37,758 bases of DNA from a virus, in IMG/VR virus record IMGVR_UViG_3300020180_000057, positions 1 through 37,758 of that record; one strand, 5' to 3'. This document shows, in pieces, positions 1 through 37,758 of the stretch. Within the stretch, counting starts at the first letter, position 1; every line of letters begins with the position of its first letter. Position numbers and translations under genes: made by a program. The notes under the pieces were generated by a model, which was not told the origin of the DNA, did no database searches, and saw only the letters and a list, made by a program, of their open reading frames with translations.

Positions 1-39
1 GAATTGTTGCGGTGCCGGTGATTGGCCCCGCAACAATTC
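1..39. repeat. Perfect 12-bp inverted repeat at the window edge
   Basis: GAATTGTTGCGG at 1-12 is the exact reverse complement of 28-39, with a 15-base loop. It lies inside the partial tail gene. It may be a real hairpin in repetitive coding DNA, or a fold-back artefact of assembly at a contig end. Confidence 0.7.
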
Positions 40-469
40 CAAGCCCGAATGTTTCGCCGGATGCGATGCCAGCGGTGCCGTTGATCGGCCCGGAGATGTA
101 GCCGCCGACGCCGAACGCCTCGCGGGATACGATGCCGTCTTCGCCACGCACAAGCCCAGCGACGAGCGAGCCGGTGCTACCGAATGCCTCGCCGGATGCG
201 ATGCCAGCGGTGCCCGTAAGCGGCCCCGCAACGATACCGCCAGAGCCGAAGGCCTCCGCGCTCGTGATGCCTGTATCGCCCACGATGGCGCTGCCGCTGT
301 CCACCGTGACCGCGCCGCCGGCGCCGAATGCCTCCGCGCTCGCGATGCCCGCCCCGCCCTGGATAAGGCCGATGGCGACAAACGCCTCGATGGCCAACTG
401 GGTAACACGCGCCGCGCCTGATGGCGCGATGAACGCCTCTATCGAGAGCTGAGTTATGCGTGCTGCCAT
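1..469 (-). CDS. Tail fibre/minor tail protein with repeated G-x-x-G-I-x-S-x-E-A-F-G motifs (partial, runs off left edge)
   Basis: The ATG lies directly after the stop of the LamG-like gene (TAG at 470-472), and the frame stays open to base 1, giving 156 residues. The N-terminus holds two copies of an AR-V/I-TQL-x-IEAF segment (residues 3-13 and 20-30), a type I associate with phage minor tail proteins. Five complete copies of a motif of the form GTAGIASGEAFG follow, with the motif Glu at residues 46, 72, 94, 117 and 139 (period 22-26), and a sixth begins at the edge. The spacers are Gly/Val/Ile-rich. It is probably a virion tail protein, judged by its place after the tape measure. The role of the motif is unknown. 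The same motif occurs in four other genes of this window. Confidence 0.75.
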   Translation of the reverse strand, partial: MAARITQLSIEAFIAPSGAARVTQLAIEAFVAIGLIQGGAGIASAEAFGAGGAVTVDSGSAIVGDTGITSAEAFGSGGIVAGPLTGTAGIASGEAFGSTGSLVAGLVRGEDGIVSREAFGVGGYISGPINGTAGIASGETFGLGIVAGPITGTATI

Positions 470-1477
470 CTAAGTCACAAGCTCATACCCGAACTCGGCC
501 GCGTTCAAATCAGCGGAAGTCCACGCCGCGCTGGTGGCGGGGTCGACCTCTCGGATCTGGCGATACACCAGATAGGCACTCGTCACGGCCTGCGTTGAGC
601 CGTTGTAGTCGGTGCCGTTCGAGCGGCACACTTCCCGAATCTCGCGTGTGCCGCCGTCATCCTTGCGCGCCACGATGCACGCCTGCGCGAACGCCACGGG
701 AGCCGAGTCGAATGCGCCGATCGCGAACGTATCGACGTTGGTGGCAGTGCTGCTGCTGGTGTATGTGCTGTCCGTGTCGTGCGATGCGCCGTCGTCCACG
801 TTGCTGTGGTTGGTCGATGCTGATGGCGTCCAGTCGGCCTGGTTGCCCGCGCCTGATGCCGTCGCCGTGCTCGCGCGGTACTCCACGGTCGGGATGTCGT
901 TGAGCGCCGCGCCCGACGTGTTCATGAGGATGAAGTTGTCCCAAATCACGTTAGCCACGGGCGTGTTGAGCCGGATGTTGTTGCAGGCCGCCGTCCCGCT
1001 GTTCTGCGTGTCGACGCTGGTCAGGTCGAGGTGCTCAGTGCCATTGACCGTGACTCTGATCGCGCCCGCGCTGTTGTCGATCGTGGCCTTGACACAGATC
1101 CAGTACCAGTTGCCGGCCACCAACGGCGTGCCGCTGCTGATGCCGAGCGATGTCCCGTTGCGCGTGCCGCGGATCGCGCCGGTGCTGGTCACGCGGATAT
1201 CCGCGTGCTGCGTGGAGGTCTCGAAGAACGCGCACAGCAGTTGGTCGCTGCCGGGCAACGCCGGCAGGTAAACATGGAAACACGCGATGCGAGTAGCCGC
1301 ACCAACAAGCGTCGGAGTGATGATGATGCGGCCAGCGCTGCTGTACTGCTGGCCCTCGCCGACGCTGTAGATGCCAGTGGCCTTCGTCGCGCCAATCACG
1401 GTACTCGCGGCGTCCCACTTCGCGACGAGCTGCGCGGCGGCCAAGTGATCGAACGAATCGGCAAATTCTACTGACAT
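470..1477 (-). CDS. Tail protein with LamG/concanavalin-like fold (335 aa)
   Basis: The first half alternates beta-strand-like segments typical of LamG/ConA-like phage proteins: a FADSFD start, a GNWYWI core strand and an NGT segment. The second half reads like the matching phage family: WDNFILMNTSG, a Trp-Thr-Pro-Ser linker, a DTDSTY stretch and a VYRQIREVDPATSAAW ending. Such proteins are thought to be virion tail components and may bind surface glycans. It sits downstream of the tape measure and the 135-residue tail protein and directly upstream of the repeat-motif fibre gene. The family call is from remembered patterns. The role is inferred from position. Confidence 0.65.
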   Translation of the reverse strand: MSVEFADSFDHLAAAQLVAKWDAASTVIGATKATGIYSVGEGQQYSSAGRIIITPTLVGAATRIACFHVYLPALPGSDQLLCAFFETSTQHADIRVTSTGAIRGTRNGTSLGISSGTPLVAGNWYWICVKATIDNSAGAIRVTVNGTEHLDLTSVDTQNSGTAACNNIRLNTPVANVIWDNFILMNTSGAALNDIPTVEYRASTATASGAGNQADWTPSASTNHSNVDDGASHDTDSTYTSSSTATNVDTFAIGAFDSAPVAFAQACIVARKDDGGTREIREVCRSNGTDYNGSTQAVTSAYLVYRQIREVDPATSAAWTSADLNAAEFGYELVT

Positions 1478-1486
1478 CGTGGAGCC

Positions 1487-1894
1487 TCAGAGCTTGAAGA
1501 TTTTGTTGGTGTCGGACGGCCAGGCTACGGTAATGTTTCCGCCGTTCGGCGTGACTGGGAGCCCGGTATACGTATCGATCTTGCAGATCAAGATCGACGT
1601 CGCGGCATCCGCCGTATCGACATAGAGCACGATGTACTCGGACTGATCGCCCGTCACGGTGCTGAATGTGACGTCGGCCGCATCGAACACGCCGAGCGTG
1701 GTCGTCTTGCTCGCGAGATTGCCGCTCGTCGCAACGCGCCCACCGGCGGCGATGTCCGCGAGGAAATCATCGGTGCTCGCAGACGGCGTGTAGTCCGCGC
1801 CGTCCACCAGCACGGCCTTGATGTTGGCGGTGGCCATATTGATGCCACCTTCGAGGAACGCCTCGCGAGCCAGGTCGTAAATAAAGTCAGCCAT
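1487..1894 (-). CDS. Conserved phage tail-region protein (135 aa)
   Basis: The N-terminus (MADFIYDLAREAFLEGG, then NMATANIKAVLVDGADYTPS) matches a small protein that recurs next to tail genes of many phages and prophages. Its biochemical role is not known to me. It starts at an ATG with AGGAG about 12 bases upstream. It lies between the tape measure gene and the LamG-like tail gene, so a role in the distal tail or baseplate is the best inference. No signal peptide or membrane segment is evident. Confidence 0.6.
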   Translation of the reverse strand: MADFIYDLAREAFLEGGINMATANIKAVLVDGADYTPSASTDDFLADIAAGGRVATSGNLASKTTTLGVFDAADVTFSTVTGDQSEYIVLYVDTADAATSILICKIDTYTGLPVTPNGGNITVAWPSDTNKIFKL

Positions 1895-1922
1895 GGTCTT
1901 GGTTCTCCTGTGGGAATCGAAA

Positions 1923-4900
1923 CTATCGGAAGCCGCCGGCGGACATGCCCGCGGCGAGTTGCTGCCCGGCGGCGAACGGGTTTGTGGCGTTGCTGGTCAC
2001 GTTGACGGTGAGGTTGCTGCCCTGCTGCCCCTGATGCCCGGTCGGTACGTTGGGCGCGCCGGGGAAGCCAGCAGGCCCAGGCCCGCTGCCGCTCGGAACA
2101 GGCTGGAAGCCCGGTTTGTTGAGCGTGTGGTAGGTGGCGCTGCCTATCTCCACCATCACGCGCAGGAAGCTGACCATTGTGTCGCGCATGTTGACTATTG
2201 CGTCGATGATGGCCTGGAAGCCGCCGCCGATGCCGTTGCCCATGGATGTCATGCCGTCGCGCAGCCCGTCGCCGATCGGCTGCATGATCTGCCCACTGGC
2301 GAGTGAGTACAGCGCGTCCTGCATGCCCTCAAGGCGCTGCAGGTGCACCGTGTTCTCGGCGTATGGCAACCAGGTGTTGAGCGTCTCCTGGATGGAGATG
2401 AGTTGTGCCAGGGTGCCGCGCGTCGATACCTCGACGCGCGCGATATCCTGCTCCATGCGTGCTTGGGAGAAGGCGCTGATGATGCCGGTGATGAGCGTGC
2501 CGATGCCCGTGATGGCGCCAAGCATTCCTGCGCCGCCCATCAGTCCGCCTGCGCCTCCAGCTCCACCACCGCCGCCCGCGCCACCACCACCACCACCACC
2601 GCCAGAGCCCGGAATGCTGAAGCCAAAAATGTTGTTGAATGCCTGCCCTACGCCGCCGAGTTGCTGGGTTAGCTCGGACAGGCCGCCCATCACGACCTTG
2701 ATGCCCTGCTGCATGACAACGTTGACGAGCGCTTCTTTGATGGCGTTCGCGGCTTTCCTGAATGCATCGCCGAAGCCTTCGCCAGCTCGGATCGCGTTGC
2801 CCATATCGGACAGGAAATCCTTGGTGACGCCCGCAACGCTCTTGCCGAACGCGGTCCAGGCGTTGTTGAGGTTGCCCGTGGTCTTCTCGACGCGGAACGC
2901 GTCCTGCTCAATTTGATTGGTCATCTTCGCCGATGCGCCAACCACAGACTCCGCGCTTGTGACGCTTGCATCGCCGATGAGATTGAGCGTCCCTGTGATC
3001 TGCTTGCCCATGGCCGCGAAGTCAGGCGGGATCTGCGCAAGCGCTGACTGTAGGTTGGCGAAGTCGGCCTCGACAGCATCGGTCGCTGTCTTAGATGCGT
3101 TCCTCAGCGCGGCAACGTGATTGATCGCCATCTGGACCTGGACGATCATGCCGAGCCGGATTGCGTCAGGGATGGCCTGGCCGAAGCTGCCTTCGAGCAG
3201 TTTCAATTCGCCGTTCAATTTCGCCAGCGCGCCCGAGAAGTCCTCGTTCATGAGGGCTTTTCGCGCTGAGGAGATGGCCTCTTCCACCGTCCTCCATGTC
3301 GCCGAGATAGCCTTGCTTAGCGCCTCGGTAGCTGCCGATGCATCGGCCTGCGCCTTGACGATTGCGGCCGAAGCGGCAGCGGTAGCAGCGGACGCCTTGG
3401 TGTAGGCGTCCGCCGCGCCCCGCTGGTACCCCGATGCGTTCTCCGCGGCCTTCGCGGCGATGACTTGCTGGTCCGCTTGCAGCTTTATGCTGCCAGCCGC
3501 GGCGTCCGCCGCCCTCTTTACCTGGTCCAGGTTGATCGCCCAGTTGCCCAGTGCTTTTGCGGTGTTCTCCATGCCGAGCGCGTTGGCTGCGCTTTGCAGC
3601 GCATTGACCATATACTTCAGCCCGTTTTGCACGATGTCGAGGATCGACTGCCACACGCCGGACAGTGCCGACGTGAAGCCACGCCAGACCGCCGCGAGCT
3701 TGCTCACCGTGCCCGCGCCGAACGTGTTGTCAATCCATACGCCGATGGTCTTGATCACGCTGACGACGCCTGCACTGATGTCCTGCCAGACCGCGACGAG
3801 CACAGCCTTGATGTCGCTCCAGTTGTTGTAGATCGTGTAGCCGATGGCCGCGAGCGCGGCCAGCGCGGCAAGGACCAACGCCAGCGCGCCAGTGGACGCC
3901 ACAAGCCCAAGCAGGAACTGCGCGGCAGTCGTGAGCCCGCTGGTCAACCCGGCCCACGAGAAGCCGGAAATAAGCCCGGAGAGAGACGCTATCGCCGTCC
4001 CTAGCATGCTCCCGATGTTGTCCCAGATGCCCTTGATCGCAGGCCCGAGCCCTGCGAACATGCCCGCCCCCGCAGTCGTCACGGCCTTGCTGTTTGCTCC
4101 GATCCAGGTAGCGGCGTTGCTACCGAACTCAACGATTACTGTCTTAGCGGCCAGTGCCGCGGCAGGGATGTGCGCGAAGCCGTCGACGATCGCGCCACCG
4201 AGATTCACCATTGCCGACCTGAACGCTCCCACGCCCTTCGCCGCGGACTCCGCAGAGAGATGCGAGAAGAACGTCGTCAGGTATCCGCCGGCCTTGTCGA
4301 TGACTGGCCCGAGGCTCAAGAACGCCGACTGGATCGCGTCGATGGACGCCGATACCAGCTTCTGGCTCGCCATTTTTTCAAGGATGTCCATCAGTGTGCC
4401 GATGGCGTAGATGCCAGGACCTGCCGCAATGGCGATACCGCCGATGGCCACACCGAGCGTCTGTATCGGCTGCGGCAGTTGGCCGAATATCGAGGCCATT
4501 GTCCCGATGCCGTTCATGAGCGGCGTCAGCACTTCGTTCAGGACGAAGCCGAGCGGCTTCGCGATCACTTCGCCGATCTGAATGAATACGGTCTCGACGC
4601 TGCCCTTAAACGTCTCCATGGCCGCCGCCCAACCCTTGAACAGATTGGCAGCCAGCGACTCCGCAGCCTTGTTCCGGGCTGCGTTCTGCATCGCCTGGTC
4701 CAACTTATCGAAGTGCTCAGAGCCGGTCTTGAGCAGCGGCAGAACGGAAGAGAATCGAGAGCCGAAGATCTCAAAGCCAGCCGCCATATCTTTGGTGAGC
4801 GGCGCCAGCGCTCCAACCACTTGCGACATCGGCAACATGTGGCCCTCGGAATCCTTGATCGAGATGCCAAGCTTGGCCATGGCCTCTTCCGCTGCCTTCG

Positions 4901-5615
4901 ACGGATTCAGCAAAGACTCGATCATCTTGACCAGGCCAGTGCCCGCGCGTTCGCCCTTGATCCCAGCATCCGACATGATGGCGATTGCGGCAGCCGTTTC
5001 TGCGAGAGACACACCCGCCGCACTCGCGATTGGCCCGACGTACGAGAACGCCGTGCCGAGGTCCGACACGCCCGCAGCGCTGTTGTTGGCCGCCGCCGCG
5101 ATGATGTTCGCGACATCGCCCACGTCTGCTGCCGCGAGGCCGAAGCCCTTCAGAATTGCGCCTGCGATGCCCGCAGCGTCGCCAAGGCTGAGTTGTCCGG
5201 CAGCCGCAAGCGCCAGTGTGCCGGGCATTGCGGCCATGATCTCCAGCGTGGAGAGGCCCGACGCCGCAAACTCGCCCATGGCCTTCGCGGCTTGGCTGGC
5301 GGAGAACTGCGTATCTGCGCCCAGCTGTAGCGCCTGCTTACGCAGCAACTCGAGCTCGATAGCAGACGAGCCCGCGAGAGTGCCCGCCTTGTTAAGCGCG
5401 CTCTCGAAGTCGCCGAATGCCGACAAGGATAACGCGCCGATGCCGGCCAGCGGTGCCGACACGTAGAGCGATAGGCCCTGCCCGATGCCCTGTAGCTTCG
5501 CGCCGATGCCCTCCAGCGGCCCGGTGAGCATTCCTTCGAGCTTGGACATGCCGTCGCGCACGGAGTCGAGGTTGACTCCGATGCGGAAGAATAGCCCGTC
5601 GATTTCAGTTGCCAT
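1923..5615 (-). CDS. Tail tape measure protein (1230 aa)
   Basis: This is the longest gene in the window, directly after the two tail chaperones. Residues about 65-290 match the TP901-type tape measure core: a long helical, Ala-rich stretch with AGTLAG, QLGADTQFSASQAAKAMGEF and GDAAGIAGAILKGFGL. Hydrophobic helical segments fill the middle. A Gly-rich linker (bases about 2550-2612) precedes the C-terminal region. The protein sets tail length and is probably ejected with the DNA. At about 1.5 angstrom per residue it would correspond to a tail near 185 nm, so a long non-contractile tail is likely, since no sheath gene is seen. I chose the ATG at 5615, one base after the stop of the second chaperone, over an upstream in-frame start. 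Confidence 0.93.
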   Translation of the reverse strand: MATEIDGLFFRIGVNLDSVRDGMSKLEGMLTGPLEGIGAKLQGIGQGLSLYVSAPLAGIGALSLSAFGDFESALNKAGTLAGSSAIELELLRKQALQLGADTQFSASQAAKAMGEFAASGLSTLEIMAAMPGTLALAAAGQLSLGDAAGIAGAILKGFGLAAADVGDVANIIAAAANNSAAGVSDLGTAFSYVGPIASAAGVSLAETAAAIAIMSDAGIKGERAGTGLVKMIESLLNPSKAAEEAMAKLGISIKDSEGHMLPMSQVVGALAPLTKDMAAGFEIFGSRFSSVLPLLKTGSEHFDKLDQAMQNAARNKAAESLAANLFKGWAAAMETFKGSVETVFIQIGEVIAKPLGFVLNEVLTPLMNGIGTMASIFGQLPQPIQTLGVAIGGIAIAAGPGIYAIGTLMDILEKMASQKLVSASIDAIQSAFLSLGPVIDKAGGYLTTFFSHLSAESAAKGVGAFRSAMVNLGGAIVDGFAHIPAAALAAKTVIVEFGSNAATWIGANSKAVTTAGAGMFAGLGPAIKGIWDNIGSMLGTAIASLSGLISGFSWAGLTSGLTTAAQFLLGLVASTGALALVLAALAALAAIGYTIYNNWSDIKAVLVAVWQDISAGVVSVIKTIGVWIDNTFGAGTVSKLAAVWRGFTSALSGVWQSILDIVQNGLKYMVNALQSAANALGMENTAKALGNWAINLDQVKRAADAAAGSIKLQADQQVIAAKAAENASGYQRGAADAYTKASAATAAASAAIVKAQADASAATEALSKAISATWRTVEEAISSARKALMNEDFSGALAKLNGELKLLEGSFGQAIPDAIRLGMIVQVQMAINHVAALRNASKTATDAVEADFANLQSALAQIPPDFAAMGKQITGTLNLIGDASVTSAESVVGASAKMTNQIEQDAFRVEKTTGNLNNAWTAFGKSVAGVTKDFLSDMGNAIRAGEGFGDAFRKAANAIKEALVNVVMQQGIKVVMGGLSELTQQLGGVGQAFNNIFGFSIPGSGGGGGGGGAGGGGGAGGAGGLMGGAGMLGAITGIGTLITGIISAFSQARMEQDIARVEVSTRGTLAQLISIQETLNTWLPYAENTVHLQRLEGMQDALYSLASGQIMQPIGDGLRDGMTSMGNGIGGGFQAIIDAIVNMRDTMVSFLRVMVEIGSATYHTLNKPGFQPVPSGSGPGPAGFPGAPNVPTGHQGQQGSNLTVNVTSNATNPFAAGQQLAAGMSAGGFR

Positions 5616-5616
5616 G

Positions 5617-6261
5617 TTAGGTTTTTTTCGGCGGCGGTCCACCCAGGAGCGTGTCGCGCAGCCCTCCCATCTTCATGCGCAGAGTCTCGCCCTGCTGTAC
5701 CGTGATGCGCCTCGATTCCGCGCGGCCCGTCCGGCCAGGCATGAACGCCAGTGGCGATAGCGGTGCCGCTTTCTCGCGGTCGATGTGGCAGTTAGTGATG
5801 GCGGCTGCGGTGATGCAGTGCCCGTACAGCCGCCATTCTAGCCGCTGCGTCATGGCGTGATACATCGCCGGTGACAAGCCCCAGAATTCGGCTTCTGACA
5901 GCCCCAGGTCGATCCGTCCGATTGCCCATAGCTCGTACCAGTCCACGCGCCCGCCGGATTCGCCTGCGGCTTCTGGCGCGTCAGGATCGGGTAGTGGAGC
6001 CGATGCCGCCCAGAGCGTGAGCGCAGCCTTCACCGCGCGCTCTGCCTCGGTGGCAGACATCGCGCCAACTTCCGCCGGTGTGATCCGCGGTTGCTCATCT
6101 GCCAGCAAAGCCCACAGCAGCGTGCGGACCGCCGCCGGCCCGTTGGCAGACTGCAGGCCGTAGCCGGTCGCGCGCTCGAAGCGAAGCAGCGCCGCGAGCG
6201 TGCATGTCATCACGACACTACGCCCGCAGACGGCGACGGTTTCGCGGTCCAGCATGATCAT
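5617..6261 (-). CDS. Second tail assembly chaperone, GTA-like C-terminus (214 aa)
   Basis: Residues 18-52 (TCTLAALLRFERATGYG, then LLWALL) have the pattern of phage tail-assembly chaperones and resemble residues 17-62 of the preceding gene. Residues 108-143 (WYELWAIGRIDLGLSEAEFW, then a Pro-Ala-Met-Tyr stretch) resemble the short chaperone of Rhodobacter-type gene transfer agents. It overlaps the upstream gene by ATGA (start 6261) and ends one base before the tape measure ATG. In most siphophages this position is filled by a frameshift product of the first chaperone. Here it is a separate gene. It probably coats the tape measure during assembly and is absent from the virion. Confidence 0.72.
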   Translation of the reverse strand: MIMLDRETVAVCGRSVVMTCTLAALLRFERATGYGLQSANGPAAVRTLLWALLADEQPRITPAEVGAMSATEAERAVKAALTLWAASAPLPDPDAPEAAGESGGRVDWYELWAIGRIDLGLSEAEFWGLSPAMYHAMTQRLEWRLYGHCITAAAITNCHIDREKAAPLSPLAFMPGRTGRAESRRITVQQGETLRMKMGGLRDTLLGGPPPKKT

Positions 6262-7073
6262 GATGGACGCTCGGGAACGATGTAGGAGTAGACCTTGTGT
6301 GCGCGGTCGGACGCCGCGACACGCTCCATTTCCGCGGTCTCCCAGTCCGGCAAAGTGAAGTCGTGCGAGACAATGCGGCACCCGGGCTTGCATTCGGCTC
6401 GCAGCTTGTCCCGCAGCTCCGCGTTCCACTGCGGCAACAAGTACAACAGGATCGCGTCCGCGGTAGACACTGCAGCCTCGCGGAAGTCCTGCTTGTGGAT
6501 CGTCACTCGGCTGCCGTGCTTGTGTTCCGCCACGCGGACACGCAGCTGCTCATGCCGCTCCGGCTGCAGCTCGTAGCCGATGGCCGTAACATCGTCATGC
6601 ACGGCCACCGCGGCAAACAGCATACGCCCATCGCCCGCGCCCAGGTCCATCACGACGTTGCCCGGTTGGATTTTTGCCGCCGTGACCATCGCCGTAACGA
6701 CTGCTGGGTGCGTCGGCACGTATGGCCCGTAGCCGTCGCCCATCGTGGTGGATGAGATGCGCTGCGCGTAGTCCTGCATCAGATCCGCGATGGCCCGCGA
6801 GACGCGCGGCAGGTCCTCGAATCCGAGCCATGCGCCCACCAGCCGCAAGCTGCGGGGGTCGTCCTCGAATTCCGGGCAGGCACTGGCCAGCAAGCCCCAC
6901 ACCAGCAGCCGCATGAGCTTGATTCGCTCTGCCAGGCTGGCGTCCTGCTCCTGGAGGCGCGCGCCGATCGCCGGAAAGTCCTCGCCGGTCAGGTTCTGCA
7001 ATGCAATGACCGCGTTCAGGTCGAGGGCCAAGCGACGGCTCTCGCCGCCCAGCTCGATTTCCACTACTTTCAT
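6258..7073 (-). CDS. Tail assembly chaperone fused to a SAM-dependent methyltransferase (271 aa)
   Basis: Residues 1-105 look like a tail assembly chaperone: they start right after the tail tube gene and contain ALDLNAVIALQNLTGEDF and MRLLVWGLL. Residues 113-271 form a complete small class I methyltransferase: YVPTHPAVV lead-in, motif I MDLGAGDGR (142-150), acidic residue in GYELQPE (about 168), LYLLPQWNAELRDKL (210-224) and SHDF (236-239). That pattern recalls bacterial relatives of the FAM173/ATPSCKMT lysine methyltransferases. It starts with GGAGGACTAA before the ATG at 7073. The join at residues 105-113 is continuous, with no internal ribosome site near Met111, so one fused product is likely. 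Substrate unknown. A virion or tape measure lysine is my inference. Confidence 0.78.
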   Translation of the reverse strand: MKVVEIELGGESRRLALDLNAVIALQNLTGEDFPAIGARLQEQDASLAERIKLMRLLVWGLLASACPEFEDDPRSLRLVGAWLGFEDLPRVSRAIADLMQDYAQRISSTTMGDGYGPYVPTHPAVVTAMVTAAKIQPGNVVMDLGAGDGRMLFAAVAVHDDVTAIGYELQPERHEQLRVRVAEHKHGSRVTIHKQDFREAAVSTADAILLYLLPQWNAELRDKLRAECKPGCRIVSHDFTLPDWETAEMERVAASDRAHKVYSYIVPERPS

Positions 7074-7099
7074 TTAGTCCTCCGATGGTGTTGTTTTTT

Positions 7100-7534
7100 T
7101 TAGTCGCCAAAGTCCGGTACGCCGGACGACATGAGCGTCACGGACGCCCCGCGCACGCCGCCAACCGGGAACGTGCCCTTGATGTTCGAGATCACGGCGT
7201 TGAACGTGAGCGCGATGGAGCCGTCGCTCGGGGTCAGGATGTAGGTCCGCTCTTCGCGCTGACGCCATACCCACTTGAGCCCGGTGAGATGGTCATGAGT
7301 CGGGTCGGTGCCGACGAAGTTCAGCTGCAGCTCGACCCCGAGGTCGAGCAGCGTTGCGATGCGCGTGCGCCATGCGGCGAGCGTGTTGTGCGTTGTGACA
7401 TCTTCGACCTGCGCGTTATACGAGTCGTTGATATCTTTCACTTCGGCGATGTTGATGGGGTTCGTGGATGATGCATCCTCGCATAACTGGAGCATCACGC
7501 CGAACGCGGGTACAGCTTGAGTAGATAGTGCCAT
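7100..7534 (-). CDS. Major tail (tube) protein (144 aa)
   Basis: Length and position, just before the tail chaperones and tape measure, fit the tail tube subunit. The sequence has the features of TP901/HK97-type tube proteins: an N-terminal TQAVPAFGVML strand, an EVKDINDSY segment near residue 33, a conserved GLKWVWRQ strand, and a C-terminal TFNAVISNIKGTFPVGG with a Gly/Ser-Val end. It starts at an ATG preceded by CAGGAGAAAGACAC. The stop is followed by an A-run on the coding strand (bases 7092-7100). Confidence 0.8.
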   Translation of the reverse strand: MALSTQAVPAFGVMLQLCEDASSTNPINIAEVKDINDSYNAQVEDVTTHNTLAAWRTRIATLLDLGVELQLNFVGTDPTHDHLTGLKWVWRQREERTYILTPSDGSIALTFNAVISNIKGTFPVGGVRGASVTLMSSGVPDFGD

Positions 7535-7549
7535 GTGTCTTTCTCCTGG

Positions 7550-7909
7550 TTACCCGGCCATGCGGACAACGCCGACGAGGATGGCCGCATTCTCCGCGGT
7601 GAAGTACAGCTTGCCGTCCGCTTGCCGGAAGCCGTCCACGCCGAGCGGCGGAATGATGAGGTGCTCGCCAAATGGGATTTCCTTCAGCAGATTTCCCGTC
7701 CTGCCGGTGCGATCCGACGATACCGACTCGAGGGTGAAGTCGTAGGCCGTGTCAGTGCTGCTGTTGCGGACGATGAGGATTTCGCGTCCCGTAAAGTCGC
7801 ACTGGTTGAAATTGGTGGCATCGCACGCGGTCAGCGCGAAGGGATCCAGTAACGCGACGGTCGGGTACTTGCCGGTGCCGGTCTGAACAGTGATAGAAGC
7901 TCTTGCCAT
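7550..7909 (-). CDS. Small virion-associated protein, paralogue of the 115-aa neighbour (119 aa)
   Basis: The function is not recognised. It shares an ordered pattern with the adjacent upstream gene: MAR start, CDATN near residue 30, F-x-G-x-x-x-x-I-V-R-N-S at 39-50, R-T-G near 70, V-D-G-F-R-Q and G-K-L-Y-F, then a hydrophobic end with V-V-R-M. It is probably a beta-rich structural protein. An ATG with AGGAG spacing supports the start. It lies between the zinc-finger/connector genes and the tail tube gene, so a head-tail or tail role is likely. Confidence 0.55.
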   Translation of the reverse strand: MARASITVQTGTGKYPTVALLDPFALTACDATNFNQCDFTGREILIVRNSSTDTAYDFTLESVSSDRTGRTGNLLKEIPFGEHLIIPPLGVDGFRQADGKLYFTAENAAILVGVVRMAG

Positions 7910-7933
7910 ATTGTTCTCCTGGTGATGATGTGG

Positions 7934-8281
7934 TTAGGCGATTCGCAGGACGGTCCAGAGAATCTCAGCGTGCGCGGCCTCGAAGTGAAGCACGCCGCCG
8001 GATTGCCGGAAGCCCTCGGCGCTGAACGGCCCGTAGGTCTTGGTGACGCCGGTTGCGATGGTGTCACTGATGTCGCCGGTGCGGTTCTGCACCGCATCAG
8101 CAACGCTGTTGATGGTGACCGCGCGCGTCGATGCGCCCGAGTTGCGGGCGATCACGATGAACGTGCCGGCAAAGGGCGTTTCGTTCTTGTTGGTGGCGTC
8201 TGCCGCGGTGACTGTAGCCAGCACGCCCGCAGTGGGCCACGGCCCCACAGCTACGGTATGTGGGCAATTTACTCTTGCCAT
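7934..8281 (-). CDS. Small virion-associated protein, paralogue of the 119-aa neighbour (115 aa)
   Basis: This is a beta-rich protein of unknown function. Its pattern (MAR start, ADATN, F-A-G-T-F-I-V-I-A-R-N-S, N-R-T-G, E-G-F-R-Q-S-G-G, then a V-L-R-I-A end) matches the next gene residue for residue at many sites, so the two arose by tandem duplication and have diverged considerably. AGGAG precedes the ATG. Position in the connector/tail module suggests a structural role. Confidence 0.55.
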   Translation of the reverse strand: MARVNCPHTVAVGPWPTAGVLATVTAADATNKNETPFAGTFIVIARNSGASTRAVTINSVADAVQNRTGDISDTIATGVTKTYGPFSAEGFRQSGGVLHFEAAHAEILWTVLRIA

Positions 8282-8296
8282 ATGATGTTTCTCCTC

Positions 8297-8557
8297 TTAG
8301 TCGTTGGGGTCCGCGAACGCGGCCTTGATCTCCGATTCGTCGACGCCGCCAGGCATCTGAGTGATCAGTGCACCGTTGGCGTCGTAAAGCGTAGCTTGTG
8401 GCGTGAGCGCGGCTCGCTGCTCGGCCAGCATCGTCTCTATGTGCGCCTCGCGCATGTGGAGCTTCACGTTCAGCCGCTGGTAGTTGCTCCACTGACACAT
8501 CGGGCAGCGGAACATCTGCCTGCCGCTCCAAAGGAACTCAGCGATCTTCAGCGGCAT
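8297..8557 (-). CDS. Small protein with one C2H2-type zinc finger (86 aa)
   Basis: Residues 15-36 read FRCPMCQWSNYQRLNVKLHM and then RE-A-H, a C-x2-C...H-x3-H pattern typical of a single zinc finger. The remaining C-terminal part is acidic (VDESEIKAAF) with no known fold. The ATG at 8557 overlaps the previous gene by 20 bases. A later in-frame ATG (residue 15) is a possible alternative start. Its placement among connector genes may mean a scaffold, assembly or DNA-binding role. That part is unknown. Confidence 0.6.
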   Translation of the reverse strand: MPLKIAEFLWSGRQMFRCPMCQWSNYQRLNVKLHMREAHIETMLAEQRAALTPQATLYDANGALITQMPGGVDESEIKAAFADPND

Positions 8558-8768
8558 ACTGCTTGCAGTCCGCGGCTCTCGTGCGAAGCTCAACGGGTGC
8601 CGATTTCGCCGTGATGTCGAGCAGGCCGAAGCCGCAGCGATAGCGCGTGGCGCCGTCAAACAGCGGGACAATTGCGAGCCATCGGCAGTCGAGACACGAT
8701 CGTGTGCCGTGCTGGCCGAATACTTCCGCGGTGCCCATGCCCGCGCCTCCGGAGATTGTTTGGTCCAT
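8538..8768 (-). CDS. Small cysteine-containing protein with N-terminal GGAG-x-x-T-A-E-V-F-G motif (76 aa)
   Basis: It opens MDQTISGGAGMGTAEVFG, a clear copy of the motif repeated in the fibre genes (consensus G-x-x-G-I-x-S-x-E-x-F-G). A C-x2-C pair (CLDC) and further YRCGF and DC cysteines suggest a metal site. The start at 8768 is six bases after the stop-proximal end of the 145-residue connector gene's region. Function is unknown. It is likely a structural or assembly protein because it sits within the connector series and shares the tail motif. Confidence 0.6.
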   Translation of the reverse strand: MDQTISGGAGMGTAEVFGQHGTRSCLDCRWLAIVPLFDGATRYRCGFGLLDITAKSAPVELRTRAADCKQYAAEDR

Positions 8769-8774
8769 AAGCTT

Positions 8775-9212
8775 TTAAAGGTCGAGCCGATACCAGATCA
8801 CGAGCTCAACGACGCGCTGGTACACGTTCTGGCCAGGCTCGCGGCCCAGGTCTGCGACGGTCGCCACGGCCACGCGGCCTACGTGCATTCCGCCGAGCGA
8901 TCCACTAAAGCCGTCAATGCGGCGCCGGATGCGCTCGCTGATCTGGATCGCCTTCATCTGGCACGATGACCACACCGTCACCTGGAGGCGCGCGCGCTCA
9001 AGCCCGGAGTGCCCTGCGTGCGTCGGTGCCTCGTCGGCAGAGCCGATCTGCTGCACAGTGACGCATGGCAAAGCGGAGCCTTGCTCCATCACCGGCCCGT
9101 ACCATCGCGCGTCGATGAGGCTCACCAGGTATGGATCAGCCATCGCCCAGGTGCGCAGGCCCTGCTCGATGTAGATCGTGTTCGAGTCGAACCAGACGAG
9201 CGGCTCAGGCAA
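8775..9212 (-). CDS. Tail terminator/completion protein, DUF3168-like (145 aa)
   Basis: The pattern IEQGLRTWAMADPYLVSLI, a Pro-Cys-Val-Thr-Val-Gln-Gln strand, LERARLQVTVWS, an ISERIRRRIDGFSG helix and a terminal YQRVVELVIWYRLDL fits the small tail-terminator family placed between the gp10-like gene and the tube gene in HK97-type phages. Start choice is uncertain. A TTG at 9212 overlaps the upstream stop and keeps the usual N-terminal helix, while the first ATG is at 9143. It would cap the tail tube and join it to the head. Confidence 0.68.
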   Translation of the reverse strand: MPEPLVWFDSNTIYIEQGLRTWAMADPYLVSLIDARWYGPVMEQGSALPCVTVQQIGSADEAPTHAGHSGLERARLQVTVWSSCQMKAIQISERIRRRIDGFSGSLGGMHVGRVAVATVADLGREPGQNVYQRVVELVIWYRLDL

Positions 9213-9600
9213 TCGCCCTCCGCAGCAGCGCCTGTGCGCCTGCGATGATGGCCGCGCGTACCGCCGCCTGCTGCGACTCGAACGCCGGTCTCAGGTACGG
9301 TCGCGCCGACTGGTTGAATCGTCTGCCGAGCCTGTCCGCCTGCATGAAGCCATACTCAATGCGCCGCGCGTAGGGGACGCTGGAGCCCACGACGACATCA
9401 CCAGGGCCTCGCTCCTGCGGCTCGATGGATCGCCGCAGCGTGCCGCTCTTGTAGGCAGCGCGGGCCTTCGCGTCGTTCGCGATGAGCCAGCCGCCGGCCA
9501 TCAGTGCGGGATTGATCGCACCCTGCCCGAAAGCAGAGGCGAGCGTCGCGAGCTTCGCCCGCAGCGCGGGTGTAATCTCCAGCTGGATGTTGATGGCCAT
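9205..9600 (-). CDS. HK97 gp10-like tail component (131 aa)
   Basis: It has the hallmarks of the HK97 gp10 family: a Lys-Ser-Gly-Thr-Leu-Arg-Arg-Ser segment (YKSGTLRRSI), a VGSSVPYARRIEYGF strand and turn, and ARPYLRPAFE near the C-terminus followed by a helix. These proteins act at the head-tail junction or in tail completion. The ATG at 9600 lies three bases from the previous stop. Length and position are normal for the family. Confidence 0.85.
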   Translation of the reverse strand: MAINIQLEITPALRAKLATLASAFGQGAINPALMAGGWLIANDAKARAAYKSGTLRRSIEPQERGPGDVVVGSSVPYARRIEYGFMQADRLGRRFNQSARPYLRPAFESQQAAVRAAIIAGAQALLRRAIA

Positions 9601-9603
9601 GGG

Positions 9604-9987
9604 TTACTCGATACGCTCCAGCGCAAGTCTTGTCAGCGTGCGGGTGCTGTTGCTCGTCACGCCTGTGATGTCGTAGGTCACAGTGTCAATCACGGCACGC
9701 ATGCCCTCGGTGATTGCCGTATACAGCCCGTCGAGCTGCGCGTAGAGCGGGCGCGCCACGTAGGTGGTATCGACCTTGCGATGCTCCACGACCGCCGCGA
9801 CCGCCGCATTACCTGCCGCCAGATTGCATGGGATCGCATCGTGCCCGGTGAGTGTGGCCCAGGCGCGGACCACGGTCCCAATGCTGTCCTGCGTCTCGGT
9901 CGCTTCCTCGATCCGGCAATACGACGGATGGAAGCCCCTCAACTCGCGCATCATGCGCGGGTGGACGATGCGGCTAGTTAACGGCAC
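9604..9987 (-). CDS. Head-tail joining (stopper-type) protein (127 aa)
   Basis: Length, position between the adaptor-side genes and gp10-like gene, and the pattern of short beta-strands (PSYCRIEEATETQDSIGTVV, then AWATLTGHDAIPC, then TYDITGV) fit a head-tail stopper. The start may be the GTG at 9987 or the ATG pair near residue 12. It overlaps the upstream gene by 14 bases when started at 9987. I found no family signature strong enough to be certain. Confidence 0.55.
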   Translation of the reverse strand: MPLTSRIVHPRMMRELRGFHPSYCRIEEATETQDSIGTVVRAWATLTGHDAIPCNLAAGNAAVAAVVEHRKVDTTYVARPLYAQLDGLYTAITEGMRAVIDTVTYDITGVTSNSTRTLTRLALERIE

Positions 9988-10381
9988 CGCTCACCAACTC
10001 GATGCGCTGGTCCTGTGCGAGCCCCAGGCACGGCCCGACGATCACTCGCTGCTGGCCGGGCATCGCGCGCGCTGCCACGTAGCGATACCGTGCAGTGATG
10101 GGCGCGCCGCGCTTGCCGCGCAGGCAGATCTCCACGGTGCAATGCCGGAAGCGGATCACCTCTTCGGCGATGCCGTCGCCGACGCAATACTCGATGCTTT
10201 CGCGCCCGGTAATCGTGGTGCCGGTGGGCTTGTCGAATCCGAACGCCGGTGCAGTCTGCGCGAGCCATGCCCGCACGGCCTTGACTACGTGCGGCGCGAA
10301 GCTCTCGCTGTCGTCCTTGAGGCGTGGCTCGGGCAGCGCCTGCGCGATCCGCGGTTGCCATTCGAGCACTTGGATTGCCAC
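9974..10381 (-). CDS. Connector-module protein of unknown function (135 aa)
   Basis: It starts at a GTG that overlaps the TAG of the adaptor gene (bases 10379-10383), with GAGGGA upstream. The sequence is soluble and mixed alpha/beta: VAIQVLEWQPRIAQALPEPR, FAPHVVKAVRAWL and a basic RYRYVAARAMPGQQR segment. I do not recognise the family. Its place between the adaptor and the stopper points to the neck of the virion, or to a chaperone for it. Confidence 0.5.
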   Translation of the reverse strand: MAIQVLEWQPRIAQALPEPRLKDDSESFAPHVVKAVRAWLAQTAPAFGFDKPTGTTITGRESIEYCVGDGIAEEVIRFRHCTVEICLRGKRGAPITARYRYVAARAMPGQQRVIVGPCLGLAQDQRIELVSGAVN

Positions 10382-10758
10382 TACGTTGCGTCCCTCATCG
10401 CGTCCTTGATCCACCGTTCCCGCTGCGAGAACTGGTCGTACACGTTTTCAGAAATCGCGAAGCCGCCAGGCGCATCGGCTTCGGCTTGCCGCAGTGACGC
10501 CGCCCGCTTCTGGATCGCGTCGGCCACCTTCGCGCCGTCCGTCGTCGTGTCCAAGGTCTTGACGACCTTGAGCACCAGTACCTGATCGCTCGCGATGGTC
10601 TCCAGTGCAAGCGCCGCAGCCAGGCGCACGCTCTCGTCCTCGATGGCGAGAAACGCATCGATCTCGTCGTCCTGGAAGATGGGGTTAGTCTCGTCGCGGT
10701 CGGTGCAGAGCATCCGCACGCGGCCCCTGTCGGTGGATACGATGTAAGTAAATGCCAT
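10381..10758 (-). CDS. Head-tail adaptor (gp6-like) protein (125 aa)
   Basis: The pattern of an N-terminal D-R-G-R-V-R-M-L strand, then FQDDEIDAFLAIEDESV and a long Ala-rich helix (RLAAALALETIASDQ), matches phage gp6-like adaptors that dock under the portal. The C-terminal part carries KVADAIQKRAASLRQ and FSQRERWIKDAM helices. It follows the capsid gene by two small genes, the usual neighbourhood. ATG at 10758. Confidence 0.72.
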   Translation of the reverse strand: MAFTYIVSTDRGRVRMLCTDRDETNPIFQDDEIDAFLAIEDESVRLAAALALETIASDQVLVLKVVKTLDTTTDGAKVADAIQKRAASLRQAEADAPGGFAISENVYDQFSQRERWIKDAMRDAT

Positions 10759-10761
10759 GGG

Positions 10762-10962
10762 TTATCGCCGGACTCGGCCCCTCGGGAATTGCTCAGCCGT
10801 AGGGATGCCTGCGCTGCCGGACACGCGATGCGATGGTGATGCGATCAGCCGGACGGCTGCCGTGTTCTCGTTGACCGCCGCAGTATTGTGCTCGATGGCC
10901 CGGAGGATAAGCCGCTGCATCGCAAGTGATGCCGCGGCCATCCGCTCCATGTCTGCGATCAC
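10762..10962 (-). CDS. Small coiled-coil protein ending in the G-S-A-G-I-P-T-A-E-x-F motif (66 aa)
   Basis: The GTG at 10962 overlaps the stop of the 51-residue gene (GTGA). A Met in MERMAAAS (start 10950) is the alternative. Residues 5-40 form a likely helix (MERMAAASLAMQRLILRAIE, then N-rich repeats NTAAVNENTAAV). Residues 48-61 carry the fibre-type motif, here VSGSAGIPTAEQFPRG, followed by a basic tail GRVRR. Function is unknown. The motif suggests it is part of the same virion assembly set. Confidence 0.55.
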   Translation of the reverse strand: MIADMERMAAASLAMQRLILRAIEHNTAAVNENTAAVRLIASPSHRVSGSAGIPTAEQFPRGRVRR

Positions 10963-11114
10963 CGCCGCTTGCGCGGTGGGTACGGCTCGCGCAATTCATC
11001 CGGTGACGGCTGCGGGGAGATGACTGATTCGATCCGCGCGCGGATCGCTCGCAGCTCGAAGAGGATTGCATCGAGCCGCTGCTCGGTGCCGTTGAATGCT
11101 TGAGGGATGTTCAT
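10959..11114 (-). CDS. Small helical protein after the capsid gene (51 aa)
   Basis: The open frame starts with ATG at 11114: MNIPQAFNGTEQRLDAILFE, then a helix LRAIRARIESVISP and a basic end PPRKRR. It is coupled to the next gene by GTGA. No Shine-Dalgarno is obvious. It lies 98 bases after the capsid stop. I do not recognise it. Coupling is the main support for it being real. Confidence 0.4.
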   Translation of the reverse strand: MNIPQAFNGTEQRLDAILFELRAIRARIESVISPQPSPDELREPYPPRKRR

Positions 11115-11123
11115 GTGGTGAGG

Positions 11124-11203
11124 TGGGCGAGCGCACTCGGAGGAAGATGCGCCCGCCCGTCTATCAGCCTGCTTCGGTGGTCAAGTCCGCCCCAGGCTGA
11201 GAG
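11124..11203 (-). terminator. Possible attenuating hairpins between capsid and connector genes
   Basis: The 98 bases between the capsid stop and the next gene contain a 6-bp inverted pair AGCCTG...CAGGCT (11167-11199) and G/C-rich arms GGGCG...CGCCC (about 11127-11155). No long U-run follows, so this may be a stability or read-through element that makes capsid mRNA abundant. It is weakly supported. Confidence 0.3.
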
Positions 11204-11212
11204 GTCGTTGAG

Positions 11213-12460
11213 TTAAGCGTTGCTGCCGTTGCTGCCAACGGTGGCTTTGCCGCTGATGCGGGCGCCGCCGAACACCAGCAGGCCCTTCACCTCGCGGCCC
11301 TCCATGGTGTCGAAGTCGCCCAACTCCTGCGCGATGCTGCCACCGCGTAGAGTATTGCCGGACTTCTGCAACAGTACAGGAGAATCGTAGCCGCTGATGA
11401 AGCCGACTTCGAGCGCGGGCCGCGTGTTGCCGTCCGGCACCGCGGTCAGGCCCCATGTGGTGTTGCCGTTGGTCGCGGCGATCACCGGGATCCATGGATT
11501 CATGAGCGGCGTGATGCCCTTGGCGATCCAGTTCTCCACGACCAGCTCCTGCGTGGATGTGCCGCCGATGCTCGTCACGCGCATCTCGCGAGCGTTGAGC
11601 GTGGCCATGACCGCGTTGTGCAGCGCCGGACCATGCCACAGGATCAACCGGCTGCCAACTGCGATCGGGTTGCCAGCGGCGTCGACCTGCCGCAACATCA
11701 CGGTAAACGCATCCTGCAGGCCAGCCGCGCTAAATGGCGGGTTGGTCGCCGCTGCGCCGTTGGTGGTGTTGATGATGTTCTTGTTGCCGGTGCTGTACAG
11801 GCTCGCGTGCGGCCCGCTGGCGTCGATGTAGAGCGACGTAACGAAGTGCTCCAGTGTGCGCACGCCGCCGTCCACGATGCGCTCGGGGATGTCGGCGAAG
11901 ATACCCAGGTCGTCGTTCATCACGGCTTCCCAGGAGATCGGCACGGAGCCGCTGAGGTACTTGCTCGGCGTGTATGTGACTTCGGTCTCTGTGATGCTCT
12001 GCTTGGTGTGCGGCGCGCCTTCGGCCACCGCCGACCAACGGCCATCACCGCCATCGATCACGCGGCGGTTGACACTGCGGAAGTCCCGCAGCGGACGCAC
12101 GCGCACCATCTGGCGCCAGTTGTGCGTCTGCGACATGAACCGCCCGTATACCAGGCGGTCGAGCACGTCGGCACTCAGTGCGGTGAAGTCGCTCGACGTG
12201 ATGGTCTCGCGCAGTCCCGCCGGGAAAATGCCGGGATACTGCTCGTTGAGTGCGCGATAGATCACGTCCCGCGACGGCCGGAACGCCTCGCGCAGGAAGA
12301 GCGGATCCTGCCGCCCGCCGAGCACGTCGGCGAAGAGCCGCGCGGCCTCCGCGATGCGTGCCTTGCGGCCTGCGGACATCTGCCGCGTGGTCGAGTTGAA
12401 GCCCTCGACGGCAAAGCTTCCATTGAAGGCACCGATGTTTTTAAATAGAGATTGTTCCAT
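11213..12460 (-). CDS. Major capsid protein (415 aa)
   Basis: It is a large gene directly after the decoration protein and before the adaptor. Start at ATG 12460 with AGGAGCAC upstream. Features seen in phage capsid families: an N-terminal helical delta-like segment, EGAPHTKQSITETEVTYTPS, then SVPISWEAVMNDDLG (an E-loop/spine region), VTSLYID near the middle, LILWHGPALHNAVMATLN, and a C-terminal region with GREVKGLLVFGGARI. These recall HK97-fold, Mu-type head subunits. It would be assembled with the protease/scaffold encoded upstream. Confidence 0.85.
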   Translation of the reverse strand: MEQSLFKNIGAFNGSFAVEGFNSTTRQMSAGRKARIAEAARLFADVLGGRQDPLFLREAFRPSRDVIYRALNEQYPGIFPAGLRETITSSDFTALSADVLDRLVYGRFMSQTHNWRQMVRVRPLRDFRSVNRRVIDGGDGRWSAVAEGAPHTKQSITETEVTYTPSKYLSGSVPISWEAVMNDDLGIFADIPERIVDGGVRTLEHFVTSLYIDASGPHASLYSTGNKNIINTTNGAAATNPPFSAAGLQDAFTVMLRQVDAAGNPIAVGSRLILWHGPALHNAVMATLNAREMRVTSIGGTSTQELVVENWIAKGITPLMNPWIPVIAATNGNTTWGLTAVPDGNTRPALEVGFISGYDSPVLLQKSGNTLRGGSIAQELGDFDTMEGREVKGLLVFGGARISGKATVGSNGSNA

Positions 12461-12489
12461 GGTTTGTGCTCCTCTTGTGCTCCGATGGA

Positions 12490-13446
12490 CTAGGCTCGGG
12501 TGTACTCGATCCAGGCCGAGTACAGCCATATAGCGTCGCTGGTGTGCGTGCCGGGAACGAGCGCAACGTTAAGGAAGCCGGGGTGGTCGCCGAGGTCGCC
12601 AGCGGCCACAGACGCGGAATATTCCGCGAGCGTGGCAGCCGCGAGCGCCGCAGTAGCCGCGCCGCATTCGGTGTCCCCAACGCCGTCGAACACCTGGACG
12701 TCGACAGTGACGGTGGTGTCCGTGTTGGTGTCCTTGCCGATCATCAGGTGGACAGTGAGCGCGGTCGCGCCGTCCAGATCCGGCGGTTTCGAAACCGGCG
12801 GGAACTGGCATTCAATGCTCGACCCGGCGGCCCAGATGACACGCAGCGCCTTATCGGTCGCGCCGTTGACGCGAGCCAGGCTCGGTGCCGTGTTGCCGTC
12901 GAGCAGCATGCCTTCCGAGAGGTTGCCGACGGCGTTGGTTGCGATGATGCGCAGACTGGCGACGTCAAGCGGGATGAAGCCCTTCTTTAGCGTCGCGCTG
13001 AGCTTGACGGCAGTGACCGCGCCGGTTGCGAGGTTGCTTTCGCCGACCGTGCCGCTGCCAACCGAGCCGCTGCCCGGGCTTTGGACATGGAGGACGTTGA
13101 CAGTTGAGGTAGCGCCGGAATCGACAGCCTCGAGCGCGTAGCCGAAGAAGTAGCCGGACGTTTTCTTGTTGAGTTTCGGCGTGTCCGCGTCGGTATGGTA
13201 GATCGCATCGCCTACCGCCACCGCGCTATCGCCGCTGCCGTCGACGCCCTTTACGCTGAGGTCCCAGACGTGCTGGCCAAGCTCAACGGTAGTGTTCGAG
13301 GCGCTATTGCCGCCTTCGCCTTCGTCTGTGATCGCAACGCCGGTCAAGTATCCGAAGCGAACAGGCCCGCCGGTGGCGGGTGTAGTCGGGTCTGAACACG
13401 GCAAAGACAAGGCGTGCGCATTGTTGATGATCAAATTCGTTGCCAT
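12490..13446 (-). CDS. Head decoration/cement protein, DUF2190-like with long C-terminal extension (318 aa)
   Basis: Residues 15-115 match the DUF2190 capsid cement family: Gly-rich start, GYLTGVAITDEGEGG, QHVWDLSVKGVDG, AVGDAIYHTDADTPKLNKK and FFGYALEAVDSGATSTV. Family members are usually about 110-120 residues. Here about 190 more residues follow a Gly/Ser linker (near 122-135), and their VIWAAGSSIECQFPP, VTVDVQVFDGVGD and YSASVAAGDLGDHPG segments suggest a second beta-rich domain exposed on the head. Its position between protease/scaffold and capsid genes is standard. Confidence 0.75.
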   Translation of the reverse strand: MATNLIINNAHALSLPCSDPTTPATGGPVRFGYLTGVAITDEGEGGNSASNTTVELGQHVWDLSVKGVDGSGDSAVAVGDAIYHTDADTPKLNKKTSGYFFGYALEAVDSGATSTVNVLHVQSPGSGSVGSGTVGESNLATGAVTAVKLSATLKKGFIPLDVASLRIIATNAVGNLSEGMLLDGNTAPSLARVNGATDKALRVIWAAGSSIECQFPPVSKPPDLDGATALTVHLMIGKDTNTDTTVTVDVQVFDGVGDTECGAATAALAAATLAEYSASVAAGDLGDHPGFLNVALVPGTHTSDAIWLYSAWIEYTRA

Positions 13447-13463
13447 TTGTTTTTCGTTCTCCG

Positions 13464-13904
13464 TTAGTTTCGGGCAGCCGCGCGAGTGGCTGCCGCTTCG
13501 TCCAGCCCGCCGAGCGCGCGCAGCGATTCGGCCAGCGATTTGTCGATGTCCTCGGCATTCGCCTCGACGGTGGATGCGCCCATGCCGAGGATGCGCGGTC
13601 CGGCGACACTCTGCAGGTACGTGACTTCGGCTTTGGCCGATGCCTCGATAAGCGCGCTGAACGCTGCTACGTCCAGTGCGCCGTCTTTGGTTGTTGCTCG
13701 CGCGGGCAAGCTCTCCGCGAGCCGCTGCCGCGTGATCTCGGGCATGGTGATGCCGGCCAATCTGCGCTTCGCGAATTCGGCAGCGCCTTGAAGCACCAGC
13801 GACTCCCGTAAGCGTGCATTGTCGGCGCGCAGCTCCGCGAGTAACTCATGCAGAGGCGACATCGACTCGGCAATGAGAGCCTGCGTCTCTTCTTTGGTGG
13901 TCAT
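13464..13904 (-). CDS. Scaffold protein from internal in-frame start (146 aa)
   Basis: Inside the protease gene, AGAGGAGAACACT lies directly before an in-frame ATG at 13904 (Met307 of the long product), one of the best Shine-Dalgarno sites in the region. The product would be the C-terminal helical scaffold alone, MTTKEETQALIAESMS onward. The parallel with lambda Nu3 supports it. Confidence 0.6.
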   Translation of the reverse strand: MTTKEETQALIAESMSPLHELLAELRADNARLRESLVLQGAAEFAKRRLAGITMPEITRQRLAESLPARATTKDGALDVAAFSALIEASAKAEVTYLQSVAGPRILGMGASTVEANAEDIDKSLAESLRALGGLDEAAATRAAARN

Positions 13905-14822
13905 AGTGTTCTCCTCTTGTGGTTGTGGGGTGGCAGGCATCCTCCAGCCAGCCGACTCGAATAACGATAAGATCTGACCGCCCGCGCCAGGCGCGGTCAC
14001 AAAGTCGACGCTCTTGGCGGCGGTGATGCGCTCGATGATGGGACCCTTGCGGCCCTCGGCTTCGCCCTGCTTCGCCATGCCAGACGCGCGGATGCTCACG
14101 CCAATGTGGTCTTTGAGGTCCCTCACTGCGCCGGCGAAGCGGGCGAATACCTTCGCCCGCGCGTACAGCCCCGGCCCGTCGGAGCCCTGCTCTTCATATC
14201 GCGCGTCCTCCGTGAGCTCGGCGGCCAGCCGGTCGAGCGAGCCTTCAGGCTTTGCCGCTTCCTCGGCGGCGGTCTGGTGGTCCCAGTACATCTTCAGGCC
14301 TTTGGTGAATACCGAAGCGGCCGCGCGCAGCGTCTGAGGCGAGTAGTAGCCGGAGGATCCCCAGCCAGGCGCGATGATCTTCAGCCCTGCGTTAGCCGCT
14401 TCGGTAAGGTCGAGAGGTGTGAATTCGTTGTCGATGGACGCTTCGGTCAGTGCAGGTTCGCCAACGGCGGTGTAGATGACTTGCGGCAGTACTTCAGTGG
14501 CATCACCCAGCGTGGCGATGCCTGCGTCGTCGAGCACGTAGGCCGCGCGGTAGTAGCGCCCGCCCTGCTCGTATACGAGGTCCGCATCAAAGACATCGGC
14601 GACGGATGGATCCTGCTCGGGCATTGCCGCACGAATCGCGCGCTGGAGGGCATTGCCGCGATCGCGGTGGCTGCGCTCGGCTTCGGCTACCTCTGCGGTG
14701 TCCAGTTGCGCCAGCAGGTCGCTGATGCTCTCCAGGGCCTTGCGGAGCTTGCCCTCGTTGGCCTTGGAGAACGTGCGGCCCTTCTCCAGCAGTCGCCTGA
14801 AAATGGTGATGGTCATGGTCAT
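13464..14822 (-). CDS. Head maturation protease fused to scaffold domain (452 aa)
   Basis: Start ATG at 14822 overlaps the upstream stop (ATGA). Residues about 150-285 resemble a capsid maturation protease family: KMYWDHQTAAEEAAKPEGS, LYARAKVFARFAGAV, DHIGVSIRASG and SVDFVTAPGAGGQIL. His182 and Ser243 are plausible catalytic residues (inference). Residues 307-452 are helical, with Glu/Ala-rich coiled-coil-like text (ESMSPLHELLAELRADNARL), as in scaffolds. The arrangement is like lambda C/Nu3: a full-length protease plus a shorter scaffold from an internal start. Confidence 0.75.
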   Translation of the reverse strand: MTMTITIFRRLLEKGRTFSKANEGKLRKALESISDLLAQLDTAEVAEAERSHRDRGNALQRAIRAAMPEQDPSVADVFDADLVYEQGGRYYRAAYVLDDAGIATLGDATEVLPQVIYTAVGEPALTEASIDNEFTPLDLTEAANAGLKIIAPGWGSSGYYSPQTLRAAASVFTKGLKMYWDHQTAAEEAAKPEGSLDRLAAELTEDARYEEQGSDGPGLYARAKVFARFAGAVRDLKDHIGVSIRASGMAKQGEAEGRKGPIIERITAAKSVDFVTAPGAGGQILSLFESAGWRMPATPQPQEENTMTTKEETQALIAESMSPLHELLAELRADNARLRESLVLQGAAEFAKRRLAGITMPEITRQRLAESLPARATTKDGALDVAAFSALIEASAKAEVTYLQSVAGPRILGMGASTVEANAEDIDKSLAESLRALGGLDEAAATRAAARN

Positions 14823-15625
14823 GGCTTGGGTCTCATCTGCACTGCGCATCGGCACCCGGGAAATCTCAGCGGCGCCGGGTGCCCGCTCGGGAACGCATCG
14901 GCGAACTCGATCCAGCCCGCGCCCTGGTTGGACTGGCACCCGTCACTCACGCGGTCATCGCCCACCGTGAGCCAGGCCTTCTCCATCGGGATACCGGCAT
15001 CGATGATGCCCTGCACGCTGGCGAGCTGCCCGTCAACGTACGCCTGTCCGACCTCGGTGATGGCGACTAACTCGGCACGGTCCCGGATGTGCCGCTGTAC
15101 CGGCGGTCCGCGAAACTCGTCGAAGCGCTGCCGTAGGATCCGAGCAACGGCGGTGTAGCTCTGTCGCTGCTCGGCGCCGGCGACGAGAATGTCTCGCACG
15201 ATGTCCCGCGTCGTGGCGTTGATGCCGGCGATGCGGTCAGCCGCGCGCTCGGCCATCAGAGCCTGGATGGTTGCGGTGCTCAGCGCGAACGACGAGCCCA
15301 TGTCCAGCGCCTGCGCTTCGCCAGCTGACTGAAACGCAGCCGCCAGCACGCTTGCCATGCTTGACGAGAACGTCGCTTCATCGGCTGCGAGGATCACTGC
15401 CAGTAGCCGCTCCAGGGTCAGCGGCATCGCTTCCCGCACGGCGAACATCATCAGCCGCGCTTCGGGCAGCAACTGCGACTCGATGGCCTTGCGCTGCTGC
15501 GCGAACATGCGCCGCATAATGGCCCGTAGCCGCCGCTCGTGGGGTCGCTTTGCCCTGTCGATCGTTCGCCCCGTCAGAGCCTCCCGCAGCCGGTCAAGTG
15601 CTACCAGCACTGTGCTGTGTGACAT
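14819..15625 (-). CDS. Minor head / head morphogenesis protein, SPP1 gp7/Mu gpF-like (268 aa)
   Basis: The C-terminal signature is clear: AWLTVGDDRVSDGCQSNQG, then ADAFPSGHPAPLRFPGCRC, the D-x-R-x-x-x-x-C...H-P...C-R-C pattern of phage head morphogenesis proteins. The middle has MAERAADRIAGINATTRDIV and a helix-rich R-Q-R-F-D-E-F-R-G. ATG at 15625 lies after the portal stop. It probably binds inside the head at the portal and may be ejected. Confidence 0.82.
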   Translation of the reverse strand: MSHSTVLVALDRLREALTGRTIDRAKRPHERRLRAIMRRMFAQQRKAIESQLLPEARLMMFAVREAMPLTLERLLAVILAADEATFSSSMASVLAAAFQSAGEAQALDMGSSFALSTATIQALMAERAADRIAGINATTRDIVRDILVAGAEQRQSYTAVARILRQRFDEFRGPPVQRHIRDRAELVAITEVGQAYVDGQLASVQGIIDAGIPMEKAWLTVGDDRVSDGCQSNQGAGWIEFADAFPSGHPAPLRFPGCRCAVQMRPKP

Positions 15626-15632
15626 CGATTTT

Positions 15633-17159
15633 TTATCGGCTCCATGTGTCAATCGCCGATCGAAGCCCGCGCAGCGCCTCGGCAACCTGCGGCTCCACAT
15701 CATCCGGGATGTCCTCGATAGCCGCTACGATCTCTTCGACGTTCTGGACGCCGAGTGCAGTGAGGACCATGCGGCTGATGTGCTCCAGCGGGATGGTGCC
15801 CGCGGGCGTCTTGCCGTCGAGCGTGGCCGCGCTGATGATGGCGCGTACCTGCTCGGTGATGTCGTGCTCCAGGATCGGCGGGTACGATACCGTGATGGGC
15901 GAGTGGTAGTCGTCGCCGTAGGGTCGCAGTGCGCCGCCGGCGGCCCGCTTGCTGCGGACAATCGCGTACTCCAGGACGGTCGTGAAGATGTGCCGCCACA
16001 GCTCCTGTCGGTCGCGGAACTTCAATTCAGTCGGTCGATCGAGCGTCTTCGCCGTGGCTAGATTGCCGGTGCTCGGATCGCCCATGAGCATCGGGTATGG
16101 CATGCCCATGGCCGCACTCACCATGAGCGCGAGGTACATCCCATCGGCAGCGCTCGTCGTGGCGCCGGATGTCTTGACCGGCGAGATGTGGCTGTTGCTG
16201 CTGATCCACGTCGAGGCGGTGTTCACTGGCGGGTTCGTGTTCATCGCGCCGCTGTCCTGCGCGCTCATGCGTGCGCTGATCGCGCCTACGGCCTTCGCGC
16301 CGCCCTTGGTCTCGACGCTGAAGGCGAAGCGAGCGTAAGCCTTGGTGATGGTGGCCCAGTTGCCAAGGAACTCGTTGTAAGCCAGGGCCCAGTCGTGGGC
16401 CTGGTAGGTCTCAGGGACGCCGAAGCGCATGTCGGAGAGCCCGCCTACGCGAATGTGAAATACCGGAGCGTCCCACATCACCGGATAGCCGCCGATGGTC
16501 TCGGGCCTGCCTGCGTCGAGACCGCCGTCGTGCCGAATGTCCGGGTAGTACGTTGTGCTGCTCGTGGTTTTTTTGGTGCCGGCCGCTAGGTCATAAGACT
16601 CGTGCTGGTATACGCGCTTGTAGAACCACGGAGAACGTGCGTCGTCGGGGTCTGTGATTATTTCCTCAACCTCATCGGGGTTGATGCTCCGCACGGTGAC
16701 GCCGCCGGTGGAGATGTCGGTGGTAAACAGCACCAGGAACAGGTTCCCGTGGACCTGGAGGTCCATCTCCTTCATCGTGCGGGCCTGATGCGATGTCAAC
16801 TCCGCCTGGTTGCGCGGGTTCGACATGAAGGCCTCAATGGCCTCCTGGATCGGCTCGTCGTTGCTGCTCACCGTCATCCCTTGCCCGAACACGTAGTACG
16901 CCTGGAGCGTCACCGCCCGGTTGATGAGCGGGTTTTTCAAAAACAAAAGCCGCGATGCGTGCGTGATCTTGCGGAGCGCGCTACGGGAGAAGTCTCGGCT
17001 GTTGTCGGCGCTGAGCCGATCCCAGCCTTGGCTCTCGATAGCCAGCTCAAGCTCTGCGAGTCGCTCCATGAGCAGGCCGCCGTTAGCCTCGGCGATGCGC
17101 ACCGAGCGCTGAAGCGCTTCGACCAAGGGTCGATTAGTCAGGCGGTCAAATATTTTCAT
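15633..17159 (-). CDS. Portal protein (about 508 aa)
   Basis: Length, position after the terminase/lysis block and before the minor head gene, and the text FLKNPLINRAVTLQAYYVFGQG, GNLFLVLFTTDISTGGVTVRS, INPDEVEEIITDPDDARSPW and TAKTLDRPTELKFRDRQELW fit phage portal proteins. The start is uncertain: ATG 17159 lies eight bases after a strong hairpin with no exposed Shine-Dalgarno, while an upstream in-frame TTG (17216) reads through the hairpin. The dodecameric portal would form the DNA channel and dock the terminase. Confidence 0.85.
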   Translation of the reverse strand: MKIFDRLTNRPLVEALQRSVRIAEANGGLLMERLAELELAIESQGWDRLSADNSRDFSRSALRKITHASRLLFLKNPLINRAVTLQAYYVFGQGMTVSSNDEPIQEAIEAFMSNPRNQAELTSHQARTMKEMDLQVHGNLFLVLFTTDISTGGVTVRSINPDEVEEIITDPDDARSPWFYKRVYQHESYDLAAGTKKTTSSTTYYPDIRHDGGLDAGRPETIGGYPVMWDAPVFHIRVGGLSDMRFGVPETYQAHDWALAYNEFLGNWATITKAYARFAFSVETKGGAKAVGAISARMSAQDSGAMNTNPPVNTASTWISSNSHISPVKTSGATTSAADGMYLALMVSAAMGMPYPMLMGDPSTGNLATAKTLDRPTELKFRDRQELWRHIFTTVLEYAIVRSKRAAGGALRPYGDDYHSPITVSYPPILEHDITEQVRAIISAATLDGKTPAGTIPLEHISRMVLTALGVQNVEEIVAAIEDIPDDVEPQVAEALRGLRSAIDTWSR

Positions 17160-17167
17160 GGAAAGGT

Positions 17168-17193
17168 GAGGGGCGGTTTGCGCGCCGCCCCTC
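17168..17193 (-). other. Perfect 9-bp hairpin just before the portal start
   Basis: GAGGGGCGG (17168-17176) pairs with CCGCCCCTC (17185-17193) around an 8-base loop, ending eight bases before the portal ATG. On the coding strand it hides the only GGAGGGG-like ribosome site. It could lower or time portal translation. Confidence 0.5.
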
Positions 17194-17223
17194 CGGGCAG
17201 TGGTCAGGTCAAGCAAGCAGGTC

Positions 17224-17246
17224 CTGCGGGAAGGAGGAACCCGCAG
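17224..17246 (-). other. Second 7-bp hairpin in the portal leader
   Basis: CTGCGGG (17224-17230) pairs with CCCGCAG (17240-17246) around a 9-base loop. With the 17168-17193 hairpin it fills the 120-base gap upstream of the portal gene, which otherwise contains no gene. Confidence 0.4.
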
Positions 17247-17279
17247 CTTCCGGGAGGAAGGTCGTCGTTAGTCGTAGTG

Positions 17280-17624
17280 TTAGTCGTCGTAGGGTAAGTC
17301 GCGGACAAAGCGGCGCACGGCATCAGGGCGCGAGCCAGCAGGCCCGCCGAGGTATGCATTTGCCAGCGCGTATACCGGGATGGTCTTACGCAACCCGGCG
17401 TCGGTGATAATCACGTTCACCCCGGCGTCCACCATCGGCTTGAGCAACACAGTCGAGCCAGGGATAGCCTGCCTTGCGATCGTGCTCAGCGTGTCCATGG
17501 TTTCCATCGTCGGTATCTGGCGCGCCAGCCACCCAATGGCGATCACGAACTCGCCATTGCCCAGGAGTGTGCCGTCATAAGTGCACAGCCGGTCGTTATC
17601 GTAGAAAGGAACATTATTCTGCAT
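17280..17624 (-). CDS. Unknown protein upstream of the portal (114 aa)
   Basis: ATG 17624 overlaps the end of a 20-residue frame. The sequence is soluble with hydrophobic beta segments: GEFVIAIGWLARQIPT, STVLLKPMVDAGVNVIITDA, then a basic RPDAVRRFVRDLPYDD tail. I recognise no family. It lies between the lysis enzyme and the portal. Confidence 0.5.
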   Translation of the reverse strand: MQNNVPFYDNDRLCTYDGTLLGNGEFVIAIGWLARQIPTMETMDTLSTIARQAIPGSTVLLKPMVDAGVNVIITDAGLRKTIPVYALANAYLGGPAGSRPDAVRRFVRDLPYDD

Positions 17625-17676
17625 TTACGTTTCCCCATTCAGCCATCGCGGGCGTTATGGTCACCGGAGGTGTCAT
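17614..17676 (-). CDS. Possible 20-residue coupled microprotein
   Basis: This tiny frame (MTPPVTITPAMAEWGNVNAE) overlaps the endolysin stop by ATGA and the next start by 11 bases. The coupling pattern is the only support. It may be just a ribosome relay. Confidence 0.25.
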   Translation of the reverse strand: MTPPVTITPAMAEWGNVNAE

Positions 17677-18248
17677 TCGGCGTCTACCGTGCGCGATGCG
17701 GCAGCGGCCAGCATGGCGCGCAGAGCCATGGCCATCCGGGAATCCCTGAAGCACCGAGCCACGCGCGCGCCGTATTCCTTCGCCGCGGTGGTGGCGTAGC
17801 CTGCCGCTGCGATCTCCACCGCGAGCCTCCCCACATCTCCATGCGTCGGCCAGCCCTTGAGTGCCTTGCTGTACCTCGGCAAGCTCAGGATGCGCAGATG
17901 CCCGCGCACGGCAGCATCGAGCGAGCCGTCGTAATCGACGAACCAATCCTGCGCCTCGTACTCCGTCTTGCCGCCGCCCGCATCGCGGATCGGCTTGAGT
18001 GTGCGGCCCCGGCCCTCGAGGAACTCTTCGGCCTCGAGAAGCGTGAATACTTCGGTGGTCTTTAGCAGCTTCGCGCTGGAGGTGCTCGATGCCTTGTGGC
18101 CAAACGGATTGCCGCCTGGTGCGTGCCGCCCGAAGCCCGACTCAAGCGCCCACTGCGCCGCGACTATCTCCCACGGTACCGGCGAGCCGGTCTCGCGGAT
18201 GAGCCGCTTGGCTGTGGTGATTACGTCGATGATGTTTTGCTGTGCCAT
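17673..18248 (-). CDS. Peptidoglycan hydrolase, glucosaminidase/FlgJ-like (191 aa)
   Basis: Residues about 25-120 match the glucosaminidase family: PWEIVAAQWALESGFGRHAP, where the Glu in ALESG is the likely catalytic acid, GGNPFGHKA, an EAQDWFVDYDGSLDAAVRGH helix and LPRYSKALKG. It would cleave the glycan backbone of peptidoglycan, either at lysis or as a virion hydrolase. No signal peptide is seen, so a holin or virion route is needed. A GAGG sits eight bases before the ATG. It lies between terminase and portal genes, an unusual place for lysis. Confidence 0.82.
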   Translation of the reverse strand: MAQQNIIDVITTAKRLIRETGSPVPWEIVAAQWALESGFGRHAPGGNPFGHKASSTSSAKLLKTTEVFTLLEAEEFLEGRGRTLKPIRDAGGGKTEYEAQDWFVDYDGSLDAAVRGHLRILSLPRYSKALKGWPTHGDVGRLAVEIAAAGYATTAAKEYGARVARCFRDSRMAMALRAMLAAAASRTVDAE

Positions 18249-18261
18249 GTCAATGCCTCGT

Positions 18262-18288
18262 GTTACTCGTGTTACTCGTGTTACTCGT
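18262..18288 (-). repeat. Three 9-bp tandem repeats at a gene junction
   Basis: GTTACTCGT occurs three times in a row. On the coding strand the stop codon of the 59-residue gene (TAA, 18281-18283) is inside the first unit, and the rest fills the gap to the hydrolase. The core resembles the 8-bp repeats at 36706-36753. Confidence 0.6.
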
Positions 18289-18460
18289 CACAGCGAACAC
18301 CGTATCGCAACGAACGCCGTAGATCGCGCGGGTGCAGCGGTGATCGCCAGTCGAACCCACGCGGCCCGCCGATGCCTCGCCGAGCATCGCGCAGCCATCT
18401 GCCACGATTGCGCCAGGCGCGCATGTACTCGCGGTGCTGATCGGTCGTCCGTTGCGGCAT
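18281..18460 (-). CDS. Small basic protein (59 aa)
   Basis: ATG 18460 lies two bases after the upstream stop. The product is strongly basic: MPQRTTDQHREYMRAWRNRG, then R-rich text to SLRYGVRCDE. The H-R-E-Y-M-R-A-W-R pattern is common in small DNA-associated phage proteins. Function is not known. It precedes the hydrolase gene. Confidence 0.45.
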   Translation of the reverse strand: MPQRTTDQHREYMRAWRNRGRWLRDARRGIGGPRGFDWRSPLHPRDLRRSLRYGVRCDE

Positions 18461-18462
18461 TT

Positions 18463-18798
18463 TCAGATCAACCGAAACGCCTTGAGCACGCTGAACGTGC
18501 CTTGCTGCAGCTGCCCAAGGCCATGCGCAAGCATGTCTTCGTCGGCCAGCTCGCGGCCCGTAGATAGCTCGATCTGCTCGACAATCCGCGGTGCCGCTGC
18601 GGCCACTACAGCCGCCGCCGCCTGCGCCTTCTGGGCTCCGCTACCGCTGCCCAGTTGGTTCTCCGCTCTGATTATCGCGGTGCCAATGACGTCGATCGCT
18701 ACACCGACGGAGCCCGGTACCAGGAGCTTGAGGACAGGCAACGCCAGGCGGGCGCCGCCGGCCACGCCCTTCAGTATCTTGCTTGCTAGTGATTTCAA
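18463..18798 (-). CDS. Hydrophobic small protein, possible lysis partner (111 aa)
   Basis: Residues 1-50 are amphipathic to hydrophobic (MKSLASKILKGVAGGARLAL, PVLKLLVPGSVGVAIDVIG), followed by an Ala-rich stretch (QAAAAVVAAAAPRIVEQ). One or two membrane-associated helices are plausible. It lies just ahead of the hydrolase and 59-residue gene, so a holin-type role is possible. A virion or membrane structural role would fit as well. Start at ATG 18798. Confidence 0.45.
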   Translation of the reverse strand: MKSLASKILKGVAGGARLALPVLKLLVPGSVGVAIDVIGTAIIRAENQLGSGSGAQKAQAAAAVVAAAAPRIVEQIELSTGRELADEDMLAHGLGQLQQGTFSVLKAFRLI

Positions 18799-18816
18799 TT
18801 GAACCTCCGAGAGTCG

Positions 18817-19461
18817 TTACGTAAGTCTCGTGGATGGGTGCCAGTCGGTGCAGATCGCACGGATAGCCTTGATTTGCTCGGCATGCGGCGCACCTGCCTG
18901 TCTGATCCTGTCGATGAGCGCCAGGCGCTCGAAGTCGCCCATCTGCGGCGGCTTCGCCACGCGGAGGAACTCCTGGTAGTCATACGCGACCACCTCGCCG
19001 TTCTCGACGGCGAGCAGAATATTCGTCGGCAGGTCTACAGGGTAGTCGATGGGCGCGCCGAAGCCGCCCATGTTCAGGTCGGCCCACATCGCCGGAACTG
19101 CAGCACTAGCCAGGTACGGAACGCCGCCCGCAAACATGAACGAGAACTCGCGGTAGGTGTTGACCACCGCGATCTGAGCCATATTCAGGCCGTACGTGCC
19201 AAAGAACTCCTGCGAGTCGATCGGGCAGAGCAGCGGCGTACCATCAGCAGCCCGCGCGATAAAGCGATAGCTCTTCTCCTGCTGCACGCTGGCAAAGCCC
19301 CGCCAGTAGTTCTCCACGCTCGGATACGGCGAGTTGTCGCGCCATAGCTTGCGCGGCCTGCTGTTGTCGACGGGTGCGACTGCGCCTGTCGAGGCGAACG
19401 CTGCGACGGACGGGTACCACGCGATGTTGCGCGGGATGATGCTGGTGTACGGTTGCGGCAT
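18817..19461 (-). CDS. Unknown protein downstream of terminase (214 aa)
   Basis: Soluble, Trp/Tyr-rich and without membrane segments: RNIAWYPSVAAFASTGAVAP, CPIDSQEFFGTYGLNMAQ, EFSFMFAGGVPYLASAAV, LPTNILLAVENGEVVAYDYQ. It may be a virion component. I do not recognise the family. ATG 19461 has GGAGG-like spacing and lies 15 bases after the previous stop. Confidence 0.5.
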   Translation of the reverse strand: MPQPYTSIIPRNIAWYPSVAAFASTGAVAPVDNSRPRKLWRDNSPYPSVENYWRGFASVQQEKSYRFIARAADGTPLLCPIDSQEFFGTYGLNMAQIAVVNTYREFSFMFAGGVPYLASAAVPAMWADLNMGGFGAPIDYPVDLPTNILLAVENGEVVAYDYQEFLRVAKPPQMGDFERLALIDRIRQAGAPHAEQIKAIRAICTDWHPSTRLT

Positions 19462-19476
19462 TGTGTTTCCTCCGTG

Positions 19477-19677
19477 TCAAGTTAGCAGCATCGCGGGATG
19501 CTCGGGTGTCAGGATGCGTCTGGCCTCAGCCTCGACGCGCTCTATGTCCATGCCCGCATCCCACCGGCGGCCCTTGAGTAGCGCGGTGGCGTAGTTCCGG
19601 GCGCTCGCGGGCTTGGCCGCCTCCAGCGATCGCAAGAAGTAGATTTCGTCCGCGGTAGTCCAGTTATAGGACGCCAT
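19477..19677 (-). CDS. Small protein downstream of the large terminase (66 aa)
   Basis: Helix-rich protein: MASYNWTTADEIYFLRSLEA, a basic LLKGRRWDAGMDIERVEAEA, ending TPEHPAMLLT. ATG 19677 follows the terminase stop. It is not recognised and is likely a phage accessory. Confidence 0.45.
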   Translation of the reverse strand: MASYNWTTADEIYFLRSLEAAKPASARNYATALLKGRRWDAGMDIERVEAEARRILTPEHPAMLLT

Positions 19678-19699
19678 TAGTTAGTTCCTCCGAACATCG

Positions 19700-21058
19700 T
19701 CAGTAAGTCGAAATCATTACAGGGTCATGATAAATCATCATCTGCGGCCCAGGTCCGTCGATGAAGAGCCGCCACAGCGCCCACACGAGCGCGTCCATGC
19801 GGTCAGGGCTCTTCATCATCGATCCAGGCGAATAGCTGCACATCTGGTCTTCGAGCTGCGCCAGCGCCGCCGTGCGCACATGTCTGACCCTGCCCTGTTC
19901 GTACAGTGCCGCGATGGGCTCGGCTCTCACGAGCTTGCCTCTGCTGGCGTGCACCAGCTCGACCGGCACTCGCGGATCCACCATCTGGATCGTCGCCCGT
20001 ACCATGTCGCCGCCCTGGTTGGCCTCGGCCACGATTACATCAGCCCGGTGCTGCCAGAATGCATTGACAGCACGCGTTGCCCACTCCTGAGGGCTCGCCC
20101 TGCATGAGTAGTCACCGAGCACTACGGCGCATCCGTTATCGAGCGCTCCGGCTGCCACGATGCCAGTGAGGTCGCTCTCGTCCATGGCGCTGATTGCCGG
20201 GTCGACGCCGATCGCCACGCGCATCAGGTCGCCTCCGCAAGCGTCCACCTGCGCGGCGTCGATCATGGCTCGCGTCCAGAGCGCGCCGGGTACGTCGTCG
20301 AGCACTTCCGCCAGTAGCTCTTGTCTGCCCATGCGCGTCCCTTCATACTTTCGGATGATGCTGTTGAGGAACTGGGGCGCCAGGTTAGCCCGATTGTCGT
20401 ACGTTTGCCCGCGAGTAACTGCGGTCGTCGGGTCCGCGAGTAACTCGCGGATGATGGGCAGCGGCTTCGGCGTCGTGGTGACTACGACGCGCGGGTCGAC
20501 GCCTAGGCGCAGCCCGAACATCAGCATGGACCAAGTCTCGTGGTAATTCCACGCGGCAAGCTCGTCGGCCCAGGCGGCATCGTGTTGCGGACCGCGTAAC
20601 CGTTCGGGCTCGTCGGCCGAATATGCCGTCGCGATCGCGCCGTTCGGCCACGTCAACCGACGCTTCGATGGCTCGTACTGCGGTCGGTTGTTGGGCGGCG
20701 CGATGGCCAGGATGCCGCTCTCGCCCTCGACTACCACGTCGCGCACGTCGGCGGCTGTCGGTGCGATCAGGGCAATGCGTCGATACTGGCCGCTCTCGGC
20801 CCATGCTCTGACCGTCTCTGCGCCCGTCCTGGTCTTGCCCCACCCGCGGCCCGCGAGTACCAGCCATGTGCGCCAGTCGCCCGCCGGCGGGAGTTGATGC
20901 GGGCGTGCCCAGAATCGCCAGTCGGTCAGCAGCGATGCGTGCTGCGTCGGCGTGAGAGCCGCCAGGGCCTCGCGGCGGTCGGCTGCGGGTAGCGCCGCTA
21001 CGGTCGCCGCCAGCGATGCTGTGGCGCCACCGAAGAACCCGCGCCGCGATAGCGTCAC
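19700..21058 (-). CDS. terL: Terminase large subunit (452 aa)
   Basis: The packaging motor and nuclease. Walker A is GRGWGKT (residues 70-76) in TWLVLAGRGWGKTRTG, Walker B is AAWADEL (161-167), followed by LMFGLRLGVDPRVVVTTTPK as the coupling region. The nuclease part has GVDPAIS, an EANQGGDMV segment and SPDRMDALVWAL. This fits the Terminase_6 type. Start ATG overlaps the small subunit stop (ATGA). Oddly, residues 4-26 look like a twin-arginine signal (S-R-R-G-F-F, then an Ala-rich hydrophobic run), not expected of a cytoplasmic motor. Confidence 0.93.
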   Translation of the reverse strand: MTLSRRGFFGGATASLAATVAALPAADRREALAALTPTQHASLLTDWRFWARPHQLPPAGDWRTWLVLAGRGWGKTRTGAETVRAWAESGQYRRIALIAPTAADVRDVVVEGESGILAIAPPNNRPQYEPSKRRLTWPNGAIATAYSADEPERLRGPQHDAAWADELAAWNYHETWSMLMFGLRLGVDPRVVVTTTPKPLPIIRELLADPTTAVTRGQTYDNRANLAPQFLNSIIRKYEGTRMGRQELLAEVLDDVPGALWTRAMIDAAQVDACGGDLMRVAIGVDPAISAMDESDLTGIVAAGALDNGCAVVLGDYSCRASPQEWATRAVNAFWQHRADVIVAEANQGGDMVRATIQMVDPRVPVELVHASRGKLVRAEPIAALYEQGRVRHVRTAALAQLEDQMCSYSPGSMMKSPDRMDALVWALWRLFIDGPGPQMMIYHDPVMISTY

Positions 21059-21480
21059 TCTGCGCCGCCTTCGGTGTCCGGCTCCCTGCGCGCCACAATG
21101 CGATCCAGCGCCGCCATGAGTGCCTCGGTTGCGCCTCGCTCGATCGCGATGGGCTTGCCGTCAGGGCCGGATATCTCGTTCGCGACGATGTCGCGCTGGC
21201 CCAGTACCTGCTTGCCTAGCCATACACCCATGGTCGCGTTGCCAGCCTCGAGTAGCCGTATCTGCTGCCTGCGGATACTGATGCGCCCCTTGGCCTTGCC
21301 TCGCGACAGCGAGACGTCGAACTCTTCGCCCTTCGCTCGCCACAATTCGATCGTGCGCGTCGTGACGCCCAGCCATGCGGCGACCTCGATGTCGGTGCAT
21401 TGGAGCATGCCGAGCTTCTCGACTACCTCGAGATTGATTTCAGTCTTCGGCCTGCCGCGCTTCGGTGGTTTCGGTTCCAT
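21055..21480 (-). CDS. terS: Terminase small subunit (141 aa)
   Basis: The protein begins MEPKPPKRGRPKTEINLEVV and has an HTH (TDIEVAAWLGVTTRTIELWR), then a helical core and ISGPDGKPIAIERGATEALM, typical of DNA-recognition small terminase subunits. It overlaps terL by ATGA and the upstream gene by TGATG. It would select phage DNA for packaging. Confidence 0.85.
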   Translation of the reverse strand: MEPKPPKRGRPKTEINLEVVEKLGMLQCTDIEVAAWLGVTTRTIELWRAKGEEFDVSLSRGKAKGRISIRRQQIRLLEAGNATMGVWLGKQVLGQRDIVANEISGPDGKPIAIERGATEALMAALDRIVARREPDTEGGAE

Positions 21481-21815
21481 CACTTGCTTTTCATTCCCGA
21501 AATTAAAGCGGTCGTCGGTTGGGGCCGGAAGGTCCAGCATCGCGGCGGGTTGGTGTCGGATTCGGCACGTGTGACGGTGCGCATCCCGGCTAGCATTGCG
21601 AGGCTGAGCCTGCGCCCGGGTGGCAGCGGACAATCGTGGCGATTCGCGGTCGGTAGGAAGCGGACCGCGAGAATGTAGCGCTGCCGCTGCACTTCGATTG
21701 CGCGAGCCGCGCCTCGGTCGATGAGTCGCTGAGCAGCCTCTGGAGACTCCCAGAATGCGAATGCGCCGGTGTGTTGCTCGATGCGGACGCGTTCAGCGAG
21801 TTTTTTTTTAAGCAT
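21480..21815 (-). CDS. Small basic protein preceding the terminase (111 aa)
   Basis: ATG 21815 begins MLKKKLAERVRIEQHTGAFA, then FWESPEAAQRLIDRGAARA and a Pro/Arg-rich C-terminus. Codons 2-5 cover a run of nine A on the coding strand, a spot prone to slippage. Its stop overlaps the terS start (TGATG), which supports translation. Function is unknown. Confidence 0.5.
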   Translation of the reverse strand: MLKKKLAERVRIEQHTGAFAFWESPEAAQRLIDRGAARAIEVQRQRYILAVRFLPTANRHDCPLPPGRRLSLAMLAGMRTVTRAESDTNPPRCWTFRPQPTTALISGMKSK

Positions 21816-22041
21816 GGCTCGGGCATGTAGGTCGCGGTGAACATCCTCCACGCGGGTACTGCCTGATGTGTCGCCGCGGTGCCGACGTTGTGGGCCTTGG
21901 ATGTGATGCCCGGCTGACCAGCGGGCGGATGGTATACAGCGCCATGCCGCCCACCGGAAAGGTGACTCTCCGTCTCGGTTCGATGCAATCTTACTTCGCT
22001 TATTCTCCAAGTGTCAAGCCCCACACTCCACGACTGACGCA
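21816..22041. other. Intergenic region without a convincing gene
   Basis: These 226 bases separate the zinc-motif gene from the pre-terminase gene. A 45-codon leftward frame starting near 21953 (MALYTIRPL...) has no ribosome site and unconvincing composition. I see no clear hairpin terminator. The end nearest 22040 is A/T-richer and could hold the late promoter, but no clean -35/-10 pair stands out. Confidence 0.3.
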
Positions 22042-22446
22042 CTACGAGGCGAGCGAATGCGCATCGGATGCGGTCTGCTCTGGTATCCCGCAGCGCTTAC
22101 ACCGGCCGGAGAAGTCGTACGGCGTCAACTGCCCAATCATCCAGATCAGGCGTACCCGGTGCACCCATCCGGTACCGCCACAGGCATCGCAGCGGTGGGC
22201 CTTGTCGTCATCGGTGAGCAGCCCCCATGCTACCGAGCGGATCGTCGCGATGGTCGGCCACCGCGGCGGGTCGCCTGGATTCTCTAGCAGCTCCGTGATG
22301 GTGCGCCTGGCGTGGCCTTCGCTCCGCGAGAATTCGGCGAGCACGTCGACGAGGTCGGCAAGCGCCGCTTCGGTTTGTGGGCCATGCGAAGGAATGCCGG
22401 CCAGCCGCTCGATTTGACGGATCGCAACGTTGCGTTCGATGGGCAT
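22042..22446 (-). CDS. Zinc-binding protein with DnaJ-like C-x2-C-x-G-x-G motif (134 aa)
   Basis: The C-terminal half carries CDACGGTGWV (C-x2-C-x-G-x-G, as in one DnaJ zinc-finger repeat) and CKRCG, enough for one zinc site. The N-terminal half is a helical region (RQIERLAGIPSHGPQTEAAL, DLVDVLAEFSRSEGHARR). ATG 22446 is four bases after the replication gene stop. It may assist the replication protein or be a regulator. Its place directly downstream of the O-like gene favours replication. Confidence 0.5.
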   Translation of the reverse strand: MPIERNVAIRQIERLAGIPSHGPQTEAALADLVDVLAEFSRSEGHARRTITELLENPGDPPRWPTIATIRSVAWGLLTDDDKAHRCDACGGTGWVHRVRLIWMIGQLTPYDFSGRCKRCGIPEQTASDAHSLAS

Positions 22447-22449
22447 GCC

Positions 22450-23358
22450 TCAACAGCTCCTGATCATGGCTTCGAGTTTTGTGATCGCGGGCTTGGGGTG
22501 TGGCGGGTCGGGGTCCAGATACCGGCCCTTGCGCACCCAGTCGCATAGGCCTGGCCAGTACTGCGTGTCGGTGCTGGCGCATTCGACGTCGCACAGCAGG
22601 CGATGCCGCCGCTCGATGGCCCGCAGCACCGCCGATGGATCCACCGCTCCGTCGAGCTGCGAAGTGATGCAGCGTTCGAGCTCGAGCCCGCCAAGTCCGT
22701 ATTTCTTCCGATGCCTCTGGCGCATCCGATTCGCGACGGATTGCAGCTCGTCGGATTGCAGTCCGGTGAATTTTGGAAAACGTGAAACGGTTTTCTTCTC
22801 TGTTTCTGTTTCTGTTTCTGTATCTGTATCTCCTCTCCTCTCCTCTGAGTCTGAACGCGCGCGTGGGGGCGCGCGAGGCGTTTCATGCGTTTCATGTAAC
22901 GCGGCACTCGGCGTTTCATGCGTTTCATGTAACGCGGCACTCGGCGTTTCATGCGTTTCATGTAACGCGGCACTCGGCGTTTCATGTAACGTTTCATGTA
23001 ACGCTTCATGTGTTTCATGCGTTTCGGGAACGTTTTTCCGTTTACGGAACGCTGCAACTCGTTGAGTAGAAGCAGCTTGGACGAACTGACGCTCGCTCCA
23101 GTTGTGGGGACGGAGCACTCCGTCTTCCTCGTCGATCAGGTCTCCCAGGTCCGCGATTACCTTCCGCGCGTCCTCTGGAGTGATGCGCAGTGCGAACGCA
23201 ATCGCGTCCATACCGGGCAGCACTCCGTCGTGGTGGCAGGTCAAACACAGCAGGTTGACCCAATGTTTAAAAATCGCAGGAGGCAGAAGCTGCACGCGCG
23301 GCTCGATCAGCAGATCGGCCCACAACCTGAACCATCGCTGTCCCTTTTTTGAAATCAT
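22450..23358 (-). CDS. O-like replication initiation protein with repeat linker (302 aa)
   Basis: Start ATG 23358 overlaps the rusA stop (ATGA). Residues 1-110 look like a winged-helix initiator domain (WFRLWADLLIEPRVQLLPPA, FKHWVNLLCLTCHHDG, ALRITPEDARKVIADLGDLI). Residues 112-190 are a linker of HETHETPSAAL repeats and a TETETE run, encoded by tandem DNA repeats. The C-terminus (LQSDELQSVANRMRQRHRKK, then YWPGLCDWVRKGRYLDPDPP) recalls phage replisome organisers. Like lambda O, it may bind repeats inside its own gene. No DnaC-like helicase loader is recognised. Confidence 0.7.
   Translation of the reverse strand: MISKKGQRWFRLWADLLIEPRVQLLPPAIFKHWVNLLCLTCHHDGVLPGMDAIAFALRITPEDARKVIADLGDLIDEEDGVLRPHNWSERQFVQAASTQRVAAFRKRKNVPETHETHEALHETLHETPSAALHETHETPSAALHETHETPSAALHETHETPRAPPRARSDSEERRGDTDTETETETEKKTVSRFPKFTGLQSDELQSVANRMRQRHRKKYGLGGLELERCITSQLDGAVDPSAVLRAIERRHRLLCDVECASTDTQYWPGLCDWVRKGRYLDPDPPHPKPAITKLEAMIRSC
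22887..23004. repeat. Iteron-like dyad cluster inside the replication gene (possible origin)
   Basis: The 16-bp near-palindrome GCGTTTCATGTAACGC occurs at 22887, 22920 and 22953 (exactly 33 bp apart), with close variants at 22977 and 22989. It is symmetric apart from one mismatched base pair. Immediately to the left lies a one-strand-pyrimidine tract (22790-22850). The lambda origin has the same plan: iterons plus an asymmetric A/T-rich tract inside gene O. Origin function is inference. Confidence 0.55.
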
Positions 23359-23798
23359 AGTAGTAGTCCTTCCAAAGTCGTCGTAATGCGAAGCTCGATT
23401 CTTGGGTTCGCCGGGTCGCAGTCGAGCCGTGCGTCCCAGCAGTGTATGAGCGCGTCGTCCTTGATGATGCCGAGCCCGCGGCGGGTCATCTTGCCGGCGC
23501 GGATCACCGGCTCCTGGATCACATCGCCGATCGCCTGCAGGTAGCCCGCCAGGTCGCCGGTGAGCTGCTGTCGGTACACAGTGGCCTCGATCGCCACCGG
23601 AGCATCGATCGGCAGCGTGACGCCGGCCAGGCCGCGCTTGATGTCGCTGGCTAGCGTCAGGATGTGTTGCTCCCACACAATGTACGCTTCGCTCGGCATG
23701 ATCTTTACGTGCTCGCGCCCGAAGCGCGCGAAGCGCACGATGCGGTTGCTGGTCTTCTTGGTCCGTGGCGAGCCCGGCAGCGTGAGATTGACGGTCAT
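23355..23798 (-). CDS. rusA: RusA-like Holliday junction resolvase (147 aa)
   Basis: The fold order fits RusA: MTVNLTLPGSPRTKKT start with basic residues, a TVYRQQLTGDLAGYLQAIGD segment holding the first acidic cluster, then LGIIKDDALI with the paired acids, and a C-terminal NPRIELRIT strand. RusA resolves Holliday junctions formed in recombination-dependent replication and would work with the Bet annealing protein encoded upstream. AGGAGGGG precedes the ATG. The first 16 codons are also present as a fragment at 24145-24194. Confidence 0.8.
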   Translation of the reverse strand: MTVNLTLPGSPRTKKTSNRIVRFARFGREHVKIMPSEAYIVWEQHILTLASDIKRGLAGVTLPIDAPVAIEATVYRQQLTGDLAGYLQAIGDVIQEPVIRAGKMTRRGLGIIKDDALIHCWDARLDCDPANPRIELRITTTLEGLLL

Positions 23799-23959
23799 CG
23801 AATTGCCCCTCCTTGACTAGGCGCAAGCACCAGGCGCGCCCACTCGATCAGGTGCCGCCGATAGCGTGTCGGGTCCGCGAGCACACGCCGCGCGAGTTGC
23901 TGCTGCCGCTCGCGTTCCGCTGCCTGTGCTTTGATGCCGGACGCCGTGAGCTTAGCCAT
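23795..23959 (-). CDS. Small basic helical protein, intact copy (54 aa)
   Basis: MAKLTASGIKAQAAERERQQ followed by an Arg-rich helix LARRVLADPTRYRRHLIEWA, ending APSQGGAIR. It overlaps rusA by ATGA and the upstream 60-residue gene by eight bases. An identical copy lies 396 bp upstream at 24191-24355. Function is unknown. The basic helix may bind nucleic acid. Confidence 0.6.
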   Translation of the reverse strand: MAKLTASGIKAQAAERERQQQLARRVLADPTRYRRHLIEWARLVLAPSQGGAIR

Positions 23960-24134
23960 GTGTGGTGGCCTCGTACTGCGCCGCCAGCAGGCGCTTCTCG
24001 CGCTCCCAATCCTCGATACCGAGCGTCACAAGCCACGCCGGACATTGCCCCGCCAGCACATCCGGACGGGTCGATATCTCGTCGATCTCCTGGTCACAGC
24101 GCGCTACCGCTGCTGCGTATTCTTCGCGTGTCAT
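23952..24134 (-). CDS. Small acidic protein, intact copy (60 aa)
   Basis: MTREEYAAAVARCDQEIDEI, then STRPDVLAGQCPAWLVTLGI and EDWEREKRLLAAQYEATTHG, a likely two-helix protein. GGGGAGGGAC precedes the ATG at 24134. A longer in-frame start at 24194 gives an 80-residue version carrying the rusA N-terminal fragment. The homologous copy upstream has been split by a methyltransferase gene. Function is unknown. Confidence 0.6.
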   Translation of the reverse strand: MTREEYAAAVARCDQEIDEISTRPDVLAGQCPAWLVTLGIEDWEREKRLLAAQYEATTHG

Positions 24135-24144
24135 TGTCCCTCCC

Positions 24145-24194
24145 CTGGTCTTCTTCGTCCGTGGCGAGCCCGGCAGCGTGAGATTGACGGTCAT
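24145..24194 (-). pseudogene. rusA: 5' fragment of rusA created by the tandem duplication
   Basis: Bases 24145-24194 repeat the first 16 codons of the intact rusA at 23798, then switch at codon 17 to the leader of the 60-residue gene and stay in frame with it. The fragment cannot encode a resolvase. Confidence 0.8.
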
Positions 24195-24355
24195 CGAATT
24201 GCCCCTCCTTGACTAGGCGCAAGCACCAGGCGCGCCCACTCGATCAGGTGCCGCCGATAGCGTGTCGGGTCCGCGAGCACACGCCGCGCGAGTTGCTGCT
24301 GCCGCTCGCGTTCCGCTGCCTGTGCTTTGATGCCGGACGCCGTGAGCTTAGCCAT
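24191..24355 (-). CDS. Small basic helical protein, second copy (54 aa)
   Basis: This is identical to the gene at 23795-23959. It follows the fused methyltransferase gene with an eight-base overlap and reads into the rusA fragment start (ATGA at 24191-24194). It is probably still translated, although redundant. Confidence 0.55.
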   Translation of the reverse strand: MAKLTASGIKAQAAERERQQQLARRVLADPTRYRRHLIEWARLVLAPSQGGAIR

Positions 24356-26024
24356 GTGTGGTGGCCTCGTACTGCGCCGCCAGCAGGCGCTTCTCGCGCT
24401 CCCAATCCTCGGAGGCCAACTTTAAGACACGAAAGCCAACCTCGGTGTGGCGACGAATTTGAGGTTCATCTGCTGTGTTCCATGCGTTGCTCTCGCCCTT
24501 GTATGACTTCGTTAAGGTAATAGCGGCTTGGCGTCCAAATGCTTCGCCTAGAAGCGGTGGCACAGCTTCCCCGATCATGTCCATGCCGATTCCAATTGAA
24601 TCCTTGTCCCCCTTCTCCGGTGAAGTCAAAAAGAGAAAGTCGTCTTCAAACGATTGCAACCGGGCTGCTTCCCGCATGGTGATGCCGCGATCCTGTTCGG
24701 GGTGCGTGAATCGTCCGGAACCAAGGAAATTGCAGTTGGCCGTAATTGTCAGAGATGGTTTGTCCCACGCCAGCCGGGTATAGGCGCTCCAGTAATACTG
24801 TCGGTAGAAGACAGGATTGATGAGCCCTTCTCGGACTAGCTGATCCTTTGCCTTTTTACGATCAAATCCCTTATGTTCTTTTATGCGCTTGGCAATCAGT
24901 TTTTCGTATTTTTCCTGCATCCGCGCGCTGGCGCTGTCCCATGTTTCGCCAGGCTTCATCTCATGAACGATGTCGATAATTCTCTGACTGTAGGATCGCG
25001 TGAGATGGTTATGAGGGAACGCCTCAGTGCTGCGCATCAGTTTGGCGTACTGGGATAGTCTGCCACCCGGATAGAGGTCAAGCGCACCACCACCCAGAAT
25101 GTCTTTCGCCGCAGCGACCGCAGGCAAATCTTTTAATGCGTCCTTCACTGTGGTCCACGGTAACAAGCCTTTCGACTTTAACCCCGCCCTTTTGGGATCT
25201 CCATGGGTCGCTTTCGGGAAGCCTATTTTGCCGATCCGCGACGCTAAGAAGAATGAGCGTTCACGGAGCTGGGGAACGCCATAGTCGGCTGAATTGCTCA
25301 CGCCCACCACTACCGTGTAACCAATCTCTTGAAGCATGGATTTTACGTCTGCTGCAAGCCCGCCTAGAACGCCGTTTCGTCCATGGCGCAGCATCTGCGG
25401 AACATTTTCAATCAGAACAATCTTCGGACGAAGCGCATTTGTTATTTCAAGGAAGCGAAGAACGAGATCGTTCCGAGGATCTTCGTCTAACTTGTTGTAG
25501 CCCTTGAAGCGAACCAAGCCATCTTCCTGTCGCTCTGCGCTTCTGCGCATTTGAGAGAAACCTTGGCAAGGCGGGCCACCAATCAGACAGTCCAGTTCTC
25601 CGGGCTTGACACATTGACGCTCCAACGCCTGTTCAATGTCATGGACGGAAATTTTGCGGACGTCTCCTTCAATCGTCTCCGGTGACTGTTGTTTGCGCGA
25701 ATGGTTGTGCACGAACGTCCGCAACGCCGCTTTCTTGACATCGTTTCCAAACACGATACGGAAGTCGCCTGAGCGCGCGAAGCCGTGAGACAGACCGCCG
25801 CAGCCACAAAAAAGTTCTGCGACCGTGAAGTGATGTTTTGATTCTTTGGTAACGTGCGTAGGCCGTTTGTTCCCTGAAACGGTCATGTCGACTGTCCTTC
25901 TCTCGATACCGAGCGTCACAAGCCACGCCGGACATTTCCCCGCCAGCACATCCGGACGGGTCGATATCTCGTCGATCTCCTGGTCACAGCGCGCTACCGC
26001 TGCTGCGTATTCTTCGCGTGTCAT
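24348..26024 (-). CDS. DNA cytosine-5 methyltransferase inserted in frame in a phage small gene (558 aa as fused)
   Basis: The fused frame starts at ATG 26024 with GGGAGGGAC upstream: 41 codons of the small acidic protein, the methyltransferase, then the last 19 codons of the small protein (DWEREKRLLAAQYEATTHG) in frame. A second possible start at 25886 (MTVSGNKRP, with AAGGACAG upstream) would give 512 residues. Methyltransferase motifs, numbered from that start: I (FCGCGG, 26-31), IV (PPCQG, Cys107), VI (ENV, 160-162), VIII (QLRER, 206-210), and a C-terminal GEAVPPLLGEAFG. It has no stop of its own before the junction. It would methylate phage or host DNA, perhaps to evade restriction; target unknown. 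Confidence 0.8.
   Translation of the reverse strand: MTREEYAAAVARCDQEIDEISTRPDVLAGKCPAWLVTLGIERRTVDMTVSGNKRPTHVTKESKHHFTVAELFCGCGGLSHGFARSGDFRIVFGNDVKKAALRTFVHNHSRKQQSPETIEGDVRKISVHDIEQALERQCVKPGELDCLIGGPPCQGFSQMRRSAERQEDGLVRFKGYNKLDEDPRNDLVLRFLEITNALRPKIVLIENVPQMLRHGRNGVLGGLAADVKSMLQEIGYTVVVGVSNSADYGVPQLRERSFFLASRIGKIGFPKATHGDPKRAGLKSKGLLPWTTVKDALKDLPAVAAAKDILGGGALDLYPGGRLSQYAKLMRSTEAFPHNHLTRSYSQRIIDIVHEMKPGETWDSASARMQEKYEKLIAKRIKEHKGFDRKKAKDQLVREGLINPVFYRQYYWSAYTRLAWDKPSLTITANCNFLGSGRFTHPEQDRGITMREAARLQSFEDDFLFLTSPEKGDKDSIGIGMDMIGEAVPPLLGEAFGRQAAITLTKSYKGESNAWNTADEPQIRRHTEVGFRVLKLASEDWEREKRLLAAQYEATTHG
24412..25901. mobile_element. 1490-bp methyltransferase insert with 4-bp junction repeat
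   Basis: Bases 24412-25901 interrupt the second duplication copy. CTCG stands at both junctions (24408-24411 and 25902-25905) and once in the intact copy, as expected of a 4-bp target duplication or microhomology. The insert is visibly A/T-richer than its flanks. No transposase or terminal inverted repeat is seen, so mobility is uncertain. Confidence 0.55.
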
Positions 26025-26034
26025 TGTCCCTCCC
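25902..26034. repeat. Right part of the second copy of the 396-bp duplication
   Basis: It matches the remainder of the unit through 24144, with one base difference (Gln to Lys in the small protein). Its end at 26034 marks the outer boundary of the duplication. Confidence 0.8.
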
Positions 26035-26307
26035 AAGCTCCAATTTCTGTTTAGGCACCGCCGGTACCGGTGCCGGTGATGCCCACGAATGCCCATGGCG
26101 CGCCCACCATCGGCTCCAGGTGATGCCGCGGGCGTGCGGGTTGCGCATGGCGCACTCCAGGCAGCGGTCGAGCGCCGTGTGCCGGCCACAGTCGATGCAC
26201 GGCTGACAGCAGAGGTACATGTGCCGCACGCGCGGGTCGCAATGGCAATCGCAACGGCAGTCCGACACTGGCGCCGGTTGTAGCTGGCGTGCTGTCACAG
26301 CCGCCAC
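25984..26307 (-). CDS. Cysteine-rich metal-binding protein (107 aa)
   Basis: About ten Cys and several His lie within the first 53 residues: CRCDCHCDP, CCQPCIDCGRH, then RCLECAMRN, suggesting two or more zinc sites. The C-terminal half is Pro/Trp-rich. The probable start is the GTG at 26307. It overlaps the fused methyltransferase start by 41 bases. No known family. It may regulate or bind nucleic acid. Confidence 0.45.
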   Translation of the reverse strand: MAAVTARQLQPAPVSDCRCDCHCDPRVRHMYLCCQPCIDCGRHTALDRCLECAMRNPHARGITWSRWWARHGHSWASPAPVPAVPKQKLELGRDNDTRRIRSSGSAL

Positions 26308-26338
26308 TCGCGCGTGCGCCAGAGCTGCGCGGTGCGGC

Positions 26339-26503
26339 TCATGCCCACCTTCCGGTCTTACGGCACTTCGGGCAGCGCTTCGCGCGTGGCGTTTTCGGGA
26401 CGAACGGCTGCTGGCAGTCGATGCACTTGCGCGGCTGCTGCATACTCATCGAGGCCTGGTAGTAGCCGACGCCACGCGCGGGTCGGTACGTGTCATGCGC
26501 CAT
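26339..26503 (-). CDS. Zinc-ribbon microprotein (54 aa)
   Basis: The frame MAHDTYRPARGVGYYQASMS continues with PRKCIDCQQPF and AKRCPKCRKTGRWA, two C-x2-C pairs 15 residues apart, a classic zinc ribbon. ATG at 26503 overlaps the previous stop. Function is unknown. It belongs to a set of small Cys-rich genes in this block. Confidence 0.6.
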   Translation of the reverse strand: MAHDTYRPARGVGYYQASMSMQQPRKCIDCQQPFVPKTPRAKRCPKCRKTGRWA

Positions 26504-26669
26504 GGGGCTTCGCCTTCTCCGTCCGCTTCGCCTCGCACCACGCGAGAGCTTTATCGAATGCCTCGGGCAATGACGAGGCGTACAGGATGCCCCGGTGGGG
26601 CTCCGGCTTGAGCACCACGTACTCGCCGCGCCGGAGCCTCGATAGGTACACCATGGGTTTGCTTCGCAT
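26493..26669 (-). CDS. Small protein, no known family (58 aa)
   Basis: MRSKPMVYLSRLRRGEYVVL, then KPEPHRGILYASSLPEAFDK and ALAWCEAKRTEKAKPHGA. It has a basic start and a helical end. The ATG shares a base with the previous stop (TGATG), supporting coupling. Function is unknown. Confidence 0.5.
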   Translation of the reverse strand: MRSKPMVYLSRLRRGEYVVLKPEPHRGILYASSLPEAFDKALAWCEAKRTEKAKPHGA

Positions 26670-26797
26670 CACCGCCACTCCACGCGATGCAATCGCCCAC
26701 ACTCCCAGCACATGTACTGGCCGTGGATGGGACGAGAGATGCGGTGATGCCAGCAGCGGCACCACCACCAGCCGATGCGAGCCAGGAGCGCGGTCAT
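26669..26797 (-). CDS. Zinc-motif microprotein (42 aa)
   Basis: MTALLARIGWWWCRCWHHRI, then an HGQYMCWECGRL end: C-x-C-x-H-H and C-x2-C, enough for one metal site. Its first 12 codons are duplicated 101 bases upstream in a shorter frame. Confidence 0.5.
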   Translation of the reverse strand: MTALLARIGWWWCRCWHHRISRPIHGQYMCWECGRLHRVEWR

Positions 26798-26898
26798 TTG
26801 TTCACCGATGTGGTGTAACGTGGTGCAGATATCACCGATGTGATGTAACGTGGTGCAGATAACCACCACCAGCCGATGCGAGCCAGGAGCGCGGTCAT
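26761..26898. repeat. Nested repeat: 37-bp direct repeats enclosing two 30-bp tandem repeats
   Basis: A perfect 37-bp repeat lies at 26761-26797 and 26862-26898. Between them are two 30-bp tandem copies (26802-26831 and 26832-26861) that differ by one base. The 37-bp repeat holds the start of the zinc microprotein gene. This could be a protein-binding array or simply slippage products. Confidence 0.75.
26794..26898 (-). CDS. 34-residue duplicated leader frame
   Basis: It begins with the same MTALLARIGWWW as the next gene, then reads the 30-bp repeats as LSAPRYITSVISAPRYTTSV and ends NK with the stop overlapping the next ATG. It overlaps the Bet stop by ATGA. It is likely a duplicated 5' end that now acts as a coupling relay; function is uncertain. 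Confidence 0.35.
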   Translation of the reverse strand: MTALLARIGWWWLSAPRYITSVISAPRYTTSVNK

Positions 26899-27935
26899 GG
26901 CCGAGGTGCCTCCATCTCGTCAGCCGGGGAGTCCGTCGCGACGATCGCGCGGATCGACTCGCAGCGCATGTACAGCGCCTTGACGAGCGCGCACAACTCG
27001 ACGGGCTTGCGCCCCTTGAGCTCATCCGGGCCGCAGTGCTCCAGATGGAAGGCTGCCAGCGTGTCGTAGTACGGCCCGTCAGTGCCGCACAGCTCCACGA
27101 TGTCTTTTTTCAGGTCACCGGCGACCGACGCGAATGCGTACTTGTCCCACTGGAGCTTGCCGGTCTCCTTGTCCGGTCGCTTGCAGCGCACGAATAGCGT
27201 CTCGACGTCAGAAGATTCGACGGCAGCCAGTGGCTCCGCATGTGGAGCGGCCTGCTGTACGGCATGCGGCGAGGCATGCGGCGCCGCATGCGGTGGCGCA
27301 TGCGGTGATTGTGGTCGATGGCGGCGCGACTCGCCGCCATCGTAGTCCGCCTGCCCCATCTCGTCATGGGTGTACAGGCCGGAAATGTCCTGCGGAAACG
27401 CCTTGCGCAGCGCCAGAGCCTCGGCGCATTTCGCCAGCTGGTTCGCCGGCATCTTCTCCCACATCCGCGCCGGCTTCTTGAACCGATTCAGCTGGACATA
27501 CTCGACGTAGTGCGCAATCGCCCAGACAGGCTCTCTCCAGTCCTTCCGCCTCACGCCGACGCGCGCAGCATTCGGCGGGTACTCGTCATCCAGCCAGGCT
27601 TCGCGCCAGGCGCCGTCCGGACCGCACCAGAACGGCCCAAGCTGCCCGTCGTATTTGCCGGTCCGCTCGGCCAGCGCCCGGAAGCCATCGATGCCGGTCT
27701 GGATCGTCAGCTTCTTGCCCTCGTCGTCGTCCGCGCCGCGTTTGGTGCAGTAGATCTGCCGCGAGAACGGGTCCAGCCCGGTCCGCCGGCAGACCTCGAT
27801 AAAGAACGCCAATTCTACGTCCGTGGTGCCCTGTGCTACTACATCCTTGACGACGCGGACCTTCTCCGCGTCGAGCGACCAGTGCTGTGTGGCTACGGCG
27901 CCGCCGTTCGGGTGCTGTACCAGTTCATTGCTCAT
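26895..27935 (-). CDS. bet: Single-strand annealing recombinase, Bet/RecT type (346 aa)
   Basis: The core, about residues 20-200, has the phage Bet pattern: VVKDVVAQGTTDVELAFFIE, VCRRTGLDPFSRQIYCTKR, KLTIQTGIDGFRALAERTG, REPVWAIAHYVEYVQLNR, then MWEKMPANQLAKCAEALALR and KAFPQDISGLYTHDEM. It anneals complementary strands in recombination. It is longer than lambda Beta (261). Residues about 200-242 are a His/Ala/Pro-rich linker (PHAAPHASPHAV), followed by an extra C-terminal domain of about 100 residues. No Exo or Gam partner is recognised nearby. AGGAGGACG precedes the ATG. Confidence 0.92.
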   Translation of the reverse strand: MSNELVQHPNGGAVATQHWSLDAEKVRVVKDVVAQGTTDVELAFFIEVCRRTGLDPFSRQIYCTKRGADDDEGKKLTIQTGIDGFRALAERTGKYDGQLGPFWCGPDGAWREAWLDDEYPPNAARVGVRRKDWREPVWAIAHYVEYVQLNRFKKPARMWEKMPANQLAKCAEALALRKAFPQDISGLYTHDEMGQADYDGGESRRHRPQSPHAPPHAAPHASPHAVQQAAPHAEPLAAVESSDVETLFVRCKRPDKETGKLQWDKYAFASVAGDLKKDIVELCGTDGPYYDTLAAFHLEHCGPDELKGRKPVELCALVKALYMRCESIRAIVATDSPADEMEAPRP

Positions 27936-28101
27936 CTATTCGTCCTCCTGGAGTAATTGGTGCCGCGAAATCATTACGCGCGGCACCACCACGCGGCTCC
28001 GTGGAGTCGCCCGGTCGAGCCTGCTGCATCCTCATCGCGAGTTGCAGTATCTGGATCGGCGACAGTGCCGCGATAGAGCGGAAGAAGCGGCGGGATGTCA
28101 T
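27925..28101 (-). CDS. Small basic protein upstream of bet (58 aa)
   Basis: MTSRRFFRSIAALSPIQILQ, then LAMRMQQARPGDSTEPRGGA and ARNDFAAPITPGGRIDEQ. ATG overlaps the previous stop and the gene overlaps bet by 11 bases. It is unrecognised. Coupling supports expression. Confidence 0.5.
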   Translation of the reverse strand: MTSRRFFRSIAALSPIQILQLAMRMQQARPGDSTEPRGGAARNDFAAPITPGGRIDEQ

Positions 28102-28550
28102 CGCGCCACCGCCACCGCAAACCACTTGTCCAGCCTGGTATCCGGACACTCCAGCAGTTCTGCGAGTCCGCGGCCCCGCAGGCCGCTCAGTGCGATCATC
28201 GCGTTCCGGAACCGCTGCGTCTTGTCCGATCCTGGATACAGCCGGTCGCCCGCCTCGTGCGTCGTGAGCCCATCGGGCGACACGCTGCGGAGAGCTGCCA
28301 GCGCGCGCTCCTGTGGCAGCTCCGCAGCCTCGTCGAGGAACGGCTGCTGCGGCTGCGGCTGCTGACGGCGTATCGGCGTTTCGGGCACCGGCAATGCGCC
28401 CTCGCACGGGCGAAACAGCGAGTCCCACACTTCGGCTTCGACGGCGCGGATGCCGCCGTCGACGACAATCAGGTACACCGGCTTGTCCTCGATATCCGCG
28501 CGGATCGCGGAGACGCTCCGGTTGCTGGGGATGTATGTGGCGGCCATCAT
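28098..28550 (-). CDS. Possible winged-helix protein (150 aa)
   Basis: The N-terminal half has strands (MMAATYIPSNRSVSAIRADI, KPVYLIVVDGGIRAV). The C-terminal half from about residue 80 reads ALAALRSVSPDGLTTHEAGD, RLYPGSDKTQRFRNAMIALS and GLRGRGLAELLECPD, the layout of a winged helix. It overlaps both neighbours by ATGA. Function is not known. A DNA-binding role in the early block is plausible. Confidence 0.45.
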   Translation of the reverse strand: MMAATYIPSNRSVSAIRADIEDKPVYLIVVDGGIRAVEAEVWDSLFRPCEGALPVPETPIRRQQPQPQQPFLDEAAELPQERALAALRSVSPDGLTTHEAGDRLYPGSDKTQRFRNAMIALSGLRGRGLAELLECPDTRLDKWFAVAVAR

Positions 28551-28777
28551 GCCGCCACCGCCTCGTTGATGCGCTCGACGATGTTCCGGCCATGCCGCGT
28601 GGCGCGGCGCCAGATGCCGAGCACTCCGCCGGTCGGCCCGTAGTAGACTGCTGCGCGGTCGTAGGTGCCGAGCAGCAGGAAGTGGTGTACCGCCTCAGCG
28701 GCATCCTGCAGGCTGGGGTAATAGCTGACGGTCGGTACGACCGTCAGCGAAGACGTGAAACACACCTCGAATTTCAT
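28547..28777 (-). CDS. Small unknown protein (76 aa)
   Basis: MKFEVCFTSSLTVVPTVSYY, then a PSLQDAAEAVHHFLLL helix and GRNIVERINEAVAA. AGGAGGAACT before ATG 28777 is a strong ribosome site. It is a soluble protein with no recognised family. Confidence 0.55.
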   Translation of the reverse strand: MKFEVCFTSSLTVVPTVSYYPSLQDAAEAVHHFLLLGTYDRAAVYYGPTGGVLGIWRRATRHGRNIVERINEAVAA

Positions 28778-28796
28778 AGTTCCTCCTTTACCTTCA

Positions 28797-29243
28797 TCAG
28801 AACGGACAAGAATCATCGATCACAACCGGGTGGCCCATGGCCGCCGCCCGCATGGCCTGGACATAGCTGCTGCGCAGGTGCTGTTGGTGCGACGGCCAGC
28901 ATCCCTTCTCGCGGACGTCCCAGTCGCCGTAGTCGTCTTCTTTCGTTGCTTCTGTCGAGCAGGTAACGTCGGTATCGGTGCGGCATGCACACTGCTGGCA
29001 ATAGCCGCCGGTGCGCTTGCGGCTGCCGCATGCTCTGCAGAGCATCACGCTGCAGTCAGGACACGTCGCATGCCCGCAGGCCACGCATGCGGATCCGCGA
29101 TCGCACAGCGGGCATGTGTGGGATTCTCCACATGCGCACGGTGCTAGTACGCACTTCGGCGCGCATGTACTATTCACATGTGCAGCATTACATGCGATAG
29201 TACGGTCATATGCCTTCGCGGCCTCGTGGTCTTGGTGGTTCAC
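28797..29243 (-). CDS. Cysteine-rich multi-zinc protein (148 aa)
   Basis: The GTG at 29243 overlaps the ribbon-helix-helix stop (GTGA), with GGAGGT nine bases upstream. Residues 18-95 hold many C-x2-C units: CAPKCVLAPCACGESHTC, PLCDRGSACVACGH, CPDCSVMLCRACGS, CQQCACRT, enough for three or more zinc sites. The C-terminal part is acidic to neutral. It is coupled to the regulator, so it is probably an early regulatory or nucleic-acid binding protein. Confidence 0.6.
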   Translation of the reverse strand: MNHQDHEAAKAYDRTIACNAAHVNSTCAPKCVLAPCACGESHTCPLCDRGSACVACGHATCPDCSVMLCRACGSRKRTGGYCQQCACRTDTDVTCSTEATKEDDYGDWDVREKGCWPSHQQHLRSSYVQAMRAAAMGHPVVIDDSCPF

Positions 29244-29416
29244 CGGGGGGTTACCTCCGGTACGTGCGCCTCGATTATCGACAACAGGTACTGATTGACA
29301 CGCAGCCCAGCCAGTGCAGCACCTACTCGCAGGCGTTGATGCGCCCACGTCGGTATGCGCGCTTGCAGCATGGTGTCGTCAACGTCTGCTACCATATTGC
29401 TTGTAGTTGATTCCAT
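29240..29416 (-). CDS. Ribbon-helix-helix-like regulator (58 aa)
   Basis: Residues 15-50 read DTMLQARIPTWAHQRLRVGA, then ALAGLRVNQYLLSIIEAHV, resembling a strand followed by two helices as in Arc/CopG proteins. The start at ATG 29416 is only six bases from the -10 element, so its transcript may be leaderless. It is divergent to the XRE gene and is first in the leftward operon. It may autorepress the shared promoter region. Confidence 0.5.
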   Translation of the reverse strand: MESTTSNMVADVDDTMLQARIPTWAHQRLRVGAALAGLRVNQYLLSIIEAHVPEVTPR

Positions 29417-29430
29417 GCTGCGAGTATGAT
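29401..29430 (+). promoter_or_regulatory. Rightward promoter for the XRE gene
   Basis: TATGAT (29425-29430) with TTGTAG 18 bases upstream (29401-29406). It overlaps the leftward promoter, so the two regulators compete for one short region. Confidence 0.45.
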
Positions 29431-29451
29431 GATTCAAGTCAAGCATGTCAA
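29423..29451 (-). promoter_or_regulatory. Leftward early promoter
   Basis: On the leftward strand, TTGACA (29446-29451) and CATACT (29423-29428) are spaced 17 bases. It drives the Bet/replication side. Repeated CTTGA words lie within it and may be operator sites. Confidence 0.65.
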
Positions 29452-29472
29452 GGGAAAAGTGGAGGAGAGCAA

Positions 29473-29850
29473 GTGGAAGAAACAAAGGTAGATTTGCGGC
29501 CCTATCTGGTAGCATTGCGCCAACATCTGGGAGAATCGCAATCTCGACTCGCGACTCGGCTAGGCGTCGGCATGAGCACGATCCAGAGATACGAGCGTGT
29601 CTCGCCAGAGGTCGGCGACGTGCCCCAGATGCTCAGCAAGCTCGCGCGCCAGGCCCGCGAGCACGGCAGGGACGATATCGCGGATGCATTCGAGGAGCCG
29701 ATCCGCGCGTTGCTGTCCGTGCCGTCGACGCCCGAGCCGTCAATGGTGCAGCTCGCGCGCAGGCTGGAGCGCTTGCGCGCGAAGGCCACTCCGCACGATT
29801 GGGATACGGTCATGGGATTGATCTCGGTGTACGAGAGGCTCTCGAAATAA
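29473..29850 (+). CDS. XRE-type helix-turn-helix regulator (125 aa)
   Basis: Start at GTG 29473 with GGAGGAGAGC upstream. Residues 12-38 (LRQHLGESQSRLATRLGVGM and STIQRYE) are a clear HTH of the Cro/CI family. The C-terminal half is helical and basic (MVQLARRLERLRAKATPHDW), likely a dimerisation region. No LexA-type peptidase part is seen, so it is not a standard cleavable repressor. It is divergent to the ribbon-helix-helix gene and precedes the accessory block, so it may control both. Confidence 0.75.
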   Translation: MEETKVDLRPYLVALRQHLGESQSRLATRLGVGMSTIQRYERVSPEVGDVPQMLSKLARQAREHGRDDIADAFEEPIRALLSVPSTPEPSMVQLARRLERLRAKATPHDWDTVMGLISVYERLSK

Positions 29851-29904
29851 ATGCTTCGGCGCACTTGCTTTTCTGCGTCGATTGGTACCAGAATCTACAA
29901 ATGA
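29851..29904 (+). CDS. Possible 17-residue relay frame
   Basis: MLRRTCFSASIGTRIYK begins at the base after the XRE stop and ends by ATGA overlap with the next gene. It has no other support and may just couple translation. Confidence 0.2.
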   Translation: MLRRTCFSASIGTRIYK

Positions 29905-30062
29905 TCACGCAGCTTGAGCTCCAGATCGCGGCCGACTTTGCCGGCGCAGTGCAGCAGATCACCCATCGGTATAATGCGTTGCGGCAGGCGATCGCCGATC
30001 GCCTGGCAAGCGGGGAGCGCATCGAGCCGGGTCCGCTCGGTGCCGACGCCGCGGCAGAATGA
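29901..30062 (+). CDS. Small helical protein (53 aa)
   Basis: MITQLELQIAADFAGAVQQI, then THRYNALRQAIADRLASGER. One or two helices, possibly a coiled coil. Its stop overlaps the start of a truncated methyltransferase (ATGA). Function is not known. Confidence 0.5.
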   Translation: MITQLELQIAADFAGAVQQITHRYNALRQAIADRLASGERIEPGPLGADAAAE

Positions 30063-30184
30063 GTGACGGCGCGACGCTCGCGCCCCTGACGACGCTCGAT
30101 CTCTTTTGCGGCGCGGGCGGCATTACGGAAGGTTTCCGCGAAGATAAAGTAGTTGTTTCGCTGTTTTGTGCAGCGAACCGTTGA
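30059..30184 (+). pseudogene. Truncated 5' end of a cytosine-5 methyltransferase
   Basis: The 41-codon frame has motif I (TLDLFCGAGGITEGFRED) of a C5 methyltransferase, coupled to the gene before it. After FRED the frame becomes KVVVSLFCAANR and stops, so the rest of the enzyme is missing. It must be an inactive remnant. Confidence 0.75.
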
Positions 30185-30190
30185 GGGTGC

Positions 30191-30955
30191 ATGGATCATA
30201 CTCGGCTCGGAAGGCTTCCGCAAACACGCAAATGGAAAGAGGTGGTCGGCCTGGTCGGCGCAGGCGCCGACACTGCTGACATTGCTGCGGCAACTCTAGA
30301 CGCTTCCAAACTTGGGTTGGAAGATGCTGCGCGCGACCCCGCCCTCCTTCACTCTTTCTGGCTCCTGACGCAGTTGCCGCTCTGTGCCCAAAAAGCTGAT
30401 TTTGTTGGCGAGCTTGCCAAGATCGGTGTCTCCATCACGGGCGAAGCGACCCTGATGGAACTGGTCGGCGGCCTGTCCGACGCCGTGGACGCTCATGTTT
30501 ACCGCGTCGGTGGGCGCACCGACCTGGGAGAGATGGCTCAGATGGGGGCTGCGGAAACCCTGAGTTCCATCCTGGGGCAACGAACAACGAGCCTGTTCGA
30601 AACGACGCCCGAAGATGTTCATCGCGAATTGGCGCGGCTGGGCACCCCGGTCAATTTCTCGGTGGTAGCGCGCGACTTCTTTGCACGGGTGACGGAACGG
30701 TACCTGACCTATTTCCTCAGCCGGGAACTATCGAACACACTTGAATCCGTCCATGCCAATCGGCAATTCAGGGAGGCGTTGTCGCTTCATTGCAAGCAGG
30801 CATCCAAGATTGTTGAACAGTTCGCGGCGGAGTGGTTTTCGAAGGCGAATTACCAGGGAGGCATCACACCAAGGAAAGCGGCGGGATTCATAAGCCACGC
30901 CATGACGAAGCTTGGCGCAGAGCTTCAAAGGGGGGCGGCGTGTGGCGAACGCTGA
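30191..30955 (+). CDS. Unknown helical protein in the accessory block (254 aa)
   Basis: ATG 30191 has GAGG upstream. The protein is helical and soluble: MDHTRLGRLPQTRKWKEVVG, a DLGEMAQMGAAETLSSILGQ segment, FARVTERYLTYFLSRELSNT, and a helical C-terminus ending GAACGER. I do not recognise the family with any confidence. It sits between a methyltransferase remnant and a truncated frame and so looks like part of a transferred defence or counter-defence unit (inference). It is not under one of the four repeat promoters, so its expression is unclear. Confidence 0.6.
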   Translation: MDHTRLGRLPQTRKWKEVVGLVGAGADTADIAAATLDASKLGLEDAARDPALLHSFWLLTQLPLCAQKADFVGELAKIGVSITGEATLMELVGGLSDAVDAHVYRVGGRTDLGEMAQMGAAETLSSILGQRTTSLFETTPEDVHRELARLGTPVNFSVVARDFFARVTERYLTYFLSRELSNTLESVHANRQFREALSLHCKQASKIVEQFAAEWFSKANYQGGITPRKAAGFISHAMTKLGAELQRGAACGER

Positions 30956-31088
30956 CTCCATCATCCTCTGCGGCGGTGCCCCGCGCCGGTGCCTTCGGGC
31001 TTCCGGCGCTATTCGCTTTTCGGCAGCTCTCAGAAATATTCACGAGAGTGCCGCTTTTTCAGTTGACAAAATCAAGCCACCGAGGTAA
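30942..31088 (+). pseudogene. Truncated gene start running into the first repeat promoter
   Basis: A GTG at 30942 with AAAGGGGGGCGGC upstream starts MANADSIILCGGAPR. After about codon 14 it reads the terminator/promoter repeat and stops in the -10 region. The original downstream gene has been lost at the repeat boundary. It probably belonged to the same transcript as the 254-residue gene. Confidence 0.5.
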
Positions 31089-31133
31089 TATGAATCATGG
31101 GCAGCGGACAGCAGCCCGCAAAAGGAGAAACCA
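30985..31133 (+). promoter_or_regulatory. Cassette promoter unit 1 (left hairpin arm mostly lost)
   Basis: TTGACA (31063-31068) and TAATAT (31086-31091), spacing 17, followed by the leader GGGCAGCGGACAGCAGCCC and AAAAGGAGAAACCA before ATG 31134. Right arm of the terminator hairpin is present; only GCGCCGG of the left arm remains. Confidence 0.85.
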
Positions 31134-31481
31134 ATGAACACAGTGACAGTAAAATTCACACTGGCCACGATGCCGAGCAGCAGCAAGGGGTGGGCGCGGT
31201 ACAAGGCGGCGGCGGTAGACGGAGCCAACCTGATCGAGAGCCGCACCGGCAACGAGTGGGTGAGCGCCCCGCACGATGGCGAGACAGTAGAGGGTGCCGA
31301 GTTCTGCGTGGACAGCCAGACGATGCTCAAGACGCAGAAGACGCGCACCGGGACGCTCTACGCGAGACGGCATCGGCTGGTCGCTGAAGCTGGCGCAACC
31401 TGCAGGATCGGCGCCGGATTCCACAATAGCCTGACCATCGATATCCAGAACGCGCGCATGATCGGGGAGGTAGAGCTGTGA
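31134..31481 (+). CDS. Unknown cargo protein (115 aa)
   Basis: MNTVTVKFTLATMPSSSKGW, then ARYKAAAVDGANLIESRTGN, TGTLYARRHRLVAEAGATCR and IGAGFHNSLTIDIQNARMIG. It is probably a beta-rich soluble protein. It lies under cassette promoter 1 with AAAAGGAG before the ATG and is coupled to the zinc gene. No family is recognised. Confidence 0.6.
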   Translation: MNTVTVKFTLATMPSSSKGWARYKAAAVDGANLIESRTGNEWVSAPHDGETVEGAEFCVDSQTMLKTQKTRTGTLYARRHRLVAEAGATCRIGAGFHNSLTIDIQNARMIGEVEL

Positions 31482-31672
31482 GCCACACGCACAAGCCGGT
31501 AGACGGCACGCGGCACGGATACAGCGGGTGCTTTTCGGCGCCGAGCTGCGCCAAGGAATACACCGGCAAGGCATGTACTGGCTACCGCGAGACGGTGCGC
31601 TGCCGATGCGGCGCGCAAGGTGTCACATGTACGCAATGCGTGAGAACCAAATGGTACGAGGATCGCGGATAA
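31478..31672 (+). CDS. Cysteine-rich zinc protein in cassette 1 (64 aa)
   Basis: The GTG at 31478 overlaps the previous stop (GTGA). Residues include GCFSAPSCAKEY, ACTGYRETVRCRCGAQGV and TCTQC, about seven Cys with C-x-C and C-x2-C spacing, then VRTKWYEDRG. The last 40 bases and the stop belong to the repeat found again at 32753-32806. A metal-binding accessory protein of unknown target. Confidence 0.6.
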   Translation: MSHTHKPVDGTRHGYSGCFSAPSCAKEYTGKACTGYRETVRCRCGAQGVTCTQCVRTKWYEDRG

Positions 31673-31685
31673 TCCCCACCCCCAG

Positions 31686-31734
31686 AAAAGCGAATAGCGC
31701 CGGGGCCTTCGGGCTTCCGGCGCTATTCGCTTTT
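31686..31734. terminator. Bidirectional intrinsic terminator of cassette unit 2
   Basis: An 18-bp perfect stem, 31686-31703 with 31717-31734. A CC-TTCG-GG tetraloop forms inside the loop. A-run on one side and T-run on the other make it work in both directions. It separates cassette 1 from promoter 2. Confidence 0.85.
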
Positions 31735-31849
31735 CGGCAGCTCTCAGAAATATTCACGAGAAGTGCCGCTTTTCCCGTTGACAAAATCAAGCCACCGAGG
31801 TAATATGAATTATGGGCAGCGGACAGCAGCCCGCAAAAGGAGAAACCAA
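31735..31849 (+). promoter_or_regulatory. Cassette promoter unit 2
   Basis: TTGACA (31778-31783), 17-base spacer, TAATAT (31801-31806), shared leader and AAAAGGAG ribosome site before ATG 31850. It matches units 1, 3 and 4 in sequence, with few changes upstream. Confidence 0.9.
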
Positions 31850-32449
31850 ATGAAAACCAAGTCCCCCAATGCTATGCGCAGGGTAGTGACTGCAGCCATC
31901 GAGAGCGGATCGGATCTGAGTTGCCGCGATCTGACCGGCGCGAATCTGCACGGCGCGGATTTACGCGGATTGGATTTGACCTACGCGTGCCTGACCAACG
32001 CGAATCTCACCGGCGCGAATCTCACCGGCGCGAATCTCACCGGCGCGAATCTGACCAACGCGGATTTGACAGGCGCGGATCTGACCAACGCGGATCTGAG
32101 CGGCGCGAATCTCACCGGCGCGAATCTGCGGGACGCGGATCTCGCCAGGACGACCGGCGCGGGCGCGAATCTGACAGGAGCGAATCTGACAGGAGCGTAT
32201 CTGCGCGGCGCTGATTTGCGCGCCGCGAATCTGACAGGCACATGCATGATCAACGCGAATCTGACAGGCACATGCATAGGCGGCGCGAATCTGCGGCGCG
32301 CGGATCTGACAGGAGCGGATCTGCGGCGCGCGAATCTGCGCCGCGCGGATCTGACAGGAGCGGATCTGACCGATGCGCATCTGCGGGACGCGGATCTGAC
32401 AGGAGCGAATCTGCGGGATGCTGACCTAAGCGGAGCCGCGAGCGCCTGA
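31850..32449 (+). CDS. Pentapeptide-repeat protein A (199 aa)
   Basis: After a short lead-in (MKTKSPNAMRRVVTAAIESG) nearly the whole protein is about 34 five-residue repeats of A-[DN]-L-x-x type (ANLTG, ADLTN, ADLRR), with one interruption near DLARTTGAGANL and the variant CMINANLTGTCIGG. The DNA carries 15-bp tandem repeats. Such proteins form right-handed quadrilateral beta-helices; some (Qnr, MfpA) mimic DNA and bind gyrase. It lacks the C-terminal domain seen in protein C. Its role here may be anti-host or anti-restriction, but this is inference. Confidence 0.9.
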   Translation: MKTKSPNAMRRVVTAAIESGSDLSCRDLTGANLHGADLRGLDLTYACLTNANLTGANLTGANLTGANLTNADLTGADLTNADLSGANLTGANLRDADLARTTGAGANLTGANLTGAYLRGADLRAANLTGTCMINANLTGTCIGGANLRRADLTGADLRRANLRRADLTGADLTDAHLRDADLTGANLRDADLSGAASA

Positions 32450-32451
32450 GC

Positions 32452-32505
32452 ATGGACTCTATGACCTACGGTTCTGTTTGTTCCGGCATCGAAGCGTCCA
32501 AGTGA
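32452..32505 (+). pseudogene. Truncated start of a phage-type cytosine methyltransferase
   Basis: The frame MDSMTYGSVCSGIEASK resembles the start of phage Dcm-like enzymes (GSVCSGIEA is motif I), then stops. The rest is lost. It lies three bases after pentapeptide gene A, so it may have been its operon partner. Confidence 0.6.
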
Positions 32506-32578
32506 TGCGGTGGATCGGTCGCCGAATTCAACTGGTGGACAGAAGCCCGCATCACGCCGCGATGGCAAAAGGAGAAAA

Positions 32579-32809
32579 ATGACGAAAGACCAGAAGGCAG
32601 CCGCGCGGCTGAGCATGGTGCGCTCAGCCGCCGGGCGCAAGGGCGGCCTCAACAGCGGCGGTGCTCGCCCAGGAGCAGGGCGGCCACGGAAGTCCGATCG
32701 CTGCCCATGCGGGGAGATGACTGCAGCCCGCGCCGCTGCTCGGCGGCATGCGTGCGCACCAAATGGTACGAGGATCGCGGATAATCCCCACCCCCAGAAA
32801 AGCGAATAG
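32579..32809 (+). CDS. Small protein with GGARPGAGRP and zinc motif (76 aa)
   Basis: ATG 32579 with AAAAGGAG upstream. Residues 20-40 hold GGLNSGGARPGAGRPRK, a short motif known from small phage proteins, then CPCGEMTAARAAARRHAC, a likely zinc site. The last 17 residues (NGTRIADNPHPQKSE) come from the cassette repeat read in another frame than in the 64-residue gene. Its C-terminus may thus be a fusion created by recombination. Confidence 0.6.
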   Translation: MTKDQKAAARLSMVRSAAGRKGGLNSGGARPGAGRPRKSDRCPCGEMTAARAAARRHACAPNGTRIADNPHPQKSE

Positions 32810-32846
32810 CGCCGGTGCCTTCGGGCTTCCGGCGCTATTCGCTTTT
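32798..32846. terminator. Bidirectional intrinsic terminator of cassette unit 3
   Basis: The same 18-bp stem as in unit 2 (32798-32815 with 32829-32846), with a GCC-TTCG-GGC inner loop and a T-run. It ends the 76-residue gene and precedes promoter 3. Confidence 0.85.
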
Positions 32847-32962
32847 TATGGCAGATCGCGGAAATATTCACGAGAAGTGCCGCTTTTCCCGTTGACAAAA
32901 TCAAGCCAGCAATGTAATATGAATCATGGGCAGCGGACAGCAGCCCGCAAAAGGAGAAACCA
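32847..32962 (+). promoter_or_regulatory. Cassette promoter unit 3
   Basis: TTGACA (32892-32897), 17 bases, TAATAT (32915-32920), shared leader and AAAAGGAG before ATG 32963. Upstream bases after the hairpin match unit 4 (ATGGCAGATCGCGG) rather than units 1 and 2, so there are two sub-types. Confidence 0.9.
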
Positions 32963-33502
32963 ATGAACTGCGAAGTGGGGAGCGTAACGGTCCAGGAAGA
33001 CGACGTGCGGCGGGCACTCGAAGCCGCAATCGAGAGCGGATCGGATCTGAGCGGCGTGAAGCTGCAGGACGCGAATCTGCAGGACGCGCATCTGACCGGC
33101 GCGAATCTGCGGAACGCGGATCTCACCAACGCGGATCTCACCAACGCGTATCTCACCGGCGCGGACTTGACCGGCGCGAATCTCACCGGCGCGGATCTCA
33201 TCGGCGCGGATCTGAGCGGCGCGGATCTGAGCGGCGCGGATCTCATCGGCGCGGATCTCACCAACGCGGATCTCACCGACGCGGATCTCACCGACGCGGA
33301 TCTCATCGGCGCGTATCTGGCCGGTGCGGATCTGAGCGGCGCGTATCTGGCCGGTGCGGATCTGAGCGGCGCGGAGCTGAGCGGCGCGGATCTGAGCGGC
33401 GCGTATCTGGCCGGTGCAAATTTGCGGGGCGCGAATCTGATCGGCGCACATCTGAGAGGCGCGGATCTCACCGGCGCGAATCTGAGAGGCGCGCGGATCT
33501 GA
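32963..33502 (+). CDS. Pentapeptide-repeat protein B, C-terminus lost (179 aa)
   Basis: The first 35 residues (MNCEVGSVTVQEDDVRRALE, AAIESGSDLSG) match protein C. About 28 pentapeptides of A-[DN]-L-x-x type follow, ending LRGARI. Two extra bases near 33488 shift the frame: without them the repeats would run on as ADLTGADLTT into the repeat unit. The C-terminal domain of protein C is absent. It is likely a DNA-mimic type protein; the role is inferred. Confidence 0.88.
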   Translation: MNCEVGSVTVQEDDVRRALEAAIESGSDLSGVKLQDANLQDAHLTGANLRNADLTNADLTNAYLTGADLTGANLTGADLIGADLSGADLSGADLIGADLTNADLTDADLTDADLIGAYLAGADLSGAYLAGADLSGAELSGADLSGAYLAGANLRGANLIGAHLRGADLTGANLRGARI

Positions 33503-33509
33503 CAGGAGC

Positions 33510-33669
33510 GGATCTGACCACGGTGCCTTCGGGCTTCCGGCGCTATTCGCTTTTTATGGCAGATCGCGGAAATATTCACGAGAGTGCCGCTTTTCCCGTT
33601 GACAAAATCAAGCCACTGAGGTAATATGAATTATGGGCAGCGGACAGCAGCCCGCAAAAGGAGAAACCA
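33510..33669 (+). promoter_or_regulatory. Cassette promoter unit 4 (left hairpin arm lost)
   Basis: TTGACA (33599-33604), 17 bases, TAATAT (33622-33627), shared leader and AAAAGGAG before ATG 33670. The right hairpin arm is intact; the left arm is replaced by the end of pentapeptide gene B, so no complete terminator separates B from C. Confidence 0.88.
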
Positions 33670-34377
33670 ATGAACTACGAAGTGGGGAGCGTAACGGTCC
33701 AGGAAGACGACGTGCGGCGGGCAGTCGAAGCCGCAATCGAGAGCGGATCGGATCTCACCGGGGTGAAGCTGCGACGCGCGCGCCTAATCGGCGCGTTTCT
33801 TCACAACGCAAATCTTAGCGCCGCACATCTGAGAGGCGCGAATCTCACCTACACGTGCCTGACCTGCGCTGATCTGCACGGCGCGGACTTGACCGGCGCG
33901 AATCTGAGTGGCGCGAATCTGTACTTCGCGAATCTGAGTGGCGCGAATCTGACCGGCGCGAAGCTGACCGGTGCAAATCTTAGAGACGCACATCTGAGAG
34001 GTGCAAATTTGCGGGACGCGAATCTGACCTGCGCTGATCTGAGCGACGCAAATCTGATCGGCGCGGATCTCACCGGCGCGAATCTGCGTGACGCGGATCT
34101 GCGGGGTGCGGATCTGACAGGCGCGGTGCTGCCGGCGAATCCATATATCGTCCTCATCGAGGGCACGCGGGATACGATCGTGGCCGTCGATGACGACGTC
34201 CAAATCGGATGCAAGCGTCACACCATTGGGTGGTGGCTGGATCACTTTGAGGCTGTTGGCCAGGATGCGTCGTACTCTCCCGCGGAGATCGCGGAGTACG
34301 GACTACACCTAGCGCAGGTGGCTGCTGCCCGGCCCAGGAGCAGGGCGGCCTCAACAGCGGCGGTGCTCGATCAATAG
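33670..34377 (+). CDS. Pentapeptide-repeat protein C with C-terminal domain (235 aa)
   Basis: The N-terminus MNYEVGSVTVQEDDVRRAVE is shared with protein B. About 24 pentapeptides (residues 30-155) are followed by a different domain: YIVLIEGTRDTIVAVDDDV, QIGCKRHTIGWWLDHFEAVG and YSPAEIAEYGLHLAQ, an arrangement I recall from full-length phage pentapeptide proteins. The last 20 residues come from a rearranged piece of the GGARPGAGRP-type gene. The stop overlaps the convergent membrane-protein gene by seven bases. Confidence 0.88.
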   Translation: MNYEVGSVTVQEDDVRRAVEAAIESGSDLTGVKLRRARLIGAFLHNANLSAAHLRGANLTYTCLTCADLHGADLTGANLSGANLYFANLSGANLTGAKLTGANLRDAHLRGANLRDANLTCADLSDANLIGADLTGANLRDADLRGADLTGAVLPANPYIVLIEGTRDTIVAVDDDVQIGCKRHTIGWWLDHFEAVGQDASYSPAEIAEYGLHLAQVAAARPRSRAASTAAVLDQ

Positions 34378-35027
34378 AAATACAGCGCCCGCACGATGTC
34401 ACCCGCGCGAGCTTCGAGCCCCGGCTGCAACGTGACGCGAGTGCCTGCGGCGTCGATGGTGTAGTCGTCGCCCTCCGTCAGGAGCAGCCCGTTGCGGTAG
34501 AGTTGCAGCGATGCTCTCGATGGCGGCTCGGCCAGCGAGAACGACGCCTCGACGCCTGCCACTTTCCAGCGCAGGCTCCGCATCCGTGGTGGTGACGCGA
34601 TGGCGACCGACGCCCGCAGCACCGGGACCGGCCCGGTCGTGTCAAGCGCCAAGTCCTGCATGTGCGCCAGCACGACTACGCCGCTCGGCATCACGACCAG
34701 CACGCGAGCCGTGGGCGCCGGATCCGCGCCGAGCTGCTCCGGTCTCGCCCGGGTCTGAGCGATGCCCGCAGTCGGCAGCAGCAGCACGGTCAACATGAGC
34801 ACGCCCGGGGGCAGTGGGTTGCGCCCAGGGTATGGACGATACGCCATCTGCGCCGCAGTGCCGTCCGGGTTGCTGAAATGCGCCATGAGCGCCTTCATGG
34901 CCTCGAAGATGATCTGCGATGCGAGCGCCCAATGCTTCCAGCGCTCTGGCAGCAGGTCGCTGATCTGAGCGACACACTGCATCGCCGTCATGATGACCGT
35001 GAGCCACACGTTTGTTTGTAGTTTCAT
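34371..35027 (-). CDS. Membrane-associated tail or lysis-region protein (218 aa)
   Basis: ATG overlaps the previous stop (ATGA). Residues 1-75 are helical (LTVIMTAMQCVAQISDLLPE, RWKHWALASQIIFEAMKALM). Residues 73-91 form a hydrophobic, signal-like stretch (PPGVLMLTVLLLPTAGIAQ). The C-terminus (LQLYRNGLLLTEGDDYTIDA, then an AGDIVRALYFY end) matches the repeated beta module of phage tail fibre proteins. It may anchor or complete a fibre. Function is uncertain. Confidence 0.5.
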   Translation of the reverse strand: MKLQTNVWLTVIMTAMQCVAQISDLLPERWKHWALASQIIFEAMKALMAHFSNPDGTAAQMAYRPYPGRNPLPPGVLMLTVLLLPTAGIAQTRARPEQLGADPAPTARVLVVMPSGVVVLAHMQDLALDTTGPVPVLRASVAIASPPRMRSLRWKVAGVEASFSLAEPPSRASLQLYRNGLLLTEGDDYTIDAAGTRVTLQPGLEARAGDIVRALYFY

Positions 35028-35368
35028 TTATTAACGTCTCTCCATGTCGAAACTGCCCAACCTGCGACGCCAGCCGCCGCCGCGAGTACCGCGCTCAGGA
35101 TCCGCCAGCTCAACATCATGCCCTCGCGCTGTGCTTTCAGCTCCGCCACCTCGGATTGAAGGGTGTGGAGTTGCTCTCGCACCGCGCGCATCTCCACATG
35201 GAGACTGCGCCACTCCCCCTCGTTGGCTGTGAGCCGCTCCGCGTGCTGGTGGATGGCGCGGCTGCTGGTGGATGACACATCCAGCACCTGTACCATCTGC
35301 GTTCGGAGAGTCGCGACCCCATCGCGCACGAACCGCTCAAACTCGTACTGTCGGTCTTCTATGGTCAC
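35024..35368 (-). CDS. Coiled-coil protein with C-terminal membrane helix, XhlA-like (114 aa)
   Basis: The GTG at 35368 has AGGAGAAAT upstream. Residues 1-82 form a long coiled coil (LTANEGEWRSLHVEMRAVRE, QLHTLQSEVAELKAQREG), and residues 86-106 a membrane helix (LSWRILSAVLAAAAGVAGWA). This layout resembles the XhlA cell-lysis family, which acts with holins. It could instead be a fibre-associated protein. It is coupled to the next gene. Confidence 0.55.
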   Translation of the reverse strand: MTIEDRQYEFERFVRDGVATLRTQMVQVLDVSSTSSRAIHQHAERLTANEGEWRSLHVEMRAVREQLHTLQSEVAELKAQREGMMLSWRILSAVLAAAAGVAGWAVSTWRDVNK

Positions 35369-35382
35369 ATTTCTCCTGGCAG

Positions 35383-36702
35383 TCAGTAGGCAAACCCGAT
35401 GCTCGACCCGCACGCGTTCTGCTGGCCGGGTGGCGTAGGCAGCCCAGGCCCGGAGCCGCCGCATTCTGCTGGCAGCACTGGTGTCCCAGGCCCGCACTGC
35501 GATGGTGGCCCGCCGCCGCCGACTCCATGTGAGCGCCCGAACATCTCCACTGACGGGATGCCCGCGCCTCCAACGATCTGCGCAGTCGTGCCGATCGACA
35601 CGAACCACAGCTGCAATGCCACAAGTTCCGCCACCAGGCTGAACACGCAGCCAGACCCAGGCCCGACCGTGCCAGCGCCAATCGGCCCGATGGCGGCATC
35701 GCCAGAGTAGATCGCGGTCGATGCTCCCAGCGAGGAGCCGTCGAACTCGCGGACATAGATGTCAGTAGACGGATAAGGCCACGCGAAGAACACGTCCAGC
35801 AGCGCATCGCGCCGCGAGAATGCGATTGGGTAGCCGAAGCCGCTGCCCGCGCCGCTGAATACTGCGGACCACGTAACTGCGGCGGCAGACCCGCCGAACA
35901 GGATGCATGTCTCTTCCGTCTCCGAACGCGCGTTGACCGCTACCAGTTGGCCATCGATACGCCAGTCAGCAGTGTAGATGTAGTCCGCGACTGTCGCGCT
36001 CGTGGCCACGTTCACGAACGAGCCATCCTCGTCGGCTACGACGGCCTGGAAGCTCTCGCGATCGACGTCATTGCTGCCCCACCAGCCATGGATGCCGATT
36101 GCGCCATCGCCCCGTATCACGTCGCCGACACTGTAATCCACTTGTCCTGACTGCCCTGCCAGGCGAACGGCGCTGCTCCATGCCAAGGTGTCTTTAGCGA
36201 TGGCCAATCGACTTACGCGGTAGTAGGTCGTCCCGCCCACTTCGTCGCCGTCGAGGTTCGCCAGCGCCGCTCCGTCAGCGCCCTGCTGCAGGTCGAACGC
36301 CCATAACGGCTCATTGTTATCGCGACCGTCAGGATAGCGAAAAGTGACCGCGGGATCGCCCGAAGATTCCGAGTCCCACGTCTCGGTCGACGTATCGTAT
36401 CGGGACACATGCAGCGCCCCGGCGGTCGTGCAATAGAGAGCATAGAGATACGGCTGTGCAGGCCAGAGAGGATCAGCACGGACCTGGATGCGGCTCGTGT
36501 AGACTGCCTTCGTTCCCCCGTCAGCAGCGGCCCAAGTCGAGCCGCCATTGCTCGATTTGAATACCTGCAGCGTGTTCGGGTCGCCGGCTATCTCGGAAAC
36601 CGCACTGAACGCGACTACCCAAATCGTCGATCCGTCGTCGAACGGCACGCACGGAGAAAGCGGCGAAGTATATGCCCCTGTAATTTCGTATGCTACTGCC
36701 AT
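35383..36702 (-). CDS. Tail fibre protein, beta-propeller-like, with motif-bearing C-terminus (439 aa)
   Basis: The main part (residues 1-370) is beta-rich with BNR-like words (KSSNGGSTWAAADGG, DTSTETWDSESSGDPAVTF) as in sialidase-type propellers, suggesting glycan binding. Residues about 383-400 carry the fibre motif (GGAGIPSVEMFGRSHG), followed by a Pro/Gly-rich Cys-containing tail ending IGFAY. The start at ATG 36702 follows directly on six 8-bp repeats with no visible Shine-Dalgarno. Confidence 0.62.
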   Translation of the reverse strand: MAVAYEITGAYTSPLSPCVPFDDGSTIWVVAFSAVSEIAGDPNTLQVFKSSNGGSTWAAADGGTKAVYTSRIQVRADPLWPAQPYLYALYCTTAGALHVSRYDTSTETWDSESSGDPAVTFRYPDGRDNNEPLWAFDLQQGADGAALANLDGDEVGGTTYYRVSRLAIAKDTLAWSSAVRLAGQSGQVDYSVGDVIRGDGAIGIHGWWGSNDVDRESFQAVVADEDGSFVNVATSATVADYIYTADWRIDGQLVAVNARSETEETCILFGGSAAAVTWSAVFSGAGSGFGYPIAFSRRDALLDVFFAWPYPSTDIYVREFDGSSLGASTAIYSGDAAIGPIGAGTVGPGSGCVFSLVAELVALQLWFVSIGTTAQIVGGAGIPSVEMFGRSHGVGGGGPPSQCGPGTPVLPAECGGSGPGLPTPPGQQNACGSSIGFAY

Positions 36703-36705
36703 GTT

Positions 36706-36753
36706 AGTAACTCAGTAACTCAGTAACTCAGTAACTCAGTAACTCAGTAACTC
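36706..36753 (-). repeat. Six perfect 8-bp tandem repeats between two fibre genes
   Basis: AGTAACTC is repeated six times. On the coding strand the stop of the 63-residue gene (TGA, 36744-36746) is inside the run and the ATG of the fibre gene follows within four bases. A length change here alters the gap and any ribosome relay. Confidence 0.85.
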
Positions 36754-36935
36754 AGCCAGATGCCGTAAGGCACGGAGAACGGATCAACAAACACGCCCGT
36801 AGTCTGCGAGAATGCCTCGCCGCTCGGAATGCCGGTAGCGCCAGTGATGCGCATCTGGATCATGTGAGCCAGCGCGGGCGATCCGAATGCCTCGCCGCTC
36901 GTGATGCCCGTAGCGCCAGTGATAGTCTGATCCAT
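36744..36935 (-). CDS. Short tail-motif protein (63 aa)
   Basis: MDQTITGATGITSGEAFGSP, then ITGATGIPSGEAFSQTTGVF, two copies of the fibre motif, ending DPFSVPYGIWLSY. The ATG lies next to the upstream stop (36936). The protein is almost only motif; it may be a connector or tag for fibre assembly. Its stop is inside the 8-bp repeats. Confidence 0.6.
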   Translation of the reverse strand: MDQTITGATGITSGEAFGSPALAHMIQMRITGATGIPSGEAFSQTTGVFVDPFSVPYGIWLSY

Positions 36936-37758
36936 CTACTTCCTCATCGCGACGTTCACGACGGCGCTACAGCCGGCGAAGTCAGAGCCCACCTGGACTA
37001 CATCTACGGTCAGCTCATCATCGCGCTCGATCGTGGTGGGTGTGGCGCTGAAATCGATGGTGCGAATAACCTCGGTCGATCCCGCCGGGATCTCCAGATA
37101 CGAGCCCGACGAAAAGATCGAAGCGCCGTTCTTTTTTACGTCTATCCGCACGCTTGCGCCGGTCGATGGCGTGCCGATGATGGCCGACACTGACTCCACT
37201 ACCGCAAGGTCAGACTGCATGACCCAGGGCGATGTCGCGGAGCCGCCCGTCGTCACCTGGAGCGGACGCGATGCAACGCCGGGGATGCTGTTGGCCAGCA
37301 GAAACGTGGCGCGGTCGACGTTGTTGCTGGAGTCAACTCCGCCTACCGAAGCCAGCAGATGCCCGAGCGGGCCAGATGACCCGCCGTTGCCTGGTGTGAC
37401 GCGGATGATCTGATCCGTCGTGTAGACGCGCCCGCGCCGGTCGTCCGCGAACGGCACGTAGCCGGGGTCCAGCGATTGATCAGAAGCGTCGAGCAACACA
37501 AACGATGTCGTGCTCGCAATGGTGATGCGCGACACAGCGACGTTGAAACCGCTATCGAGCCGATTGCTTCCGGTGCCGGTGATGCCCGCGATCCGAACGC
37601 GCGTCGCCGCCGTGAATCCGTGCGCGCGGTGTACCGTGATGGTCTGGGTCGTGGTGTTGACGCCCACCACGATCAGTCCTGGATCCCCAACGCCGCCGCC
37701 GCCGCCGCCGCTGCCGGGCGTGTATCCGCCGCCGCTCGGCCCGGGTCCGGTGTAGATG
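36936..37758 (-). CDS. Tail fibre/tip protein (partial, runs off right edge)
   Basis: The frame is open to the edge: residues encoded at 37757 onward read IYTGPGPSGGGYTPG and a Gly-run linker, then GLIVVGVNTTTQTITVHRAH, GFTAATRVRIAGITGTGSNR and a DASDQSLDPGYVPF strand-rich domain, ending FAGCSAVVNVAMRK. A GTG at 37670 is the only internal start of note, but the upstream frame argues for a longer protein. This may be the continuation of the fibre gene that leaves the left edge, if the genome is circular. Confidence 0.55.
   Translation of the reverse strand, partial: IYTGPGPSGGGYTPGSGGGGGGVGDPGLIVVGVNTTTQTITVHRAHGFTAATRVRIAGITGTGSNRLDSGFNVAVSRITIASTTSFVLLDASDQSLDPGYVPFADDRRGRVYTTDQIIRVTPGNGGSSGPLGHLLASVGGVDSSNNVDRATFLLANSIPGVASRPLQVTTGGSATSPWVMQSDLAVVESVSAIIGTPSTGASVRIDVKKNGASIFSSGSYLEIPAGSTEVIRTIDFSATPTTIERDDELTVDVVQVGSDFAGCSAVVNVAMRK

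Follow-up and report, generated by a model that had tools for sequence, protein, structure and literature searches.

As far as we are aware, the only role known for tail assembly chaperones is that of binding proteins, which leave the particle. The gpG-type chaperones bind the tape measure protein, and in lambda gpGT the T extension is found at the C-terminal side of gpG (PMC4493119). The archaeal protein-lysine methyltransferase aKMT4 was described without substrate-recognition domains and acts on many lysines; its G38R mutant is inactive (PMC4639711). Here we describe a viral locus in which relatives of these two proteins are joined in a single open frame.

The window analyzed is a single metagenomic virus record of 37,758 bases (IMGVR_UViG_3300020180_000057), and its features are listed in Table 1. 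The fusion gene, P0001, is an open frame of 271 aa on the minus strand, which the original prediction did not specify; the plus strand is interrupted by stops at the same coordinates. The motifs MDLGAGDGR, GYELQPE, LYLLPQWN, and SHDF, quoted in the original prediction, were all located in this minus-strand frame. Genes are ordered tube protein, fusion, TAC_6/rcc01693-like (T-like) gene, and tape measure, and the stop codon of the fusion overlaps the ATG of the T-like gene (ATGA, 6258–6261).

Table 1. Features of the fusion locus and homologous fusions in other IMG/VR contigs. Positions refer to the window unless a contig is named.
Feature	Position	Strand	Evidence
Major tail (tube) protein	7100–7534	-	phrog_158 E 7e-4; aligns with homologues in fusion phages
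K119 of tube protein, candidate lysine only	7178–7180	-	Invariant in five tail-locus fusion phages
Shine-Dalgarno GGAGGA, upstream of fusion-gene ATG	7078–7083	-	Read from sequence
Fusion gene P0001 (tail assembly chaperone and methyltransferase)	6258–7073, stop codon included	-	271-aa open frame; homologous fusions in 5 other contigs
Chaperone domain, residues 1–108, GTA-gp10/TAC_11-like	6750–7073	-	phrog_2115 E 1.9e-8; PF11836 E 1e-5; AF2 pLDDT 89
Linker, residues 109–115	6729–6749	-	Poorly conserved; pLDDT <50 over 109–114
Methyltransferase domain, residues 116–271, aKMT4-like	6261–6728	-	5fa8 E 4.7e-26; 5fad TMt 0.91; Z 24.8
Motif I DLGAGDGR, residues 143–150, SAM binding; G147 is aKMT4 G38 by alignment	6624–6647	-	Kept in 6/6 fusions
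LYLLPQWN, residues 210–217	6423–6446	-	YLL and following N kept in 6/6 fusions
SHDF, residues 236–239	6357–6368	-	Kept in 6/6 fusions
Second chaperone gene, TAC_6/rcc01693-like (T-like)	5617–6261	-	PF09550 E 0.012; TIGR02216 E 0.0087
Tape measure protein, 1230 aa	1923–5615	-	PF10145 E 4.8e-49; many tape measure PHROGs
Fusion homologue	3300032323_001404 (L048/L051)		49% identity
Fusion homologue	3300048592_000192 (L090)		About 52% identity
Fusion homologue	3300005673_000188 (L092)		42% identity
Fusion homologue	3300043446_002908 (L093)		41% identity
Fusion homologue	3300031922_000090 (L094)		30% identity

The N-terminal half resembles the GTA-gp10/TAC_11 chaperones (PF11836, phrog_2115) in sequence and in its slot between the tube protein and the T-like and tape measure genes, and differs from them in carrying a C-terminal enzyme. 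Residues 2–100 match phrog_2115, annotated as "tail protein". The match to Pfam Phage_TAC_11/GTA-gp10 scores 26.0 bits and so misses the curated cut-off of 27.8 by 1.8 bits; the domain is therefore described as TAC_11-like. An AF2 model of the chaperone domain alone has a beta hairpin and helices. Foldseek returned no significant match for this domain alone. VIA re-ranking of 437 chains placed two solved tail assembly chaperones, 3d8l (lactococcal p2 ORF12) and 2ob9 (HK97), at ranks 1 and 3 with weak Z scores of 4.9 and 4.0. Assignment as a tail assembly chaperone is supported by gene position, as the order of tube protein, fusion, T-like chaperone, and tape measure is the same in five phages (the window, L048/L051, L090, L092, and L093). 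The domain probably serves as the tail assembly chaperone of this phage, in the role of lambda gpG, and would bind the tape measure protein.

In genomic place, and in being followed by a T-like partner, the fusion is like lambda gpG/gpGT and TP901-1 gpG/gpT (PMC4493119). Unlike them, it has a methyltransferase as its C-terminal extension, and its T-like partner is encoded separately. A model built from the T-like proteins also matches a gpT-like gene in L097, part of the contig that holds the L094 homologue. Separate products from the fusion gene were considered and rejected: within the window, no Shine-Dalgarno sequence precedes the ATG at residue 111, and no canonical slippery heptamer for a programmed frameshift was found in the window or L051.

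Residues 116–271 are a complete seven-beta-strand methyltransferase whose nearest relatives are the archaeal aKMT4 protein-lysine methyltransferases. By phmmer, residues 116–268 match aKMT4 of Sulfolobus islandicus (5fa8) with 34% similarity over the full domain. The PDB matches 5fa8, 5jwj, and 5bxy have E values of 5e-26 to 8e-20; 5bxy is a Salinibacter protein annotated as an RNA methyltransferase. NCBIfam NF041081, archaeal protein-lysine N-methyltransferase, matches with an E value of 3.8e-28 and 98.3 bits, under its equivalog cut-off of 200 bits, so the domain is filed as a relative rather than an equivalog and its substrate type may differ. In the AF2 model of the whole protein, pLDDT is mostly >90 in the methyltransferase domain, which has seven strands. 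Foldseek ranks 1–5 are aKMT structures and 5bxy (5fad, rmsd 2.1), and VIA gave aKMT/5bxy structures Z scores of 24.8 and 24.2, against about 19 for the next family, the tRNA m1A58 methyltransferases. The likeness to aKMT4 (5fa8, 5fad, 5jwj) extends to predicted fold and to the motifs PYVPT, DLGxGDGR, LL..xN, and SH(D/E)F; the window enzyme is set apart by its fusion to a tail assembly chaperone. A review groups human FAM173A/B with the archaeal KMTs (PMC10238732), which makes the label "FAM173-like" given in the original prediction a fair one. The domain is predicted to be an active aKMT4-type protein-lysine methyltransferase.

Full-length homologues of the fusion were found in IMG/VR in five other contigs at 30–52% identity to the window fusion. 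L047 carries the same fusion type as L090, interrupted by its contig end. All six fusions retain motif I, the acidic post-I residue, YLL...NA, and SHDF, and a check of the alignment for lost SAM-binding residues found none. Between the window and L051, identity is 49.7% in the methyltransferase half and 52.9% in the chaperone half, and lower in the tube protein (41%), T-like protein (35%), and tape measure (34%). The dN/dS of the methyltransferase half is about 0.3 (Nei-Gojobori), a rough value given dS of 1.25–1.55. Given this ratio and conservation like that of the chaperone half, purifying selection acts on the enzyme. The fused copies cluster in a tree of 19 methyltransferase domains (81/93), with support of 97/93 for the five tail-locus copies, and this suggests a single origin of the chaperone-methyltransferase fusion. 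Portal relatives at a greater distance, among them L059 and L067, have no such enzyme, and in these two the position of the chaperone is taken by ordinary small genes. Sequence, predicted structure, gene order, and the five other fusions thus bear out a complete methyltransferase joined in frame to the chaperone, as first proposed from the window.

The sixth fusion phage has a 77.6-kb contig with an unfused chaperone in its tail locus (L097 6442–6813; phrog_2115 E 4e-15), followed by the gpT-like gene (PF06223 E 4e-9) and the tape measure. The same contig encodes an extra chaperone-methyltransferase gene at 28533–29513 (L094:5623–6606), 22 kb from the L097 chaperone, and the chaperone half of this fusion matches phrog_2115 (E 1.9e-6). 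In this phage the enzyme is accessory and yet retains a chaperone domain, in line with that domain being a targeting module. The gene is outside the tail locus, so the enzyme may there act on something other than a tail protein.

The same enzyme type is fused in frame to a phrog_7759 tail-region protein (E 1.6e-21) at L038:4601–5452 (IMGVR_UViG_3300020042_002252), in an apparent cluster of tail-fibre genes. The two proteins share the enzyme type and differ in its partner, a chaperone domain in the window and a phrog_7759 domain in L038. The L038 enzyme groups with bacterial free-standing enzymes in the tree, which indicates an independent fusion event, and the L038 fusion fits recruitment of the enzyme to tail proteins. 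Some bacterial plasmids and other viral contigs carry free-standing relatives of the methyltransferase.

We put at about even chances that the chaperone domain holds an active enzyme on the tail assembly complex, where it methylates lysines of tail proteins. This reading draws on the description of aKMT4 without substrate-recognition domains (PMC4639711) and on tape measure binding by gpG-type chaperones (PMC4493119). The chaperone domain would supply the substrate targeting that isolated aKMT4 lacks. By binding the tape measure, it would bring the enzyme to the tape measure/chaperone/tube complex as this forms, and lysines of the tape measure, T-like partner, or tube would be methylated before the chaperone leaves. 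Methylation might benefit stability or the control of assembly. The tethered reading is supported by the five phages that keep the fusion in the tail locus, by the sixth, which keeps the chaperone domain on its extra copy, and by the second, independent fusion to a tail-region protein in L038. A more specific form, in which chaperone-programmed methylation marks the tape measure, tube, or partner proteins during assembly and is coupled to virion stability or to the control of tail length, is offered tentatively, at somewhat less than even chances.

An active enzyme whose targets are host proteins, with an anti-host or anti-defence effect and with the fusion serving late, abundant expression or stability rather than tail modification, would agree with the placement of the extra L094 copy outside the tail locus, among other genes, and with the free-standing relatives in viral contigs and on plasmids. 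We regard this as fairly unlikely, since the enzyme is fused to a chaperone domain in six of six related phages, the extra copy included, and a separate fusion joins it to a tail-region protein in L038. It is unlikely, too, that the domain is inactive or works only as a structural, SAM-binding addition to the chaperone, such as a stand-in for the lambda T domain, although it occupies the C-terminal place of the T extension in lambda gpGT (PMC4493119). Its SAM and active-site motifs are kept in every fusion at a dN/dS of about 0.3, and the presence of an unfused chaperone and a fusion in one phage argues against the enzyme as a needed structural extension. Replacement of the T domain was rejected, as a separate T-like gene is encoded downstream.

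Methylation of RNA, DNA, or a small molecule rather than protein lysine is judged quite improbable. The aKMT structures rank well above the next-best structural family, the tRNA m1A58 methyltransferases, and similarity to aKMT4 spans the full domain; a protein-binding chaperone as partner also points to a protein substrate. On the other side are that structural family itself (Z 19), the annotation of 5bxy as an RNA methyltransferase, and a score under the lysine methyltransferase equivalog cut-off. Since one metagenomic virus record makes up the whole window, sequencing error, chimera formation, or chance read-through could also have joined two genes, which is exceedingly improbable: no frameshift was found between the domains, and the same in-frame fusion at 30–52% identity in five other contigs refutes an artefact. 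Tethered methylation of tail proteins is the reading we prefer.

The fused architecture, proposed for a search among phage proteins, was recovered in the five other IMG/VR contigs and in none of 50,697 catalogued phage records, against which tblastn of the window, L092, and L094 fusions gave no match. Scans of bacterial genomes found no relative; they rely on short conserved peptides, and absence from them is weak. No description of a tail chaperone-methyltransferase fusion or of lysine methylation of phage tails was found in the literature. Both domains are of known kinds; as far as found, their union and the tail modification it implies are new. The findings suggest that a group of uncultured phages modify their own tails chemically during tail building. 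With an enzyme built into the chaperone, programmed modification of proteins would become part of tail building. If true, this would also be a natural case in which a promiscuous lysine methyltransferase of archaeal type gains its specificity from a fused targeting domain.

Candidate target lysines were compared across the fusion phages. Among tube-protein lysines, K119 alone is invariant across the five tail-locus fusion phages, and it does not occur in relatives that have no such enzyme. The sixth fusion phage lacks it as well, and on this ground it was rejected as the methylation site; it may only mark the five-phage clade, and is a candidate for that clade alone. Conserved tape measure lysines, seven of them invariant among four phages, were not informative. 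Across the full set of fusion phages, no shared lysine is conspicuous.

Several further features were recorded. The window has two adjacent small genes (7550–7909 and 7934–8281), each matching the homologues of the other (about 35–37% identity in L047); a small structural gene seems to have been duplicated in tandem. The capsid and portal proteins (11213–12466 and 15633–17216) have as nearest catalogued phages the Methanoculleus (archaeal) viruses L4768/Blf4, at 35–37% identity. A minus-strand protein at 2–469 continues past the window edge and has GIASAEAFG-type repeats. The phrog_7759 N-terminal domain occurs without this enzyme in catalogued marine and freshwater phages, and in OR003939.1 the stretch matching the L038 N-terminal domain also overlaps a 2OG-Fe(II) oxygenase gene. 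On plasmids of Leptolyngbya, Chelatococcus, and Agrobacterium (L085, L086, and L087), the free-standing enzymes adjoin amino acid transporter or permease genes in three of three cases. Free-standing enzymes of viral contigs L039–L046 start with signal-peptide-like stretches, some followed by CxxxxCxMCNR; these starts suggest exported versions.
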